From Synechococcales cyanobacterium M55_K2018_004 (GTDB lineage: Bacteria; Cyanobacteriota; Cyanobacteriia; Elainellales; Elainellaceae), in contig DVEB01000183.1 of the NCBI GenBank assembly GCA_015295905.1, forward strand, positions 1 to 48,872: a stretch of 48,872 nucleotides of DNA, written 5' to 3'. Positions within the stretch are counted from its first letter, which is position 1. Every line of letters starts with the position of its first letter. The position numbers and the translations under genes are program-made. The notes beneath the pieces are model-generated. The model searched no databases and was not told where the DNA came from. It saw only the letters and a program-made list of their open reading frames with translations. Below are positions 1-48,872 of the stretch, one piece after another.

Positions 1-70
1 TAGAAAATTATGCGACTAAATTCCCGATGTGACACTTCAAAGGGCGGAATGTCGGCTAAATGCAGGTGTC

Positions 71-1327
71 CTAACTGTTAAACTGTTTTAACAATGCTGG
101 TGCAGCGACGTCACGGGGATAAATCAACCAACTTTGCTGCCAAGTGTTTGCCAGCGTTTTCACGAGCGGAGATTGTTCACTAATTTCCAGTAAACCATTT
201 TCGGTTTGGAGTTTAATGCCTCGCTGATAAAGGGTATAACCGCGACCAACGGCGACTCGAATGCCAGCATAATTTTCTGAGGGAAAATTGAGCTGCATCA
301 ATTCCGATCTGACCTGCTGAAGCAGTTCTTGCTGTTGACGATCAGTCAGTGCACTAATATCGATGGCCTTGAATAGGTCGCGATCTAGAAATCGGCGACA
401 CAAATCGCTCAACGTCAAGTCAGAATGATGTTTCCAACGGTGTAAATGATACATAAATACACCGTCATCTGCCTCTAAATATTGCTGTAAAGAGAAATCA
501 TTGCAGTTTTCCTGAAGCCAGGCTGTCACAATTTCATCAGCCTCTAGGTTGTTTGCCTGAATGAGTTCTTTAGCCCGTTTGAAGATATGCTCTAAAATCC
601 ATGTGGCTGCAATATTCTTGGGGTGATTGTAGACCTGTGCATACATGAAATAGCGGACAATTAAGTAATGTTCGATAGCGGTCATTCCTTTGCGTGCAAC
701 CACAAGTTGTTGACTGTCCGGGTCATAGTTCATGGCCATTAAGATGCGATCGAGATCTAGCTTGCCGTAGGAGGCGCCAGTAAAATAGCTGTCGCGCATC
801 AGGTAGTCGAGGCGATCGCAGTCCAACTGACTTGATACCAACTGCCACACTAGCGGGATGGGATGTCGTTTTTGCAAAACGGCTGCAATGTCTGGTAATA
901 ATTCCCGATCAAACCCATCCAACAACTTGCGCACTGGGTCAGATTCCTGCAAAATTCTGAGGGTCCAGTGCTCATGGTGACAACCAAAGATCTCTTCACA
1001 GGTGTGGCTGAAAGGGCCATGCCCGATGTCGTGGAGCAAGGCGGCACAGAGTACGGTGGCTCGGTGGGGAATCAGCTGAGGATAGCGCTTGGCGATGCGA
1101 TCAAAGGCACGACGGGCGATCGCCATCACTCCCAACGAATGGGTGAAGCGCGAACTCTCAGCCCCGTGAAAGGTGAGGCTGGCTGGTCCTAGTTGGCGGA
1201 TTCGCCGCAATCGTTGAAAAGCGGGTGTGTCAATCAGGCCAATCAGCAATGCTTCAACTGGGTCAGTCCCATCAAGGGCGATCGCCCCATGCAGCGGGTC
1301 ATGATACGTCCGTCGCACACTTGCCAT
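71..1327 (-). CDS. HD-domain phosphohydrolase (dNTPase/SAMHD1-like family)
   Basis: This 418-residue protein belongs to the HD superfamily of metal-dependent phosphohydrolases, the branch related to dGTP triphosphohydrolases and SAMHD1. Near the N-terminus is the conserved block RRIRQLG followed by SSRFTHSLG, which gives the first metal-ligand His. ALLHDIGHGPFSH near residue 100 is the HD pair, and QLDCDRLDYLMRDS supplies the later Asp. The likely role is hydrolysis of a nucleotide or phosphate monoester in the cytosol; the substrate cannot be told. The ATG start gives MASVRRTYHDP, and the YxDPLHG motif at the very N-terminus is typical, so the start is well supported. A GGAAGG sequence lies about a dozen bases upstream. 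The gene is apparently monocistronic and faces away from the window start. Confidence 0.88.
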   Translation of the reverse strand: MASVRRTYHDPLHGAIALDGTDPVEALLIGLIDTPAFQRLRRIRQLGPASLTFHGAESSRFTHSLGVMAIARRAFDRIAKRYPQLIPHRATVLCAALLHDIGHGPFSHTCEEIFGCHHEHWTLRILQESDPVRKLLDGFDRELLPDIAAVLQKRHPIPLVWQLVSSQLDCDRLDYLMRDSYFTGASYGKLDLDRILMAMNYDPDSQQLVVARKGMTAIEHYLIVRYFMYAQVYNHPKNIAATWILEHIFKRAKELIQANNLEADEIVTAWLQENCNDFSLQQYLEADDGVFMYHLHRWKHHSDLTLSDLCRRFLDRDLFKAIDISALTDRQQQELLQQVRSELMQLNFPSENYAGIRVAVGRGYTLYQRGIKLQTENGLLEISEQSPLVKTLANTWQQSWLIYPRDVAAPALLKQFNS

Positions 1328-1387
1328 CCCTTTACCCTACCTTCCTGCAAACCTCTTCCAAGATAGTTCCCGCCGATCAGGATGGTA

Positions 1388-1420
1388 GCGTTGCTAATTG
1401 AACCGATGATTTTGTGGATG
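1388..1420 (+). repeat. Family 2 palindromic element, left half only
   Basis: The segment GCGTTGCTAATTGAACCGAT and the bases after it match the left end of the family 2 copy at 19948-20024 almost base for base. The right half is not present, so this is a remnant. Confidence 0.5.
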
Positions 1421-1450
1421 ACCGTGCATTCGGGATCCGCTGCACCCCTT

Positions 1451-1520
1451 GAGGTTCCACGCACGTCGCGCAGTGAATCTCAAAGGTTTTGAGGCACCGC
1501 GCCCTGCGTGGTGCCCCAAA
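1451..1520 (-). repeat. Family 1 element, degenerate, reversed
   Basis: A decayed copy in reverse order: a weak version of hairpin ii with the apex GCACGTCGCGC, then hairpin i (GGTTTTGAGGCACCGC paired with GTGGTGCCCCAAAC). Both ends have lost the TAACGT termini. It lies just beyond the ctpA terminator. Confidence 0.6.
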
Positions 1521-1522
1521 CA

Positions 1523-1559
1523 AAAAACAGAATGCTCGCGTCGAAAGCATTCCGTTTTT
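1523..1559 (-). terminator. Rho-independent terminator of ctpA
   Basis: Read on the minus strand, AACGGAATGCT and AGCATTCTGTT form an 11-bp stem with one mismatch around a 9-base loop, followed directly by a run of T. It lies about 30 bases after the ctpA stop codon, in the right orientation. Confidence 0.75.
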
Positions 1560-1589
1560 GCATGCAATTGAACCTACACGCCAACAGAC

Positions 1590-2837
1590 CTAATTGGCAT
1601 CAGCCACCATGACCTGTTGTCCCAGTAGTTCTAGAGCAGCTTGATACTGAGTGTCTCTAGCTCCACCAGATTGACTAGCAGCGACTGGGTCAAAGGCTAC
1701 CACCTTATCCGGTGTGATGCCCTGACGGTTGATGTCGTGGTGGTTGGGTGTTTCATAGCGGGCAATGGTCACTGCCAGACCGGAACCATCCGAGAGATTG
1801 AACAACGACTGGATCAAACCCTTACCAAAGGTACGTTCGCCAACCAAAATAGCTCGGCCATTATCTTGCAGCGCTCCTGACAGAATTTCGCTGGCACTAG
1901 CAGTCCCCTGGTTGACTAGCACTACTAACGGATCGTGGGTCAACGCCTGGCCATTAGCCAAGAAACTATCTTGAATTCCCTCGCGATTTACAGTGTAGAC
2001 CACAGTCCCCTCGTCTAACCAAAGTCGCGCAATGTCAATGCCCGCCTGCAACAATCCACCGGGATTATTGCGTAGATCGAGGATGTAGGCGTTGGCACCC
2101 TCCTTTTCAAAGCGGTTGATTGTATGGGCAATCTCAGCCGTAGCGTTGGCATTAAACTGATTGAGGCGGATATAACCAACCTTCAAACCCGACTCTTGAG
2201 TGTCGAGTTCAGCATAAACTGGGTTGAGGGTAATGCGATCGCGCACCAAGCTCACTTCCCGCGTCTCCTCACCATCGCGGGCGATCGTCAACGTCACCGC
2301 ACTGCCAATGGGGCCCCGCATCCGTTCAGCAGCTTCGTCAAGGGTCAGTTTTTGGGCAGGAAAGCCATTAATCTGGAGGATGCGATCGCGCGGCCTCAGT
2401 CCGGCCTTATCTGCAGGAGAGCCTTCGATCGGAGCAATCACCCGCAAGTCACCTGATTCACTGTCCTGGGCAATTTGCAGACCAATCCCTGTCAGTTCAC
2501 CGGAGGTATTCGTCTGGAGACTACGATACTGATCAGGCTTGAGCAGCCGAGTGTAGGGGTCTTCCAGCGTCGCCAACATTTTTTGGATCGTGGCATAGGT
2601 CTCTTCTCGAGTGGTGGGAGCCTGCTTTAGGGCGCGTTGCCGAACCAGCCACCAGTTTTGATGGTTGAAGGTGTCATCCACGTAGGCCCGATCCACAATA
2701 CGCCAAACTTCGCTGATTAGCTTCTGTTCCTCAGTAAAGGCGATCGCGTTCGGAACCTGTAAATTAAACGCCAAACCCAGGGCCAGAAATAGCGGCAGCA
2801 GCAAGGCCAGCCCGACTCGAACAATCCGTTTACCCAT
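1590..2837 (-). CDS. ctpA: Carboxyl-terminal processing protease CtpA (D1 precursor processing), S41 family
   Basis: S41 serine protease of 415 residues from the ATG at 2837. Order: a hydrophobic N-terminal export signal (residues 5-35, ending NAIAF), a helical N-terminal domain starting TEEQKLISEVWR, a PDZ domain (about 115-190) with GELTGIGL, and the protease domain. The catalytic dyad is Ser314 in GTASASEIL and Lys339 in RTFGKGLIQ, spaced 25 residues as in plant CtpA. It is expected in the thylakoid lumen, trimming the C-terminus of the D1 protein so the Mn cluster can assemble. The wording of TFNHQNWW and DLRNNPGGLLQAGIDIARLWL resembles Synechocystis CtpA more than the second S41 gene here (36782). 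An upstream in-frame ATG at 2876 would add 13 residues; the later start matches the family's usual MGKR beginning. It is divergent from petB and has its own terminator. Confidence 0.9.
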   Translation of the reverse strand: MGKRIVRVGLALLLPLFLALGLAFNLQVPNAIAFTEEQKLISEVWRIVDRAYVDDTFNHQNWWLVRQRALKQAPTTREETYATIQKMLATLEDPYTRLLKPDQYRSLQTNTSGELTGIGLQIAQDSESGDLRVIAPIEGSPADKAGLRPRDRILQINGFPAQKLTLDEAAERMRGPIGSAVTLTIARDGEETREVSLVRDRITLNPVYAELDTQESGLKVGYIRLNQFNANATAEIAHTINRFEKEGANAYILDLRNNPGGLLQAGIDIARLWLDEGTVVYTVNREGIQDSFLANGQALTHDPLVVLVNQGTASASEILSGALQDNGRAILVGERTFGKGLIQSLFNLSDGSGLAVTIARYETPNHHDINRQGITPDKVVAFDPVAASQSGGARDTQYQAALELLGQQVMVADAN

Positions 2838-2876
2838 GAACCTAATCTTAAACGTCCGTTTGGAACGACTTAACAT

Positions 2877-3281
2877 TTAGTCTATAGCAATTCCCAAGGG
2901 CATGAGGTAATGCCGAGGGGGGACGGCGCTCCCCAACTTTGCCTCGCGTTTTGCAACAGGACGTGATGTTGACGATAGCGTTTTGCAGGCGCCTACAAGG
3001 CACGCCGCCACAAAACACCGTTATCTACTGCTATCTTGTGTCACTTCCCCAACAACAACAATTGGGCTCGCATTCACGCTGACAGAGCGAAGAAACAGGC
3101 GACTGCTTCTCATGAAACTTAAAAGAACATCCCTGCTTCTTCAAAAAAGTTCACACCTTCCCGACCCCATAATTTCCCCTGAAAACTCTCTCAAAATGAA
3201 GATTTGGGTCAACAATCCAGGGAACAGCTATGTTACATTTTTTAGAAACAGCCATCATTTTCTCATTGGAACTCTTGCTTC
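2877..3281. other. Divergent intergenic region between ctpA and petB
   Basis: About 400 bases without a convincing gene. It must hold the promoters for ctpA (leftward) and petB (rightward). I did not find a clear -35/-10 pair. The open frame 2983-3300 shows no recognisable motif and runs into petB, so it is not called. Confidence 0.6.
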
Positions 3282-3950
3282 ATGTTTACAAAGCAGGTAA
3301 CGGATTCTAAAGCCTATCAATGGTTTCAAGAACGGCTAGAAATCCAGGCGATCGCCGACGATATCTCCAGTAAGTATGTTCCTCCCCACGTCAATATCTT
3401 CTATTGCCTGGGTGGGATCACTCTGACTTGCTTCATTATTCAGTTCGCGACTGGCTTCGCGATGACTTTTTATTACAGGCCCACCGTGACAGAAGCCTTT
3501 GAATCTGTCCGGTATTTGATGACCGAGGTTAGCTTTGGCTGGTTAATTCGCTCTATCCATCGCTGGTCTGCCAGCATGATGGTGCTGATGATGATCCTGC
3601 ACGTTTTTCGGGTCTATCTGACGGGCGGTTTCAAGAAGCCTCGTGAGCTGACTTGGGTGACTGGGGTCATCCTGGCAGTCATCACTGTTTCCTTCGGGGT
3701 GACAGGCTACTCACTCCCTTGGGATCAGGTCGGCTATTGGGCGGTTAAGATTGTGTCCGGGGTTCCCGAAGCAATTCCTGTTGTGGGTTCCACAATTGTT
3801 GAGGCATTGCGTGGTGGTACTAGCGTTGGTCAGGCTACTCTGACTCGCTTCTACAGTCTGCACACCTTCGTTCTGCCCTGGTCAATTGCAGTCTTTATGT
3901 TGCTCCACTTCCTGATGATCCGGAAGCAGGGTATTTCGGGACCTTTGTAA
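3282..3950 (+). CDS. petB: Cytochrome b6 (PetB) of the cytochrome b6f complex
   Basis: Full-length 222-residue cytochrome b6, the heme-carrying membrane subunit that moves electrons across the thylakoid in the Q-cycle. Four membrane helices are visible. The heme ligands are His93 and His107 in helix B ([18 protein letters not shown]) and His194 and His209 in helix D ([19 protein letters not shown]). Cys42 in NIFYCLGG is the covalent attachment site of heme cn, specific to b6f. The start gives [19 protein letters not shown], the usual cyanobacterial N-terminus, 7 residues longer than the chloroplast form. It is followed 150 bases later by petD. Confidence 0.98.
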
Positions 3951-3973
3951 AGCATTGTTATTCTTTCAGTTTT

Positions 3974-4041
3974 GTGCCAGCCTTTGCAGATTCAGTGCTT
4001 CCTGATTCGGTTACACTGAGCGTTAGCAAAGTTGCTGGCAC
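3974..4041 (+). other. Stacked hairpin in the petB-petD spacer
   Basis: Three nested pairings line up: GTGCCAGC (3974-3981) with GCTGGCAC (4034-4041), TTTGC (3983-3987) with GCAAA (4026-4030), and CAGTG (3993-3997) with CACTG (4014-4018). No T run follows, so it is more likely an mRNA processing or stability element than a terminator. This is inference from base pairing alone. Confidence 0.5.
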
Positions 4042-4100
4042 CGCTTCCATCCCTGAGGTCTTTTTGCCTCCTGTTTGTTTAAGGAGAACACGCTTAAACT

Positions 4101-4583
4101 ATGGCAACGATTAAGAAGCCGGATCTTAGCGATCCCGCATTGCGCGAGAAACTCAAGAAAGGCATGGGTCACAACTACTATGGTGAACCCGCCTGGCCTA
4201 ATGACCTGCTCTACATCTTCCCGGTCGTGATTCTGGGAACCATTGCTTGCTGTGTTTCCCTGGCAGTTCTCGATCCTGCCATGGTGGGTGAGCCTGCTAA
4301 CCCCTTTGCCACCCCGCTGGAGATTTTGCCAGAGTGGTATCTTTATCCTGCCTTCCAGATTCTTCGCATTGTTCCTAACAAGTTGCTGGGCATCGCTCTG
4401 CAAACTGCCATTCCCCTGGGCTTGATGTTGGTTCCTTTCATTGAGAGCGTCAACAAGTTCCAGAATCCCTTCCGTCGTCCTGTTGCCACGACTGTTTTCT
4501 TGTTCGGAACGGTTGTGACTTTGTGGTTGGGGATTGGGGCAACATTCCCCATTGACAAGTCCCTCACGCTAGGCCTGTTCTAA
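4101..4583 (+). CDS. petD: Cytochrome b6f complex subunit IV (PetD)
   Basis: Subunit IV, exactly the usual 160 residues, with three membrane helices. It corresponds to the C-terminal half of mitochondrial cytochrome b and forms part of the plastoquinol oxidation site. The PEWY motif is at residues 77-80, with Glu78 the residue implicated in proton release. The N-terminus [18 protein letters not shown] is typical. AAGGAGA lies 12-14 bases before the ATG. It lies downstream of petB in the same direction and is presumably co-transcribed with it. A stacked hairpin occupies the spacer. Confidence 0.98.
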
Positions 4584-4611
4584 GACGGCCTGTTTGCCAC
4601 TGTACGATACA

Positions 4612-4638
4612 TTGACAATTGAACGCCTGTGCTATCTA
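4612..4638 (+). promoter_or_regulatory. Possible sigma-70 promoter for the anti-sigma-type gene
   Basis: A consensus TTGACA (4612-4617) is followed after 15 bases by TATCTA preceded by TGC, an extended -10 form. The spacing is slightly short. It lies 70 bases before the 4709 start and after the petD stop. Confidence 0.35.
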
Positions 4639-4708
4639 CCATTGAGCAACTGCTTATGGAAGATCGCATGGGCGTTTAAGCTGTTCTCCTCACCGGATTA
4701 GCATTGCG

Positions 4709-5206
4709 ATGGGCGCTCCTCAAGAAGCACATCTTTCCGTACAGAGTGATTTATCCGTGCTCAACCGGGTGCAAGACTGGTTCCGGCAGTTTTGTCTTCG
4801 CAATGAAGACCAGCTCTCCTGGGTGATGGGTCAGCTTTATCCACTGAATCTAGCCCTTGCCGAAGGGTTTACCAACGCAGTTCGCCATGCCCATCGAGAC
4901 CTCCCTAGCGAAACCACTATCGAACTTGATATCAGGCTTTGGGACGATCGCATTGAGATCCGCATTTGGGATCAGGGTGATCCATTTGACCCCAATCACC
5001 TAGAGGAACCTGTTCCTGGAACGCTGCGCCTGGGAGGATACGGCTGGTTTCTGTTACGCCGCCTCAGCGACCGAGTCGATTACCTGCGCTCTCCCGATGG
5101 TCGTAACTGTCTTTTGATTGTCAAATATCGACAGACGGGAGCACGGCTGCCTAATCGTGATGAGCCAATTCCACAAAATAGAATGCACAACTCCAAGCTG
5201 TCTTAG
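4709..5206 (+). CDS. RsbW-type anti-sigma factor / HATPase-fold regulatory protein
   Basis: A 165-residue single-domain protein of the GHKL ATPase fold, as in anti-sigma factors RsbW and SpoIIAB. The N box is LALAEGFTNAVRHAH, with the Mg-binding Glu and Asn. The G1 box is IRIWDQGDPFDP and the G2 box is GGYGWFLLRRLSD. Such proteins bind and often phosphorylate an anti-anti-sigma partner in a partner switch controlling a sigma factor; no partner gene is adjacent, so the target is unknown. The last 25 residues (TGARLPNRDEPIPQNRMHNSKLS) are not part of the domain. It follows petD by 125 bases and may have its own promoter. A family 1 element follows its stop. Confidence 0.85.
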   Translation: MGAPQEAHLSVQSDLSVLNRVQDWFRQFCLRNEDQLSWVMGQLYPLNLALAEGFTNAVRHAHRDLPSETTIELDIRLWDDRIEIRIWDQGDPFDPNHLEEPVPGTLRLGGYGWFLLRRLSDRVDYLRSPDGRNCLLIVKYRQTGARLPNRDEPIPQNRMHNSKLS

Positions 5207-5218
5207 AACAGGCTATCG

Positions 5219-5344
5219 TAGCGTCAGTTCTGGTGAAGCGGGTTTTGGGGCACCGCTCCCGGCGTGGTGTCCCAAAACCCTTGATGTTGCCTGCGTGTCG
5301 CGCACGCAACATCAAGGGTTTTAGCTTATCCGGAATTCACGTTA
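5219..5344 (+). repeat. Family 1 element, full length (126 bp)
   Basis: Complete copy: left end GCGTCAGTTCTGG, hairpin i (TTTTGGGGCACCGC with GTGGTGTCCCAAAA), hairpin ii (TTGATGTTGC with GCAACATCAA around a GTGTCGCGCAC apex), and right end CGGAATTCACGTTA. It sits between two genes read rightward. Confidence 0.85.
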
Positions 5345-5398
5345 TCTTAGAAAAAGAAGGACACTGCAAACTTTTGCGTGACCGACCAGGAGGAGCAC

Positions 5399-5782
5399 AT
5401 GTATCAGAACGGTTATAAAAACCTGCAGTTTAGTCTATCTGGGATTCGGTTCTGGTTGGGGCTGTTTGCAGTTGTCTGGTTGCTAAGTGCAGTAGGGTTG
5501 GGCTGGTTAGTCAAGTCTTTCCTATTTTTACTGGGATTGCTCCTGATTACACCGATCCTTGCGTTTTTGGGTTTTCGCTGGTGGCTGAAACGCAACCTAG
5601 TGGAAGACCAGTGTCCGGTGTGTGAATTTACATCTGCGGGGCTAAACGGCTTTGAGCTACGTTGTCCTAGCTGTGGCGAACCACTTAAGGTTGAGAAGGG
5701 ACGTTTTCTGCGTCTAACCCCCCCTGGTACGGTGGATATTGAGGCGGTTGAGGTGCCAGTGAAGCAGATTGAGGATGCCTAG
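5399..5782 (+). CDS. Small membrane protein with C-terminal zinc ribbon
   Basis: A 127-residue protein of unrecognised family. Two membrane segments (about residues 15-37 and 40-60: FWLGLFAVVWLLSAVGLGWL, then SFLFLLGLLLITPILAFLGF) are followed by RWWLKRN and a cytosolic zinc ribbon with two cysteine pairs, CPVC and CPSCGEPL, 18 residues apart. The tail (TPPGTVDIEAVEVPVKQIEDA) is acidic. The ATG at 5399 is preferred over an in-frame GTG at 5378 because GGAGGA lies 5-8 bases before it. The role is unknown; the arrangement suggests a membrane-anchored metal-binding adaptor. Family 1 elements flank it on both sides. Confidence 0.8.
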   Translation: MYQNGYKNLQFSLSGIRFWLGLFAVVWLLSAVGLGWLVKSFLFLLGLLLITPILAFLGFRWWLKRNLVEDQCPVCEFTSAGLNGFELRCPSCGEPLKVEKGRFLRLTPPGTVDIEAVEVPVKQIEDA

Positions 5783-5862
5783 GCATGGGTGGAAAATGTC
5801 GCGCTTTCAGGCATCAGCGCTGCACGAAGCCCCTATATTTTCTTTGTGCTCACAAGCCTAGC

Positions 5863-5988
5863 TAACGTGAATTCGGGATATGCTGAAACCCTTGCTATTC
5901 CGTGGGCGACGCGCACGGAATAGCAAGGGTTTTGGGGCACCGCGCTCAGCGCGGTGCCCCAAAACCCTCTGAACCAGAACAGACGTTA
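5863..5988 (-). repeat. Family 1 element, full length, reversed (126 bp)
   Basis: Complete reversed copy beginning TAACGTGAATTCGGG and ending CCAGAACAGACGTTA. The stem of hairpin ii reads TTGCTATTCCGTG with CACGGAATAGCAA, differing on both arms from other copies. The terminal TTA at 5986-5988 is the stop codon of the next minus-strand gene. Confidence 0.88.
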
Positions 5989-6393
5989 TTCTTGGCTCAC
6001 GGTAAGAGTGAAGCGAGAGCCTCCAGCTTGACTGCGATCGCCCACAAATAGCGAGTAGGTTCCCCGCTCCCAAACTCCTGGTGCTTCAATGTTGCCATCC
6101 ACGGCCATCACACACTGGTTGCGGCCACCCGGCCCACTGATTAGGAGGGTGAGTTGACCGCTGCCCTGCACTTTAAATCGCAACGATGTGAAGGGTTCGG
6201 TCACCTGTACCACTTGGTTGGGGGTGCGGGGCACAAAGCCACAGGAACTCGATTGAGGGCCTCCGGCAGTACCGGATACAACCACTGGGGTGCGTAGGGG
6301 CGTTTGCACGGGTTGACTTTGGACGGCAGGGGCGATCGCCACCAGTGCTGTCAGAACCGTCGGCAGAATTGCCCATTGCAATCGGCGTTTCAT
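5986..6393 (-). CDS. Small secreted protein with a pre-peptidase-like beta domain
   Basis: A 135-residue hypothetical protein. The N-terminus MKRRLQWAILPTVLTALVAI with a following APAVQSQ is a clear Sec signal peptide with a cut near residue 26. The rest reads like a PPC-type beta sandwich: FTSLRFKVQGSGQLTLLISGP and then GTYSLFVGDRSQAGGSRFTLTVSQ, with two cysteines that could pair. A periplasmic or exported location is expected; the function is unknown. A very strong ribosome site (GGAGAGGAG) precedes the ATG. Its stop codon TAA is the terminal TAACGT of the adjoining family 1 element, so the present C-terminus may have been set by insertion of that element. Confidence 0.75.
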   Translation of the reverse strand: MKRRLQWAILPTVLTALVAIAPAVQSQPVQTPLRTPVVVSGTAGGPQSSSCGFVPRTPNQVVQVTEPFTSLRFKVQGSGQLTLLISGPGGRNQCVMAVDGNIEAPGVWERGTYSLFVGDRSQAGGSRFTLTVSQE

Positions 6394-6584
6394 GTCTCCT
6401 CTCCCACAGGCATTGAACTCAAAAGGTGTCCTGTTTTACCTATACGCTATCCTTCGCTAACTTGGCCTGTGTCACAGTCTATGACAGTTCACCTAGCGTC
6501 TAGGATGTGGGAACTTGCGGATCTTGAAGCGGTGCCTGGAGCAGAGGTCGCTACACTGAGAATGGCTGTCACTCTCAGGAAATC

Positions 6585-7640
6585 ATGCGGATCCAAGTCC
6601 AACCCTTTACTGTCCATAAACGCGTTGCTCTCACCATCAGTCGCGGCACCACAGCCCAGACCACTAACCTCTGGCTGAGTCTGGAGCAGGATGGCCTGGA
6701 GGGATGGGGTGAGGCTTCGCCCTTCAGCGTGGGGGGACAACCGCAAACCACTGAAAGATTACGGCAAGCATTGGAGGCGATCGCCCCCGTCCTCGAACCC
6801 TATTCTCCCTTCGACCAGCAAAAGCTAGCGCCCCTGCTGGCAAAACTGCCTTCCGCTGCTCGCACTGCCCTCGACCTAGCCATACATGACTGGATTGGGA
6901 AGCAGGTGGGCTTACCACTGTGGCAACTGTGGGGGCTGGATCGGCAGAACATTGTCCCCACCTCTGTTACGGTTGGTATCAACACGCCTACAGCCGCACA
7001 ACAGCGGCTACGGGACTGGATGGAATGCACCGAAGTCAAAGCAGTCAAGATTAAACTAGGCAACCCAGAGGGACTGAGGGCTGACCAGGAGATGTTTCGT
7101 GCGGTAATGGAGGTATGTCCACCGGGGGCAAAGGTGAGTGTGGATGCCAATGGGGGATGGAACGTGGAAGGGGCGATCGCCATGGCCCACTGGCTTGCTG
7201 AAGCAGGGGTGACATACCTAGAGCAACCGCTACCTCAAGGTCAGGAAGCCGACTTGATAACGCTATATCCGGTTTCACCCTTGCCAATCTTTGTGGATGA
7301 GAGTTGTTTTACTAGCCAAGATATTCCCAAACTGGCGGATCGTGTCCACGGTATCAATATCAAACTGATGAAGTCTGGTGGACTAGCAGAGGCCCTGCGA
7401 ATGGTGCATACTGCCAAAGCCCACGGATTGCAGATTATGTTTGGCTGCTATTCTGACAGCGCTCTAGCGAATACTGCTGCTGCCCACCTTGCCCCCTTGG
7501 CAGACCATCTAGACTTAGACAGTCACCTGAATTTGACGGATGATCCATTTATGGGAGCCAATTTGCAGGACGGGTGTTTGATCCCAAGCGAAAACCCAGG
7601 TCTGGGGGTGAGCCTGGATCTAGCAACCATCGACGCTTAA
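6585..7640 (+). CDS. Enolase-superfamily epimerase (dipeptide epimerase / N-acyl-glutamate racemase, DgcA-like)
   Basis: A 351-residue member of the muconate-lactonizing subgroup of the enolase superfamily. An alpha/beta capping domain is followed by the TIM barrel. Catalytic Lys residues are in VKIKLG. The metal ligands are Asp in VSVDANGGW, Glu in TYLEQPLP and Asp in IFVDES. The second base is Lys in NIKLMKSGG, and DLD lies near the end. Family members epimerise L-Ala-D/L-Glu dipeptides in murein recycling. With a DUF1611 gene next door, an alternative is N-acetyl-D-glutamate racemase (DgcA) in D-glutamate use, as described in marine bacteria. AGGA sits 5 bases before the ATG. The DUF1611 gene follows 177 bases downstream and is probably in the same transcript. 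Confidence 0.87.
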   Translation: MRIQVQPFTVHKRVALTISRGTTAQTTNLWLSLEQDGLEGWGEASPFSVGGQPQTTERLRQALEAIAPVLEPYSPFDQQKLAPLLAKLPSAARTALDLAIHDWIGKQVGLPLWQLWGLDRQNIVPTSVTVGINTPTAAQQRLRDWMECTEVKAVKIKLGNPEGLRADQEMFRAVMEVCPPGAKVSVDANGGWNVEGAIAMAHWLAEAGVTYLEQPLPQGQEADLITLYPVSPLPIFVDESCFTSQDIPKLADRVHGINIKLMKSGGLAEALRMVHTAKAHGLQIMFGCYSDSALANTAAAHLAPLADHLDLDSHLNLTDDPFMGANLQDGCLIPSENPGLGVSLDLATIDA

Positions 7641-7660
7641 ATTCTGCGGAACAAATGCAG

Positions 7661-7758
7661 CCCGCTGGAAAAATTACCGATTAAAACCGATTAAATAGGT
7701 ATGGCTGCTTGCAGTGGTGTGGTCACAGACTACACCACTCAACCCCTGAACCAGCGGG
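7661..7758 (+). other. Nested inverted repeats between the epimerase and DUF1611 genes
   Basis: CCCGCTGG (7661-7668) pairs with CCAGCGGG (7751-7758), enclosing AGTGGTGT (7713-7720) paired with ACACCACT (7732-7739). Two copies of ACCGATTAA lie between. It could be an mRNA leader or processing structure. I do not recognise it as a known riboswitch. Confidence 0.4.
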
Positions 7759-7817
7759 ATCTGGTGCGACGTGACTGTCTCTCATCACTATGAAAACTGC
7801 TCTATATTGAATCAGGT

Positions 7818-8861
7818 ATGTTGAAGCCGAATGATCGCATTGCCATTCTCCTACATGATGGCCTGACTAGTTCTCGTGGCAAGACAGGGCTTTCCCTCCT
7901 CCGCTACAGTCAAATTCCCATCGTGGCGGTCATTGACGAGACCTGTCCAGGACAGTCTCTGTCGCAACTGACCGGAATTCCGCGAGAGGTGCCGATCGTA
8001 GCCTCGGTGCAAGAAGCGCTGGCCCACCGTCCTACGGTTCTTTCAATTGGGATTGCTCCATCCGGAGGGGCGTTGCCAGAACCCTGGCGACAGGAGATCA
8101 AACAGGCGATCGCCGCTGGTTTATCTATCGTTAATGGTCTGCACACCTCCTTGAATGACGATCCTGAGTTGAGCGGTCTGCTACGAGACGGACAATGGCT
8201 CTGGGATGTGCGGCGAGAACCACAGGGGTTGACCGTGGGCAGCGGCAAGGCGCGATCGCTCCCCTGTACGCGTGTGCTGACGGTAGGAACAGATATGAGC
8301 GTCGGCAAAATGTCGGCTAGTCTGGAACTCAACAGGGCCACGCAAGAGCGCGGCCTCACGTCCCAATTCATTGCCACTGGCCAGACGGGACTGATGCTGG
8401 GGCATGACGGTGTGCCCCTAGATGCAGTGCGGGTAGACTTTGCGGCTGGCGCGATCGAGCAACTCATGATGCGCTATGGCTATGACTATGAGGTCTTGTA
8501 TGTGGAAGGTCAGGGTTCCCTGATGAACCCCGCGTCAACGGCGACGCTGCCACTGCTGCGGGGCAGTCAGCCCACCCACCTCGTGCTCGTGCATCGGGCA
8601 GGACAAACCCACATCCAGAGCTTTCCCCACGTGCAAATCCCTCCCCTGCCAAAGGTCATCCAGGTGTACGAAACGGTTGCAGCTGCAGGCGGTTCATTTG
8701 CCTCGGCAAAGGTGGTGGCGATCGCTCTCAATACGCACCACCTGCCTGAGGAGGAAGCCCAGCAAGCCATCGAGCAGACCCAGTTAGAGACCGGCTTACC
8801 CTGTACGGATGTGATCCGCTTTGGGGCAGAGCCATTACTCAAGGCAATCTTGAGTGCGTGA
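7818..8861 (+). CDS. DUF1611 P-loop protein, D-glutamate N-acetyltransferase (DgcN)-like
   Basis: A 347-residue protein of the DUF1611 family. The N-terminal part (1-145) is Rossmann-like, with DETCPGQ and IVNGLHTSLNDDPEL. The C-terminal part has a P-loop, GTDMSVGKMSAS, at residues 157-168, then QTGLMLG and YVEGQGSLMNPAS. Members characterised in marine bacteria (DgcN) acetylate D-glutamate before its racemisation by an enolase-superfamily partner (DgcA). The adjacent upstream gene here is such a partner, so D-glutamate or D-Glu-containing murein fragment metabolism is the best guess. The function is inferred from pairing, not proven. The ATG follows a structured 177-base spacer. Confidence 0.82.
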   Translation: MLKPNDRIAILLHDGLTSSRGKTGLSLLRYSQIPIVAVIDETCPGQSLSQLTGIPREVPIVASVQEALAHRPTVLSIGIAPSGGALPEPWRQEIKQAIAAGLSIVNGLHTSLNDDPELSGLLRDGQWLWDVRREPQGLTVGSGKARSLPCTRVLTVGTDMSVGKMSASLELNRATQERGLTSQFIATGQTGLMLGHDGVPLDAVRVDFAAGAIEQLMMRYGYDYEVLYVEGQGSLMNPASTATLPLLRGSQPTHLVLVHRAGQTHIQSFPHVQIPPLPKVIQVYETVAAAGGSFASAKVVAIALNTHHLPEEEAQQAIEQTQLETGLPCTDVIRFGAEPLLKAILSA

Positions 8862-8869
8862 GGGCATTC

Positions 8870-9337
8870 TCAGGGGCCTTGCAAAAAGTGGAACAGGGCT
8901 TTTTCGGGCGATCGAATCTCCTCCACGGAGGTGTAAAAATACTGCTCCCAACCAACCTCTGGCAGCCCTGCAAACACCATCAAATTTAGCGGATATGCCT
9001 CACTGTCAGTGCAACGGCGGAAGTCATCGCGGAAGAGGAAGATGCTTTTGTCGAGGGCGATCGCCATCCCTAGTTCCACCATCACGCCTTCATCGGGGGG
9101 AGTGCCATTGACAATGGCAAAGATGCCGTCACAATTGCGCACGTCCTGGACATCGCGTTGTGCCACCTGGTAGGCCCAGCCAGGACTAGCAAAATCAACT
9201 TGATTATTGCGCTCGAAGGGTTCCCAGACTTCGGCTCCGAGGGATTCTAGGGCCGTGATGATCGGCGGCAATAGGAGCGATCGCTGCTGTTGGGAAAACC
9301 CATAGGGATTCGCAAGATAGAGGCGTTTTGGGGGCAT
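8870..9337 (-). CDS. Nucleoside 2-deoxyribosyltransferase-like protein
   Basis: A 155-residue protein of the nucleoside 2-deoxyribosyltransferase fold. RLYLANPYGFSQQQR at the N-terminus forms the base-binding region. DVRNCDGIFAIVNGTPPDEG followed by VMVELGMA carries the Asp and the nucleophilic Glu of the family. Such enzymes exchange or hydrolyse the base of deoxynucleosides; a house-cleaning role on modified nucleotides is possible. It begins at an ATG one base past the stop of the ABC-F gene (GGATAATATG), or at an in-frame TTG at 9346 overlapping it by 8 bases. Either way, translation is probably coupled to the upstream gene. Confidence 0.82.
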   Translation of the reverse strand: MPPKRLYLANPYGFSQQQRSLLLPPIITALESLGAEVWEPFERNNQVDFASPGWAYQVAQRDVQDVRNCDGIFAIVNGTPPDEGVMVELGMAIALDKSIFLFRDDFRRCTDSEAYPLNLMVFAGLPEVGWEQYFYTSVEEIRSPEKALFHFLQGP

Positions 9338-9338
9338 A

Positions 9339-11306
9339 TTATCCAATCAACTCTGCTAACTCTAGCCAGCGTTCAGTTGCAACATCAATTTCTGCCGTCA
9401 CGGCAGCTAGTTTCTCTGTCAACATCTGTAGTTCTATAAAATCAGGTGGTGGATTTTCGTAGAGTTGTTTTTCTAAGGCTTCTTTCTCTGCTTCAAGCTG
9501 AGGGACTCTCATCTCAAGCTGTTCGTATTCTCGTTTTTCTTTAAAGGTTGCTTTCCGTGGCTTACTCATTGTCGAGACTGCTTTTGCTTGAGTCTCTTGT
9601 GATTGGGTCTTGGGTGATTGATTGGCGTGAGTCGGCTGTGTCTTCTTTGCCGCAGCTCGTGCAGCATCGGCTGCCTCTTCTGCTTTCCGATAGTCGAGAT
9701 AGATGGAATAGTTGCCAGGATAACGGCGAATGACGCCACCGGGTTCTAGGGCAAAGATGAAATCTACCGTGCGATCGAGAAAGTAGCGATCGTGAGAGAC
9801 GACCAACACACAACCATTGAAGTCTTCCAGGTATTCCTCTAACACCCCCAGAGTTTGCACATCTAGGTCGTTGGTTGGCTCATCTAGAATCAGGAGGTTG
9901 GGCGCACTCATGAGGACACGCAACAGGAAAAGTCTGCGCTTTTCGCCACCTGAAAGCTTGCTAATGGGGGCATACTGCTGGTTTGGCGGAAATAAAAATC
10001 GTTCTAGCATCTGTGACGCAGTAATGACACTCCCATCATTTGTTTTGACCAGTTCTGCTACTCCTTTTAAGTAATCAATAACTCGCTGATTTTCATTCAT
10101 CAAAATATCTTCAGAATGCTGATCAAAGTATCCAATATGAATAGTTGAGCCAATCTCCACAGTGCCACTATCAGGCTCCGCTCGTCCAGCAATGATATTC
10201 ATCAACGTAGACTTTCCAGCCCCATTACTGCCAATGATGCCGATTCGCTCTTCCGGTGTGAAGCTATAGGTGAAATCTTTGATTAAAATGCGTTGGCTTC
10301 CCTTGTGGTTGGGATCCTCATAGGCTTTTGTAATTCCTGTCAGTTCCACCACCTTTTTACCAATACGCCGCCCATTTGTCGTGATAGTTACCTTCCCCTG
10401 CGTTGGCTTAAATTCCTGTGCCTGCATATCTCGAATTCGATCAATCCGCGCTTTTTGCTTGGTACTCCGGGCTTTGGGGCCACGCTTCAGCCATTCCAAC
10501 TCCCGTCGCAACACTCCTGCATGTTTGCGTTGCGCACTAGCGGCAGATTCTTCTGCCAGCGCTTTTTTTCCCAAGTAATAGGCATAATTTCCGGAGTAGG
10601 CAGAAAGCACCCCTTGGTCAAGTTCCAAGATGCGCTTGGTGACGCGATCGAGAAAATAGCGATCGTGTGTAATCAACAACAGCGCCCCATGAAAACGATT
10701 TAAATAACTCTGCAACCATTCCACTGCAAGCGCGTCTAGATGGTTGGTGGGTTCATCCATCAGCAGCGCATCGGGACCAGACAAAAGGGCTGTAGCGAGG
10801 GCAATGCGTTTGCGATAGCCCCCTGACAAACTGCCAATTTTTGCCTCAAAATCTTGGATGCCCAGTTTGCTCAAAATCACTTTGGCGTTGGTTTCCAGTT
10901 CCCAGGCCCCAGCAACATCAATTTGATGCGAAACATGGGACAACTGCGCCATCAGGACATCAGCATTGCCCTGACCATGCGCCAACTGATCTGACAATGC
11001 CTCGTACTCACGGATCAGGGCCATCTGCTCGCCACTATCGGCAAAGACTTGTTCCAAGACAGTGCGCTCCTCGTCTAGGTCAGGTTGTTGCGGCAAGTAG
11101 ACAATCTTTGCCCCTTGGTTTCTCCAAATCTCACCACTGTCGATTGGCTCCAGTCCAGCAATCATTTTCAGCAAGGTAGACTTGCCTGACCCATTGGTGC
11201 CAATTAGCCCCACCTTGTCACCTTCTTCCAGGCTGAAGCTGGCACCTTGGAGAATTGTTTTAATACCAAAGTCTTTTTTGACTGAGCGCAGGGTAAAAAT
11301 GGTCAT
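9339..11306 (-). CDS. ABC-F family ATPase (Uup-like) with C-terminal coiled coil
   Basis: A 655-residue soluble protein with two ABC ATPase domains and no membrane segments. Domain 1: Walker A GTNGSGKST near residue 36, signature LSGGYRKR, Walker B LLMDEPTNHLD. A linker (RRELEWLKRGPKARSTKQKAR) follows. Domain 2: GSNGAGKST, LSGGEKRR, LLILDEPTNDLD. A Gln/Ala-rich spacer then leads to a coiled coil (KREYEQLEMRVPQLEAEKEA) that in Uup binds DNA. ABC-F proteins act on ribosomes to relieve stalling, and Uup also affects transposon excision and DNA structure. The length and C-terminal domain favour Uup. It is the first gene of a two-gene unit with the deoxyribosyltransferase-like gene. Confidence 0.92.
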   Translation of the reverse strand: MTIFTLRSVKKDFGIKTILQGASFSLEEGDKVGLIGTNGSGKSTLLKMIAGLEPIDSGEIWRNQGAKIVYLPQQPDLDEERTVLEQVFADSGEQMALIREYEALSDQLAHGQGNADVLMAQLSHVSHQIDVAGAWELETNAKVILSKLGIQDFEAKIGSLSGGYRKRIALATALLSGPDALLMDEPTNHLDALAVEWLQSYLNRFHGALLLITHDRYFLDRVTKRILELDQGVLSAYSGNYAYYLGKKALAEESAASAQRKHAGVLRRELEWLKRGPKARSTKQKARIDRIRDMQAQEFKPTQGKVTITTNGRRIGKKVVELTGITKAYEDPNHKGSQRILIKDFTYSFTPEERIGIIGSNGAGKSTLMNIIAGRAEPDSGTVEIGSTIHIGYFDQHSEDILMNENQRVIDYLKGVAELVKTNDGSVITASQMLERFLFPPNQQYAPISKLSGGEKRRLFLLRVLMSAPNLLILDEPTNDLDVQTLGVLEEYLEDFNGCVLVVSHDRYFLDRTVDFIFALEPGGVIRRYPGNYSIYLDYRKAEEAADAARAAAKKTQPTHANQSPKTQSQETQAKAVSTMSKPRKATFKEKREYEQLEMRVPQLEAEKEALEKQLYENPPPDFIELQMLTEKLAAVTAEIDVATERWLELAELIG

Positions 11307-11485
11307 GGGTTTAGGAATCGCTATCGGAACCTTGCGATTCTTAGTCTAACGGGCATTGTACTGAAGAAATCTTGCGATAGGAGTCTTGCAATCGCTGTAT
11401 TCAAGATCGAGGCGATCGCTTTCCCAATCTCTCCCCACGTGGGTGAATCCTGCATGCTGCCACTCACACCTTCCGAGAACGCTCT

Positions 11486-11566
11486 CCCCCAAAACCCTTG
11501 ATGTTCTGTGCGCGTCGCGCACAGAACATCAAGGGTTTTAGCGTATCCCGAATTCATGTCAGGTTA
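11486..11566 (+). repeat. Family 1 element, right half
   Basis: Hairpin ii is perfect here: CCCTTGATGTTCTGTGCGCG pairs with its mirror around TCG. The C-to-T change in one arm (TTCTGTG) is matched by CACAGAA in the other. The right end is CCCGAATTCATGTC. Hairpin i and the left end are missing. Confidence 0.75.
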
Positions 11567-11584
11567 GGACGAATCATGGAGTCA

Positions 11585-12844
11585 TCAACGCCCGCCTTTC
11601 CAGTGGGTAATTGGCGCTTCGGTTGTGGCAATGAGTTTGCCGCGTGAGATGACGTAGCGGACGGTAGCACGGCGGCGGATGGCATCGTAGCGATCGCTCG
11701 CGTCCAGCACAATCAAATTGGCGGGTTTGCCCACCTCGATGCCGTACTGATCTTGCAAGTGGAGGGTTTTGGCCCCGTTCCAGGTCACCATGTTGTAGCA
11801 GGCATCAATCTCAGCCGTGCCAGTCATCTGGCAGATGTGGACTGCCATATTGGCACAGTCCAGCATATTGCCCGTTCCAAGGGAGTACCAGGGGTCTTGC
11901 ACACAGTCGTGGCCCAAACTGACGTTTTGCCCCTGTTGCCAAAGTTCCTTCACGCGCGTCACACCCCGTCGTTTGGGGTAGGTGTCTGTGCGTCCCTGGA
12001 GGGTGATGTTGATTAGGGGATTGGCAATGAAGTTGATGCAGGTTCGTTGCAAAAAGCCCATTAACTTAAAAGCGTAGGCATTGTTATAAGAATGGAAGGC
12101 CGTTGTGTGGCTGGCACTGACGCGATCGCCCATCCCTGTGCGAATTGCATTGGCCACAATCACTTCCAAAAAGCGCGATTGCTCGTCGTCAATCTCGTCA
12201 CAGTGGATGTCGATCAGGCGATCGTACTGTTCTGCCAAGGCAAAGATGCGATGGATGGACTTCACCCCATCCTCGCGAGTCAGTTCGTAGTGGGGAATGC
12301 CCCCCACCACATCGGCTCCTAGTTCTAGGGCCTCCTGCATCAACGCTTCATTGTTGGGGCTGCCGTAAAGGCCATCCTGGGGAAAGGCCACCACTTGCAG
12401 CGTCATCCAGTCTTTGACGGCGTCACGGACTTCGAGTAAGCCCTTCAAGGCAATCAAATTCTGCTCACTCACATCGGCATGAGAACGGACAAAGAGGACG
12501 CCCTGCATTGCCTGTTGTTGCAGGGTGGCGATCGCCCGTTGTTTCACATCGTCTAGGGTGAGGCTTTGCTTGCGATCGCGCCAGATCTCGATACCTTCAA
12601 ACAGGGTGCCGCTCTGGTTCCAGCGCGGTTCTCCTACAGTCAGGGCTGAATCTAGGTGAATGTGAGACTCCACAAACGGCGGACTGACCAACTGCCCCTG
12701 CACATCCAACTCAAATGGGGCCGATTGCTCTAACCGAGGGGCGATCGCTGCAATCCGTCCCCGTTCAACCCAAATATCCACTTCAACAATCGGCTGGGTG
12801 GGATGTAGCAAACGACAGCGACGCAGCAGAATACAGTCAGTCAT
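11585..12844 (-). CDS. CodA-type cytosine/isoguanine deaminase family amidohydrolase
   Basis: A 419-residue amidohydrolase very close to E. coli cytosine deaminase. From the ATG at 12844 the metal and catalytic residues fall at the same numbers as in E. coli CodA: His61 and His63 (ESHIHLD), His214 and Glu217 (DIHCDEIDDEQSRF), His246 (SASHTTAFHSYN) and Asp313 (LGHDC). The product would convert cytosine or a related base to its keto form in salvage. Residue 314, a substrate-pocket Asp in CodA, is Cys here, so the preferred base may differ. An in-frame TTG at 12862 would add six residues. The gene is apparently alone, with a family 1 half-element just beyond its stop. Confidence 0.85.
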   Translation of the reverse strand: MTDCILLRRCRLLHPTQPIVEVDIWVERGRIAAIAPRLEQSAPFELDVQGQLVSPPFVESHIHLDSALTVGEPRWNQSGTLFEGIEIWRDRKQSLTLDDVKQRAIATLQQQAMQGVLFVRSHADVSEQNLIALKGLLEVRDAVKDWMTLQVVAFPQDGLYGSPNNEALMQEALELGADVVGGIPHYELTREDGVKSIHRIFALAEQYDRLIDIHCDEIDDEQSRFLEVIVANAIRTGMGDRVSASHTTAFHSYNNAYAFKLMGFLQRTCINFIANPLINITLQGRTDTYPKRRGVTRVKELWQQGQNVSLGHDCVQDPWYSLGTGNMLDCANMAVHICQMTGTAEIDACYNMVTWNGAKTLHLQDQYGIEVGKPANLIVLDASDRYDAIRRRATVRYVISRGKLIATTEAPITHWKGGR

Positions 12845-13059
12845 GAATTTTGTTCCGTACAATCATCCCTTCAATCTACCGTGATTGATTTTGCGATTAA
12901 GCGTAGAAAATCAACTTGTTGCGTCACGACTCAGCCTGCCCACCCCGCAGCGAGCACGCTAGACTCTGACAACGATCGAACGTGAACCGAATTATCATTG
13001 ATTACACCACCGTTGCTGAAGAAACCTGATTGGGGCGATCGCCCCCCGGAGCAATCACT

Positions 13060-14301
13060 ATGACATCTGGTTATCCATTTCCTTCAAGCTGGTGGGATCC
13101 AGCACGATTTGTCCGCACGCTGTCCTACTTTGGGGCAATTCCCGTTTTGAGTGAGCAGGAGTGGTTTCAGGCCATGCTAGGAAGTCGGGCCAACCCGCGA
13201 GTCGATGGCACAGCATGGGCATCGTCAAGGGGCAAGGTATTCGTTTTGGGGCAGGTGGGGCTACTGAGCGATCGCATCCGCCAAGCACTGGAACAGCGGG
13301 GCTACCAAGTTGAGGGGCGATCGCCAGACCAGATCGACGCTTCCGATCAGTTTTGTGGGCTTGTGATTCTCCCCGATGTCACTCAACCGCACCTAGGGGA
13401 ATACCTCAACCATCTGCGGCCCCACCTGCGATCTCCATCCTTAACCCTGTTTGATTTCACCCGCCCCGATCCAAACCTGCGTGACGTTTGGGGCGCACTA
13501 GATGACGTGGTGATGGGCGGCGTGAGTGAGAGCCATTTATCTTTTGTTGAAGGGGCTGCCCTGTTTGCTGGCTATGTTTCGACGGCCAACTCTGGTGGGT
13601 TTGCCTCGGTGCGGACGCGTAACTTTGAGCCACCGCTCAATCTCTCTGGCAGTGACGGACTGGAATTGCGGGTGCAGGGAGATGGCAATCGCTATAAGTT
13701 TCTGATCCGCAGTGAGAGTGCTTGGGATGGGGTGGCCTACTCCTATTCCTTTGACACGGTTGCAGAGACTTGGATCACAGTCCGCATTCCCTTTGCAGAA
13801 CTGACACCAGTCTTCCGGGCCAGAACGGTGCAGGTGTCCCCAATTGATGCCAGTCGGGTCTATGCGCTCCAGGTGATGTTAAGCAAATTCGAGTACGATG
13901 GTGCCTTGAATCCTCACTTCGCCGCAGGGCCATTTAAGCTGAAGATAGCTGCGATTGGCACGTATCAGAATGCTGTGTGTCCTCAGGTTGTGCTGCTGTC
14001 ACCGGGGCATGATCAACATCAGACCTGGGAAACTGTTGTCCGAACCAGTGGACTGCCCTACACCATCCTCCGATATGCCCAGGTCACAGACAGTCCCGCC
14101 GGCCAACCGCTGACGGTAGAGCCGCAGGGCTGGTTGGCCGCAGGCATTGGTGCCGCCGATCTAGCCGCAGTTGTGGTGCAGGCGATCGCCCGCCCCCAAG
14201 CCACCAACACGACCGTTGCGATTGCCAATGGGATGGGCATCTGTCCCCCCGGCGACTGGGACTGCCTGTTCAGTCGGCTGCGTCCCGACGTGCGATCTTA
14301 G
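13060..14301 (+). CDS. CIA30 domain embedded in an atypical SDR/NmrA-like protein (HCF173-like)
   Basis: A 413-residue protein from the ATG at 13060 (GGAG 10 bases upstream). Residues about 50-110 (GKVFVLGQVGLLSDRIRQAL...LVILPD) look like a worn NAD-binding half. A CIA30 domain follows from LTLFDFTRPDPNLRDVWGAL to LKIAAIGTYQ, with DDVVMGGVSES as its signature. Then VVLLSPGHDQHQTWETVVRT and LPYTILRYAQVTD look like the second half of an NmrA-type SDR. Thus CIA30 appears inserted into a Rossmann fold, as in plant HCF173, which promotes psbA translation. A role in photosystem II biogenesis is inference. The nucleotide-binding GxxGxxG is not intact, so catalysis is unlikely. Confidence 0.78.
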   Translation: MTSGYPFPSSWWDPARFVRTLSYFGAIPVLSEQEWFQAMLGSRANPRVDGTAWASSRGKVFVLGQVGLLSDRIRQALEQRGYQVEGRSPDQIDASDQFCGLVILPDVTQPHLGEYLNHLRPHLRSPSLTLFDFTRPDPNLRDVWGALDDVVMGGVSESHLSFVEGAALFAGYVSTANSGGFASVRTRNFEPPLNLSGSDGLELRVQGDGNRYKFLIRSESAWDGVAYSYSFDTVAETWITVRIPFAELTPVFRARTVQVSPIDASRVYALQVMLSKFEYDGALNPHFAAGPFKLKIAAIGTYQNAVCPQVVLLSPGHDQHQTWETVVRTSGLPYTILRYAQVTDSPAGQPLTVEPQGWLAAGIGAADLAAVVVQAIARPQATNTTVAIANGMGICPPGDWDCLFSRLRPDVRS

Positions 14302-14319
14302 CCGATACCGCAGTACTGG

Positions 14320-14388
14320 ACTGCTCGATGTTCCGTGTGCGTTGCGCCCGGAGCAGTGAGAGTTTCAGCTTATCCCAAATTCACGTTA
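14320..14388 (+). repeat. Family 1 element, degenerate right half
   Basis: Remnant of hairpin ii (CTCGATGTTCCGTGTGCGTT, then CGCCCGGAGCAGTGAG) and the right end TTATCCCAAATTCACGTTA. It lies between two rightward genes. Confidence 0.6.
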
Positions 14389-14467
14389 GAGTAATGAAGT
14401 TTGCAATTTTATGACCGCCGGAAGGATAGAGAGACTTCTTCAAGGTCATAGTGTTATTTAGAGGGTC

Positions 14468-15931
14468 ATGATGGCATCCATCCGAGAGTTGCATCAACAA
14501 CTCGTTTCAAAAGAGCGCACTGCTGTTGAGATTACAGAAGCCGCACTGGAGCGAATTCACAGGCTGGAACCTAAGCTTCACAGCTTTCTGAGTGTGACGG
14601 CAGACCGGGCACTGCAGCAGGCGCGGGCGGTGGATGCCAAGATTGCGGCTGGTGAGCCGATCGGTCTGCTAGCGGGCATTCCCATCGGCATTAAGGATAA
14701 TCTGTGTACTAAGGGAATCCGTACCACCTGTGGGTCGCGCATTCTGGAAAACTTTGTGCCACCCTACGAGTCCACAGTGACTCAAAAACTGATGGATGCA
14801 GGAGCAGTGATGGTGGGCAAGACCAACATGGATGAGTTTGCCATGGGCAGTTCGACTGAAACGTCTGCCTATCAACTGACGGCAAACCCTTGGGATTTAG
14901 AGCGGGTGCCTGGTGGATCGTCCGGTGGGTCGGCGGCGGCGGTTGCGGCAGGCGAGTGTGTGGTTGCCCTAGGGTCTGACACAGGCGGTTCGATTCGTCA
15001 GCCTGCTGCTTTTTGTGGTGTGGTGGGCATGAAACCAACCTATGGGCTGGTGTCTCGTTATGGGCTGGTTGCCTACGCTTCATCACTTGACCAGATCGGC
15101 CCATTTGGCCGGACGGTGGAGGATGCGGCCATTCTGCTGGGGGCGATCGCTGGTCATGACCCCAACGACTCCACCAGCCTCAAGGTTGATATCCCGGATT
15201 ACGCAGCCCTGCTCAAACCAGACCTGAAGCCACGTCGTCAGTTGCGAGTCGGTGTGATCCAAGAGACCTTTGGGCAGGGGCTTGACCCGGTGGTGGAAGA
15301 GGCCGTCACTAAGGCCATCAAAGTGATGCAGGATCTGGGTGCCCAGGTGGAAGTGGTCTCCTGTCCCAAATTCCGCTATGGGTTGCCGACCTATTACATT
15401 ATTGCCCCGTCTGAAGCCTCGGCCAATCTGGCTCGCTATGATGGCGTGAAGTATGGGTTTCGCGCTGATGACTCCAGTAACCTGATGGAGATGTATACCC
15501 GCACTCGCGCCAAGGGCTTTGGCCCAGAGGTCAAGCGGCGTATCATGATTGGCACCTATGCCCTGTCGGCGGGCTACTATGACGCCTACTACCTGAAGGC
15601 ACAGAAGGTACGGACGCTGATCAAGCAAGACTTTGAGAAAGCCTTTGCCCAAGTGGATGTGTTGATCTGTCCGACTTCCCCGACCACGGCATTTAAGGCA
15701 GGTGAGAAGACGGATGATCCCCTCAGCATGTACCTGTCCGACCTGATGACGATTCCTGTTAACTTAGCGGGGCTGCCAGCCCTTAGCCTCCCCTGTGGCT
15801 TCGACGAAAAGGGACTGCCAATCGGGATGCAACTGATTGCCAATGTGCTGCGGGAAGACGTGCTGTTTGAGGCGGCCTATGCCTACGAACAGGCCACCGA
15901 GTGGCATTTGCGATCGCCCCAGGTGGAGTAG
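14468..15931 (+). CDS. gatA: Glutamyl-tRNA(Gln) amidotransferase subunit A
   Basis: A 487-residue amidase-signature protein, the glutaminase subunit of GatCAB. This complex converts Glu-tRNA(Gln) (and often Asp-tRNA(Asn)) to the amidated form in organisms lacking GlnRS. The Ser-cis-Ser-Lys triad is visible: Lys76 in [11 protein letters not shown], Ser in [16 protein letters not shown], and the nucleophile region [14 protein letters not shown]. Length matches the family. Two adjacent ATGs (14468, 14471) could serve as start, with AGAGGG just upstream. gatB and gatC are not in the window, as is usual for cyanobacteria where the three are scattered. Confidence 0.96.
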
Positions 15932-15985
15932 CTGCAGCACTGCTTCAGGTTTGAGTCTGGGCGATTTTTGGGCCAGGATAACGCC

Positions 15986-17659
15986 TCAAGTCCGGGTCAA
16001 CAGTTGTGTCTGACGAAACCTGCGGATGATGCTGACGGGTAGGGCAGGGTCCTGGATGCGGTGCAGATAGGCAGGTGTCAGGTAGGGCTGGAAGCGGGGC
16101 TGGTTTGCCAGGTAGGTGCCAAAGAAGGCAACGGTGGTCACGGTTAGATAGCGGTGGGCGATCGCCGGGTCAGGCCCAACAATTTGCGAGGGCAGTTGGA
16201 CAGCAACTTGGTCATGCTCAGGCACGTCGATCGCTGAGAAATGAGTCGCATTCGTCAGCATCAACAAATAGCGGTTAGGGGTGGTGAGCCAGGTAAAGGG
16301 GCGGATTTGCTCAGCTAGGGCCGGGGTCACTGTGTCTGCTCCCGCCGCAATGATCATCACGGGTAGGTTGAGAGCGGCATAGTCGGCAGATCCCAGCAGG
16401 CTGCTGCCCAGCGGATTGATGGGGAGAATGGCTTTAATGCGGCGATCGCTCAAGTCAGGAAACTCACGGGGTAACTCCAACGCCCGACATTGCAGCATCA
16501 GGGACAGGTTGAGGGAATGGTTGGCCCTAGGACAGTCCTGGTCGAGTTGTCGAAGATTGATCTGGGCACCGGCCAGGGCAAGAGCTGTGTAGCCTCCCAG
16601 CGATTGACCGACCACGCCAACCTGCTCTGGGTTCAGTCGTCCTCGAAAGGCTGGATCCGTTTGCGTCAGGCGGGTCAGTTCATCCAGCAGGAATTTCACA
16701 TCCAGGGGACGGTCCACCAGTTCACGCGGATCGACCACCTCGCTGGCCCTACCCGCAATTACCGCCTCCAGTTGTTCGGTGTTACTCCCCAAGTGTTCGG
16801 GAACTGCAACCGCAAAGCCATAGGAAGCAAGTTGTGTTGCTAGGTAGGCAAAGGTGGTGCGGTTAGACCCCAGTCCATGCGAGACCACCACCAAGGGCGG
16901 GGGAGCTTCGTCGCGCTCAGTAAGGCGGGGCAGGTACAGATCCACGCGAAAGGCCCGATCGCGGGCGGGTTGCTTCAAGTCCAGGCTTGTCTCATCCCAA
17001 CGATAGGGGCCACGCTGGCGCAGGTCAGGCAAGGTACTGACATCCACCGGAGACTGCATCGCTGCTTCCATGGCTGATTGCTTCTCAATGGCAGCGATCG
17101 CCTGTTTCGTCTCGTTGATCGTATTCTCCAGATCACTGGTAATGGCAAATAATCGATCCAAGTCAACTCGAATGCTCTTGAGCGGAAATTCGTCCAAGAT
17201 GTTGAGGGGGGTGAGTCCTTCCGGCTCTGCTGCCGCCAAAATCAGGGCAGAACGAATGGCATAAAACCCCGGCAAGTTCGACTCGGTACGCACCACTTCA
17301 CTGAGGCGACGCAGCAGGATCTCCCCCTGAGGCGTGTAGAGGAACTGAGAAACCGCAACGGGGCCAAGTTCGATGCGAGTATTGAGAAACCGACGGAGTT
17401 CTGCCCGTTGTTCAGGGGGAATGTAGCGGGCGTAGATGCGCAAATCGCTAGAGATCTCACCACTGCGGGCGTAGCGCTGAATGGAGGCAACCGAAATGCT
17501 CTGCTCCAGTGGCCCGAAGGACAGGCGCAGGCGTTCAGCCGCACCGCTAGAGGTCGCCGTCAGGAGCGTGCTCAGCACACCCAAAAGTAGCGATCGCCAC
17601 GGGGATCGCTGCACGAAACGCCGGAGAGAACCTCTCCCAATCACCGGGACGCGCTTCAT
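15986..17659 (-). CDS. DUF1400 alpha/beta hydrolase, exported
   Basis: A 557-residue protein with a twin-Arg-containing N-terminus and hydrophobic signal (SLLLGVLSTLLTATSSGA). A DUF1400 domain (about residues 40-170, GAAERLRLSFGPLEQSISV and on) is followed by a dienelactone-hydrolase-like alpha/beta fold. The nucleophile elbow is GQSLGG, the oxyanion region SHGLGSN, the acid probably AAGADTVTP, and the base NATHFSAID. The architecture is typical of cyanobacteria; related hydrolases act on esters or PAF-like lipids. The substrate is unknown; the location is probably periplasmic. A palindrome with family 1-type ends separates it from ligA. Confidence 0.85.
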   Translation of the reverse strand: MKRVPVIGRGSLRRFVQRSPWRSLLLGVLSTLLTATSSGAAERLRLSFGPLEQSISVASIQRYARSGEISSDLRIYARYIPPEQRAELRRFLNTRIELGPVAVSQFLYTPQGEILLRRLSEVVRTESNLPGFYAIRSALILAAAEPEGLTPLNILDEFPLKSIRVDLDRLFAITSDLENTINETKQAIAAIEKQSAMEAAMQSPVDVSTLPDLRQRGPYRWDETSLDLKQPARDRAFRVDLYLPRLTERDEAPPPLVVVSHGLGSNRTTFAYLATQLASYGFAVAVPEHLGSNTEQLEAVIAGRASEVVDPRELVDRPLDVKFLLDELTRLTQTDPAFRGRLNPEQVGVVGQSLGGYTALALAGAQINLRQLDQDCPRANHSLNLSLMLQCRALELPREFPDLSDRRIKAILPINPLGSSLLGSADYAALNLPVMIIAAGADTVTPALAEQIRPFTWLTTPNRYLLMLTNATHFSAIDVPEHDQVAVQLPSQIVGPDPAIAHRYLTVTTVAFFGTYLANQPRFQPYLTPAYLHRIQDPALPVSIIRRFRQTQLLTRT

Positions 17660-17733
17660 AGCGGGCAGAGAAGAATGAAGAGTTAGACGAAAATTTCACC
17701 CTGAAATTAGGGTCTCAGATCCCAATTTTTCCA

Positions 17734-17787
17734 GCTAACGTCAGTTTGGATGGAGCGGGTTTCAGCGCCTCCGAAACTGACGTTAGC
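17734..17787. repeat. Short palindrome made of two family 1 left ends
   Basis: GCTAACGTCAGTTT (17734-17747) is mirrored exactly by AAACTGACGTTAGC (17774-17787) around 26 bases. It carries the TAACGTCAGTT terminus of family 1 on both sides with no internal hairpins. It lies between ligA and the DUF1400 gene and may end ligA transcription. Confidence 0.7.
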
Positions 17788-17809
17788 GACAGTGAGGTAG
17801 ATACTTCCA

Positions 17810-19900
<2,091 letters not shown>

Positions 19901-19947
19901 TCAAATCAGCTATCCTCCTCTGTAAAGATACGCTGAACCGCTGGGTT

Positions 19948-20024
19948 GGCGTTGCTGATTGAACCGACAATTGTGTGAGCGAGCCTCTCTCACTCAAGCA
20001 ATCATATTCGGCTGAAGCAATGCC
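19948..20024 (+). repeat. Family 2 palindromic element
   Basis: Ends GGCGTTGCTGATTGAACC and GGCTGAAGCAATGCC are imperfect inverted repeats. The stem pairs AATTGTGTGAGCGAG with CTCACTCAAGCAAT imperfectly. A second CAATGCC-CTAGGG motif follows at 20042-20054, and the same 13 bases recur at 42111-42123. Confidence 0.65.
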
Positions 20025-20058
20025 TCGCTAGGGACATCGTTCAATGCCCTAGGGCAAA

Positions 20059-20113
20059 TTTGGTCCACAATCAATTCGGTCCACAATTACCACAATTCAT
20101 TCAGTCCACAACA
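20059..20113 (+). repeat. Imperfect triple repeat upstream of a small membrane protein
   Basis: TTGGTCCACAATCAA, TTCGGTCCACAATTACCACA and TTCAGTCCACAACAA follow one another directly before the gene at 20118. This could be a regulator binding array or simple slippage. Confidence 0.45.
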
Positions 20114-20117
20114 AGTT

Positions 20118-20453
20118 ATGCAGTTCTGGTTGGTGTGTTTTCTGGTAGTTCTTGGTGCAGCAGAGGTGGTGCCCTGGGTGATGGGGGGAACCACACCGTC
20201 GGTGGTGCTGTGGGCCGTAGGGCTGTTGCTGGCGATCGCCTCTAATGCTGACAAACTGCCGCCTCATCTCCAGTTCAAGTCCAGACCTGAAAGTCCCGCG
20301 CTGAAGGCAAAACATCCCCCCCACCAAGCAACGGCTCAGAACAAAACATCGCCCCCTCAACGCCCCTCCCCCGACTTACCCAACTTCACCCCCCCAAAAG
20401 CACCGCAGCCTTCGATTTCCTTCACGATCAAGAAGCCAGGCGCATCGAATTGA
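20118..20453 (+). CDS. Small membrane protein with proline-rich tail
   Basis: A 111-residue protein of no recognised family. Two membrane segments (about residues 3-22 and 25-43) are followed by a basic, proline-rich tail to the C-terminus (PPHLQFKSRPESP, PPHQATAQNKTSPPQ, SISFTIKKPG). Codon use looks like its neighbours. It may be a tethered scaffold, but no function can be assigned. It is convergent with the HIT gene, and a perfect hairpin lies between them. No strong ribosome site is seen. Confidence 0.6.
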   Translation: MQFWLVCFLVVLGAAEVVPWVMGGTTPSVVLWAVGLLLAIASNADKLPPHLQFKSRPESPALKAKHPPHQATAQNKTSPPQRPSPDLPNFTPPKAPQPSISFTIKKPGASN

Positions 20454-20464
20454 ACTGCCGTTAA

Positions 20465-20515
20465 AACGCTTGTTGTGGGAAATCCCCCTCAGCGAGATTT
20501 CCCACAACAAGCGTT
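20465..20515. terminator. Perfect 20-bp hairpin between convergent genes
   Basis: AACGCTTGTTGTGGGAAATC (20465-20484) pairs without mismatch with 20496-20515 around an 11-base loop. It has no T run on either side but lies between the ends of two convergent genes. A bidirectional transcription end or mRNA 3' protector is likely. Confidence 0.6.
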
Positions 20516-20542
20516 GGCCTCACCTATGCGTGCCACACTCTG

Positions 20543-20893
20543 TCAACCCGGAGGCCAACCCATCGCACGCCCACCCAGGAGATGTAAATGCAGGTGATAA
20601 ACGGTTTGCCCACCGTCTGCTCCCGTATTAATCACAACGCGATAGCCGTTTTCCAACCCCTCCTGGTCAGCAACACGCTTGACAGTCATTAGCAAGTGCC
20701 CCAGGATACGGTGATCTTCAGGCACAGCGTCTGCCAGTTTCGGAATCGGTTTCTTGGGAACGACGAGGATATGAACTGGAGCCTGTGGGTTAATGTCGCG
20801 GAACGCGATCGCCAGCTCATCTTCATAAACAATGGTGGCGGGGATTTCGCGGCGAATGATTTTACTAAACAACGTATCTGACGCTTCAGTCAT
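20543..20893 (-). CDS. HIT-family nucleotide-binding hydrolase (HinT-like)
   Basis: A 116-residue histidine-triad protein. The triad HLHLHLLGG is at the C-terminus, and FSKIIRREIPATIVYEDELA with FRDINPQAPVHILVVPKK is the usual N-terminal half. HinT-type enzymes hydrolyse purine nucleoside phosphoramidates and acyl-AMP. The length fits a small HinT. The ATG at 20893 has GGAGC about 9 bases upstream; an upstream in-frame TTG at 20905 is less likely. Confidence 0.92.
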   Translation of the reverse strand: MTEASDTLFSKIIRREIPATIVYEDELAIAFRDINPQAPVHILVVPKKPIPKLADAVPEDHRILGHLLMTVKRVADQEGLENGYRVVINTGADGGQTVYHLHLHLLGGRAMGWPPG

Positions 20894-20924
20894 AACCAGC
20901 TCCAAACCAGATTCGCTGTCATTC

Positions 20925-20956
20925 TATAGCAACCGGAGGCTATAGCAACCGCAGGA
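20925..20956 (+). repeat. Tandem 16-bp direct repeat
   Basis: CTATAGCAACCGGAGG is followed immediately by CTATAGCAACCGCAGG. A related CTATAGCAATTCCCAAGG is at 2881. It lies upstream of the HIT gene start, next to a family 3 element. Confidence 0.6.
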
Positions 20957-20962
20957 TGACTC

Positions 20963-21066
20963 ATACGGAATCCGTTGCTTATAGGGGCGGTTAGTTTTTG
21001 GTAGAACGCCCGCTGCGCGCGCGTTCTACCAAAAACTAACTGCTACTTTATAGGCGGATTCCGTAT
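20963..21066. repeat. Family 3 palindromic element, copy A
   Basis: Ends ATACGGAATCCG and CGGATTCCGTAT are perfect 12-bp inverted repeats. Inside is a perfect 20-bp stem (GTTAGTTTTTGGTAGAACGC, 20990-21009, with 21021-21040) around a GC-rich loop. The right arm ACTGCTACTTTATAGGCGG matches copy B at 41998-42103, but the stem sequence does not. Confidence 0.75.
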
Positions 21067-21076
21067 CAGGATAAAG

Positions 21077-21150
21077 TAACGTCAGCTCTGGTTACGAGGG
21101 TTTTGGGGCACCGCGCCGGGCGCGGTGCCCCAAAACCCTGCATGTTCCCT
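21077..21150 (+). repeat. Family 1 element, left half
   Basis: Left end TAACGTCAGCTCTGG and a perfect hairpin i (GGGTTTTGGGGCACCGCG around CCGGG), then the sequence breaks off after CATGTTCC. It is followed by two copies of GGATCACTATTTCGTGGA (21151-21192 region) before the CHAT gene stop. Confidence 0.75.
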
Positions 21151-21224
21151 GGATCACTATTTCGTGGATTTCGTGGATCACTATTTCGTGGAATCACCAT
21201 CTTCTGCATCGCTTAGAGGCATCC

Positions 21225-24200
21225 CTACCAGGGGCTGCCCACCAGCGTAAAGGAGGCCCAGTAGTAGGGATGGCTAAACCGACGATTGCCTTCTGCCAAC
21301 GCCTCACCCGGGAGCTCAATTGCTACGTCTCCGCGCCGATCCACTAGCTTGCCACGCTGGAAGGTTAGGTCTCCCCGCAGTAGGGCTAACTGGGCGCGTC
21401 GCAATGCTTCTGCCTTGATCGGGATCGTCCGCAATTGACGGTAGAATTCAACCATGAGCGCCAGCGTCCCTTCGTCGCTGACATACCAGAGACTTGCCAG
21501 CACCGACTGCACCCCTGATTGGACTGCAAATCCGGCAAACCCTAACTCTGCCTGAGCATTCCCCAGGGCAGTCCGACAGGCACTCAGCACTAGTAAGCCG
21601 ACGGGTGGTTCGTTTAACTGCAACTGCCGCATCTGGTTGAGTGTGAGGCGTTGATCCCAGAACTGGATATAAGAATCAGCCGGAGTGCCGGAGCGAAATT
21701 CGCCATGGGTTGCCAGATGCACGATGCCGAAGGGGTGGCGATCGCGCTGTGCCGTCAGGTTTTCTGAGGTAAAAGTCTGGTTGAGAAACGAAAGACCAGA
21801 CCACAAGTTCTGCACGATGGTAGACAGTTCAACCGGCACCGCAGGCAGAGGTCGCTGGTCGGTGAACTGGGAAGCCCCCATCGCCAGGATCTGTACGGCT
21901 CGCAAGTCTCGATACGTGGTATCAGTGAGGGCAAGGGAAGGCATGAGCCCAACGCTATAGCGCTCGATGATGAACTGCTGTCCGTTATGCAGGGCCGCAA
22001 CGGGAATGGAACGTAGTTCACTCCCCATGACAAACGCCAGATTCTGGATCTGCCGGGCCTGGAGTTCTACCTCAATGGGAGCCACCAGCCATTGATAGAG
22101 CTGTTGGGCTGGACGCAAATAGCCATTAGAACGAGTGCGCCGTAGGTCTGTGACTTCGGCATTGAGCCGTTGAGTCATATGCCTGACCAAGGCACGAGTC
22201 ACCTGCGGCAAGCGACGACGGATCGGTGAACCATGGGCAGTTACTAGGACAATTTCCAGGTGGTCGGAGTCTTGGGGTGGGTGCTTGCCGAAGTCTTGTT
22301 CCCCTGGAGACAGTTGGGCAGGCACAAACAGCAAATAGAGTAGCGCAGGTCGCCCCAAGCCTGCCGATTGCACACGATTTAACACAGATAATGCTCCCGC
22401 CAGCGTTGGCAGCTGGCGTTCCTCTGGAAAACCAAAGTAATCGGAGAACTCGGTGGAAAGATTGCGCTCAAGACTGTGGTAGGCCGTGCCGTCGAAGGTA
22501 TCGGAGGAGTCCACGACCAAGTCAGGCAAAATAATCGCTGGATCGATGAGAGACAGTAAGTCAGTCGAGGGTTGGGGACGCTCAACACTAGCAAGAGGGG
22601 CTGGAACCGAGGTTGGCGGGGCAAGATGATCCCTGCCAAACACGCGGATATTGTTACGAATTGTGATAGGCGCCAAGGTTTCTAGGGGAGTCAGCCTGGA
22701 ACTGCCCGTTGTCATGGCAGCGGCAGTGCCATTCTGAGCGGCATTACCAACAATGAAGGGGGTGTTGCGATCGCCCCCATGGCGAATTGTGATGGCACCT
22801 CCCGCCCCACCATCTGCCGTCGAGAGACTGGCCGCTGTTTCGGGAATTTGCCCGACCGCCTGAAAAAACCGTCCACTGGTGATGGCGATCGCTCCGCCCG
22901 TTGTCCCTCTGGTGTCAATGGAACGGACGCGCACATCGCCCGCCGCCGAGAGTTGCACATTGCCCCCCGCAGCCGCGGCCTCTAGATTTGAGGACCGGAT
23001 GCTCCCGGTGCGGATGTTGCCAGACTCGCTGGTGAGGATAATCGGTTGCCCCGATGTTGTAATATCTTGCAGGAGAATGTTACCCGTGGTCTGCAACGTC
23101 AGGCTGGCATCATTGGAGCCAACAAGACTCCCCGGTTGCCCCGTTATTGAACTGCCTCGGAGCAGCGTGGGATTGCTGAAATTCAGGTTACCCAGCAGGG
23201 TGAGAGGACTTTCCATGCCAGCTGCACCGATGGTGATGGACCGGAAGCCAGGTTGCAGGATGCTCAGTTCTGAAGCCAGCAGGTCAAGGGTCGCAGGGCC
23301 GCGATCGCTCGCACCACCTAACACGAGGTCTCGTCCGACGGAAAAGGGCTGGAGGGTGAGGTGGCCATCACCATCGACGAGACTTCCCCAGTTAATCTCA
23401 TCGCCGCTCAGGGTGCGATCGCCCTGAATGAACAGCGGACTGTTGTAGGTCTGCCCGCTCCCCCCTAGCGTGGTGACATGGCCACGCAACTCCGTCAACT
23501 CCTGCGCATTCACCGTTAAGTCTCGCACTCGCACAGCGCGATTGAACTGGGTACGGCGGCTAGACTCGATGGTCAGGCTGCGGAGGGGGGCTTGTCCGCC
23601 GATCTGCCCTGCAAAGGTGACATTGCCACCACCAGCCACAATCGAGAGGTTGCGATCGCCATTCACAGCCCGACTAAACGTAATTGAGCCGGAGGAGTTT
23701 TGATTGGTCACCACCACGTTCCGATTGAGCAGATAAGCTCCCTCTATCAGAATGCTGTTGTTTCGAGTGGCGAGGTGGCCAGTCGTAATCGTGCCTTCGC
23801 TAGCCGCCAGCGTAATTGGTCCGCCAATTGGATTATTGATCCCATCGGTAAAGAGGTTGCCTGTGTTGATATTGCCGCGAGTTGCCGTCAGGGTGATGCC
23901 TCGCCCACCTGCATCTGCAGCAACAGATCCAGCATCAAGGTCCCCGGTGGTGATGGATCCATTGAAACTGGTCAGACGAATAGAACTGCCACTGCCGATG
24001 GCAGAGAGTGTGCTGATGTTGCCAAGGGTGACATTGTTGCCTGCAATCTCAACGTTGCGATTGGGGGCAGCAATCAACTGGGTGCGATCCATGACAAAAT
24101 CGCCGCCACCGCTGCGATCAGCATTCGCTATAAACGTCAGGGTGGGGCTGAGTGTTGGGCTGGGGGCAAAAATCAGCGAAACACCAGGAGCAATAGTGAT

Positions 24201-25673
24201 ATCGTTGCTGGCCTCCAGCGTCACACTGCCGAGTTGTCGTTCCAACACACGGGCAGAAAGGGTGAGGGTTTCGCCAGGACGATCGCCCGCAAAAATTGAT
24301 CCATCCAGCACCTCAACGTCATTGCTCCCAGCCCCCGCCACAATTCTGATGTTGGTCGGGTCGAGCAGCAACGTCCCGTCTCGCCCATTCGGGGCTTGGG
24401 TACTGACTGCTCCCTGGAAAACGAGCGATCGCCGCCCTGACACCTCCACAAAGCCCCCATCCCCAGACTGTTGCCCCGCTTGGGTGCTGATGGAACCGAG
24501 AAACCGGGTGAAGTTATCTGCCCATACAATCACACTGCCCCCATCGCCGCTGGTTTGAGCGTCAGCACGGATGGTGGAGTTGGCGCTGATCACCGTAGTC
24601 TCTGCAGTGGGGACGCTGCCCGCTCCCCGGCGATCGCCCCCAATTAAAACCCGCCCGCCACCCGTCGCTCCATCTGCCCGCACGGTGGCCTCTAATAGTC
24701 CTACCTGCGCCCCCAGAATGGCGATCGCTCCTCCCAAGCCTGTGGGGTTGGATGCCTCTAGGTTCCCCCCAATCAACGCCGTTCCTGGGGAGGGGAGCAC
24801 GCTTAAGCCAGAACCTGTGAGGCGAATGGTGCCATCCGCATGCACCACTACACCAGTTGCATTCTGCACGTCACCCCCTGTGAGCAGTTGCGGGAGTTGG
24901 GCGATCGCCCCTGTCCAGGGTTGGGGTAGGGCTGTGGTCACCTGTCCACCCGTTGAGAGTGGCTCAAACTCTAGACTGAGGGCAAACCCCTCCTGACTGA
25001 GCCGCACGAGGTTGTGCCCCGGTACTGCCGCCAGCGTGATCGTCCCGCCCGGTGCGGCCATGCTGCCGGTATTTACCACACTGCCTCCCAACAGGATCAG
25101 GGTTTCCCCTGGCTGCACAGCCAGCATCCCAGCATTGAGAATGGTTCCTGGTTGTGCTGTTGTAAACGCAAAGGTGGTGGGAGTCCCCACTAGGTCTGCG
25201 TAGGCATTGGCTCCTATGGCGCTGAACCACCCACTAGCGAAGCCAATTCCCGTTGCGGCTGTGGTGGTGAAGGAGGCGGGCAGGTCAAGGCGAGCGTTTG
25301 GCCCAAAGATAAATCCGGCAGGGTTCATCAGGTAGAGGTTGGCGTTGCTGCCCCTGAGCCGCAGTAGACCATCGATCAGGGAGGCACTGCCGCCTGTCAC
25401 CCGTCCTAGAATGTTGCGAACGGCGGGGTCTGCCAGGAAGGTGGCGATTTCATGTGGCGAGAGTCCAAATTGTTCAAAGCTATGGAAAAGGTTGGCCCCA
25501 TCATGGGATTGCGCCCCTCCCGTGATGTAGTATTGCCCTCCTGATTGCCGCACCTGAGTGCCTGCGCTGTTATCGGGTCTAATGGACTGGGCGATCGCGC
25601 GATCAACTGGCGTAAGGCTCAAGCTGAGGAGCAAGAGCCAAAAAAGACGGGAAAACTTCCCCGCAATCAACAT
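21225..25673 (-). CDS. Secreted haemagglutinin-type beta-helix protein with C-terminal CHAT protease domain
   Basis: A 1482-residue protein. The signal peptide is MLIAGKFSRLFWLLLLSLSL ending near AIAQS. A two-partner-secretion (FHA-type) domain follows, with NLFHSFEQFGLSP, NILGRVTGG and NLYLMNPAGFIFGPNARLD. A long repetitive beta-helix stretch follows (ITTGDLDAGS, NINTGNLFTDG, TITTGHLATRN). The last 350 residues or so are a CHAT domain with the caspase-like dyad His1323 (VHLATHGEF) and Cys1366 (LLVLSACRTALG). The ATG at 25673 places the signal at the N-terminus; a GTG at 25703 would add ten residues. The architecture is known in filamentous cyanobacteria; the role (surface protease, adhesion, or self/non-self) is not established. 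No TpsB-type transporter is in the window. Confidence 0.88.
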   Translation of the reverse strand: MLIAGKFSRLFWLLLLSLSLTPVDRAIAQSIRPDNSAGTQVRQSGGQYYITGGAQSHDGANLFHSFEQFGLSPHEIATFLADPAVRNILGRVTGGSASLIDGLLRLRGSNANLYLMNPAGFIFGPNARLDLPASFTTTAATGIGFASGWFSAIGANAYADLVGTPTTFAFTTAQPGTILNAGMLAVQPGETLILLGGSVVNTGSMAAPGGTITLAAVPGHNLVRLSQEGFALSLEFEPLSTGGQVTTALPQPWTGAIAQLPQLLTGGDVQNATGVVVHADGTIRLTGSGLSVLPSPGTALIGGNLEASNPTGLGGAIAILGAQVGLLEATVRADGATGGGRVLIGGDRRGAGSVPTAETTVISANSTIRADAQTSGDGGSVIVWADNFTRFLGSISTQAGQQSGDGGFVEVSGRRSLVFQGAVSTQAPNGRDGTLLLDPTNIRIVAGAGSNDVEVLDGSIFAGDRPGETLTLSARVLERQLGSVTLEASNDITIAPGVSLIFAPSPTLSPTLTFIANADRSGGGDFVMDRTQLIAAPNRNVEIAGNNVTLGNISTLSAIGSGSSIRLTSFNGSITTGDLDAGSVAADAGGRGITLTATRGNINTGNLFTDGINNPIGGPITLAASEGTITTGHLATRNNSILIEGAYLLNRNVVVTNQNSSGSITFSRAVNGDRNLSIVAGGGNVTFAGQIGGQAPLRSLTIESSRRTQFNRAVRVRDLTVNAQELTELRGHVTTLGGSGQTYNSPLFIQGDRTLSGDEINWGSLVDGDGHLTLQPFSVGRDLVLGGASDRGPATLDLLASELSILQPGFRSITIGAAGMESPLTLLGNLNFSNPTLLRGSSITGQPGSLVGSNDASLTLQTTGNILLQDITTSGQPIILTSESGNIRTGSIRSSNLEAAAAGGNVQLSAAGDVRVRSIDTRGTTGGAIAITSGRFFQAVGQIPETAASLSTADGGAGGAITIRHGGDRNTPFIVGNAAQNGTAAAMTTGSSRLTPLETLAPITIRNNIRVFGRDHLAPPTSVPAPLASVERPQPSTDLLSLIDPAIILPDLVVDSSDTFDGTAYHSLERNLSTEFSDYFGFPEERQLPTLAGALSVLNRVQSAGLGRPALLYLLFVPAQLSPGEQDFGKHPPQDSDHLEIVLVTAHGSPIRRRLPQVTRALVRHMTQRLNAEVTDLRRTRSNGYLRPAQQLYQWLVAPIEVELQARQIQNLAFVMGSELRSIPVAALHNGQQFIIERYSVGLMPSLALTDTTYRDLRAVQILAMGASQFTDQRPLPAVPVELSTIVQNLWSGLSFLNQTFTSENLTAQRDRHPFGIVHLATHGEFRSGTPADSYIQFWDQRLTLNQMRQLQLNEPPVGLLVLSACRTALGNAQAELGFAGFAVQSGVQSVLASLWYVSDEGTLALMVEFYRQLRTIPIKAEALRRAQLALLRGDLTFQRGKLVDRRGDVAIELPGEALAEGNRRFSHPYYWASFTLVGSPW

Positions 25674-26019
25674 GGTAGTAGCCCTGGTAGATGCGTCAGG
25701 CACTCATCGAGTCCTGAGGGTAGAAGAAGATTCTATCGCAACGAAAAAATCTTCATCAGGGTTTCACTCGGCCTCAACACCAGAAGTCCTAAATGAGCAT
25801 TGCTGCTCATCATGGCTTGTCCTGTTCAGTTGCTCTCGCAGCAGGGCATCTTAAAACAGACGCGAGTTTGAGCCACGGTTGTTGTGGGCGCCTGACGCAC
25901 GCACTCCCTGACGCACGCACAGTAGTCGGCGTTTGAAGAGGATCGCGCATTGCGTCCTACGCCTCAAACAACCATGCTCGAAGTTGCGTCGGACTCAGGG
26001 GCATTGATCGGGAGTTGCC
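25674..26019. other. Divergent intergenic region between the CHAT gene and yifB-like gene
   Basis: About 345 bases with no gene seen. It includes a tandem CCTGACGCACGCA repeat (about 25892-25919). Promoters for both divergent genes must lie here, but none is clear. Confidence 0.55.
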
Positions 26020-27546
26020 ATGCTATCGCGGACGTGGAGTGCATCATTGCTGGGCATTGATGCTGTGAAGGTGGGGGTTGAGGTGGATATTGCAGGCGGC
26101 CTGCCGGGAATTGTGGTGGTGGGGCTGCCCGATACCGCTGTGCAAGAGTCGCGAGAACGAGTGAAAACAGCCCTGAAGAACGCGGGCTATGCCTTTCCGA
26201 TGCGGAAGGTGGTTGTAAACTTAACCCCAGCCGACTTGCGAAAAGAAGGGCCAAGCTTCGACCTGCCCATTAGTGTTGGGATTCTTGCCGCTTCCGAACA
26301 GGTCAGCCCTGCTTTGCTGGAACACTACCTATTTCTAGGAGAACTCTCACTGGATGGGGCATTGCGTCCGGTAGCAGGGGTGTTGGCGATCGCCGCCACC
26401 GCAAAACGCCTAGGCATCAAAGGTGTTGTTGTCCCGGCAGACAATGCTCGCGAAGCCGCTGTCGTCCAAGGCATCGATGTCTACGGCTTCCAACATCTGT
26501 CAGAGGTGGCAGACTTTTTGAACGAACCCAATCGCTATCAACCGCTGCAACTCGATGGACTGCAAGAACTCTCCCGCTCTCAAGCCCGTCCCCTCGACCT
26601 GAAAGACGTCAAAGGACAGGCGCATGCCCGTCGGGCGCTGGAGATCGCTGCTGCCGGAGGACACAACCTAATTTTTGTGGGGCCGCCTGGAAGTGGCAAG
26701 ACCATGCTGGCAAGACGGCTCCCTGGCATTCTGCCAGCCCTCAGCTTTGAGGAAGCCCTAGAGGTGACGCAGATCTACTCTGTTGCCGGTTTGCTGAAGG
26801 AGAAGGGAGCACTAGTGGGCGATCGCCCCTTCCGCAGTCCCCACCACTCTGCTTCTGGCCCCTCCCTCGTGGGTGGGGGCAGCTTTCCCCGCCCCGGTGA
26901 GATTTCCCTGGCCCACCGAGGGATTTTATTTCTTGACGAACTCACCGAGTTTAAGCGAGATGTGCTGGAATTCCTCCGGCAGCCCTTAGAAGACGGCTGT
27001 GTGACGATTTCACGCACGCGTCAGTCGGTCTTCTTCCCGGCGCAGTTCACCTTGGTGGCCAGCACGAACCCCTGTCCCTGCGGCTACTTTGGCGATACGG
27101 TGCAGCCCTGTACCTGTAGCCCCCGCCAGCGAGAGGCCTACTGGGCCAAGCTCTCTGGCCCCCTGATGGACCGGATTGACCTCCAGGTCGCAGTGAACCG
27201 CCTGAAGCCCGAAGAGATGGTGCAGCAGACCACTGGGGAGCCTTCCAAAACAGTGCGAGAGCGGGTGGAACAAGCGCGCGATCGTGCCCGTCATCGCTTC
27301 CAGCAGGACAACCTGCGCTGCAACGCCGAAATGCAGAGCCGCCACCTGAAACAATGGTGTGCCCTCGATGACGCCACCCGCACTTTGCTAGAGAACGCCA
27401 TCCGCAAGCTTGGCCTCTCGGCTCGTGCCACCGATCGCATTTTGAAAGTAGGCAGGACGATTGCGGATTTGGCCGGCGATGAGCAGGTGCAAACTCCCCA
27501 TATTGCGGAAGCGATTCAATATCGCACCATCGATCGGATGCAGTAA
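26020..27546 (+). CDS. YifB/ComM family Mg-chelatase-like AAA+ ATPase
   Basis: A 508-residue protein with the three-part ComM layout. A Lon-protease-like N-terminal domain (MLSRTWSASLLGIDAVKVGV) comes first. Then an AAA+ core with Walker A GPPGSGKT near residue 224, Walker B ILFLDELTEF and the GHNLIFV lead-in, and a C-terminal Mg-chelatase lid with CPCGYFGD and DRIDLQV. ComM is a hexameric helicase that drives branch migration during natural transformation. This suggests, but does not prove, DNA uptake competence. GGGAG lies 9 bases before the ATG. A family 1 element lies shortly after its stop. Confidence 0.92.
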   Translation: MLSRTWSASLLGIDAVKVGVEVDIAGGLPGIVVVGLPDTAVQESRERVKTALKNAGYAFPMRKVVVNLTPADLRKEGPSFDLPISVGILAASEQVSPALLEHYLFLGELSLDGALRPVAGVLAIAATAKRLGIKGVVVPADNAREAAVVQGIDVYGFQHLSEVADFLNEPNRYQPLQLDGLQELSRSQARPLDLKDVKGQAHARRALEIAAAGGHNLIFVGPPGSGKTMLARRLPGILPALSFEEALEVTQIYSVAGLLKEKGALVGDRPFRSPHHSASGPSLVGGGSFPRPGEISLAHRGILFLDELTEFKRDVLEFLRQPLEDGCVTISRTRQSVFFPAQFTLVASTNPCPCGYFGDTVQPCTCSPRQREAYWAKLSGPLMDRIDLQVAVNRLKPEEMVQQTTGEPSKTVRERVEQARDRARHRFQQDNLRCNAEMQSRHLKQWCALDDATRTLLENAIRKLGLSARATDRILKVGRTIADLAGDEQVQTPHIAEAIQYRTIDRMQ

Positions 27547-27577
27547 GCCGATTCTAGAAATCTAGAGATGCTAAGGA

Positions 27578-27675
27578 TAACGTCAGTTCTGGTTCAGCGG
27601 GTTTTGGGGCACCGCGCCGGGTGCGGCGACACGCACGGACAATCAAGCGTTTCAGCTTGTTCGGAATTCACGTTA
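27578..27675 (+). repeat. Family 1 element, internally deleted (98 bp)
   Basis: Both ends are intact (TAACGTCAGTTCTGGTTCAG and GGAATTCACGTTA) but the right arm of hairpin i and part of hairpin ii are lost. Its last bases TTA at 27673-27675 are the stop codon of riboflavin synthase on the minus strand. Confidence 0.8.
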
Positions 27676-28389
27676 GAGATAACCATGGTCTGCCAAAAAC
27701 TCTAACGAAATGCCGCCATCGGGCGATCGCACCAACCGCTCTTCCAGTTCAGCCACTGGGTCATTGGGGGAAACTGGGTCATTGGAGGAAATCGTCCCCA
27801 GCCGGAGAAATTTCTCAACGTATTTGCCCAACACATCCCCTTCCAGGTTCACCGGGTGACCGGGTTGCAGCACTCCCAGGTTGGTCTCAGCGTAGGTAAG
27901 GGGAATCACCGCCACCTGAAACCAACTCCCGACCGCATCACAGTGTGCCACCGTTAGGCTGATACCATTCACTGCAATGCTGCCCTTTGGCACAATGTAG
28001 CGTGACACACGCAGATCGTCCGTCGTGAACGTCATCTCCCAGGCATTTGCCGCCTGCACAGAAGACTCCAGATAGCCCACGCCATCAACGTGGCCTGTGA
28101 CGAAGTGCCCCCCCAACTTGCTGCCAACTCGCAGCGAAGGCTCTAGGTTGACCAGCGCACCATCCCGTCGTCCGAGGGTGCTGCGGCGCAGGGTTTCGGG
28201 GGAAACAGCGGCAATGAACCCATCCTCCAAAATTTCGGTGACGGTGAGGCAGACGCCATCGACAGCCACGCTGTCTCCTAGGGTGAGGGAAGGCAGAATC
28301 GCTTCCGGTGTTGTGGCACAGGTGATGCGGACGGTTTCAGCGTCGCGGAGATGGAGGTAGCCAGTGGCTTGGATGAGGCCAGTGAACAT
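27673..28389 (-). CDS. ribE: Riboflavin synthase alpha chain
   Basis: A 238-residue riboflavin synthase, joining two molecules of 6,7-dimethyl-8-ribityllumazine to give riboflavin. It has the two lumazine-binding repeats: MFTGLIQATGYL to GVCLTVTEILEDGF, and GHFVTGHVDGVG to GISLTVAHCD. It is longer than usual because of a tail (SSNDPVSPNDPVAELEERLV, then ending SLEFLADHGYL). Part of this tail comes from an 18-base tandem duplication near 27757-27792. The terminal SLEFLAxxGYL is common in cyanobacteria. The stop codon TAA is the TAACGT end of the adjoining family 1 element. No FMN riboswitch is seen upstream. Confidence 0.94.
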   Translation of the reverse strand: MFTGLIQATGYLHLRDAETVRITCATTPEAILPSLTLGDSVAVDGVCLTVTEILEDGFIAAVSPETLRRSTLGRRDGALVNLEPSLRVGSKLGGHFVTGHVDGVGYLESSVQAANAWEMTFTTDDLRVSRYIVPKGSIAVNGISLTVAHCDAVGSWFQVAVIPLTYAETNLGVLQPGHPVNLEGDVLGKYVEKFLRLGTISSNDPVSPNDPVAELEERLVRSPDGGISLEFLADHGYL

Positions 28390-28849
28390 AGGTGAAGGGA
28401 GTGAGGTTAGTAGGGAGCGATCGCTTCGTTAAAGTTTCCAGATTGAAGCTATGGTTGGGCATCCAGATCGGGGCATACTGGTGTTCAATAAAGACATCCC
28501 GTGCTTGACGAGTTCGCTAATCTAGATCTTGTCATACCCATGGGATGTCTGACTCAGTGACGCATCGTGTGATCCCCCTGGTGCCCCCACCCCAGAGGTC
28601 AGGAATGCAAACCGATCGGGCTGGAACAATGACGACGTTTCAGCGAGAATCTTTGCAGTCCTAAGTTCTGGCTTTCCTCTCTCGATTTCCACCTGTACGT
28701 GTCTATCCAGCTCGATGGCAAACAGTCATGCCAGACGGCCACGCAAGAAAGCCAGTCCGTTTGTTACGGTGTATTCGTCAGGATCAATAGATTATAGATT
28801 CACCTCCCTCCTACTACCCTTCGCTTAACGGATTCTAGAGGCTACGCAC
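28390..28849. other. Divergent intergenic region between ribE and the bifunctional nuclease gene
   Basis: About 460 bases without an open frame worth calling. It has no family 1-3 repeat. I see no recognisable riboswitch or tRNA. An unannotated small RNA is possible given the length, but the sequence alone does not show one. Confidence 0.5.
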
Positions 28850-29353
28850 ATGATCGAGATGAAGGTCGCTGGAATTGCTCTTGAGGCAGCTACCCGCAGC
28901 CCGATTATCCTTCTGAGGGATGCGACAGAACGGCGGCAATTGCCCATCTACATTGGGCAAGACCAGGCTAGGGCAATCCTGAGCGTGCTCGAAAACCAAA
29001 CACCACCCCGCCCGCTCACCCATGACCTGTTCGTCAATCTGCTGGACGAATGGGACATGGTGGTTGAACGGGTTGTCATCCATTCCCTGCAAGACAACAC
29101 TTTCTTTGCTATCCTTACCGTCCGCCAGGGTGAAACCAAGAAGGAAATTGATGCTCGTCCCAGTGACGCGATCGCTATCGCCCTCCGCACCCGCAGTCCC
29201 ATCTGGGTGATGGAAGAGGTGCTGGCAGATGCCTCCATCCCGGTTGACCGTGATGCAGATGAAGCAGAAAGCAAGGCTTTTCGTGATTTTCTAGCCAACC
29301 TGCGACCTGAGGATTTAATCCAGCGAGGTCGGTTGAAAGAGAACGAAAGCTAG
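28850..29353 (+). CDS. Bifunctional nuclease family (BFN, DUF151) protein
   Basis: A 167-residue protein of the bifunctional nuclease family, whose plant members have DNase and RNase activity and whose bacterial members are linked to stress responses. Characteristic blocks are LPIYIGQDQARAI, RPLTHDLFVNLLDE, TFFAILTV, and IDARPSDAIAIALRT with the conserved RPSDA. The C-terminal part has a short acidic linker (PVDRDADEAESKAF) and FRDFLANLRPEDL. The ATG start agrees with the family's MIEMxVxGI beginning. The aldo/keto reductase gene follows 84 bases downstream in the same direction. Confidence 0.92.
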   Translation: MIEMKVAGIALEAATRSPIILLRDATERRQLPIYIGQDQARAILSVLENQTPPRPLTHDLFVNLLDEWDMVVERVVIHSLQDNTFFAILTVRQGETKKEIDARPSDAIAIALRTRSPIWVMEEVLADASIPVDRDADEAESKAFRDFLANLRPEDLIQRGRLKENES

Positions 29354-29437
29354 AGGGCAGGGAAAGTGGGTAACGTCGTTCTTACCGCCCACCCCCGCCC
29401 TCGCCTCCCCCCTCTCCCCTTCCCTACAGAGCAGTCC

Positions 29438-30568
29438 ATGCAACTCAGACGATTTGGCCGAACGGAGTTGCAGGTCTCCGTCTTTTCGCTGGGAACAATG
29501 CGATACTTGGCCTCTCAGGAGGGAGCGATCGCCACCATCCGAGCAGGGGTCGAGCTTGGCATCAACCATTTGGAAACGGCGCAAGGCTATGGCAACAGCG
29601 AAGCCTATCTTGGTGAGGCTTTGCGTCGAGGCGTGGGCCGCCCTCGCTCAGACCTGATTGTTACAACGAAAATTCCGCCTGCAAAAGATGCCCGGTCAAT
29701 GGCAGCGAGTATTGAGCGATCGCTACAACGGTTAGGGGTGGATGTAATCGATTGCCTTGCCATCCACGGCATCAATACTTGGGAGCACCTAGCACTAGTC
29801 GAGCATCCTGATGGGTGTATGGCCGCAGTGCGAGCGGCGATCGCGGCTGGCAAGGTTCGTCACGTAGGGTTTTCCACCCATGCGCCCCTGGAGATCATTT
29901 TGAGGGCGATCGCCACTGACCAGTTTGAATTTGTCAACCTGCATTATTACTTCTTCAACCAACGCAACGCAGCGGCAGTAGAACTGGCCCATCAGAGAGA
30001 TATGGGTGTGTTCATTATCTCCCCTGCTGACAAAGGCGGGATGCTCTACACCCCCCCTGAACAACTGCGCCACCTCTGCGAACCTTACTCGCCCCTGCAC
30101 CTGAGCTACCGATTTTTGCTCAGCGATCCACGGGTGACAACGCTAAGTATTGGGCCTGCAAATCCTCAGGAACTAGAGGAACCCCTGGCCGTCTCGCAGC
30201 AAACCCAACCTCTGAGCTTGACAGAAAAACAACGTCTGGAAACCCTGCTCCAGCACCAGCGCTCTGTGCTTGGAGCCGACCGGTGTAGCCAGTGTTTCCA
30301 ATGCTTGCCTTGCCCAGAGCAGATTAATATTCCAGAAGTGCTACGGCTGCGGAACCTGGCGATCGCCTACAACATGACCGACTTTGGCAAATACCGCTAT
30401 GGTATGTTTGAGAACGCTGGCCACTGGTTTCCTGGCCGGAGGGGCGATCGCTGTACTGAGTGTGGTGATTGTCTGCCCCGCTGTCCGGAACAGTTAGAGA
30501 TTCCCCGACTATTGAGGGATACCCATGAACGGTTGGGAGGCAAACCTCGTCGGCGACTCTGGGAGTAA
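29438..30568 (+). CDS. Aldo/keto reductase with C-terminal two-cluster Fe-S ferredoxin domain
   Basis: A 376-residue protein: an AKR TIM barrel (residues 1-270) fused to a ferredoxin-type tail. In the barrel, Tyr (ETAQGYGNSE), Lys (IVTTKIPPA) and His (LAIHGIN) of the catalytic tetrad are present. The Asp normally before TA is Glu here (NHLETAQ). The tail carries two cysteine clusters, CSQCFQCLPCP and CTECGDCLPRCP, each fit for a 4Fe-4S centre. It probably passes electrons between NAD(P)H-type chemistry and ferredoxin-like clusters; the substrate is unknown. The ATG at 29438 is preferred over a GTG at 29366, whose extra 24 residues are proline-rich and non-conserved in look. Confidence 0.88.
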   Translation: MQLRRFGRTELQVSVFSLGTMRYLASQEGAIATIRAGVELGINHLETAQGYGNSEAYLGEALRRGVGRPRSDLIVTTKIPPAKDARSMAASIERSLQRLGVDVIDCLAIHGINTWEHLALVEHPDGCMAAVRAAIAAGKVRHVGFSTHAPLEIILRAIATDQFEFVNLHYYFFNQRNAAAVELAHQRDMGVFIISPADKGGMLYTPPEQLRHLCEPYSPLHLSYRFLLSDPRVTTLSIGPANPQELEEPLAVSQQTQPLSLTEKQRLETLLQHQRSVLGADRCSQCFQCLPCPEQINIPEVLRLRNLAIAYNMTDFGKYRYGMFENAGHWFPGRRGDRCTECGDCLPRCPEQLEIPRLLRDTHERLGGKPRRRLWE

Positions 30569-30636
30569 CGCGAGTTCGACGAGGGTTTTTTGTAGGCAGA
30601 GGTTGGGCCTACGAGGCCAAGATTGCAAGGACACAC

Positions 30637-31329
30637 CTATTTCGTTAAGCCGTGCTCCAGCGCATAGCGAACGAGCTCGGTGCGGCTGTTTGTCCCCGTT
30701 TTACTAAATAAACGACTGACGTACTTCTCTACATTGCGAACACTGGTGTCGAGTTGACGAGCGATCTCTTTGTTCATCAATCCTTCAGCCACTCGCTCCA
30801 GGACGCTCTGCTCACGCGGGGTGAGGTCGATCTTGATGGGCGCTGGAGTTTGTGCGATCGACCCGCGTTGGTTCAGCATGGCGCGGATCTCGGCAATTTG
30901 GCGGGCCATCTCAGCAATATCGGGGGTTTCGCTGTCGCTGGCAGCACGGTTCAGGGCAGCCCGACGTTCGAGCAGGCTGTTGACAATCGCCACTAGTTCT
31001 TCTGGGTCAAAGGGTTTTGGCAGGTAGGCATCACAACCTGCGGTGTAGCCCTGGATGCGATCGCTCGTCATCCCTCGTGCTGTTAGGAAGATCACAGGCA
31101 AGGTCTCAAATCGAGGGTCATCTCGCATCTGCTTCAGAAATTGGTAGCCATCTACCTGCGGCATCATGATGTCAGTAATCACCAGGTCAGGCAAACTTTG
31201 CTGCAATAAATCCCAACCGTCGCGGGCATTGCTGGCAGTTTGCACCGTAAAGCCACTGTCCTCTAAGTATGCTTGCACCGCCTGACGCAATCCTGGCTCA
31301 TCATCTACCAACAAAATTTGTCCCGCCAC
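30637..31329 (-). CDS. NarL/LuxR-type response regulator (Ycf29-like)
   Basis: A 230-residue two-component regulator. The receiver domain (1-125) has the acidic pair Asp9-Asp10, phospho-acceptor Asp53 in LVITDIMMPQVDG, and Lys in YLPKPFDPEEL. A linker leads to a LuxR-type helix-turn-helix (LTPREQSVLERVAEGLMNKE, then NVEKYVSRLFSKTGTNSR). The sequence resembles the Ycf29 regulators of cyanobacteria and red-algal plastids; that subfamily call is tentative. The start is GTG at 31329, with GGAGGAAG just upstream. No histidine kinase gene is adjacent, so the signal is unknown. Confidence 0.9.
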   Translation of the reverse strand: MAGQILLVDDEPGLRQAVQAYLEDSGFTVQTASNARDGWDLLQQSLPDLVITDIMMPQVDGYQFLKQMRDDPRFETLPVIFLTARGMTSDRIQGYTAGCDAYLPKPFDPEELVAIVNSLLERRAALNRAASDSETPDIAEMARQIAEIRAMLNQRGSIAQTPAPIKIDLTPREQSVLERVAEGLMNKEIARQLDTSVRNVEKYVSRLFSKTGTNSRTELVRYALEHGLTK

Positions 31330-31457
31330 GACACTTCCTCCAATCCATCTGATTCCAACTCTAGCAAGTTCTAATCAGCAAACAAGCACGATAGCAAGAA
31401 CACGCTAAACCAATCACTGAACCGATACCAGTACAAAGCTTGCTCTCTAAAAAGAAC

Positions 31458-31525
31458 GTACGTCAGTTTTGATTAAGAGGGATTTGGGGCACCGCGCCGG
31501 GTGCGGTGCCCCAAATCCCTCTTAA
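31458..31525 (+). repeat. Family 1 element, left half with a perfect 23-bp stem
   Basis: Left end TACGTCAGTTTTGATTAAG, then hairpin i extended to a perfect 23-bp stem (31473-31495 with 31503-31525) around GCCGGGT. Here GGGTTTTGG of other copies reads GGGATTTGG and the opposite arm reads CCAAATCCC, a compensating change. It lies between the CBS gene stop and the regulator gene. Confidence 0.8.
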
Positions 31526-31582
31526 CCTAGATTGATGCTCACGCGGGAGCCAACAGAGCCTAACCCCTGATTGCCTCAGTCC

Positions 31583-32209
31583 CTACCCACTACACCAGTT
31601 GCGGTAGAGCCTTGCTTCCATTGCTTCTGGGAACTCCTCGCAGAAGGCTTCAAAGGCGGTTTTCTCCAGCACAATGCCCTGTTGAAAGGCAGCTTCAGCT
31701 TGCAGTTCATCCACCGTTGCCCAGGCATTGAGGCAGGCTTCAGACGTGGGGCCCTGCTCGTCGCAGAGTCGTCGGGCTAGAGCGATCGCCTCATCTACTT
31801 TTTGGCCTAAGCTAACCTCACGTGGTTCCTCGATAAAGTTACTTTTGGTCAGGATGTCAGAGACGGAAATGACCCCCAACAGGGTGCCCTGAATGACGGG
31901 CGCAATGCGCAGTCGGTGGTTGGCGAACAACCGCGCGACATACTCCACCCCCAGTTCTGGGTTGACCACTATGCAGGGCTTGGTCATGATCTCGTAGACA
32001 CGCATCTTGCGGGGGTCTTTGCCTAGTGCGGCCACCTTATACACAATATCGGTCTCGGAAATGATGCCGTAGGCATCTTGATCGTGCTGCCGCTCAACGA
32101 TGAGCGATCGCCACCCCCGTTCCTTCATCAGCAGGACAGCCTCTGCCACCGTCGCAGAACTCCCAATAGTGGCAACATCACGAGTCATAATATCTGCTGC
32201 TTTCAACAT
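31583..32209 (-). CDS. CBS-domain pair protein
   Basis: A 208-residue protein with two CBS motifs. One is MLKAADIMTRDVATIGSSAT with AVLLMKERGWRSLIV and GIISETDIVYKV. The other is MRVYEIMTKPCIVVNPELGV with ARLFANHRLRIAPVI and GVISVSDILTKS. Such Bateman modules bind adenosine nucleotides or metals and sense energy state. No enzymatic domain is attached; the remaining C-terminal 75 residues are helical (QKVDEAIALARRLCDE). The ATG at 32209 follows AGGGGTGAG at ideal spacing, so the upstream TTG at 32227 is discarded. The role is probably regulatory, in the cytosol. Confidence 0.88.
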   Translation of the reverse strand: MLKAADIMTRDVATIGSSATVAEAVLLMKERGWRSLIVERQHDQDAYGIISETDIVYKVAALGKDPRKMRVYEIMTKPCIVVNPELGVEYVARLFANHRLRIAPVIQGTLLGVISVSDILTKSNFIEEPREVSLGQKVDEAIALARRLCDEQGPTSEACLNAWATVDELQAEAAFQQGIVLEKTAFEAFCEEFPEAMEARLYRNWCSG

Positions 32210-32302
32210 CAAAGTCTCACCCCTCAACGGCTGTGAAAGAACTAGCGCTATTCCTCATTGTTGTGATGTCGATGGCCTGAAACGTAAACTCAATCACAAA
32301 AA

Positions 32303-32995
32303 TTAAGGGTTAGTGTCTTCAACCATTTGCTGAGGGGGGCCTGCATGGTTGCGGCGCTCAGCGATCTCCGCTGCAAATTTGGTCAGCAATTCCGGCGAGG
32401 GTTCAGTCTCCTGCCAGGAGGGGCGAGCTTGGAGGCGATCGCACCAGGCTTGCAGGCGAGGAAATTCGGCAAAGGAAAAGCCAAGCGTTGCCAAGCGTGG
32501 GACAGAGACTCCTGCTACCACGTCTGCTAGGGTAAGGTATTTCCCACCAAAGTAGGGATGATCGTCCAACTGCTGTTCAAAAAACTGAAGCACTCGCCGG
32601 GTTTTGCGGTGGGCTTGCTCCAGCTTCAGGGAGTCCACCACTGCCATGCCCAAGTCGTGTTCCACCAAAGGGCGCATGGCGGGCGCTAGTTCGTTTACCG
32701 TGACCATTTCCACCATACGGACAAGCGCCAGTGACCGCCGTTCTGTTGGCAGCATAGCCGGGATGGGGTGAGCCGTCTCCAGATAGTCCAAGATGGCTAG
32801 TGATTCAAACAGATGGAGGTCCTCATCCACTAGTGCGGGGACGTGGTGGAAGGGATTAATGGCTAAAAATTCAGGTTGAAACTGATCCCCATCTAACCGC
32901 AGTTCTATCAGTTCAAAGGGGAGCGCTTTTTCCAACAGCGTAATCCAGACCCGCCGCGCTGCTGGAGACAGGGGATGGTAGTAGAGCTTCAGCAT
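32303..32995 (-). CDS. Glutathione S-transferase family protein
   Basis: A 230-residue GST. The thioredoxin-like N-terminal domain (MLKLYYHPLSPAARRVWITL) includes the NPFHHVPALVD cis-Pro loop and LFESLAILDYLE, the Glu-Ser pair that binds the glutathione gamma-glutamyl group. The all-helical C-terminal domain has YFGGKYLTLADVVAGVSVPR, the folding N-capping motif. SPAARRV offers a Ser as possible active residue. The role is thiol conjugation or isomerisation; the substrate is unknown. About the last 25 residues are a non-conserved-looking tail. Confidence 0.9.
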   Translation of the reverse strand: MLKLYYHPLSPAARRVWITLLEKALPFELIELRLDGDQFQPEFLAINPFHHVPALVDEDLHLFESLAILDYLETAHPIPAMLPTERRSLALVRMVEMVTVNELAPAMRPLVEHDLGMAVVDSLKLEQAHRKTRRVLQFFEQQLDDHPYFGGKYLTLADVVAGVSVPRLATLGFSFAEFPRLQAWCDRLQARPSWQETEPSPELLTKFAAEIAERRNHAGPPQQMVEDTNP

Positions 32996-33165
32996 AGGTC
33001 AGCCTCTGGAGCAAGGATCCGGTGAAAGGATCCAATCAAGTCAAGAAAAGATTAGTAATGAAAAGATTTTTAGCGAGAGATGCCGGGTGTTTCAAACACT
33101 ATAGGGGGGTGCAGGGCTAGGCTCCGAGCTCAACATCTCGTCTGGATTAATCTGAGCCACAGTGT

Positions 33166-33831
33166 TCAGGGCCGGGGCGATCGCGAGCGCAGCAACCAGA
33201 CCAGTGCAGTTCCAGTAATGACCCCAATCATCGTACCGCTTGCTACTCCCGTGAGGACGCCAATCAGGGTACTTTTCAGCGTAGAAGTTGCTTGCTGCGT
33301 CAAGCCTGCCCCGATAAAGGCAATCGGTAGACCCACCGCCCAAGCGATCACATTCGCCCCTACCCACAGGGTTGCCCGCTGATAGACCCGCCGTAGCACA
33401 GTCCACTGAGCAAACCCCAGTACCAGCCCAATCCAGGCTCCCAGCAGGGCGATCGCAGGCAACACGCTGCCGCGATAATCGGTTTCCCCAAAATAGGTCA
33501 GCGCCAGTAGGACACTGACTAGCACACCCACGACCCAGGCCACCAGCGACCCCCCGACGGTTGCTAGGATCCATCCTTCTGAGTGGGGAATACGTCGCCG
33601 CAGCACTAACCATTGTGCCACGCCTAAAATGGCGCCGTAGACCACGCCGATACTAGCGACCAGGGCTTCTCGCAGCCGACTCGCCTCCACCGTAGGCAGA
33701 AAAGTCGCTGCCAGGGCGATCGCCCCAATGCCCAACACCTCAGCAACCATCGTGGCCACTACCCACTGCTCCCAGAGCGCCATTTCGCGCCATTTTTGCT
33801 GTGCCAGAATAGTTGCCTCCCGCTCAGTCAA
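33166..33831 (-). CDS. Polytopic membrane protein with internal repeats
   Basis: A 221-residue hypothetical protein with about six membrane segments. The pattern GxxxGxxQWxVLRR occurs twice (GAILGVAQWLVLRRRI; IGLVLGFAQWTVLRRVY), each followed by a helix starting ILATVGGSLVAWVVG or VGANVIAWAVGLP. A third, worn unit is near the end (SGTMIGVITGTALVWLLR). Thus the protein seems built from duplicated two-helix units, a style common in cyanobacterial unknowns. The start at 33831 is a TTG without a good ribosome site; the ATG at 33783 (MALWEQWVVATM) is a plausible alternative. The function is unknown. Confidence 0.72.
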   Translation of the reverse strand: MTEREATILAQQKWREMALWEQWVVATMVAEVLGIGAIALAATFLPTVEASRLREALVASIGVVYGAILGVAQWLVLRRRIPHSEGWILATVGGSLVAWVVGVLVSVLLALTYFGETDYRGSVLPAIALLGAWIGLVLGFAQWTVLRRVYQRATLWVGANVIAWAVGLPIAFIGAGLTQQATSTLKSTLIGVLTGVASGTMIGVITGTALVWLLRSRSPRP

Positions 33832-33994
33832 TGATTTATATCCGCATCATAGAAAAAGCGGACGGCATTGGCGATCGCCCCGTAAGAAACCTTTAACAAG
33901 ACCCTGTGTTAGCCCAACGTGATTGCGCCAACCCACAAGCCTGGCAGGAATTTGTAACAATAGGCTTAATTCTAAGCAGAGGTTTTCGCGATTC

Positions 33995-34792
33995 ATGCTG
34001 GAGCTATACCAATTTGAATTCTCTCACTACTGTGAGAAAGTCCGGCTGATCCTGGACTACAAGGGGCTACCCTACCGCAAGATTGAAGTCGTTCCTGGTA
34101 TTGGACAACTGGATGTCTATCGACTCTCTGGCCAGCGGCAGGTTCCCGTCCTTAAGGATGGCAATGAGGTGATTGCCGACTCAACTGCGATCGCCGAATA
34201 CCTCGACAGGAAATACCCCGATCGCCCTATCATTCCCAGCGATCCCCGGCAAAAAGGACTATGTTTGATGATTGAGCAGTGGGCCGATGAGTCCATTGGG
34301 TTGAATGCCCGTAAGTGCTTGATCGGTGCTCTCAGCAACAACCCTAGCTTGCGGCAAGCATTTCTGCCTGCAACCACGCCAGAGGTGGTGAAGACGTTCC
34401 TTGGGGTAGTCCCCAATCAACTGTTTGGCTTCCTGGAACTGGGAGCCGGACTTACCCCCAACGCCCTCAAAACCGCAACGGAGGCGATGAAGCGTGACCT
34501 CACTGCTCTCTGCTTCATCCTTATGGAGCAACCCTACCTAGTCACCGACCACCCCACCCTAGCGGACTTTGCGGTTGCAGGTCTATCCATGTACCTCAAG
34601 TTTCCAGCCGGCAACTACCTCGATATTCCCGCCGCCCTAAAGGGCCAAGGTGTATCGGGGATCGCCGATGTGGGTGTGTTCGAGCCGTTCTTTAGCTGGC
34701 GCGATCGCCTCTATGCCGAGTTCCGGTCTACCTTGGCCACTCCCCCTACACCCTCAGGGAGCGATCGCCCCACGTCGATCAACATCGAGTAG
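33995..34792 (+). CDS. Glutathione S-transferase-like protein with glutaredoxin-type N-terminus
   Basis: A 265-residue protein. MLELYQFEFSHYCEKVRLIL is a thioredoxin-fold start with a Cys (SHYCEKV) at the active position, as in omega-class and glutaredoxin-like GSTs. GQRQVPVLKDG is the cis-Pro loop and IADSTAIAEYLDRKYPDRP the gamma-Glu binding site. The C-terminal helical domain includes VTDHPTLADFAVAGLSMYLK. The cysteine suggests deglutathionylation or dehydroascorbate-type activity rather than conjugation. The ATG at 33995 is chosen, with AGAGG upstream; the ATG at 33923 would prepend 24 unrelated residues. Confidence 0.88.
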   Translation: MLELYQFEFSHYCEKVRLILDYKGLPYRKIEVVPGIGQLDVYRLSGQRQVPVLKDGNEVIADSTAIAEYLDRKYPDRPIIPSDPRQKGLCLMIEQWADESIGLNARKCLIGALSNNPSLRQAFLPATTPEVVKTFLGVVPNQLFGFLELGAGLTPNALKTATEAMKRDLTALCFILMEQPYLVTDHPTLADFAVAGLSMYLKFPAGNYLDIPAALKGQGVSGIADVGVFEPFFSWRDRLYAEFRSTLATPPTPSGSDRPTSINIE

Positions 34793-34958
34793 GCTGTTGA
34801 CCTGCCTTGTCGCCTAGCAACACCGTACACCAAGGCATCTCCTCAAGCATTCATGCAGGAGAGTTCGTGCTTCAGAGTGGCCGATCTAGCCGCCTGGAGT
34901 GGTGTGGTGGACTATGACCATAACACTGCTTCCTTAAGCTGTAGGATCTTGCCCTGCC

Positions 34959-35186
34959 TTACGTCAGTTCTGGTTCAGGGAGTGGCGTTGCTGAGTTTAA
35001 TCAATGATTGTTTGCGTGAGGAGTGCATGGAGTGCACTCCTCACGCAAACAATCATATTTGGATTAAACAACACCCGGAGAGATTTGGGGGCACCGCGCC
35101 CGGCGCGGTGCCCCCAAATCTCTCGCTGTTTCGTGCGCGTCGCGCACAGACCATCAAGAGTTTCAGCATATCCGGACTTCACGTTA
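34959..35186 (+). repeat. Family 1 element interrupted by a family 2 element
   Basis: The left end TTACGTCAGTTCTGGTTCAG is separated from hairpin i by a family 2 element, after which the element continues: hairpin i (AGATTTGGGGGCACCGCGCC, mirrored perfectly), hairpin ii with apex GTGCGCGTCGCGCAC, and right end GGACTTCACGTTA. Hairpin i has one extra G on the left arm matched by one extra C on the right. Confidence 0.82.
34984..35075 (+). repeat. Family 2 palindromic element nested in family 1
   Basis: Ends GGCGTTGCTGAGTTTAATC and GGATTAAACAACACC are imperfect inverted repeats. The inner stem ATGATTGTTTGCGTGAGGAG plus TGCA is a perfect 24-bp pairing around TGGAG. Confidence 0.8.
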
Positions 35187-35240
35187 CCTAGCCGTGTCGA
35201 TCAATTTGGAAGCTGTGATTTGGAAACTGGGATGAGACTA

Positions 35241-35272
35241 GGGCAGTTAGGTGCGATCGCACCTAACTGCCC
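35241..35272. repeat. 32-bp perfect palindrome centred on HIP1
   Basis: GGGCAGTTAGGTGCGA (35241-35256) is followed without a loop by its exact reverse complement. The centre is GCGATCGC. It lies 182 bases upstream of ispG. Confidence 0.75.
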
Positions 35273-35453
35273 CTGCCTAGGCAATTGGTGTGTGGGAGAC
35301 GACAATTTTGTCCAGGCGATCGCAATCTATGGCACTCTGGAACATAGTTATTGTGAAATTGGTTGCATCACGGCCTCGGTAACCCCGAATCACCAGTCAA
35401 CACGAGTAACCAGTCAACACGGATCACCATAGCATCGCCATCGACGAGCAGGT

Positions 35454-36683
35454 ATGCAAACTCTTCCTAACCCAGTCATCACTGAACCCACGTTTCCCTC
35501 CACCTCAACCGATACCACCATCCCCCGGCGCAAGACTCGCCCCGTCCCGGTGGGCAGCATCACCATTGGGGGAAATCACCCGGTCGCTGTCCAGTCGATG
35601 ATCAACGAAGACACGCTAGATATTGAAGGATCCGTGGCAGCCATTCGTCGCCTTCATGAGATCGGTTGCGAGATCGTGCGAGTCACTGTTCCCAGCATGG
35701 CCCACGCCAAAGCGATGGAGGAAATCCGCAAACGACTGCTCGCCACCTATCAAGCCGTGCCGCTAGTCGCTGATGTCCACCACAATGGCTTGAAAATTGC
35801 CCTGGAAGCTGCTAAGCACGTTGATAACGTCCGCATCAACCCGGGCCTCTACGTGTTTGAGAAGCCTCAACCCAATCGCAGCGAGTACACCCGGGCAGAA
35901 TTTGATGAAATTGGCGACAAAATTCGTGAAACCCTCGAGCCATTGGTGTTGACTCTGAAGGAACAGAACAAATCTATGCGGATTGGGGTCAACCATGGCT
36001 CCCTGGCCGAGCGCATGCTGTTTACCTACGGCGACACCCCCGAAGGCATGGTAGAGTCAGCCCTAGAGTTCATTCGTATCTGTGAATCGCTAGACTTCTA
36101 CAATCTTGAGATCTCCCTCAAGGCGTCCCGTGTGCCTGTGATGATTGCTGCCAACCGTCTGATGGTGAAGCGGATGGATGAACTCGGGATGGACTACCCT
36201 CTGCACCTAGGTGTGACTGAAGCTGGCGATGGGGAATACGGACGCATTAAGTCCACCGCTGGCATTGGTACGCTGCTGGCCGAAGGAATTGGTGACACAA
36301 TCCGCGTCTCGCTGACAGAGGCTCCCGAAAAAGAGATCCCCGTTTGCTACAGCATCCTACAGGCACTTGGTCTGCGGCGCACGATGGTGGAATATGTTGC
36401 CTGCCCTTCCTGCGGTCGCACCCTGTTTAACCTGGAGGATGTGCTGCACAAGGTGCGTCAGGCCACTAACCATCTAACGGGGCTTAACATTGCGGTGATG
36501 GGCTGTATCGTCAATGGCCCTGGTGAGATGGCTGATGCCGACTATGGTTACGTTGGCAAGCAAGCCGGATACATTGCTTTGTATCGCGGACGTGAAGAAA
36601 TTAAACGGGTTCCTGAAGAGCAGGGGGTCAAAGAGTTAATTAATTTGATCAAGGCAGATGGGAAGTGGGTTGATCCCCAATAG
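35454..36683 (+). CDS. ispG: 4-hydroxy-3-methylbut-2-enyl diphosphate synthase (ferredoxin) IspG
   Basis: A 409-residue enzyme of the MEP isoprenoid pathway. It converts MEcPP to HMBPP using a 4Fe-4S cluster, with electrons from ferredoxin in cyanobacteria. The TIM barrel part has [29 protein letters not shown] and NVRINPGLY. The C-terminal part has the cluster cysteines in [15 protein letters not shown] and the later [19 protein letters not shown]. Length fits the bacterial form. The ATG gives a variable, Thr/Pro-rich leader of about 25 residues, which is common. Product flow is toward carotenoids, chlorophyll phytol and quinones. Confidence 0.97.
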
Positions 36684-36781
36684 TTTGCTGCCTGCTCTGC
36701 CAGATGCGTCTATCTACTCCTAAGCTCGGTCTGTGCTAGATTGGGCGTACCTTCTCTCACACCTCCGTCAGGTAAAATTCT

Positions 36782-38074
36782 ATGGCAATCACAAAGCGTG
36801 GGCTTGTCCTGGGTGCAACCGCAGTCGCCGTTAGCGCGGTTACTGTTACCGGAGCAGGCCTACATCTTTCTCAGGGGCAAGCCTTTTTCCAGGAAAGTCC
36901 CAAGGAACTTGTCGATGAAGTGTGGCAGTTGATTGACCGCAACTATGTCGATGCCACCTTTAACCAGGTTGATTGGCAGGCTGTCCGACGCGAGTATCTA
37001 GGGCGGACCTATAGCAGTCGCGAGGAAGCCTACGCTGCAATCCGCGAAATGCTGGAAAAACTGGAGGATCCCTACACTCGCTTTATGGATCCCCAGGAAT
37101 TTCGCAATATGCAGATCGATACTTCTGGGGAACTGACGGGGGTCGGAATCCAGCTCTCTCAGGACGCAGATACGAAGGAACTGGTGGTAATTGCTCCCAT
37201 TGAAGACACTCCAGCAGACCGGGCTGGCATCCAGGCGCGAGATGTGATTATCAAAATTGATGGTCGCAGCACGGAAGGGATGGATACTAACCAGGCGGTC
37301 ACGTTGATCCGGGGGCCAGTGGGTTCTGAAGTGACCCTGACAATTCGCCGTGGCACTCAGGAAATCGAGTTTCGTCTGCGGCGTGCCCGCATTGAAGTTC
37401 ACCCAGTGCGCTTTTCCACTCAAGACACGCCGGACGGCAAAGTTGGCTACATTCGCCTCAATACCTTTAGCGCCAATGCCGCAAAGGAGATGAAGGAGGC
37501 CATCCAGGCCCTAGAACGGCAAAACGTTGTGGGCTACATTATGGACCTACGATCTAACCCCGGTGGTTTGCTCTATGCCAGCATTGACATCGCCCGCATG
37601 TGGCTGAATGAAGGGGTGATTGTGTCAACGGTGAATCGTCAGGGTGTGTCTGACCGAGAGCATGCCAACGGGACAGCGTTAACTGACAAACCGTTGGTGA
37701 TTTTGGTGGATGGTGGTTCTGCTAGCGCTAGCGAAATCCTTTCCGGTGCATTGCAGGACAACGATCGCGCTGAACTAGTGGGGACAAAGACCTTTGGCAA
37801 AGGGCTGGTGCAGTCAGTACGCAGCTTGGGAGACGGTTCTGGTCTGGCTGTCACGGTTGCCAAGTACCTCACCCCCAGCGGGCGGGATATTAACCATGCA
37901 GGCATCGAGCCGGATGTCATCCTGGAATTGACGGAGGCTCAACGGGAAGCCCTTAGTAAAAATCGTGAGGCGATCGGCACACCTGCCGACCCACAGTTTG
38001 CGCGAGCGCTCCAGGTGCTTAATCAGGAGATTGCTGAATATCGGCAAAGACGTAGAGCGAACGCCACTCCGTAA
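36782..38074 (+). CDS. Second S41 carboxyl-terminal processing protease (CtpB/CtpC type)
   Basis: A 430-residue paralogue of the ctpA product. An N-terminal hydrophobic signal (RGLVLGATAVAVSAVTVTGA) is followed by an N-terminal helical domain (ESPKELVDEVWQLIDRNYVD), a PDZ domain (GELTGVGIQL to about residue 195) and the protease domain with Ser315 (GGSASASEIL) and Lys340 (KTFGKGLVQS), again 25 residues apart. Its wording differs from CtpA throughout, so it is not a recent duplicate. Other cyanobacteria carry CtpB and CtpC besides CtpA; which of these it is I cannot decide. A periplasmic or lumenal quality-control role is likely. It lies 98 bases after ispG, and a reversed family 1 element starts right after its stop. 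Confidence 0.92.
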   Translation: MAITKRGLVLGATAVAVSAVTVTGAGLHLSQGQAFFQESPKELVDEVWQLIDRNYVDATFNQVDWQAVRREYLGRTYSSREEAYAAIREMLEKLEDPYTRFMDPQEFRNMQIDTSGELTGVGIQLSQDADTKELVVIAPIEDTPADRAGIQARDVIIKIDGRSTEGMDTNQAVTLIRGPVGSEVTLTIRRGTQEIEFRLRRARIEVHPVRFSTQDTPDGKVGYIRLNTFSANAAKEMKEAIQALERQNVVGYIMDLRSNPGGLLYASIDIARMWLNEGVIVSTVNRQGVSDREHANGTALTDKPLVILVDGGSASASEILSGALQDNDRAELVGTKTFGKGLVQSVRSLGDGSGLAVTVAKYLTPSGRDINHAGIEPDVILELTEAQREALSKNREAIGTPADPQFARALQVLNQEIAEYRQRRRANATP

Positions 38075-38202
38075 TTGACGTGAATTCGGGATAAGCTGAA
38101 ACCCTTGCTTTTCCGTGCGCGACGCGCACGGAAAAGCAAGGGTTTTGGGCACCGCACCCGGCGCGGTGCCCAAAACTCTTCGATGTTCCGGAATCCACAT
38201 TA
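38075..38202 (-). repeat. Family 1 element, near full length, reversed
   Basis: Starts TTGACGTGAATTCGGG directly after the protease stop codon. Hairpin ii stem is TTGCTTTTCCGTGCGCG, perfectly mirrored around ACG. Hairpin i has lost one G on one arm and one C on the other (TTTTGGGCACC with GGTGCCCAAAA). The far end GGAATCCACATTA looks like a second right end. Confidence 0.82.
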
Positions 38203-38216
38203 GTCTAAAGATGACA

Positions 38217-38417
38217 TCAGTTTGGTCGGCACTTGCCGGCCCGAATCAGCCCAACCCGACGGGCGATCGCCTCTGCCTGAGTCTCAAACGGTCCCCACTG
38301 TTCCCGCTTCTCCTGGTCTGCCGAATTTTCTAATACCGCAGGCAATCTTCCAGCAGGCACAATCTCGCAATGGCCGCTGGCTTGCCTCACCACATACCAG
38401 CCTTGTCCTTGATTCAT
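38217..38417 (-). CDS. Small conserved-looking protein of 66 residues
   Basis: A 66-residue protein, MNQGQGWYVVRQASGHCEIV and on, with WGPFETQAEAIARRVGLIRAGKC as a compact C-terminal motif. It resembles short cyanobacterial proteins of unknown function that I have seen with the WGPF...AIARRxGLIRAGKC pattern; I cannot name the family with certainty. It lies between two family 1 elements. Its stop codon (TCA at 38217) is in ATGACATCAGTTTGG, which matches a family 1 left end. The protein may be a passenger between repeats or simply a gene hemmed in by them. Confidence 0.6.
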   Translation of the reverse strand: MNQGQGWYVVRQASGHCEIVPAGRLPAVLENSADQEKREQWGPFETQAEAIARRVGLIRAGKCRPN

Positions 38418-38499
38418 GCTGATTAGTTGTTCCTTAGTCTGGTAAACGCACGGTCACTTTTGGCGGTGGCTCTCGCTTGAGAGACTGCCCCTTTTAAGA

Positions 38500-38625
38500 T
38501 AACGTCGGTTCTGGTTCAGCGGGTTTTGGGGCGCCGCGCCGAGTGCGGTGCCCCAAAACCTTCGATGTTCCGTACGCGACGCCCACGGAACATCAAGGGT
38601 TTCAGCGTACCCTGAATTCACGTTA
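38500..38625 (+). repeat. Family 1 element, full length (126 bp)
   Basis: Complete: TAACGTCGGTTCTGGTTCAG, hairpin i with GGGGCGCCGC and GCGGTGCCCC, hairpin ii (GATGTTCCGT with ACGGAACATC), and CCTGAATTCACGTTA. It lies 20 bases before the cobalamin riboswitch region. Confidence 0.88.
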
Positions 38626-38644
38626 AGATAGAACGTTAATTAAA

Positions 38645-38882
38645 CTCCAGGTTGTTTGGGGGACCAGTCCAAACACAGCAGCTCAAATTTCTGGGCTGTC
38701 GAGGGAAAGTCCGGTGAGAATCCGGCGCTGTGCCGCAACTGTGATGCAGTTTCAAGCGGGTTTGCGATCGCGCCACTGTCCGTTAAGGTCAAAGCGATTG
38801 GCAAAACGTTCCAAGCTAGCTGAGTCAGGATGCCTGCCTGGGGTGTTGTTTGTTCAATGCCTGCGCTGCACAGGCGGGAGAC
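38645..38882 (+). promoter_or_regulatory. Cobalamin (B12) riboswitch
   Basis: The conserved core of the cobalamin riboswitch is present in order: GGGAAAGTCCGGTGAGAATC (38703-38722) continuing CCGGCGCTG, then CCGCAACTGTGATG (38733-38746), the B12 box GCCACTG (38772-38778), and AGTCAGGATGCCTGCC (38823-38838). A hairpin GCCTG/CAGGC (38859-38875) follows, as expected for the P13 kissing arm, directly beside the ribosome site GGGAG (38876-38880). This layout suggests control of translation: ligand binding would hide the ribosome site. The exact 5' limit is approximate. Confidence 0.92.
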
Positions 38883-38888
38883 TGAATC

Positions 38889-39596
38889 TTGCAAAGTATT
38901 GAGGTGTTGCGTCCATCCCAACCGATGGACTGTATTGGTGTTGTGATTGCCTCGCGCTGGCTCACCCCCACTATTAAGTCAATTCGCCTAGAACTCGATC
39001 GCTCTGACTTCTGCTTCTTGCCAGGACAATCCGTCTGGCCCAAATTTGAACGGAACGGCAAAACATTTTCCAAAATTTATTCGATCGCTTCTTCACCGTC
39101 GCGTTGCCCAGAAATTGAGCTGTGTGTGTCGCGGGTGGGCTGGAGTTCAGCCTTTATCCAGGATTTGGCGGTAGGAGAAACCATTGCAATGCGGGGGCCT
39201 TACGGCCTGATGACGCTGAAGCAACTGCCCCATCGTCCTCGCATTTACATTGCCGAAGGATCGGGGATTGCGCCGTTGAAAAGCCACATCGACTGGCTGC
39301 GGGAAGCTGGTTTTCGTCAGTCGCTCTGGTTGGTACAATCCAATCCTGAAACGCCGGATGCGTTGCCCTACTGGGAGGAATGGCGATCGCTCTCACAACG
39401 CTGGCCAGCCTTCCATTACCTGGAAGCAGTTGGAGTCCTTCCCGAAGTGCTGTTAACCAGACAGGGGTTGAACTTGAGCGAGTTTGAGATTGATATCTGT
39501 GCGGTGGGCGATCGCACACAGCAAATCCAAGACGTTGTGTTGGCGACGAGTGCTAGACTGAGCCAGGTCAGGACGGAGGAATTTTTTGCCTTTTAG
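38889..39596 (+). CDS. FNR-like flavin oxidoreductase under a B12 riboswitch
   Basis: A 235-residue protein of the ferredoxin-NADP reductase fold. FAD part: ITLELD-like ride (KSIRLELDRSDFCFLPGQSV) and KIYSIASSPS for the flavin. NAD(P) part: IYIAEGSGIAPLKSHIDWL and DICAVGDRTQQIQDVV. The C-terminus ends EEFFAF, an aromatic end typical of the fold. The start is TTG at 38889 with GGGAG 8 bases before; an ATG at 38925 would lose 12 residues but lacks a ribosome site. B12-riboswitch control points to a role with cobalamin, for instance reduction of cob(II)alamin before adenosylation or methylation. That role is inference; I know no firm name for it. lepB follows 40 bases on. Confidence 0.82.
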   Translation: MQSIEVLRPSQPMDCIGVVIASRWLTPTIKSIRLELDRSDFCFLPGQSVWPKFERNGKTFSKIYSIASSPSRCPEIELCVSRVGWSSAFIQDLAVGETIAMRGPYGLMTLKQLPHRPRIYIAEGSGIAPLKSHIDWLREAGFRQSLWLVQSNPETPDALPYWEEWRSLSQRWPAFHYLEAVGVLPEVLLTRQGLNLSEFEIDICAVGDRTQQIQDVVLATSARLSQVRTEEFFAF

Positions 39597-39636
39597 CTTC
39601 TCCATCAGGGGCAGTGTCCATGCCACAATAAACAGC

Positions 39637-40275
39637 ATGTCAGAAAAGTCTTCCAAGCCATCCTCAAAACCTGGAGCCAGCAAAGACCAAAGTTCCTGGC
39701 GCGAAAACCTACAAGTGTTGGTGATTGCGCTGGTGCTGGCCTTATTCATTCGGTTCTTCATTGCAGAGCCACGCTACATTCCCTCCGATTCGATGGTGCC
39801 CACGTTGGCAGTGGGCGATCGCCTCGTAATCGAAAAGGTTTCCTATCGATTCCGGCCTCCCAGCCGGGGAGAAATTGTCGTCTTTGACCCACCTGATCGC
39901 TTGCAGGAATTAGGGTTTACCACCGACCAAGCCTTTATCAAACGGGTGATTGGTCAAGCGGGAGACACGATTCAGGTTCGACAAGGACAGGTCGTGTTGA
40001 ACGGACAACCGCTTCAGGAACCCTACATTGCAGAACCGCCCAAGTATGAAATGCCTCAGGTAACGGTTCCTGCGGATGCATTTTTCGTCATGGGAGATAA
40101 CCGCAACAATAGTAATGATTCGCACGTTTGGGGCTTCTTACCCCGGCGCAACATCATTGGTCATGCTGTGTTTCGTTTCTTTCCCTTCGAGCGGTTTGGC
40201 CCGATTGCAAATCCCCTGCCCGAGGCGATCGCCCCTGCCCAGGGAAATCGTCTGCTACAAGCGACCGATGGTTAG
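39637..40275 (+). CDS. lepB: Signal peptidase I
   Basis: A 212-residue type I signal peptidase, removing Sec and Tat signal peptides at the periplasmic or lumenal face. After a Ser/Lys-rich cytosolic head (1-24) comes a membrane anchor (VLVIALVLALFIRFFIAEP), then the nucleophile Ser52 in YIPSDSMVPTL, the general base Lys102 in AFIKRVIGQAGD, and box E GDNRNNSNDSHVWGFLP. Length is normal for cyanobacteria, which usually have two paralogues. The ATG at 39637 is used; an upstream in-frame start at 39586 would overlap the preceding gene. Being 40 bases after the reductase gene, it could share its riboswitch-controlled transcript, though a separate promoter is likely. Confidence 0.95.
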   Translation: MSEKSSKPSSKPGASKDQSSWRENLQVLVIALVLALFIRFFIAEPRYIPSDSMVPTLAVGDRLVIEKVSYRFRPPSRGEIVVFDPPDRLQELGFTTDQAFIKRVIGQAGDTIQVRQGQVVLNGQPLQEPYIAEPPKYEMPQVTVPADAFFVMGDNRNNSNDSHVWGFLPRRNIIGHAVFRFFPFERFGPIANPLPEAIAPAQGNRLLQATDG

Positions 40276-40299
40276 ACTTGAACCCTTAACGCTGAACGC

Positions 40300-40869
40300 T
40301 TAGAACTGAAAATAATGCATCAGCGTTGCGACTAAGTCTGGCGGCAGCGCCAACCGTCGTTGCAAATCCACCAGATTGCGGTAATTGCCATAGAACTGTC
40401 GATTCTGCACAATTCTGCGAGCCAAAAACACGTCTATCTTTGGCAGCTTCAGCAAGGCATCCAGCGAGGCGGTGTTGGGGTTGAGTCGCTGCACTGTTTC
40501 TAGACCATCGGGGTCGTAGTAGCAAAACTGCAAAACAGCCTCAATCGGCTTTAACCGCTGAGGCGGCAGACTAAGAGCGGCGGCAATATCCTCCAGGCAA
40601 TGAAATGGTACGCCGCTCTGGCTCAAGGTAACGAGCGATCGCGCTTGGTGGATCGATAGCCCTGGCAACCGCAACCAATCATCTACGGTGGCTCGGTTCA
40701 CATCAATGCGAACTCCCAGCGCAGCCGCCATCTGGACTTCTTCAATAGACTGCATCCGGTAGTGGGGGTCATTTAAGAGGCGCGATCGCAACGGCTGCAG
40801 TTCTGCCCGTACTTGAGAACCAACCTTAAGCAACGCGGCAACCCAATTTTTTGAGAGGTTGGGAGTCAT
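40300..40869 (-). CDS. ComEA-like helix-hairpin-helix protein
   Basis: A 189-residue protein with two helix-hairpin-helix modules in tandem: RIDVNRATVDDWLRLPGLSI (about 53-72) and LNPNTASLDALLKLPKIDVF (about 128-147). Each is followed by a second hairpin-like segment (FHCLEDIAAALSLPPQRLKP; YGNYRNLVDLQRRLALPPDL). Such modules bind DNA without sequence preference; ComEA proteins do this during DNA uptake. There is no clear signal peptide, so a cytosolic role is as likely. It is convergent with lepB, 24 bases apart. Confidence 0.85.
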   Translation of the reverse strand: MTPNLSKNWVAALLKVGSQVRAELQPLRSRLLNDPHYRMQSIEEVQMAAALGVRIDVNRATVDDWLRLPGLSIHQARSLVTLSQSGVPFHCLEDIAAALSLPPQRLKPIEAVLQFCYYDPDGLETVQRLNPNTASLDALLKLPKIDVFLARRIVQNRQFYGNYRNLVDLQRRLALPPDLVATLMHYFQF

Positions 40870-40949
40870 AGCGGAAGCGGGGAGAATGACCAGGGGGTGC
40901 GTAGCTGGGTAATGGGTTCACCAACGGGCTGACTCACCCCAAAAGCGTA

Positions 40950-41075
40950 AAAACCGTCAGTTCTGGTTAAGAAAGTTTTGAAGCAGCACGTAGGTGCCGT
41001 GCCCCAGAACTCTTGATGTTCCATGGGCGTCGCGCGCGGAATATCAAGAGCTTTAGCTTATCCAGAATTCACGTT
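40950..41075 (+). repeat. Family 1 element, full length but decayed (126 bp)
   Basis: Length is kept at 126 but hairpin i has lost pairing (GTTTTGAAGCAGCACGTAGG with GTGCCGTGCCCCAGAAC). Hairpin ii (CTTGATGTTCC with GGAATATCAAG) and the end CCAGAATTCACGTTGA remain. Confidence 0.75.
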
Positions 41076-41161
41076 GAAAATGTTCTTGCATGAATTCTAG
41101 TACAACATGACTTTGAGCACCGCCACTGGCGGCGTGTAAGCCTGAAAAAAATTGCAGGATA

Positions 41162-41998
41162 ATGAAGTATCGAGTTCAGGTGCTGTCCATGACGCTGCAA
41201 GACCTCAACCAGGAAGAGGATTCCAATGACCTGGTTACAGAGCTTGACATTAGCCACCTCGTTCTGGAGGACGATACCCCTGTGGACAATTTCCAATCCG
41301 AGGAGCAGCAGCGTTTACTGGTAGAGCCACTGTATAGCTCTAGAGCAATCAATCCGCCTTTTCTGGCGGCTGCCAACATCGGATTATTTTATCAGTTGTA
41401 TGGTGATCCCATTGTCCCCGATGTCATGCTGAGTCTGGGCGTGCAGCGCCGAGACGATTTTTCTCAGCGGCAACACCGTTCTTACTTCATCTGGGAATTT
41501 GGCAAACCACCAGAGGTCTGTATTGAAATTGTTTCCAACCAGGAAGGAGACGAGCTAACGCTGAGTGCCAAATCGCGCCAAAAGAACCGCACGCTGAGCA
41601 AGAAAGAGCTTTATGCTCAGATTGGGGTGCGCTACTATGTTGTCTTTGATCCACTGGAGCAAATCCAGGGACCGAATGAGATGAACGGCGCCCTGTTACG
41701 GGTATGGGCGATCGCTCCTGACGGTTACATTGAACTGACTGATGCTGAAGGCATCCGTCAGGTCGGGCAGTTTGTTTGGCTGAATGCGGTGGGTCTGGGG
41801 TTAACCCTGTGGGAGGGAATCTTTGAAGATGAAGTCACGCGACTGTGGCTGCGCTGGTGCGATCGCCAGGGACACGTGATTCCCACCGGAGCAGAACGGG
41901 CTGAAGCCGAACGCCAACGGGCTGAAGCCGAACGCCAACGGGCCGAGCGATTGGCAGAGCGCCTGAGAGCTTTGGGGGAAGACCCTAACAACATCTGA
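41162..41998 (+). CDS. Uma2-family (PD-(D/E)XK) putative endonuclease
   Basis: A 278-residue protein of the Uma2/DUF820 family, very expanded in cyanobacteria, with a restriction-endonuclease fold. Signature pieces are PIVPDVMLSLGV (acidic residue), PEVCIEIVSNQEG (E-x-V), and KKELYAQIGVRYYVVFDPL. The last 40 residues form a charged helix with the seven-residue unit AEAERQR repeated, encoded by a 21-base tandem repeat (about 41898-41945). The biological role of the family is unknown. The ATG at 41162 has AGGA just upstream; an ATG at 41189 is also possible. Its stop codon TGA is the first part of the adjoining family 3 element (TGATACC). Confidence 0.88.
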   Translation: MKYRVQVLSMTLQDLNQEEDSNDLVTELDISHLVLEDDTPVDNFQSEEQQRLLVEPLYSSRAINPPFLAAANIGLFYQLYGDPIVPDVMLSLGVQRRDDFSQRQHRSYFIWEFGKPPEVCIEIVSNQEGDELTLSAKSRQKNRTLSKKELYAQIGVRYYVVFDPLEQIQGPNEMNGALLRVWAIAPDGYIELTDAEGIRQVGQFVWLNAVGLGLTLWEGIFEDEVTRLWLRWCDRQGHVIPTGAERAEAERQRAEAERQRAERLAERLRALGEDPNNI

Positions 41999-42103
41999 TA
42001 CCGACTCCGTCAGTTATTGAGTCGATTTGTCATGATGTGAAACGTGCGCGCAGCGCACGTTTCACATCATGACAAACTGCCACTTTACAGACGGATTCTG
42101 TAT
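41998..42103. repeat. Family 3 palindromic element, copy B
   Basis: Ends ATACCGACTCCGT and ACGGATTCTGTAT enclose a perfect 24-bp stem (42026-42049 with 42053-42076), TTTGTCATGATGTGAAACGT plus GCGC, around GCA. The arm ACTGCCACTTTACAGACGG matches copy A (20963-21066), while the stem is unrelated. It probably also ends transcription between the convergent Uma2 and folC genes. Confidence 0.78.
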
Positions 42104-42142
42104 GAGTCAGCAATGCCCTAGGGTCCTGACGAGGCTGTAAGC

Positions 42143-42235
42143 TCAACGTCAATGCAGGATGAGTTGAAGTCCTTGATTTTTTGTGCGCGGCGTACTTAGC
42201 AAATCAAGGGGTTTGGGGCATTGCACACCGCCCTA
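42143..42235 (-). repeat. Family 1 element, degenerate, reversed
   Basis: Remnants: TCAACGTCAATGCAGGATGA, hairpin ii with stem CCTTGATTT/AAATCAAGG and apex GTGCGCGGCG, and the start of hairpin i (GTTTGGGGCATTGCAC). Confidence 0.55.
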
Positions 42236-42240
42236 GCAAA

Positions 42241-43677
42241 CTACTGGTGCTGCTTGAGGCAGTGACTGAGCTTAAAAAAGTGCCCAATTAAATAAAGTGA
42301 GCCACAGAGGACAATGCTCTGCGTTGCAGGACTCGCGGCTACTGCCGCCGACAGGGCTGCAATCACATCGCTGAAGGTCTGGCACGCTGCCAAATCAGGA
42401 CAGACCTCTCGGGCAAGCTGGGCGAGATACTCTAGGTCTACGGGCAGATGGTCGGGGACGGGCACTAGGGAGAGGCGATCGCCCTGCCGCAATAATTCTC
42501 GTAGCACATCGGCGTGATCTTTCGTGCCAATCATGCCCATCACCCAGTGCACCGGACGAGTAACGCGATCGCTCGTGTCTACATACTGCCTGAGCGTCAT
42601 TGCACCGGCTGGGTTATGAGCCCCATCGATCAACAGAGGACGGTTATGCCATAGGGTCCACTGCAACCGTCCGGGCCACTGTGCTTGTCCCATCCCCTCT
42701 GCGATCGCCCTATCTTCAATTGCCCAGCCCTGCATCTGGAGTAGTCGCAGGGCCGCAATTGCCACGGCGGAATTGATTAGTTGGTGGGCACCAGGAAGAG
42801 GGAGGGGGTATTTGAGTGGAGAGATGCAGGGGGGCAGGGGGGCAGGGGGTGTGTAGGCTTCCAGCAGCTCCCCTCCAGTTTGACTGCCCCACTCTACTGT
42901 TTGTGCTGGCAATTCTGCCCAGCCTTCACCTTGGGCCTTGGCAGGTTCTACCCACACCACTGGGCAACCCAGTTCCCTCAAGCGTTGCTTCAACACGGCT
43001 GTCGCTTCGGCGGGTTGGGGGGCGATCGCTGCCGGACACCCAGGTTTCAGAATGCCGGCTTTTTCGCGGGTGATATCGGCCAAGGTGGGGCCGAGGCGTT
43101 GCCAGTGTTCTCGGCTGAGGGACGTGATCACGCTGACCAAGGGGCGATCGCACACATTGGTGGCATCTAGCCGCCCCCCCAGACCAACTTCAATCACGGC
43201 GACATCGACCCGCTGACGGGCAAAGTGGAGCCAACTCGCAGCGGTGATCACCTCAAACTGGGTGGGCGAGGGATGGCTGGGATCAATGGCACTAACCACT
43301 TCCGTCAGGAGGGTCTGGAGCGTCTGGGGAGCGATCGCCACGTCGTTAATACAAATTCGTTCTGTCCAGTCCACCAGATGGGGGGAGATGTAGCGTCCAA
43401 CCTGATAGCCCGCCTGCTTCAAAACCGCAGACAGGTAAGCACAAACCGAGCCTTTGCCGTTACTGCCCGCGACATGAATGATCGGCACCTGCCGCTGGGG
43501 GTTGCCGAGCGCATTCAGTAGTCGTTCAATGCGTTCCAGCCCCAACTCAACGCCAAAATGGGTGAAGCGGTTCAAAATTGCAGCGATCGCATCTGGATGC
43601 GGTGTCGCAATTACACCCTCTGCACTCAAAGCGCTTGGGAAACTCACTGACGGGTTAGATCCCTGGATAAAAGTCAT
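42241..43677 (-). CDS. folC: Bifunctional folylpolyglutamate / dihydrofolate synthase
   Basis: A 478-residue Mur-ligase-type enzyme that adds glutamate to dihydropteroate and to folates. The leader of about 30 residues is variable. The family start FTHFGVELGLERIERLLNAL is followed by the P-loop HVAGSNGKGSVCAYLSAVL, the ISPHLVDWTERI omega-loop region, and IEVGLGGRLDATNV and ITSLSREH in the central domain. The C-terminal domain has WPGRLQWT and LIDGAHNPAGA. Length is a little above average. The ATG at 43677 is used; two TTG codons precede it. It is convergent with Uma2. Confidence 0.93.
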   Translation of the reverse strand: MTFIQGSNPSVSFPSALSAEGVIATPHPDAIAAILNRFTHFGVELGLERIERLLNALGNPQRQVPIIHVAGSNGKGSVCAYLSAVLKQAGYQVGRYISPHLVDWTERICINDVAIAPQTLQTLLTEVVSAIDPSHPSPTQFEVITAASWLHFARQRVDVAVIEVGLGGRLDATNVCDRPLVSVITSLSREHWQRLGPTLADITREKAGILKPGCPAAIAPQPAEATAVLKQRLRELGCPVVWVEPAKAQGEGWAELPAQTVEWGSQTGGELLEAYTPPAPLPPCISPLKYPLPLPGAHQLINSAVAIAALRLLQMQGWAIEDRAIAEGMGQAQWPGRLQWTLWHNRPLLIDGAHNPAGAMTLRQYVDTSDRVTRPVHWVMGMIGTKDHADVLRELLRQGDRLSLVPVPDHLPVDLEYLAQLAREVCPDLAACQTFSDVIAALSAAVAASPATQSIVLCGSLYLIGHFFKLSHCLKQHQ

Positions 43678-44097
43678 CAACAATCTGCAAAAACACCATC
43701 TTCCATTGTGGAATGAGTGGGGAGAGTATCAACGTCAGGCGAACCAACGAAATAAGGGGGGACAACACATTGATCAGCACGCCGCCAACGCTGCCTCCTC
43801 CCTAGGCTGCCGGCTAAACGTGAGGCTCTCGTTCAACAGCAGCAGCAGGGCACTACGCTTTTTTGTCATGCCCACGCCTCTTGGGTGCAGCAGTCCAAAA
43901 TCAGAACTGCTACTTTGGTTCACTCTGTTCGCCCAGAAACACAAGGTAAGATAGGCTGAAGATTCGGTTGTTCGAGATGCCGCTGAAATTCTCTAGTGTT
44001 GAGCGCTCAGGAAGATTCCTCCTAGCTCAGCATTCCGGAATGGGGGCGATCGCCGCTGTATCTACTGCTGTTTGTCTGTAGGGTTCCCTGAATTGTT
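43678..44097. other. Divergent intergenic region between folC and the kinase gene
   Basis: About 420 bases with no gene I would call. The open frame 43478-43954 crosses folC on the opposite strand and shows no motif. No family 1-3 repeat is seen. Confidence 0.5.
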
Positions 44098-46017
44098 ATG
44101 CAACCTCCCCTGACTGCTGGAATTGTTTTGCAAAATCGCTACCGTCTGTTAGGGGTGTTGGGACAGGGGGGGTTTGGACGCACCTATTTGGCAGAAGACC
44201 TAGGGCGGTTTAACGAACGTTGTGCCCTGAAAGAGTACATCCCGCCCCAGTCTGGCGACTATGCTCTCCAAAAATCGCAGGAACTCTTTCAGCGGGAAGC
44301 TGCCATTCTTTACCAGATTCAGCACCCTCAGATTCCCCAGTTCCGGGCCACTTTTCAGGAAAATCAACGCCTGTTTCTGGTGCAGGACTACGTCAATGGC
44401 AAGACCTACCGCGACCTGCTGAATGAGCGTAAGGCCCAGGGGATAACATTTTCTGAGGCAGAAGTGCTGCAACTGATGCGGCAACTGCTGCCGGTGCTGG
44501 CCCACATTCACGCTAAGGGCATCATTCACCGCGACATTGCCCCAGATAACATCATGCTGCGGCAGTCTGATTATCTGCCTGTCCTGATTGATTTTGGTGT
44601 AGTGAAGGAAGTCGCCACCCGGATGCAGAACTCCGAAACGGCACACCAGTCCACCACGGTCGGCAAGCTGGGCTATGCCCCCAGCGAACAGATGCAGACG
44701 GGCCGCGCCTACCCCAGCAGTGACCTGTATGCTCTGGCAGTGACGGCGGTGGTGTTGCTGACGGGTCGGGAACCCCAGGAACTATTCGATGATGTGTCGT
44801 TGACCTGGCACTGGCAGCGCTATGCCCAGGTGAGTCCGGGGTTTGCCCAGGTGATTAATAAGATGTTGAGCTACCGACCGGGCGATCGCTACCAATCAGT
44901 AGCAGAGGTCGCTCAAGCCTTGCAACCTTTGATCACCCCCAATGCCATGCAGCCTCCGGTGATGCCGGGAATGCAGCAACCTGCGATTGTGCCCCCCCTC
45001 TCTCCCTCGCCGGTCGTTGCTCCCAACTCCCCCCCCGACGTTTCGCAGATGCGGACGGTTGCCATTGGTCGTCAGCCGGATCCCGCGACTGTTTACCCCA
45101 CTCAGGCTCCCCAGCAGTCCTACCAGTCCTCCCAAGGGGGGCAATCTCAGGGTGAACCTTCTGTGTGGGATAATCCCTGGGCAGTGCTGCTGATCGGAAT
45201 GGGGCTGGCTGTGGTCACAGGGATTGGCTCCTGGGCCGTGGTGAGTGCGCTCTACAATACCCGCAACTCCCCCACACCTGTCCCCACGCTGACGGCGACG
45301 CCGACCCCCACGCCGACCCCCACTGCAACGCCCACACCCGACCAACCGGTTGAGTTTAAGCAACAGCTGGATGTCCCCGTTGGGTCTTCCACCACGGCAC
45401 GGGGCAGTCTGCGGGCAAACCAGACGCTGAACTATACGATTGCAGCAGAGCAGGGGCAGTTTCTCACCGCAGTCCTCGATAGTGATGGCGCATTACTCAC
45501 TGTGCTGGCTCCTGATGGCAAGCCTGCGAATGAGTTTGCTAGTGGAGTCACGCGTTGGGAGGGGACGGTCGATTTTAATGGTGACTATGTGGTGCAGGTG
45601 CGTCCTGACCGGGGAGTGACTCGCAGTAACTACGCCTTAACCGTTAGTCTGACGGCTCCCACTCCTACCCCCATACCTACCCCAGAACCTTCACCCGAAC
45701 CGGGCGAGCAGATTGAGACTCAGTATTTAGACATTCCCTCCGATGGCGGACGGTTAGAAATCGATAACCAGGTGCGACGTGGCCTAGTGCGTCAGTATGT
45801 GGTGTCGGTGCAGAATAATCAGCAGTTGCGGGTTGAACTGTTGCAGGGAAATGCCAATGTGACCGTTCGCTTCCCTGGCGGGGCAATAGCGGCAGAGTCC
45901 GGCGGTTCACCCATTGAAATTGGCCCTGACCTGCCGGAGAGCGGAAATTACTTGATTGACGTTTCGGCAGACCAAACTGTGAACTTTGTGCTGGGAGTCT
46001 CTGTGCGATCGCCCTAA
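44098..46017 (+). CDS. Membrane Ser/Thr protein kinase with extracytoplasmic PPC domains
   Basis: A 639-residue eukaryote-type kinase. The kinase domain (about 14-277) has the Gly-rich loop LGQGGFG, Lys45 in ALKEY, the catalytic loop HRDIAPDN (144-151) and DFG (165-167). The usual Lys two residues after the catalytic Asp146 is Ala148. A Pro-rich stretch leads to a membrane helix (361-386), a Pro/Thr linker (TPTPTPTPTATPTP), and two PPC-type beta domains outside the membrane (about 420-525 and 545-639). It may sense the cell envelope; substrate and signal are unknown. Cyanobacterial kinases of this class are numerous. Activity is likely despite the Ala, since this variant is common in bacteria as I recall. 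Confidence 0.9.
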   Translation: MQPPLTAGIVLQNRYRLLGVLGQGGFGRTYLAEDLGRFNERCALKEYIPPQSGDYALQKSQELFQREAAILYQIQHPQIPQFRATFQENQRLFLVQDYVNGKTYRDLLNERKAQGITFSEAEVLQLMRQLLPVLAHIHAKGIIHRDIAPDNIMLRQSDYLPVLIDFGVVKEVATRMQNSETAHQSTTVGKLGYAPSEQMQTGRAYPSSDLYALAVTAVVLLTGREPQELFDDVSLTWHWQRYAQVSPGFAQVINKMLSYRPGDRYQSVAEVAQALQPLITPNAMQPPVMPGMQQPAIVPPLSPSPVVAPNSPPDVSQMRTVAIGRQPDPATVYPTQAPQQSYQSSQGGQSQGEPSVWDNPWAVLLIGMGLAVVTGIGSWAVVSALYNTRNSPTPVPTLTATPTPTPTPTATPTPDQPVEFKQQLDVPVGSSTTARGSLRANQTLNYTIAAEQGQFLTAVLDSDGALLTVLAPDGKPANEFASGVTRWEGTVDFNGDYVVQVRPDRGVTRSNYALTVSLTAPTPTPIPTPEPSPEPGEQIETQYLDIPSDGGRLEIDNQVRRGLVRQYVVSVQNNQQLRVELLQGNANVTVRFPGGAIAAESGGSPIEIGPDLPESGNYLIDVSADQTVNFVLGVSVRSP

Positions 46018-46258
46018 TCCTAAGTTGTGAATCCTAAGTTTCGGGAAATGGATGCTTTTTGTGGCGATACTCCCTTTCCTACGCCTCGCAATACCCTGTG
46101 GCTTTGATCGGCGTTAATCGGCGAATCGGTTATATACGAATCGGCAGCATTTAACCTGATGCGATCGCACAGACATCGTGAGCGTTTGAAGAATCGGTAT
46201 ACGATAGGAGCATGGGAAAATTCTGGATTAACCCAATTGTTTCCGTAGAAGGGAACAG

Positions 46259-47557
46259 ATGATTGAGTCAATTGAGAGATTTCTCCTTTGTCTGGGTGCT
46301 AGCTGTTTTGCAAGGTTTCTCACTGTCCTCACTACAGTAACGGTGCCACCAATCATGACACAAACTGTTCTCTATGATGGAAGCTTAGGGCAAACCCCAG
46401 ACCAGCAGGGCTGGCTAGCCTATGGCAGTTCCACCACTAGCGCAACCCAAACGGCTAGCTCTGGCTTTACCACCCTCAACTCATCAATTGCAGGCAGAAG
46501 CGGCTACAGCAACTATCAGCCAACTCAAACAACCTTAGTGAACTCAGCCTTTCCAATACTCGACCGCACCAATGGCTACAATTTGAGCGTTCGGTTGCGG
46601 ATCAACAGTGAGACTCATAGCCGCGACACAAATGGGGATGGACTGATTGACCGAGCCGGATTTTCACTCATTCTTCTGAGTCACGATCGCCAAGGGATTG
46701 AATTGGGATTTTGGCCAAACGAGGTTTGGGCACAACGGGGAGGCACGGGCAGCTTACTATTCACCCATAGTCCTACCGACCGGGCTTTATTTTCGACCAC
46801 GACTATGGTGGATTATGACCTGCTTGTGATTGGCAATACGTATTATCTCTCTGCAAATCAAACTGTGATTCTCCACGGAGCTTTGCAGGATTACACAGCC
46901 TTCAATGCCACGGGTGCCGGTCTTCCTTATAACCCATATACCACTCCAAACTTCCTGTTTTTAGGAGATAACACTAGCAGTGGGGCATCAAACAGTGATG
47001 TTGCTAGGATATCAATTACGACCACCACACTGGGCACGGCCAATAACGACAGGCTGAGTGGCACGGCCAGTCATGATCTCCTCAACGGCTTGGCTGGAAA
47101 CGATCACCTCAGCGGTGGTGCGGGTCACGATACGCTAATTGGTGGTGATGGCAATGACACATTAGCAGGCGGCAGTGGCCATGATCGGCTGATGGGTGGC
47201 AGTGGAGCAGACTCCTTTCTTTACGATACCAATGCCCCTTTCTCGGCTGCTGCGGTCGGAGTGGATACCATCCTGGACTTTAGCCCTACTCATGATCGCA
47301 TTGTGCTGGATAAGACGACCTTTACTGCCCTCACAAGTTCAGCCGGTCCCGGGTTCAGCGTTGCTTCAGAGTTTCGTATTGTTAATACAACCGCTGCAGT
47401 TGCAACGAGTACTGCTCGTATCGTTTATAACGCTAGCACTGGTGAGCTGTATTACAACCAGAATGGCAGCGCCAGTGGACTAGGCACGGGATCTCGGTTT
47501 GCAATTCTCCTAGGTGCTCCGTTAATATCAAGTACCAACGTTGTGATTCGAAGCTGA
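46259..47557 (+). CDS. RTX-type calcium-binding protein
   Basis: A 432-residue protein. The N-terminal domain (about 33-255) has a beta-rich look (VLYDGSLGQTPDQQGWLAYG, then DRAGFSLILLSHDRQGIELG), as in lectin-like or extracellular domains. A block of RTX nonapeptides follows (GNDHLSGGAGHDTLIGGDGN, GSGHDRLMGGSGADSF), which bind Ca2+ as a beta-roll. It ends in the common C-terminal FDFSPTHDRIVLD-type domain (ILDFSPTHDRIVLDKTTFTA). It is probably exported by a type I system via its C-terminus. The ATG at 46259 has AAGGGA at good spacing; the first 32 residues are hydrophobic and cysteine-rich and may not belong, with ATG 46355 as an alternative. Confidence 0.85.
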   Translation: MIESIERFLLCLGASCFARFLTVLTTVTVPPIMTQTVLYDGSLGQTPDQQGWLAYGSSTTSATQTASSGFTTLNSSIAGRSGYSNYQPTQTTLVNSAFPILDRTNGYNLSVRLRINSETHSRDTNGDGLIDRAGFSLILLSHDRQGIELGFWPNEVWAQRGGTGSLLFTHSPTDRALFSTTTMVDYDLLVIGNTYYLSANQTVILHGALQDYTAFNATGAGLPYNPYTTPNFLFLGDNTSSGASNSDVARISITTTTLGTANNDRLSGTASHDLLNGLAGNDHLSGGAGHDTLIGGDGNDTLAGGSGHDRLMGGSGADSFLYDTNAPFSAAAVGVDTILDFSPTHDRIVLDKTTFTALTSSAGPGFSVASEFRIVNTTAAVATSTARIVYNASTGELYYNQNGSASGLGTGSRFAILLGAPLISSTNVVIRS

Positions 47558-47563
47558 GTTGAC

Positions 47564-47646
47564 AAACGTTAGTTCGGGTTAAGCGGGTTTTGTGCGCGTC
47601 GCGCACAGAACAGCAAAGGTTTTAGCGTACCCCGAATTCACATTGA
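47564..47646 (+). repeat. Family 1 element, internally deleted (83 bp)
   Basis: Left end AACGTTAGTTCGGGTTAAGC and right end CCCGAATTCACATTGA survive. Hairpin i is missing; the hairpin ii apex GTGCGCGTCGCGCAC remains. It lies between the convergent RTX gene and purK. Confidence 0.72.
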
Positions 47647-47676
47647 CAACGTTGTCTCAAGGAAGTTTGAGCGGCA

Positions 47677-48801
47677 TCACGATGGATACCAGATCGATTC
47701 AATCCACTGGGCGAACTGTTCGGCGGTGGTGCGGTTGGCTCCGGGTTGGAGGGTGACGGTAACATGGCCTACTTTGCGACCGGGACGGGTTTGGGTTTTG
47801 CCATACCAGTAGACGTGGGCGTTGGGGAGAGTGGCAAGTTGCTGGCGTTTTTCGGCGTAGTCTGACTCGGAACTCTCGAAGCCCAGCAGGTTGACCATGA
47901 CAGCCCCAGCACAGGTGAGGGCAGGACTACCGAGGGGCATCCCGCAGACAGCCCGGAGTTGCTGTTCAAACTGAGACGTGACACAGGCATCGAGAGTATA
48001 ATGGCCGGTGTTATGAGTGCGGGGGGCAATCTCGTTGACAAGGACCTGCCCTGTGGGGGTGAGGAACAGTTCGATGCCTAGAACGCCAACATAGTCCAAG
48101 GCGGTCAGGAGATTGCGGGCGATCGCTTCTACCTGCTGGCTCACCTCTCCGTCAAATTCACCCGTCAGGTAGACTTGGCGACAGACTTGACCTTCTCCCT
48201 GGATAGATTCCACAACGGGATAGATGACCATTTCACCAGCGGGCGATCGCGCTGCAATGACCGCCAGTTCTCGCTCGAAGGGGACGAACTGCTCGAGTAG
48301 CCAGCGTTGTTCTGAGTTTTGAGAGGCGGCCTCTAGCTCCGCTGCATTTTGACAAATAAACGTACCGTACCCGTCGTAGCCGTGTCGTCGCGCTTTCAGA
48401 ACCACTGGAAACCCAAAGGGATTGGGCGTCCCTGCTTCCCAGGCCAGGAAGTTGGGAGTGGGAACACCAATGCGCTGATAGAAGGAGCGCTGGTGAAACT
48501 TATCGAGGATGAGAACGATCGCCTCCAATCGAGGATAAAACTGCACACCTTGGTCAGCCAGTTTTGCCAGGGCTTCTAGGTCAACAAATTCATTTTCAAA
48601 GGTGATTACATCGCATTGCTGGGCCAGGGTAGCAGTGGCAGTGGCATCGGCGATCGCTCCCAAAACCGTTGATGCCGCGACTCTCACTGCCGGGTCGGTG
48701 AGACTAGGGGTTTGCACGACCAACTCAATCCCCAACGTTTTGGCAGCCCCTCCCATCATCCAGGCCAGTTGTCCACCGCCAATGACACCCACTCGTTTCA
48801 T
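47677..48801 (-). CDS. purK: N5-carboxyaminoimidazole ribonucleotide synthase PurK
   Basis: A 374-residue ATP-grasp enzyme of purine synthesis that carboxylates AIR to N5-CAIR, which PurE then rearranges. The N-terminus RVGVIGGGQLAWMMGGAAKT is the family signature. The ATP-grasp core has FPVVLKARRHGYDGYGTF, WLLEQFVPFERELAVI, and LFLTPTGQVLVNEIAPRTHN with HYTLDACVTSQFEQQLRA. Length is normal. The ATG at 48801 is 18 bases from the 3' end of the tRNA-Gly gene, which points the same way, so the two could be read together. purE is not in the window. Confidence 0.96.
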   Translation of the reverse strand: MKRVGVIGGGQLAWMMGGAAKTLGIELVVQTPSLTDPAVRVAASTVLGAIADATATATLAQQCDVITFENEFVDLEALAKLADQGVQFYPRLEAIVLILDKFHQRSFYQRIGVPTPNFLAWEAGTPNPFGFPVVLKARRHGYDGYGTFICQNAAELEAASQNSEQRWLLEQFVPFERELAVIAARSPAGEMVIYPVVESIQGEGQVCRQVYLTGEFDGEVSQQVEAIARNLLTALDYVGVLGIELFLTPTGQVLVNEIAPRTHNTGHYTLDACVTSQFEQQLRAVCGMPLGSPALTCAGAVMVNLLGFESSESDYAEKRQQLATLPNAHVYWYGKTQTRPGRKVGHVTVTLQPGANRTTAEQFAQWIESIWYPS

Positions 48802-48818
48802 AGTTCTAGATCAATCGA

Positions 48819-48872
48819 AGCGGGCGATGGGACTCGAACCCACGACGTTCAGCTTGGGAAGCTGACATTCTA
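48819..48872 (-). tRNA. tRNA-Gly (anticodon CCC), 5' part beyond the window
   Basis: The minus strand has an anticodon stem TCAGC/GCTGA around the loop TTCCCAA, giving anticodon CCC. The T arm is GTGGGTTCGAGTCCCAT, followed by the acceptor strand CGCCCGC and discriminator T, as in bacterial glycine tRNAs. CCA is not encoded. The D arm and 5' acceptor strand lie past the right edge. Confidence 0.9.

Follow-up and report, generated by a model that had tools for sequence, protein, structure and literature searches.

Why would a cyanobacterium place a small, stand-alone flavin oxidoreductase under the control of a cobalamin riboswitch? The question is raised by a locus of Synechococcales cyanobacterium M55_K2018_004 (contig DVEB01000183.1; "the window" denotes the whole analyzed stretch of 48,872 nucleotides), in which the original prediction recognized a cobalamin riboswitch with all main conserved blocks, ending in a hairpin that abuts a GGGAG ribosome site, ahead of a gene for a protein with a flavin/NAD(P)H oxidoreductase fold, lacking a ferredoxin domain and any usual partner nearby. 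Either a cobalamin-linked reductase or a B12-independent replacement enzyme was proposed. In cyanobacteria, and in the anaerobic pathway generally, there is no agreed reductase for corrinoid cobalt ahead of adenosylation, and CobR is missing from many B12 producers (PMC4083273).

The elements named in the original prediction were all recovered (Table 1). Searching the whole window with cmscan returned an RF00174 (Cobalamin) match of 48.7 bits (E 3e-9; gathering score 31.5 bits) that spans the full model (1-189), and every conserved block of the aptamer was located; only the extent had to be corrected, as the element starts at 38632 and not at 38645. P13, the hairpin of the expression platform, ends directly before GGGAG, which is followed by the start codon after a spacing of 8 nt. 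Computation could hardly give stronger support to the control of this gene by a cobalamin riboswitch.

Table 1. Features of the riboswitch-reductase locus, with positions numbered along the window.
Feature	Position	Strand	Basis
Cobalamin riboswitch aptamer (RF00174)	38632..38855	+	Covariance-model match; conserved blocks located
Aptamer block GGGAAAG	38703..38709		Read in the DNA
Aptamer block CCGGTGAGAATCCGG	38711..38725		Read in the DNA
Aptamer block CTGTGCCGCAACTGT	38728..38742		Read in the DNA
Aptamer block GCCACTG	38772..38778		Read in the DNA
Aptamer block AGTCAGGATGCCTGCC	38823..38838		Read in the DNA
P13 hairpin, expression platform (stem GCCTG/CAGGC, loop CGCTGCA)	38859..38875	+	Outside the Rfam model; orthologue pairing and covariation
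Ribosome-binding site GGGAG, directly abutting P13	38876..38880	+	Read from sequence
Stand-alone FNR-fold flavin oxidoreductase, candidate corrinoid reductase (235 aa, TTG start)	38889..39596	+	PF00970 (3e-7); structure model; orthologue starts
lepB, signal peptidase I (PF10502), possibly co-transcribed neighbour	39637..40275	+	Pfam 1.8e-52

In an alignment of 16 orthologues, 98.8% of the P13 cells form standard pairs. Two pairs are altered in both partners, five sequences having CG for UA and one having UA for CG, and not one of 500 shuffles reached the same share of paired cells or the same covariation score. The loop invariably reads CG[AC]NNCA in the orthologues, and the same hairpin and loop, again adjacent to the start, occur upstream of cbiM and cbiX in the source genome. 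No terminator match was found between P13 and the start codon; the single weak match on the + strand overlaps the B12 box, and terminator counts equal chance. The folding energy of the whole leader is not lower than that of shuffles (z -0.16), which is uninformative either way because this RNA makes tertiary contacts and its variable arm is long. The position of P13 beside the ribosome site, its conserved loop, and the lack of a detected terminator fit translational control through an L5-L13 kissing interaction upon predicted corrinoid binding, a contact described for other cobalamin riboswitches (PMC9600662) and proposed as a mode of translational control for Anabaena (PMC10878165). The leader shares these traits, as well as the aptamer blocks and the B12 box, with translational RF00174 riboswitches such as those of E. 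coli btuB and Anabaena alr4027-btuB2, and differs in its target, an FNR-fold oxidoreductase lying outside the target classes listed in two published accounts (PMC3766115, PMC10878165). Further upstream, the gap between ctpA and the riboswitch is bordered by two similar inverted-repeat-rich stretches (38100-38200 and 38520-38620; types TTTTGGGCACCGCG... and CGTGCGCGACGCGCACGG) that resemble dispersed palindromic repeats.

TTG is taken as the true start of the reductase gene, since the orthologues align from exactly that codon, theirs reading ATG-CAA-AGT. FAD_binding_6 (PF00970) is the sole Pfam match of the encoded protein, Pfam finds no ferredoxin domain in it, and it reaches no NCBIfam equivalog cut-off. 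The FAD-binding barrel recurs in 24 of 25 relatives; the NAD(P)-binding domain passes the Pfam threshold in 13 of the 25 but not in the window protein, whose structural match extends over the whole length. AlphaFold models the protein with confidence (pLDDT 91.6, pTM 0.90), and the closest solved folds are NqrF, cytochrome b5 reductase, sulfhydrogenase gamma, T4moF, flavohemoglobin, and plant-type FNR (TM-scores of ~0.7-0.85 by query length), along with BenC. As modelled, the protein is a complete two-domain FNR module without an Fe-S or FMN domain. It has the two-domain FAD/NAD(P)H fold of BenC, NqrF, plant-type FNR, and E. coli Fre and Fpr, and resembles Fre also in size (about 233-235 aa) and in having no ferredoxin domain. 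FLPGQ, KIYS, GW-S, RG-YG, EGS-IAP, and a C-terminal ExF are invariant in the alignment of 25 relatives, KIYS differing from the RxY[ST] flavin-binding motif by a conservative Arg to Lys change; BenC has RSYS in place of the family-specific KIYS and GGTGIAP in place of EGSGIAP. Nothing in the sequence or fold names a corrinoid site or an electron acceptor.

As originally noted, no usual partner lies nearby: the gene has no oxygenase or hydrogenase partner in its vicinity, no partner oxygenase or monooxygenase was recognized beside it in the relatives examined, and no B12 gene adjoins it. lepB, whose ATG lies 40 nt downstream, may share a transcript with the reductase gene, although no part in the B12 function is proposed for it; its adjacency is kept in most orthologue loci, riboswitch present or not, and lepB and a helix-hairpin-helix (HHH) gene are the only near-constant neighbours across these loci. 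At the far end of the window, a partial tRNA on the - strand (48819-48872) is cut by the contig end.

The link between riboswitch and gene extends beyond this genome. Eleven close relatives, all cyanobacterial, were found in public genome contigs, and 30 of 390 genomes of the class carry a relative, one per genome. In 29 of these the upstream region could be assessed (in the remaining one a contig end truncates the gene), and 17 have a cobalamin-riboswitch match about 30 nt before the start. Two of the 17 matches fall short of the gathering score, at 27.1 and 31.1 bits, and one has RF01482 as its best model. Since genomes typically hold just 1-5 cobalamin elements, a chance adjacency is excluded. 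The riboswitch is kept in many orthologues, and in others none is detectable: one genome (G282) has the motifs and P13 upstream, yet no model match, and none was found before the gene in 10-11 relatives (G131, G159, G309, G018, G020, and all of the Gloeobacteraceae). The Gloeobacteraceae homologues, devoid of the riboswitch, are distant (about 42-49% identity). On the protein tree, several branches of which are poorly settled, the riboswitch label requires about four changes, so the link was either gained repeatedly or gained once and lost several times. In Leptolyngbya ES-bin-22 (L004, upstream of 2533), the aptamer is undetectable and a P13-like hairpin (ATGTCTGCGACGCAGGCAAAG) still precedes the start codon, a pattern suggestive of a recent loss of the riboswitch.

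The source genome (5.0 Mb, 99.98% complete) contains three cobalamin elements, preceding a putative cbiM-cbiN-cbiQ type cobalt transporter and a putative cbiX, both assigned by us on reading their sequences, and the reductase gene. At least one element was present in 78 of 80 cyanobacterial genomes, and the ORFs downstream of about 130 elements were clustered; recognizable clusters comprise CbiX, CbiM/N/Q, HupE/UreJ-type transporters, CobW, BtuB-type receptors, MetE, and a CobG-like protein. Pfam confirmed MetE, DUF1636, and the CobG-like protein's sulfite-reductase-like domains, the other clusters being assigned by eye. All recognizable targets in the 80 genomes belong to cobalt/B12 uptake, corrin synthesis, or MetE, a B12-independent isozyme. 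A published survey gives the same functional classes, and the word "reductase" is absent from its main text (PMC3766115); no earlier description of an FNR-fold cobalamin riboswitch target was found in the open-access literature searched. Two families without a Pfam match also recur downstream of cobalamin riboswitches: one of ~150 aa (c6; L051:1121 region, L067, L101, L113, L122), which recurs across numerous cyanobacteria, often with a desaturase-like gene next to it downstream, and is a second candidate new member of the B12 regulon, and one of ~400 aa, a secreted/membrane protein (c8; L111:184 region, L054, L076, L106).

BtuR-type matches occur in all 80 genomes, the source genome included, so that co-occurrence with BtuR, to which the original prediction had pointed, does not discriminate. 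Nearly all sampled cyanobacteria possess, beside canonical BtuR, a tandem two-domain BtuR/CobA-like protein of ~400 aa (L195 1533-2732 in the source genome, L197 486-1637 in G047, L198 733-1923 in G083). MetH is present in 77 of the 80 genomes, among them the source genome, and MetE in nine, none of them a carrier of the reductase gene. Substitution for MetE was rejected, since carriers lack MetE but so do most non-carriers. For a B12-independent replacement enzyme, the other half of the original proposal, no positive evidence emerged: the source genome has the B12-dependent MetH and lacks MetE, and no B12 enzyme is known to us for which an FNR module would be a substitute. CbiJ occurs in 74 of 80 genomes, including the source genome and most carriers, and replacement of CbiJ was rejected on this ground; a BluB partner supplying FMNH2 was rejected because BluB reaches the cut-off in 0 of 80 genomes, and a PduO partner because PduO is essentially absent from them (one fragment and one sub-threshold match). 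A link to AdoCbl-dependent NrdJ is not explanatory, as NrdJ_Z matches among carriers are confined to Gloeobacteraceae. The source genome has no match to long-chain flavodoxin, which is absent from 18/30 carriers vs 18/50 non-carriers (counted by hand, fragments scored as present); with p 0.06 and kinship not corrected for, this is a weak trend, and strict flavodoxin replacement was set aside.

Taken together, the regulon, the redox fold, the pathway gap, and the published reduction of BtuR-bound cobalamin lead us to propose, with a probability of roughly 45%, that the protein uses NAD(P)H to reduce corrinoid cobalt, is produced under low B12, and serves BtuR and/or MetH. When adenosyl(pseudo)cobalamin, the predicted ligand, is scarce, the ribosome site beside P13 would be free and the protein would be made; with corrinoid bound, L5-L13 kissing would lock P13 against GGGAG and switch translation off. 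NAD(P)H would donate electrons that reach the corrinoid cobalt by way of FAD, taking it from Co(III) to Co(II) and, on a partner protein, from Co(II) to Co(I), and the reduced corrinoid would be adenosylated by BtuR and/or used in MetH reactivation. Both a flavodoxin/reductase pair and free reduced flavin are able to reduce cobalamin bound to BtuR (PMC4083273, PMC2982820), which means that a generic FNR module could be enough. For cob(II)yrinate reduction in Trichodesmium, KEGG assigns flavodoxin, and another gene is also listed (PMC5816740); in the source genome this step is left without its usual carrier because long-chain flavodoxin is missing. Of the cobalamin-linked reductase originally envisaged, the riboswitch-controlled FNR fold, the conserved link, the B12/cobalt co-targets, and the presence of BtuR have stood, while BtuR co-occurrence does not discriminate; cob(II)alamin as the substrate is plausible but unproven. 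Against a cobalt reductase speak the absence of an adjoining B12 gene, the lepB and HHH neighbours, and the relatives devoid of the riboswitch. With the gene in 30/390 genomes and BtuR and MetH in nearly all, most cyanobacteria must perform the step another way.

Comparison with characterized systems places the protein apart from each. It would share with CobR the NAD(P)H- and flavin-driven reduction of corrinoid cobalt before adenosylation, whereas CobR resembles the short-chain flavin reductases PheA2/TftC (PMC4083273), to which the FNR fold is unrelated. PduS is an NADH-dependent flavoprotein likewise proposed to reduce cobalamin for an adenosyltransferase; it has two 4Fe-4S clusters and FMN and is located in the pdu operon (PMC2982820), whereas the 235-aa protein has no 4Fe-4S or large FMN domain by Pfam and no pdu context. 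The fold also rejects identity with BluB, and an MTRR-type diflavin methionine synthase reductase is rejected by the lack of a flavodoxin-like FMN domain beside the FNR module. Closer in design is the FldA/Fpr chain of enterobacteria, in which an FNR-fold NADPH reductase feeds electrons to CobA/BtuR and MetH; that chain, however, needs flavodoxin, the long-chain form of which was not found in the source genome.

The protein might instead be a methionine synthase reductase, which would reduce inactive cob(II)alamin on MetH and whose level the riboswitch would raise when B12 is short, keeping what MetH is left in its active state. As no carrier has MetE and nearly all have MetH, the carriers depend on MetH, and in E. 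coli MetH is reactivated by Fpr, of related fold, with flavodoxin. Two Gloeobacteraceae, G047 (complete) and G083 (95%), lack CbiD and CbiJ, and their BtuR-type matches score like the tandem BtuR-like protein only, not canonical BtuR, yet both keep the homologue and MetH. If the function is shared, this pattern places it downstream of corrin synthesis, where MetH is no worse a fit than BtuR; the pattern could equally reflect a role outside B12 metabolism. The Gloeobacteraceae homologues, however, are the distant ones without a riboswitch, the protein is not of the diflavin (FMN plus FAD) type, and the distribution is left unexplained, most non-carriers also having MetH without MetE; we regard a function restricted to MetH as unlikely.

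A role further upstream, in cobalt (or iron) reduction during metal uptake or chelation or in a redox step of corrin-ring synthesis, would suit the co-regulated genes of the source genome, those for cobalt uptake and the cobalt chelatase CbiX, and small FNR-type flavin reductases are able to reduce metal complexes. Such a role is nevertheless quite improbable, given that cobalt normally enters as Co(II) with no need of reduction, that the source genome has CbiJ, known as the reductase in corrin ring synthesis, and that homologues persist in the two genomes without CbiD and CbiJ. The substrate may also lie outside B12 metabolism, as for a general flavin/ferredoxin reductase or an enzyme compensating for a failing B12-dependent step, the riboswitch simply coupling it to B12 status. 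The relatives without a riboswitch, the conserved linkage to lepB instead of B12 genes, the restricted distribution, and the occurrence of RF00174 before the c6 and c8 genes in the phylum all favour this explanation, which we consider rather unlikely in view of the recognizable targets in the 80 genomes, all B12/cobalt related or a B12-independent isozyme, the like composition of regulons in the published survey (PMC3766115), and the absence of a recognized partner oxygenase or monooxygenase alongside the gene in the relatives examined.

Reduction of corrinoid cobalt for BtuR and/or MetH is the reading that we prefer, and, more tentatively, the relatives may form a new family of dedicated corrinoid cobalt reductases, with a minimal FNR fold unrelated to CobR and under riboswitch control, that carry out the Co(II)-to-Co(I) step in some cyanobacteria. 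The conserved riboswitch singles out one small soluble protein for a step of this kind, which makes the proposal directly testable. If it is true, a redox enzyme would join the known classes of cobalamin riboswitch targets, given in the published survey as synthesis, uptake, cobalt transport, and B12-independent isozymes (PMC3766115).
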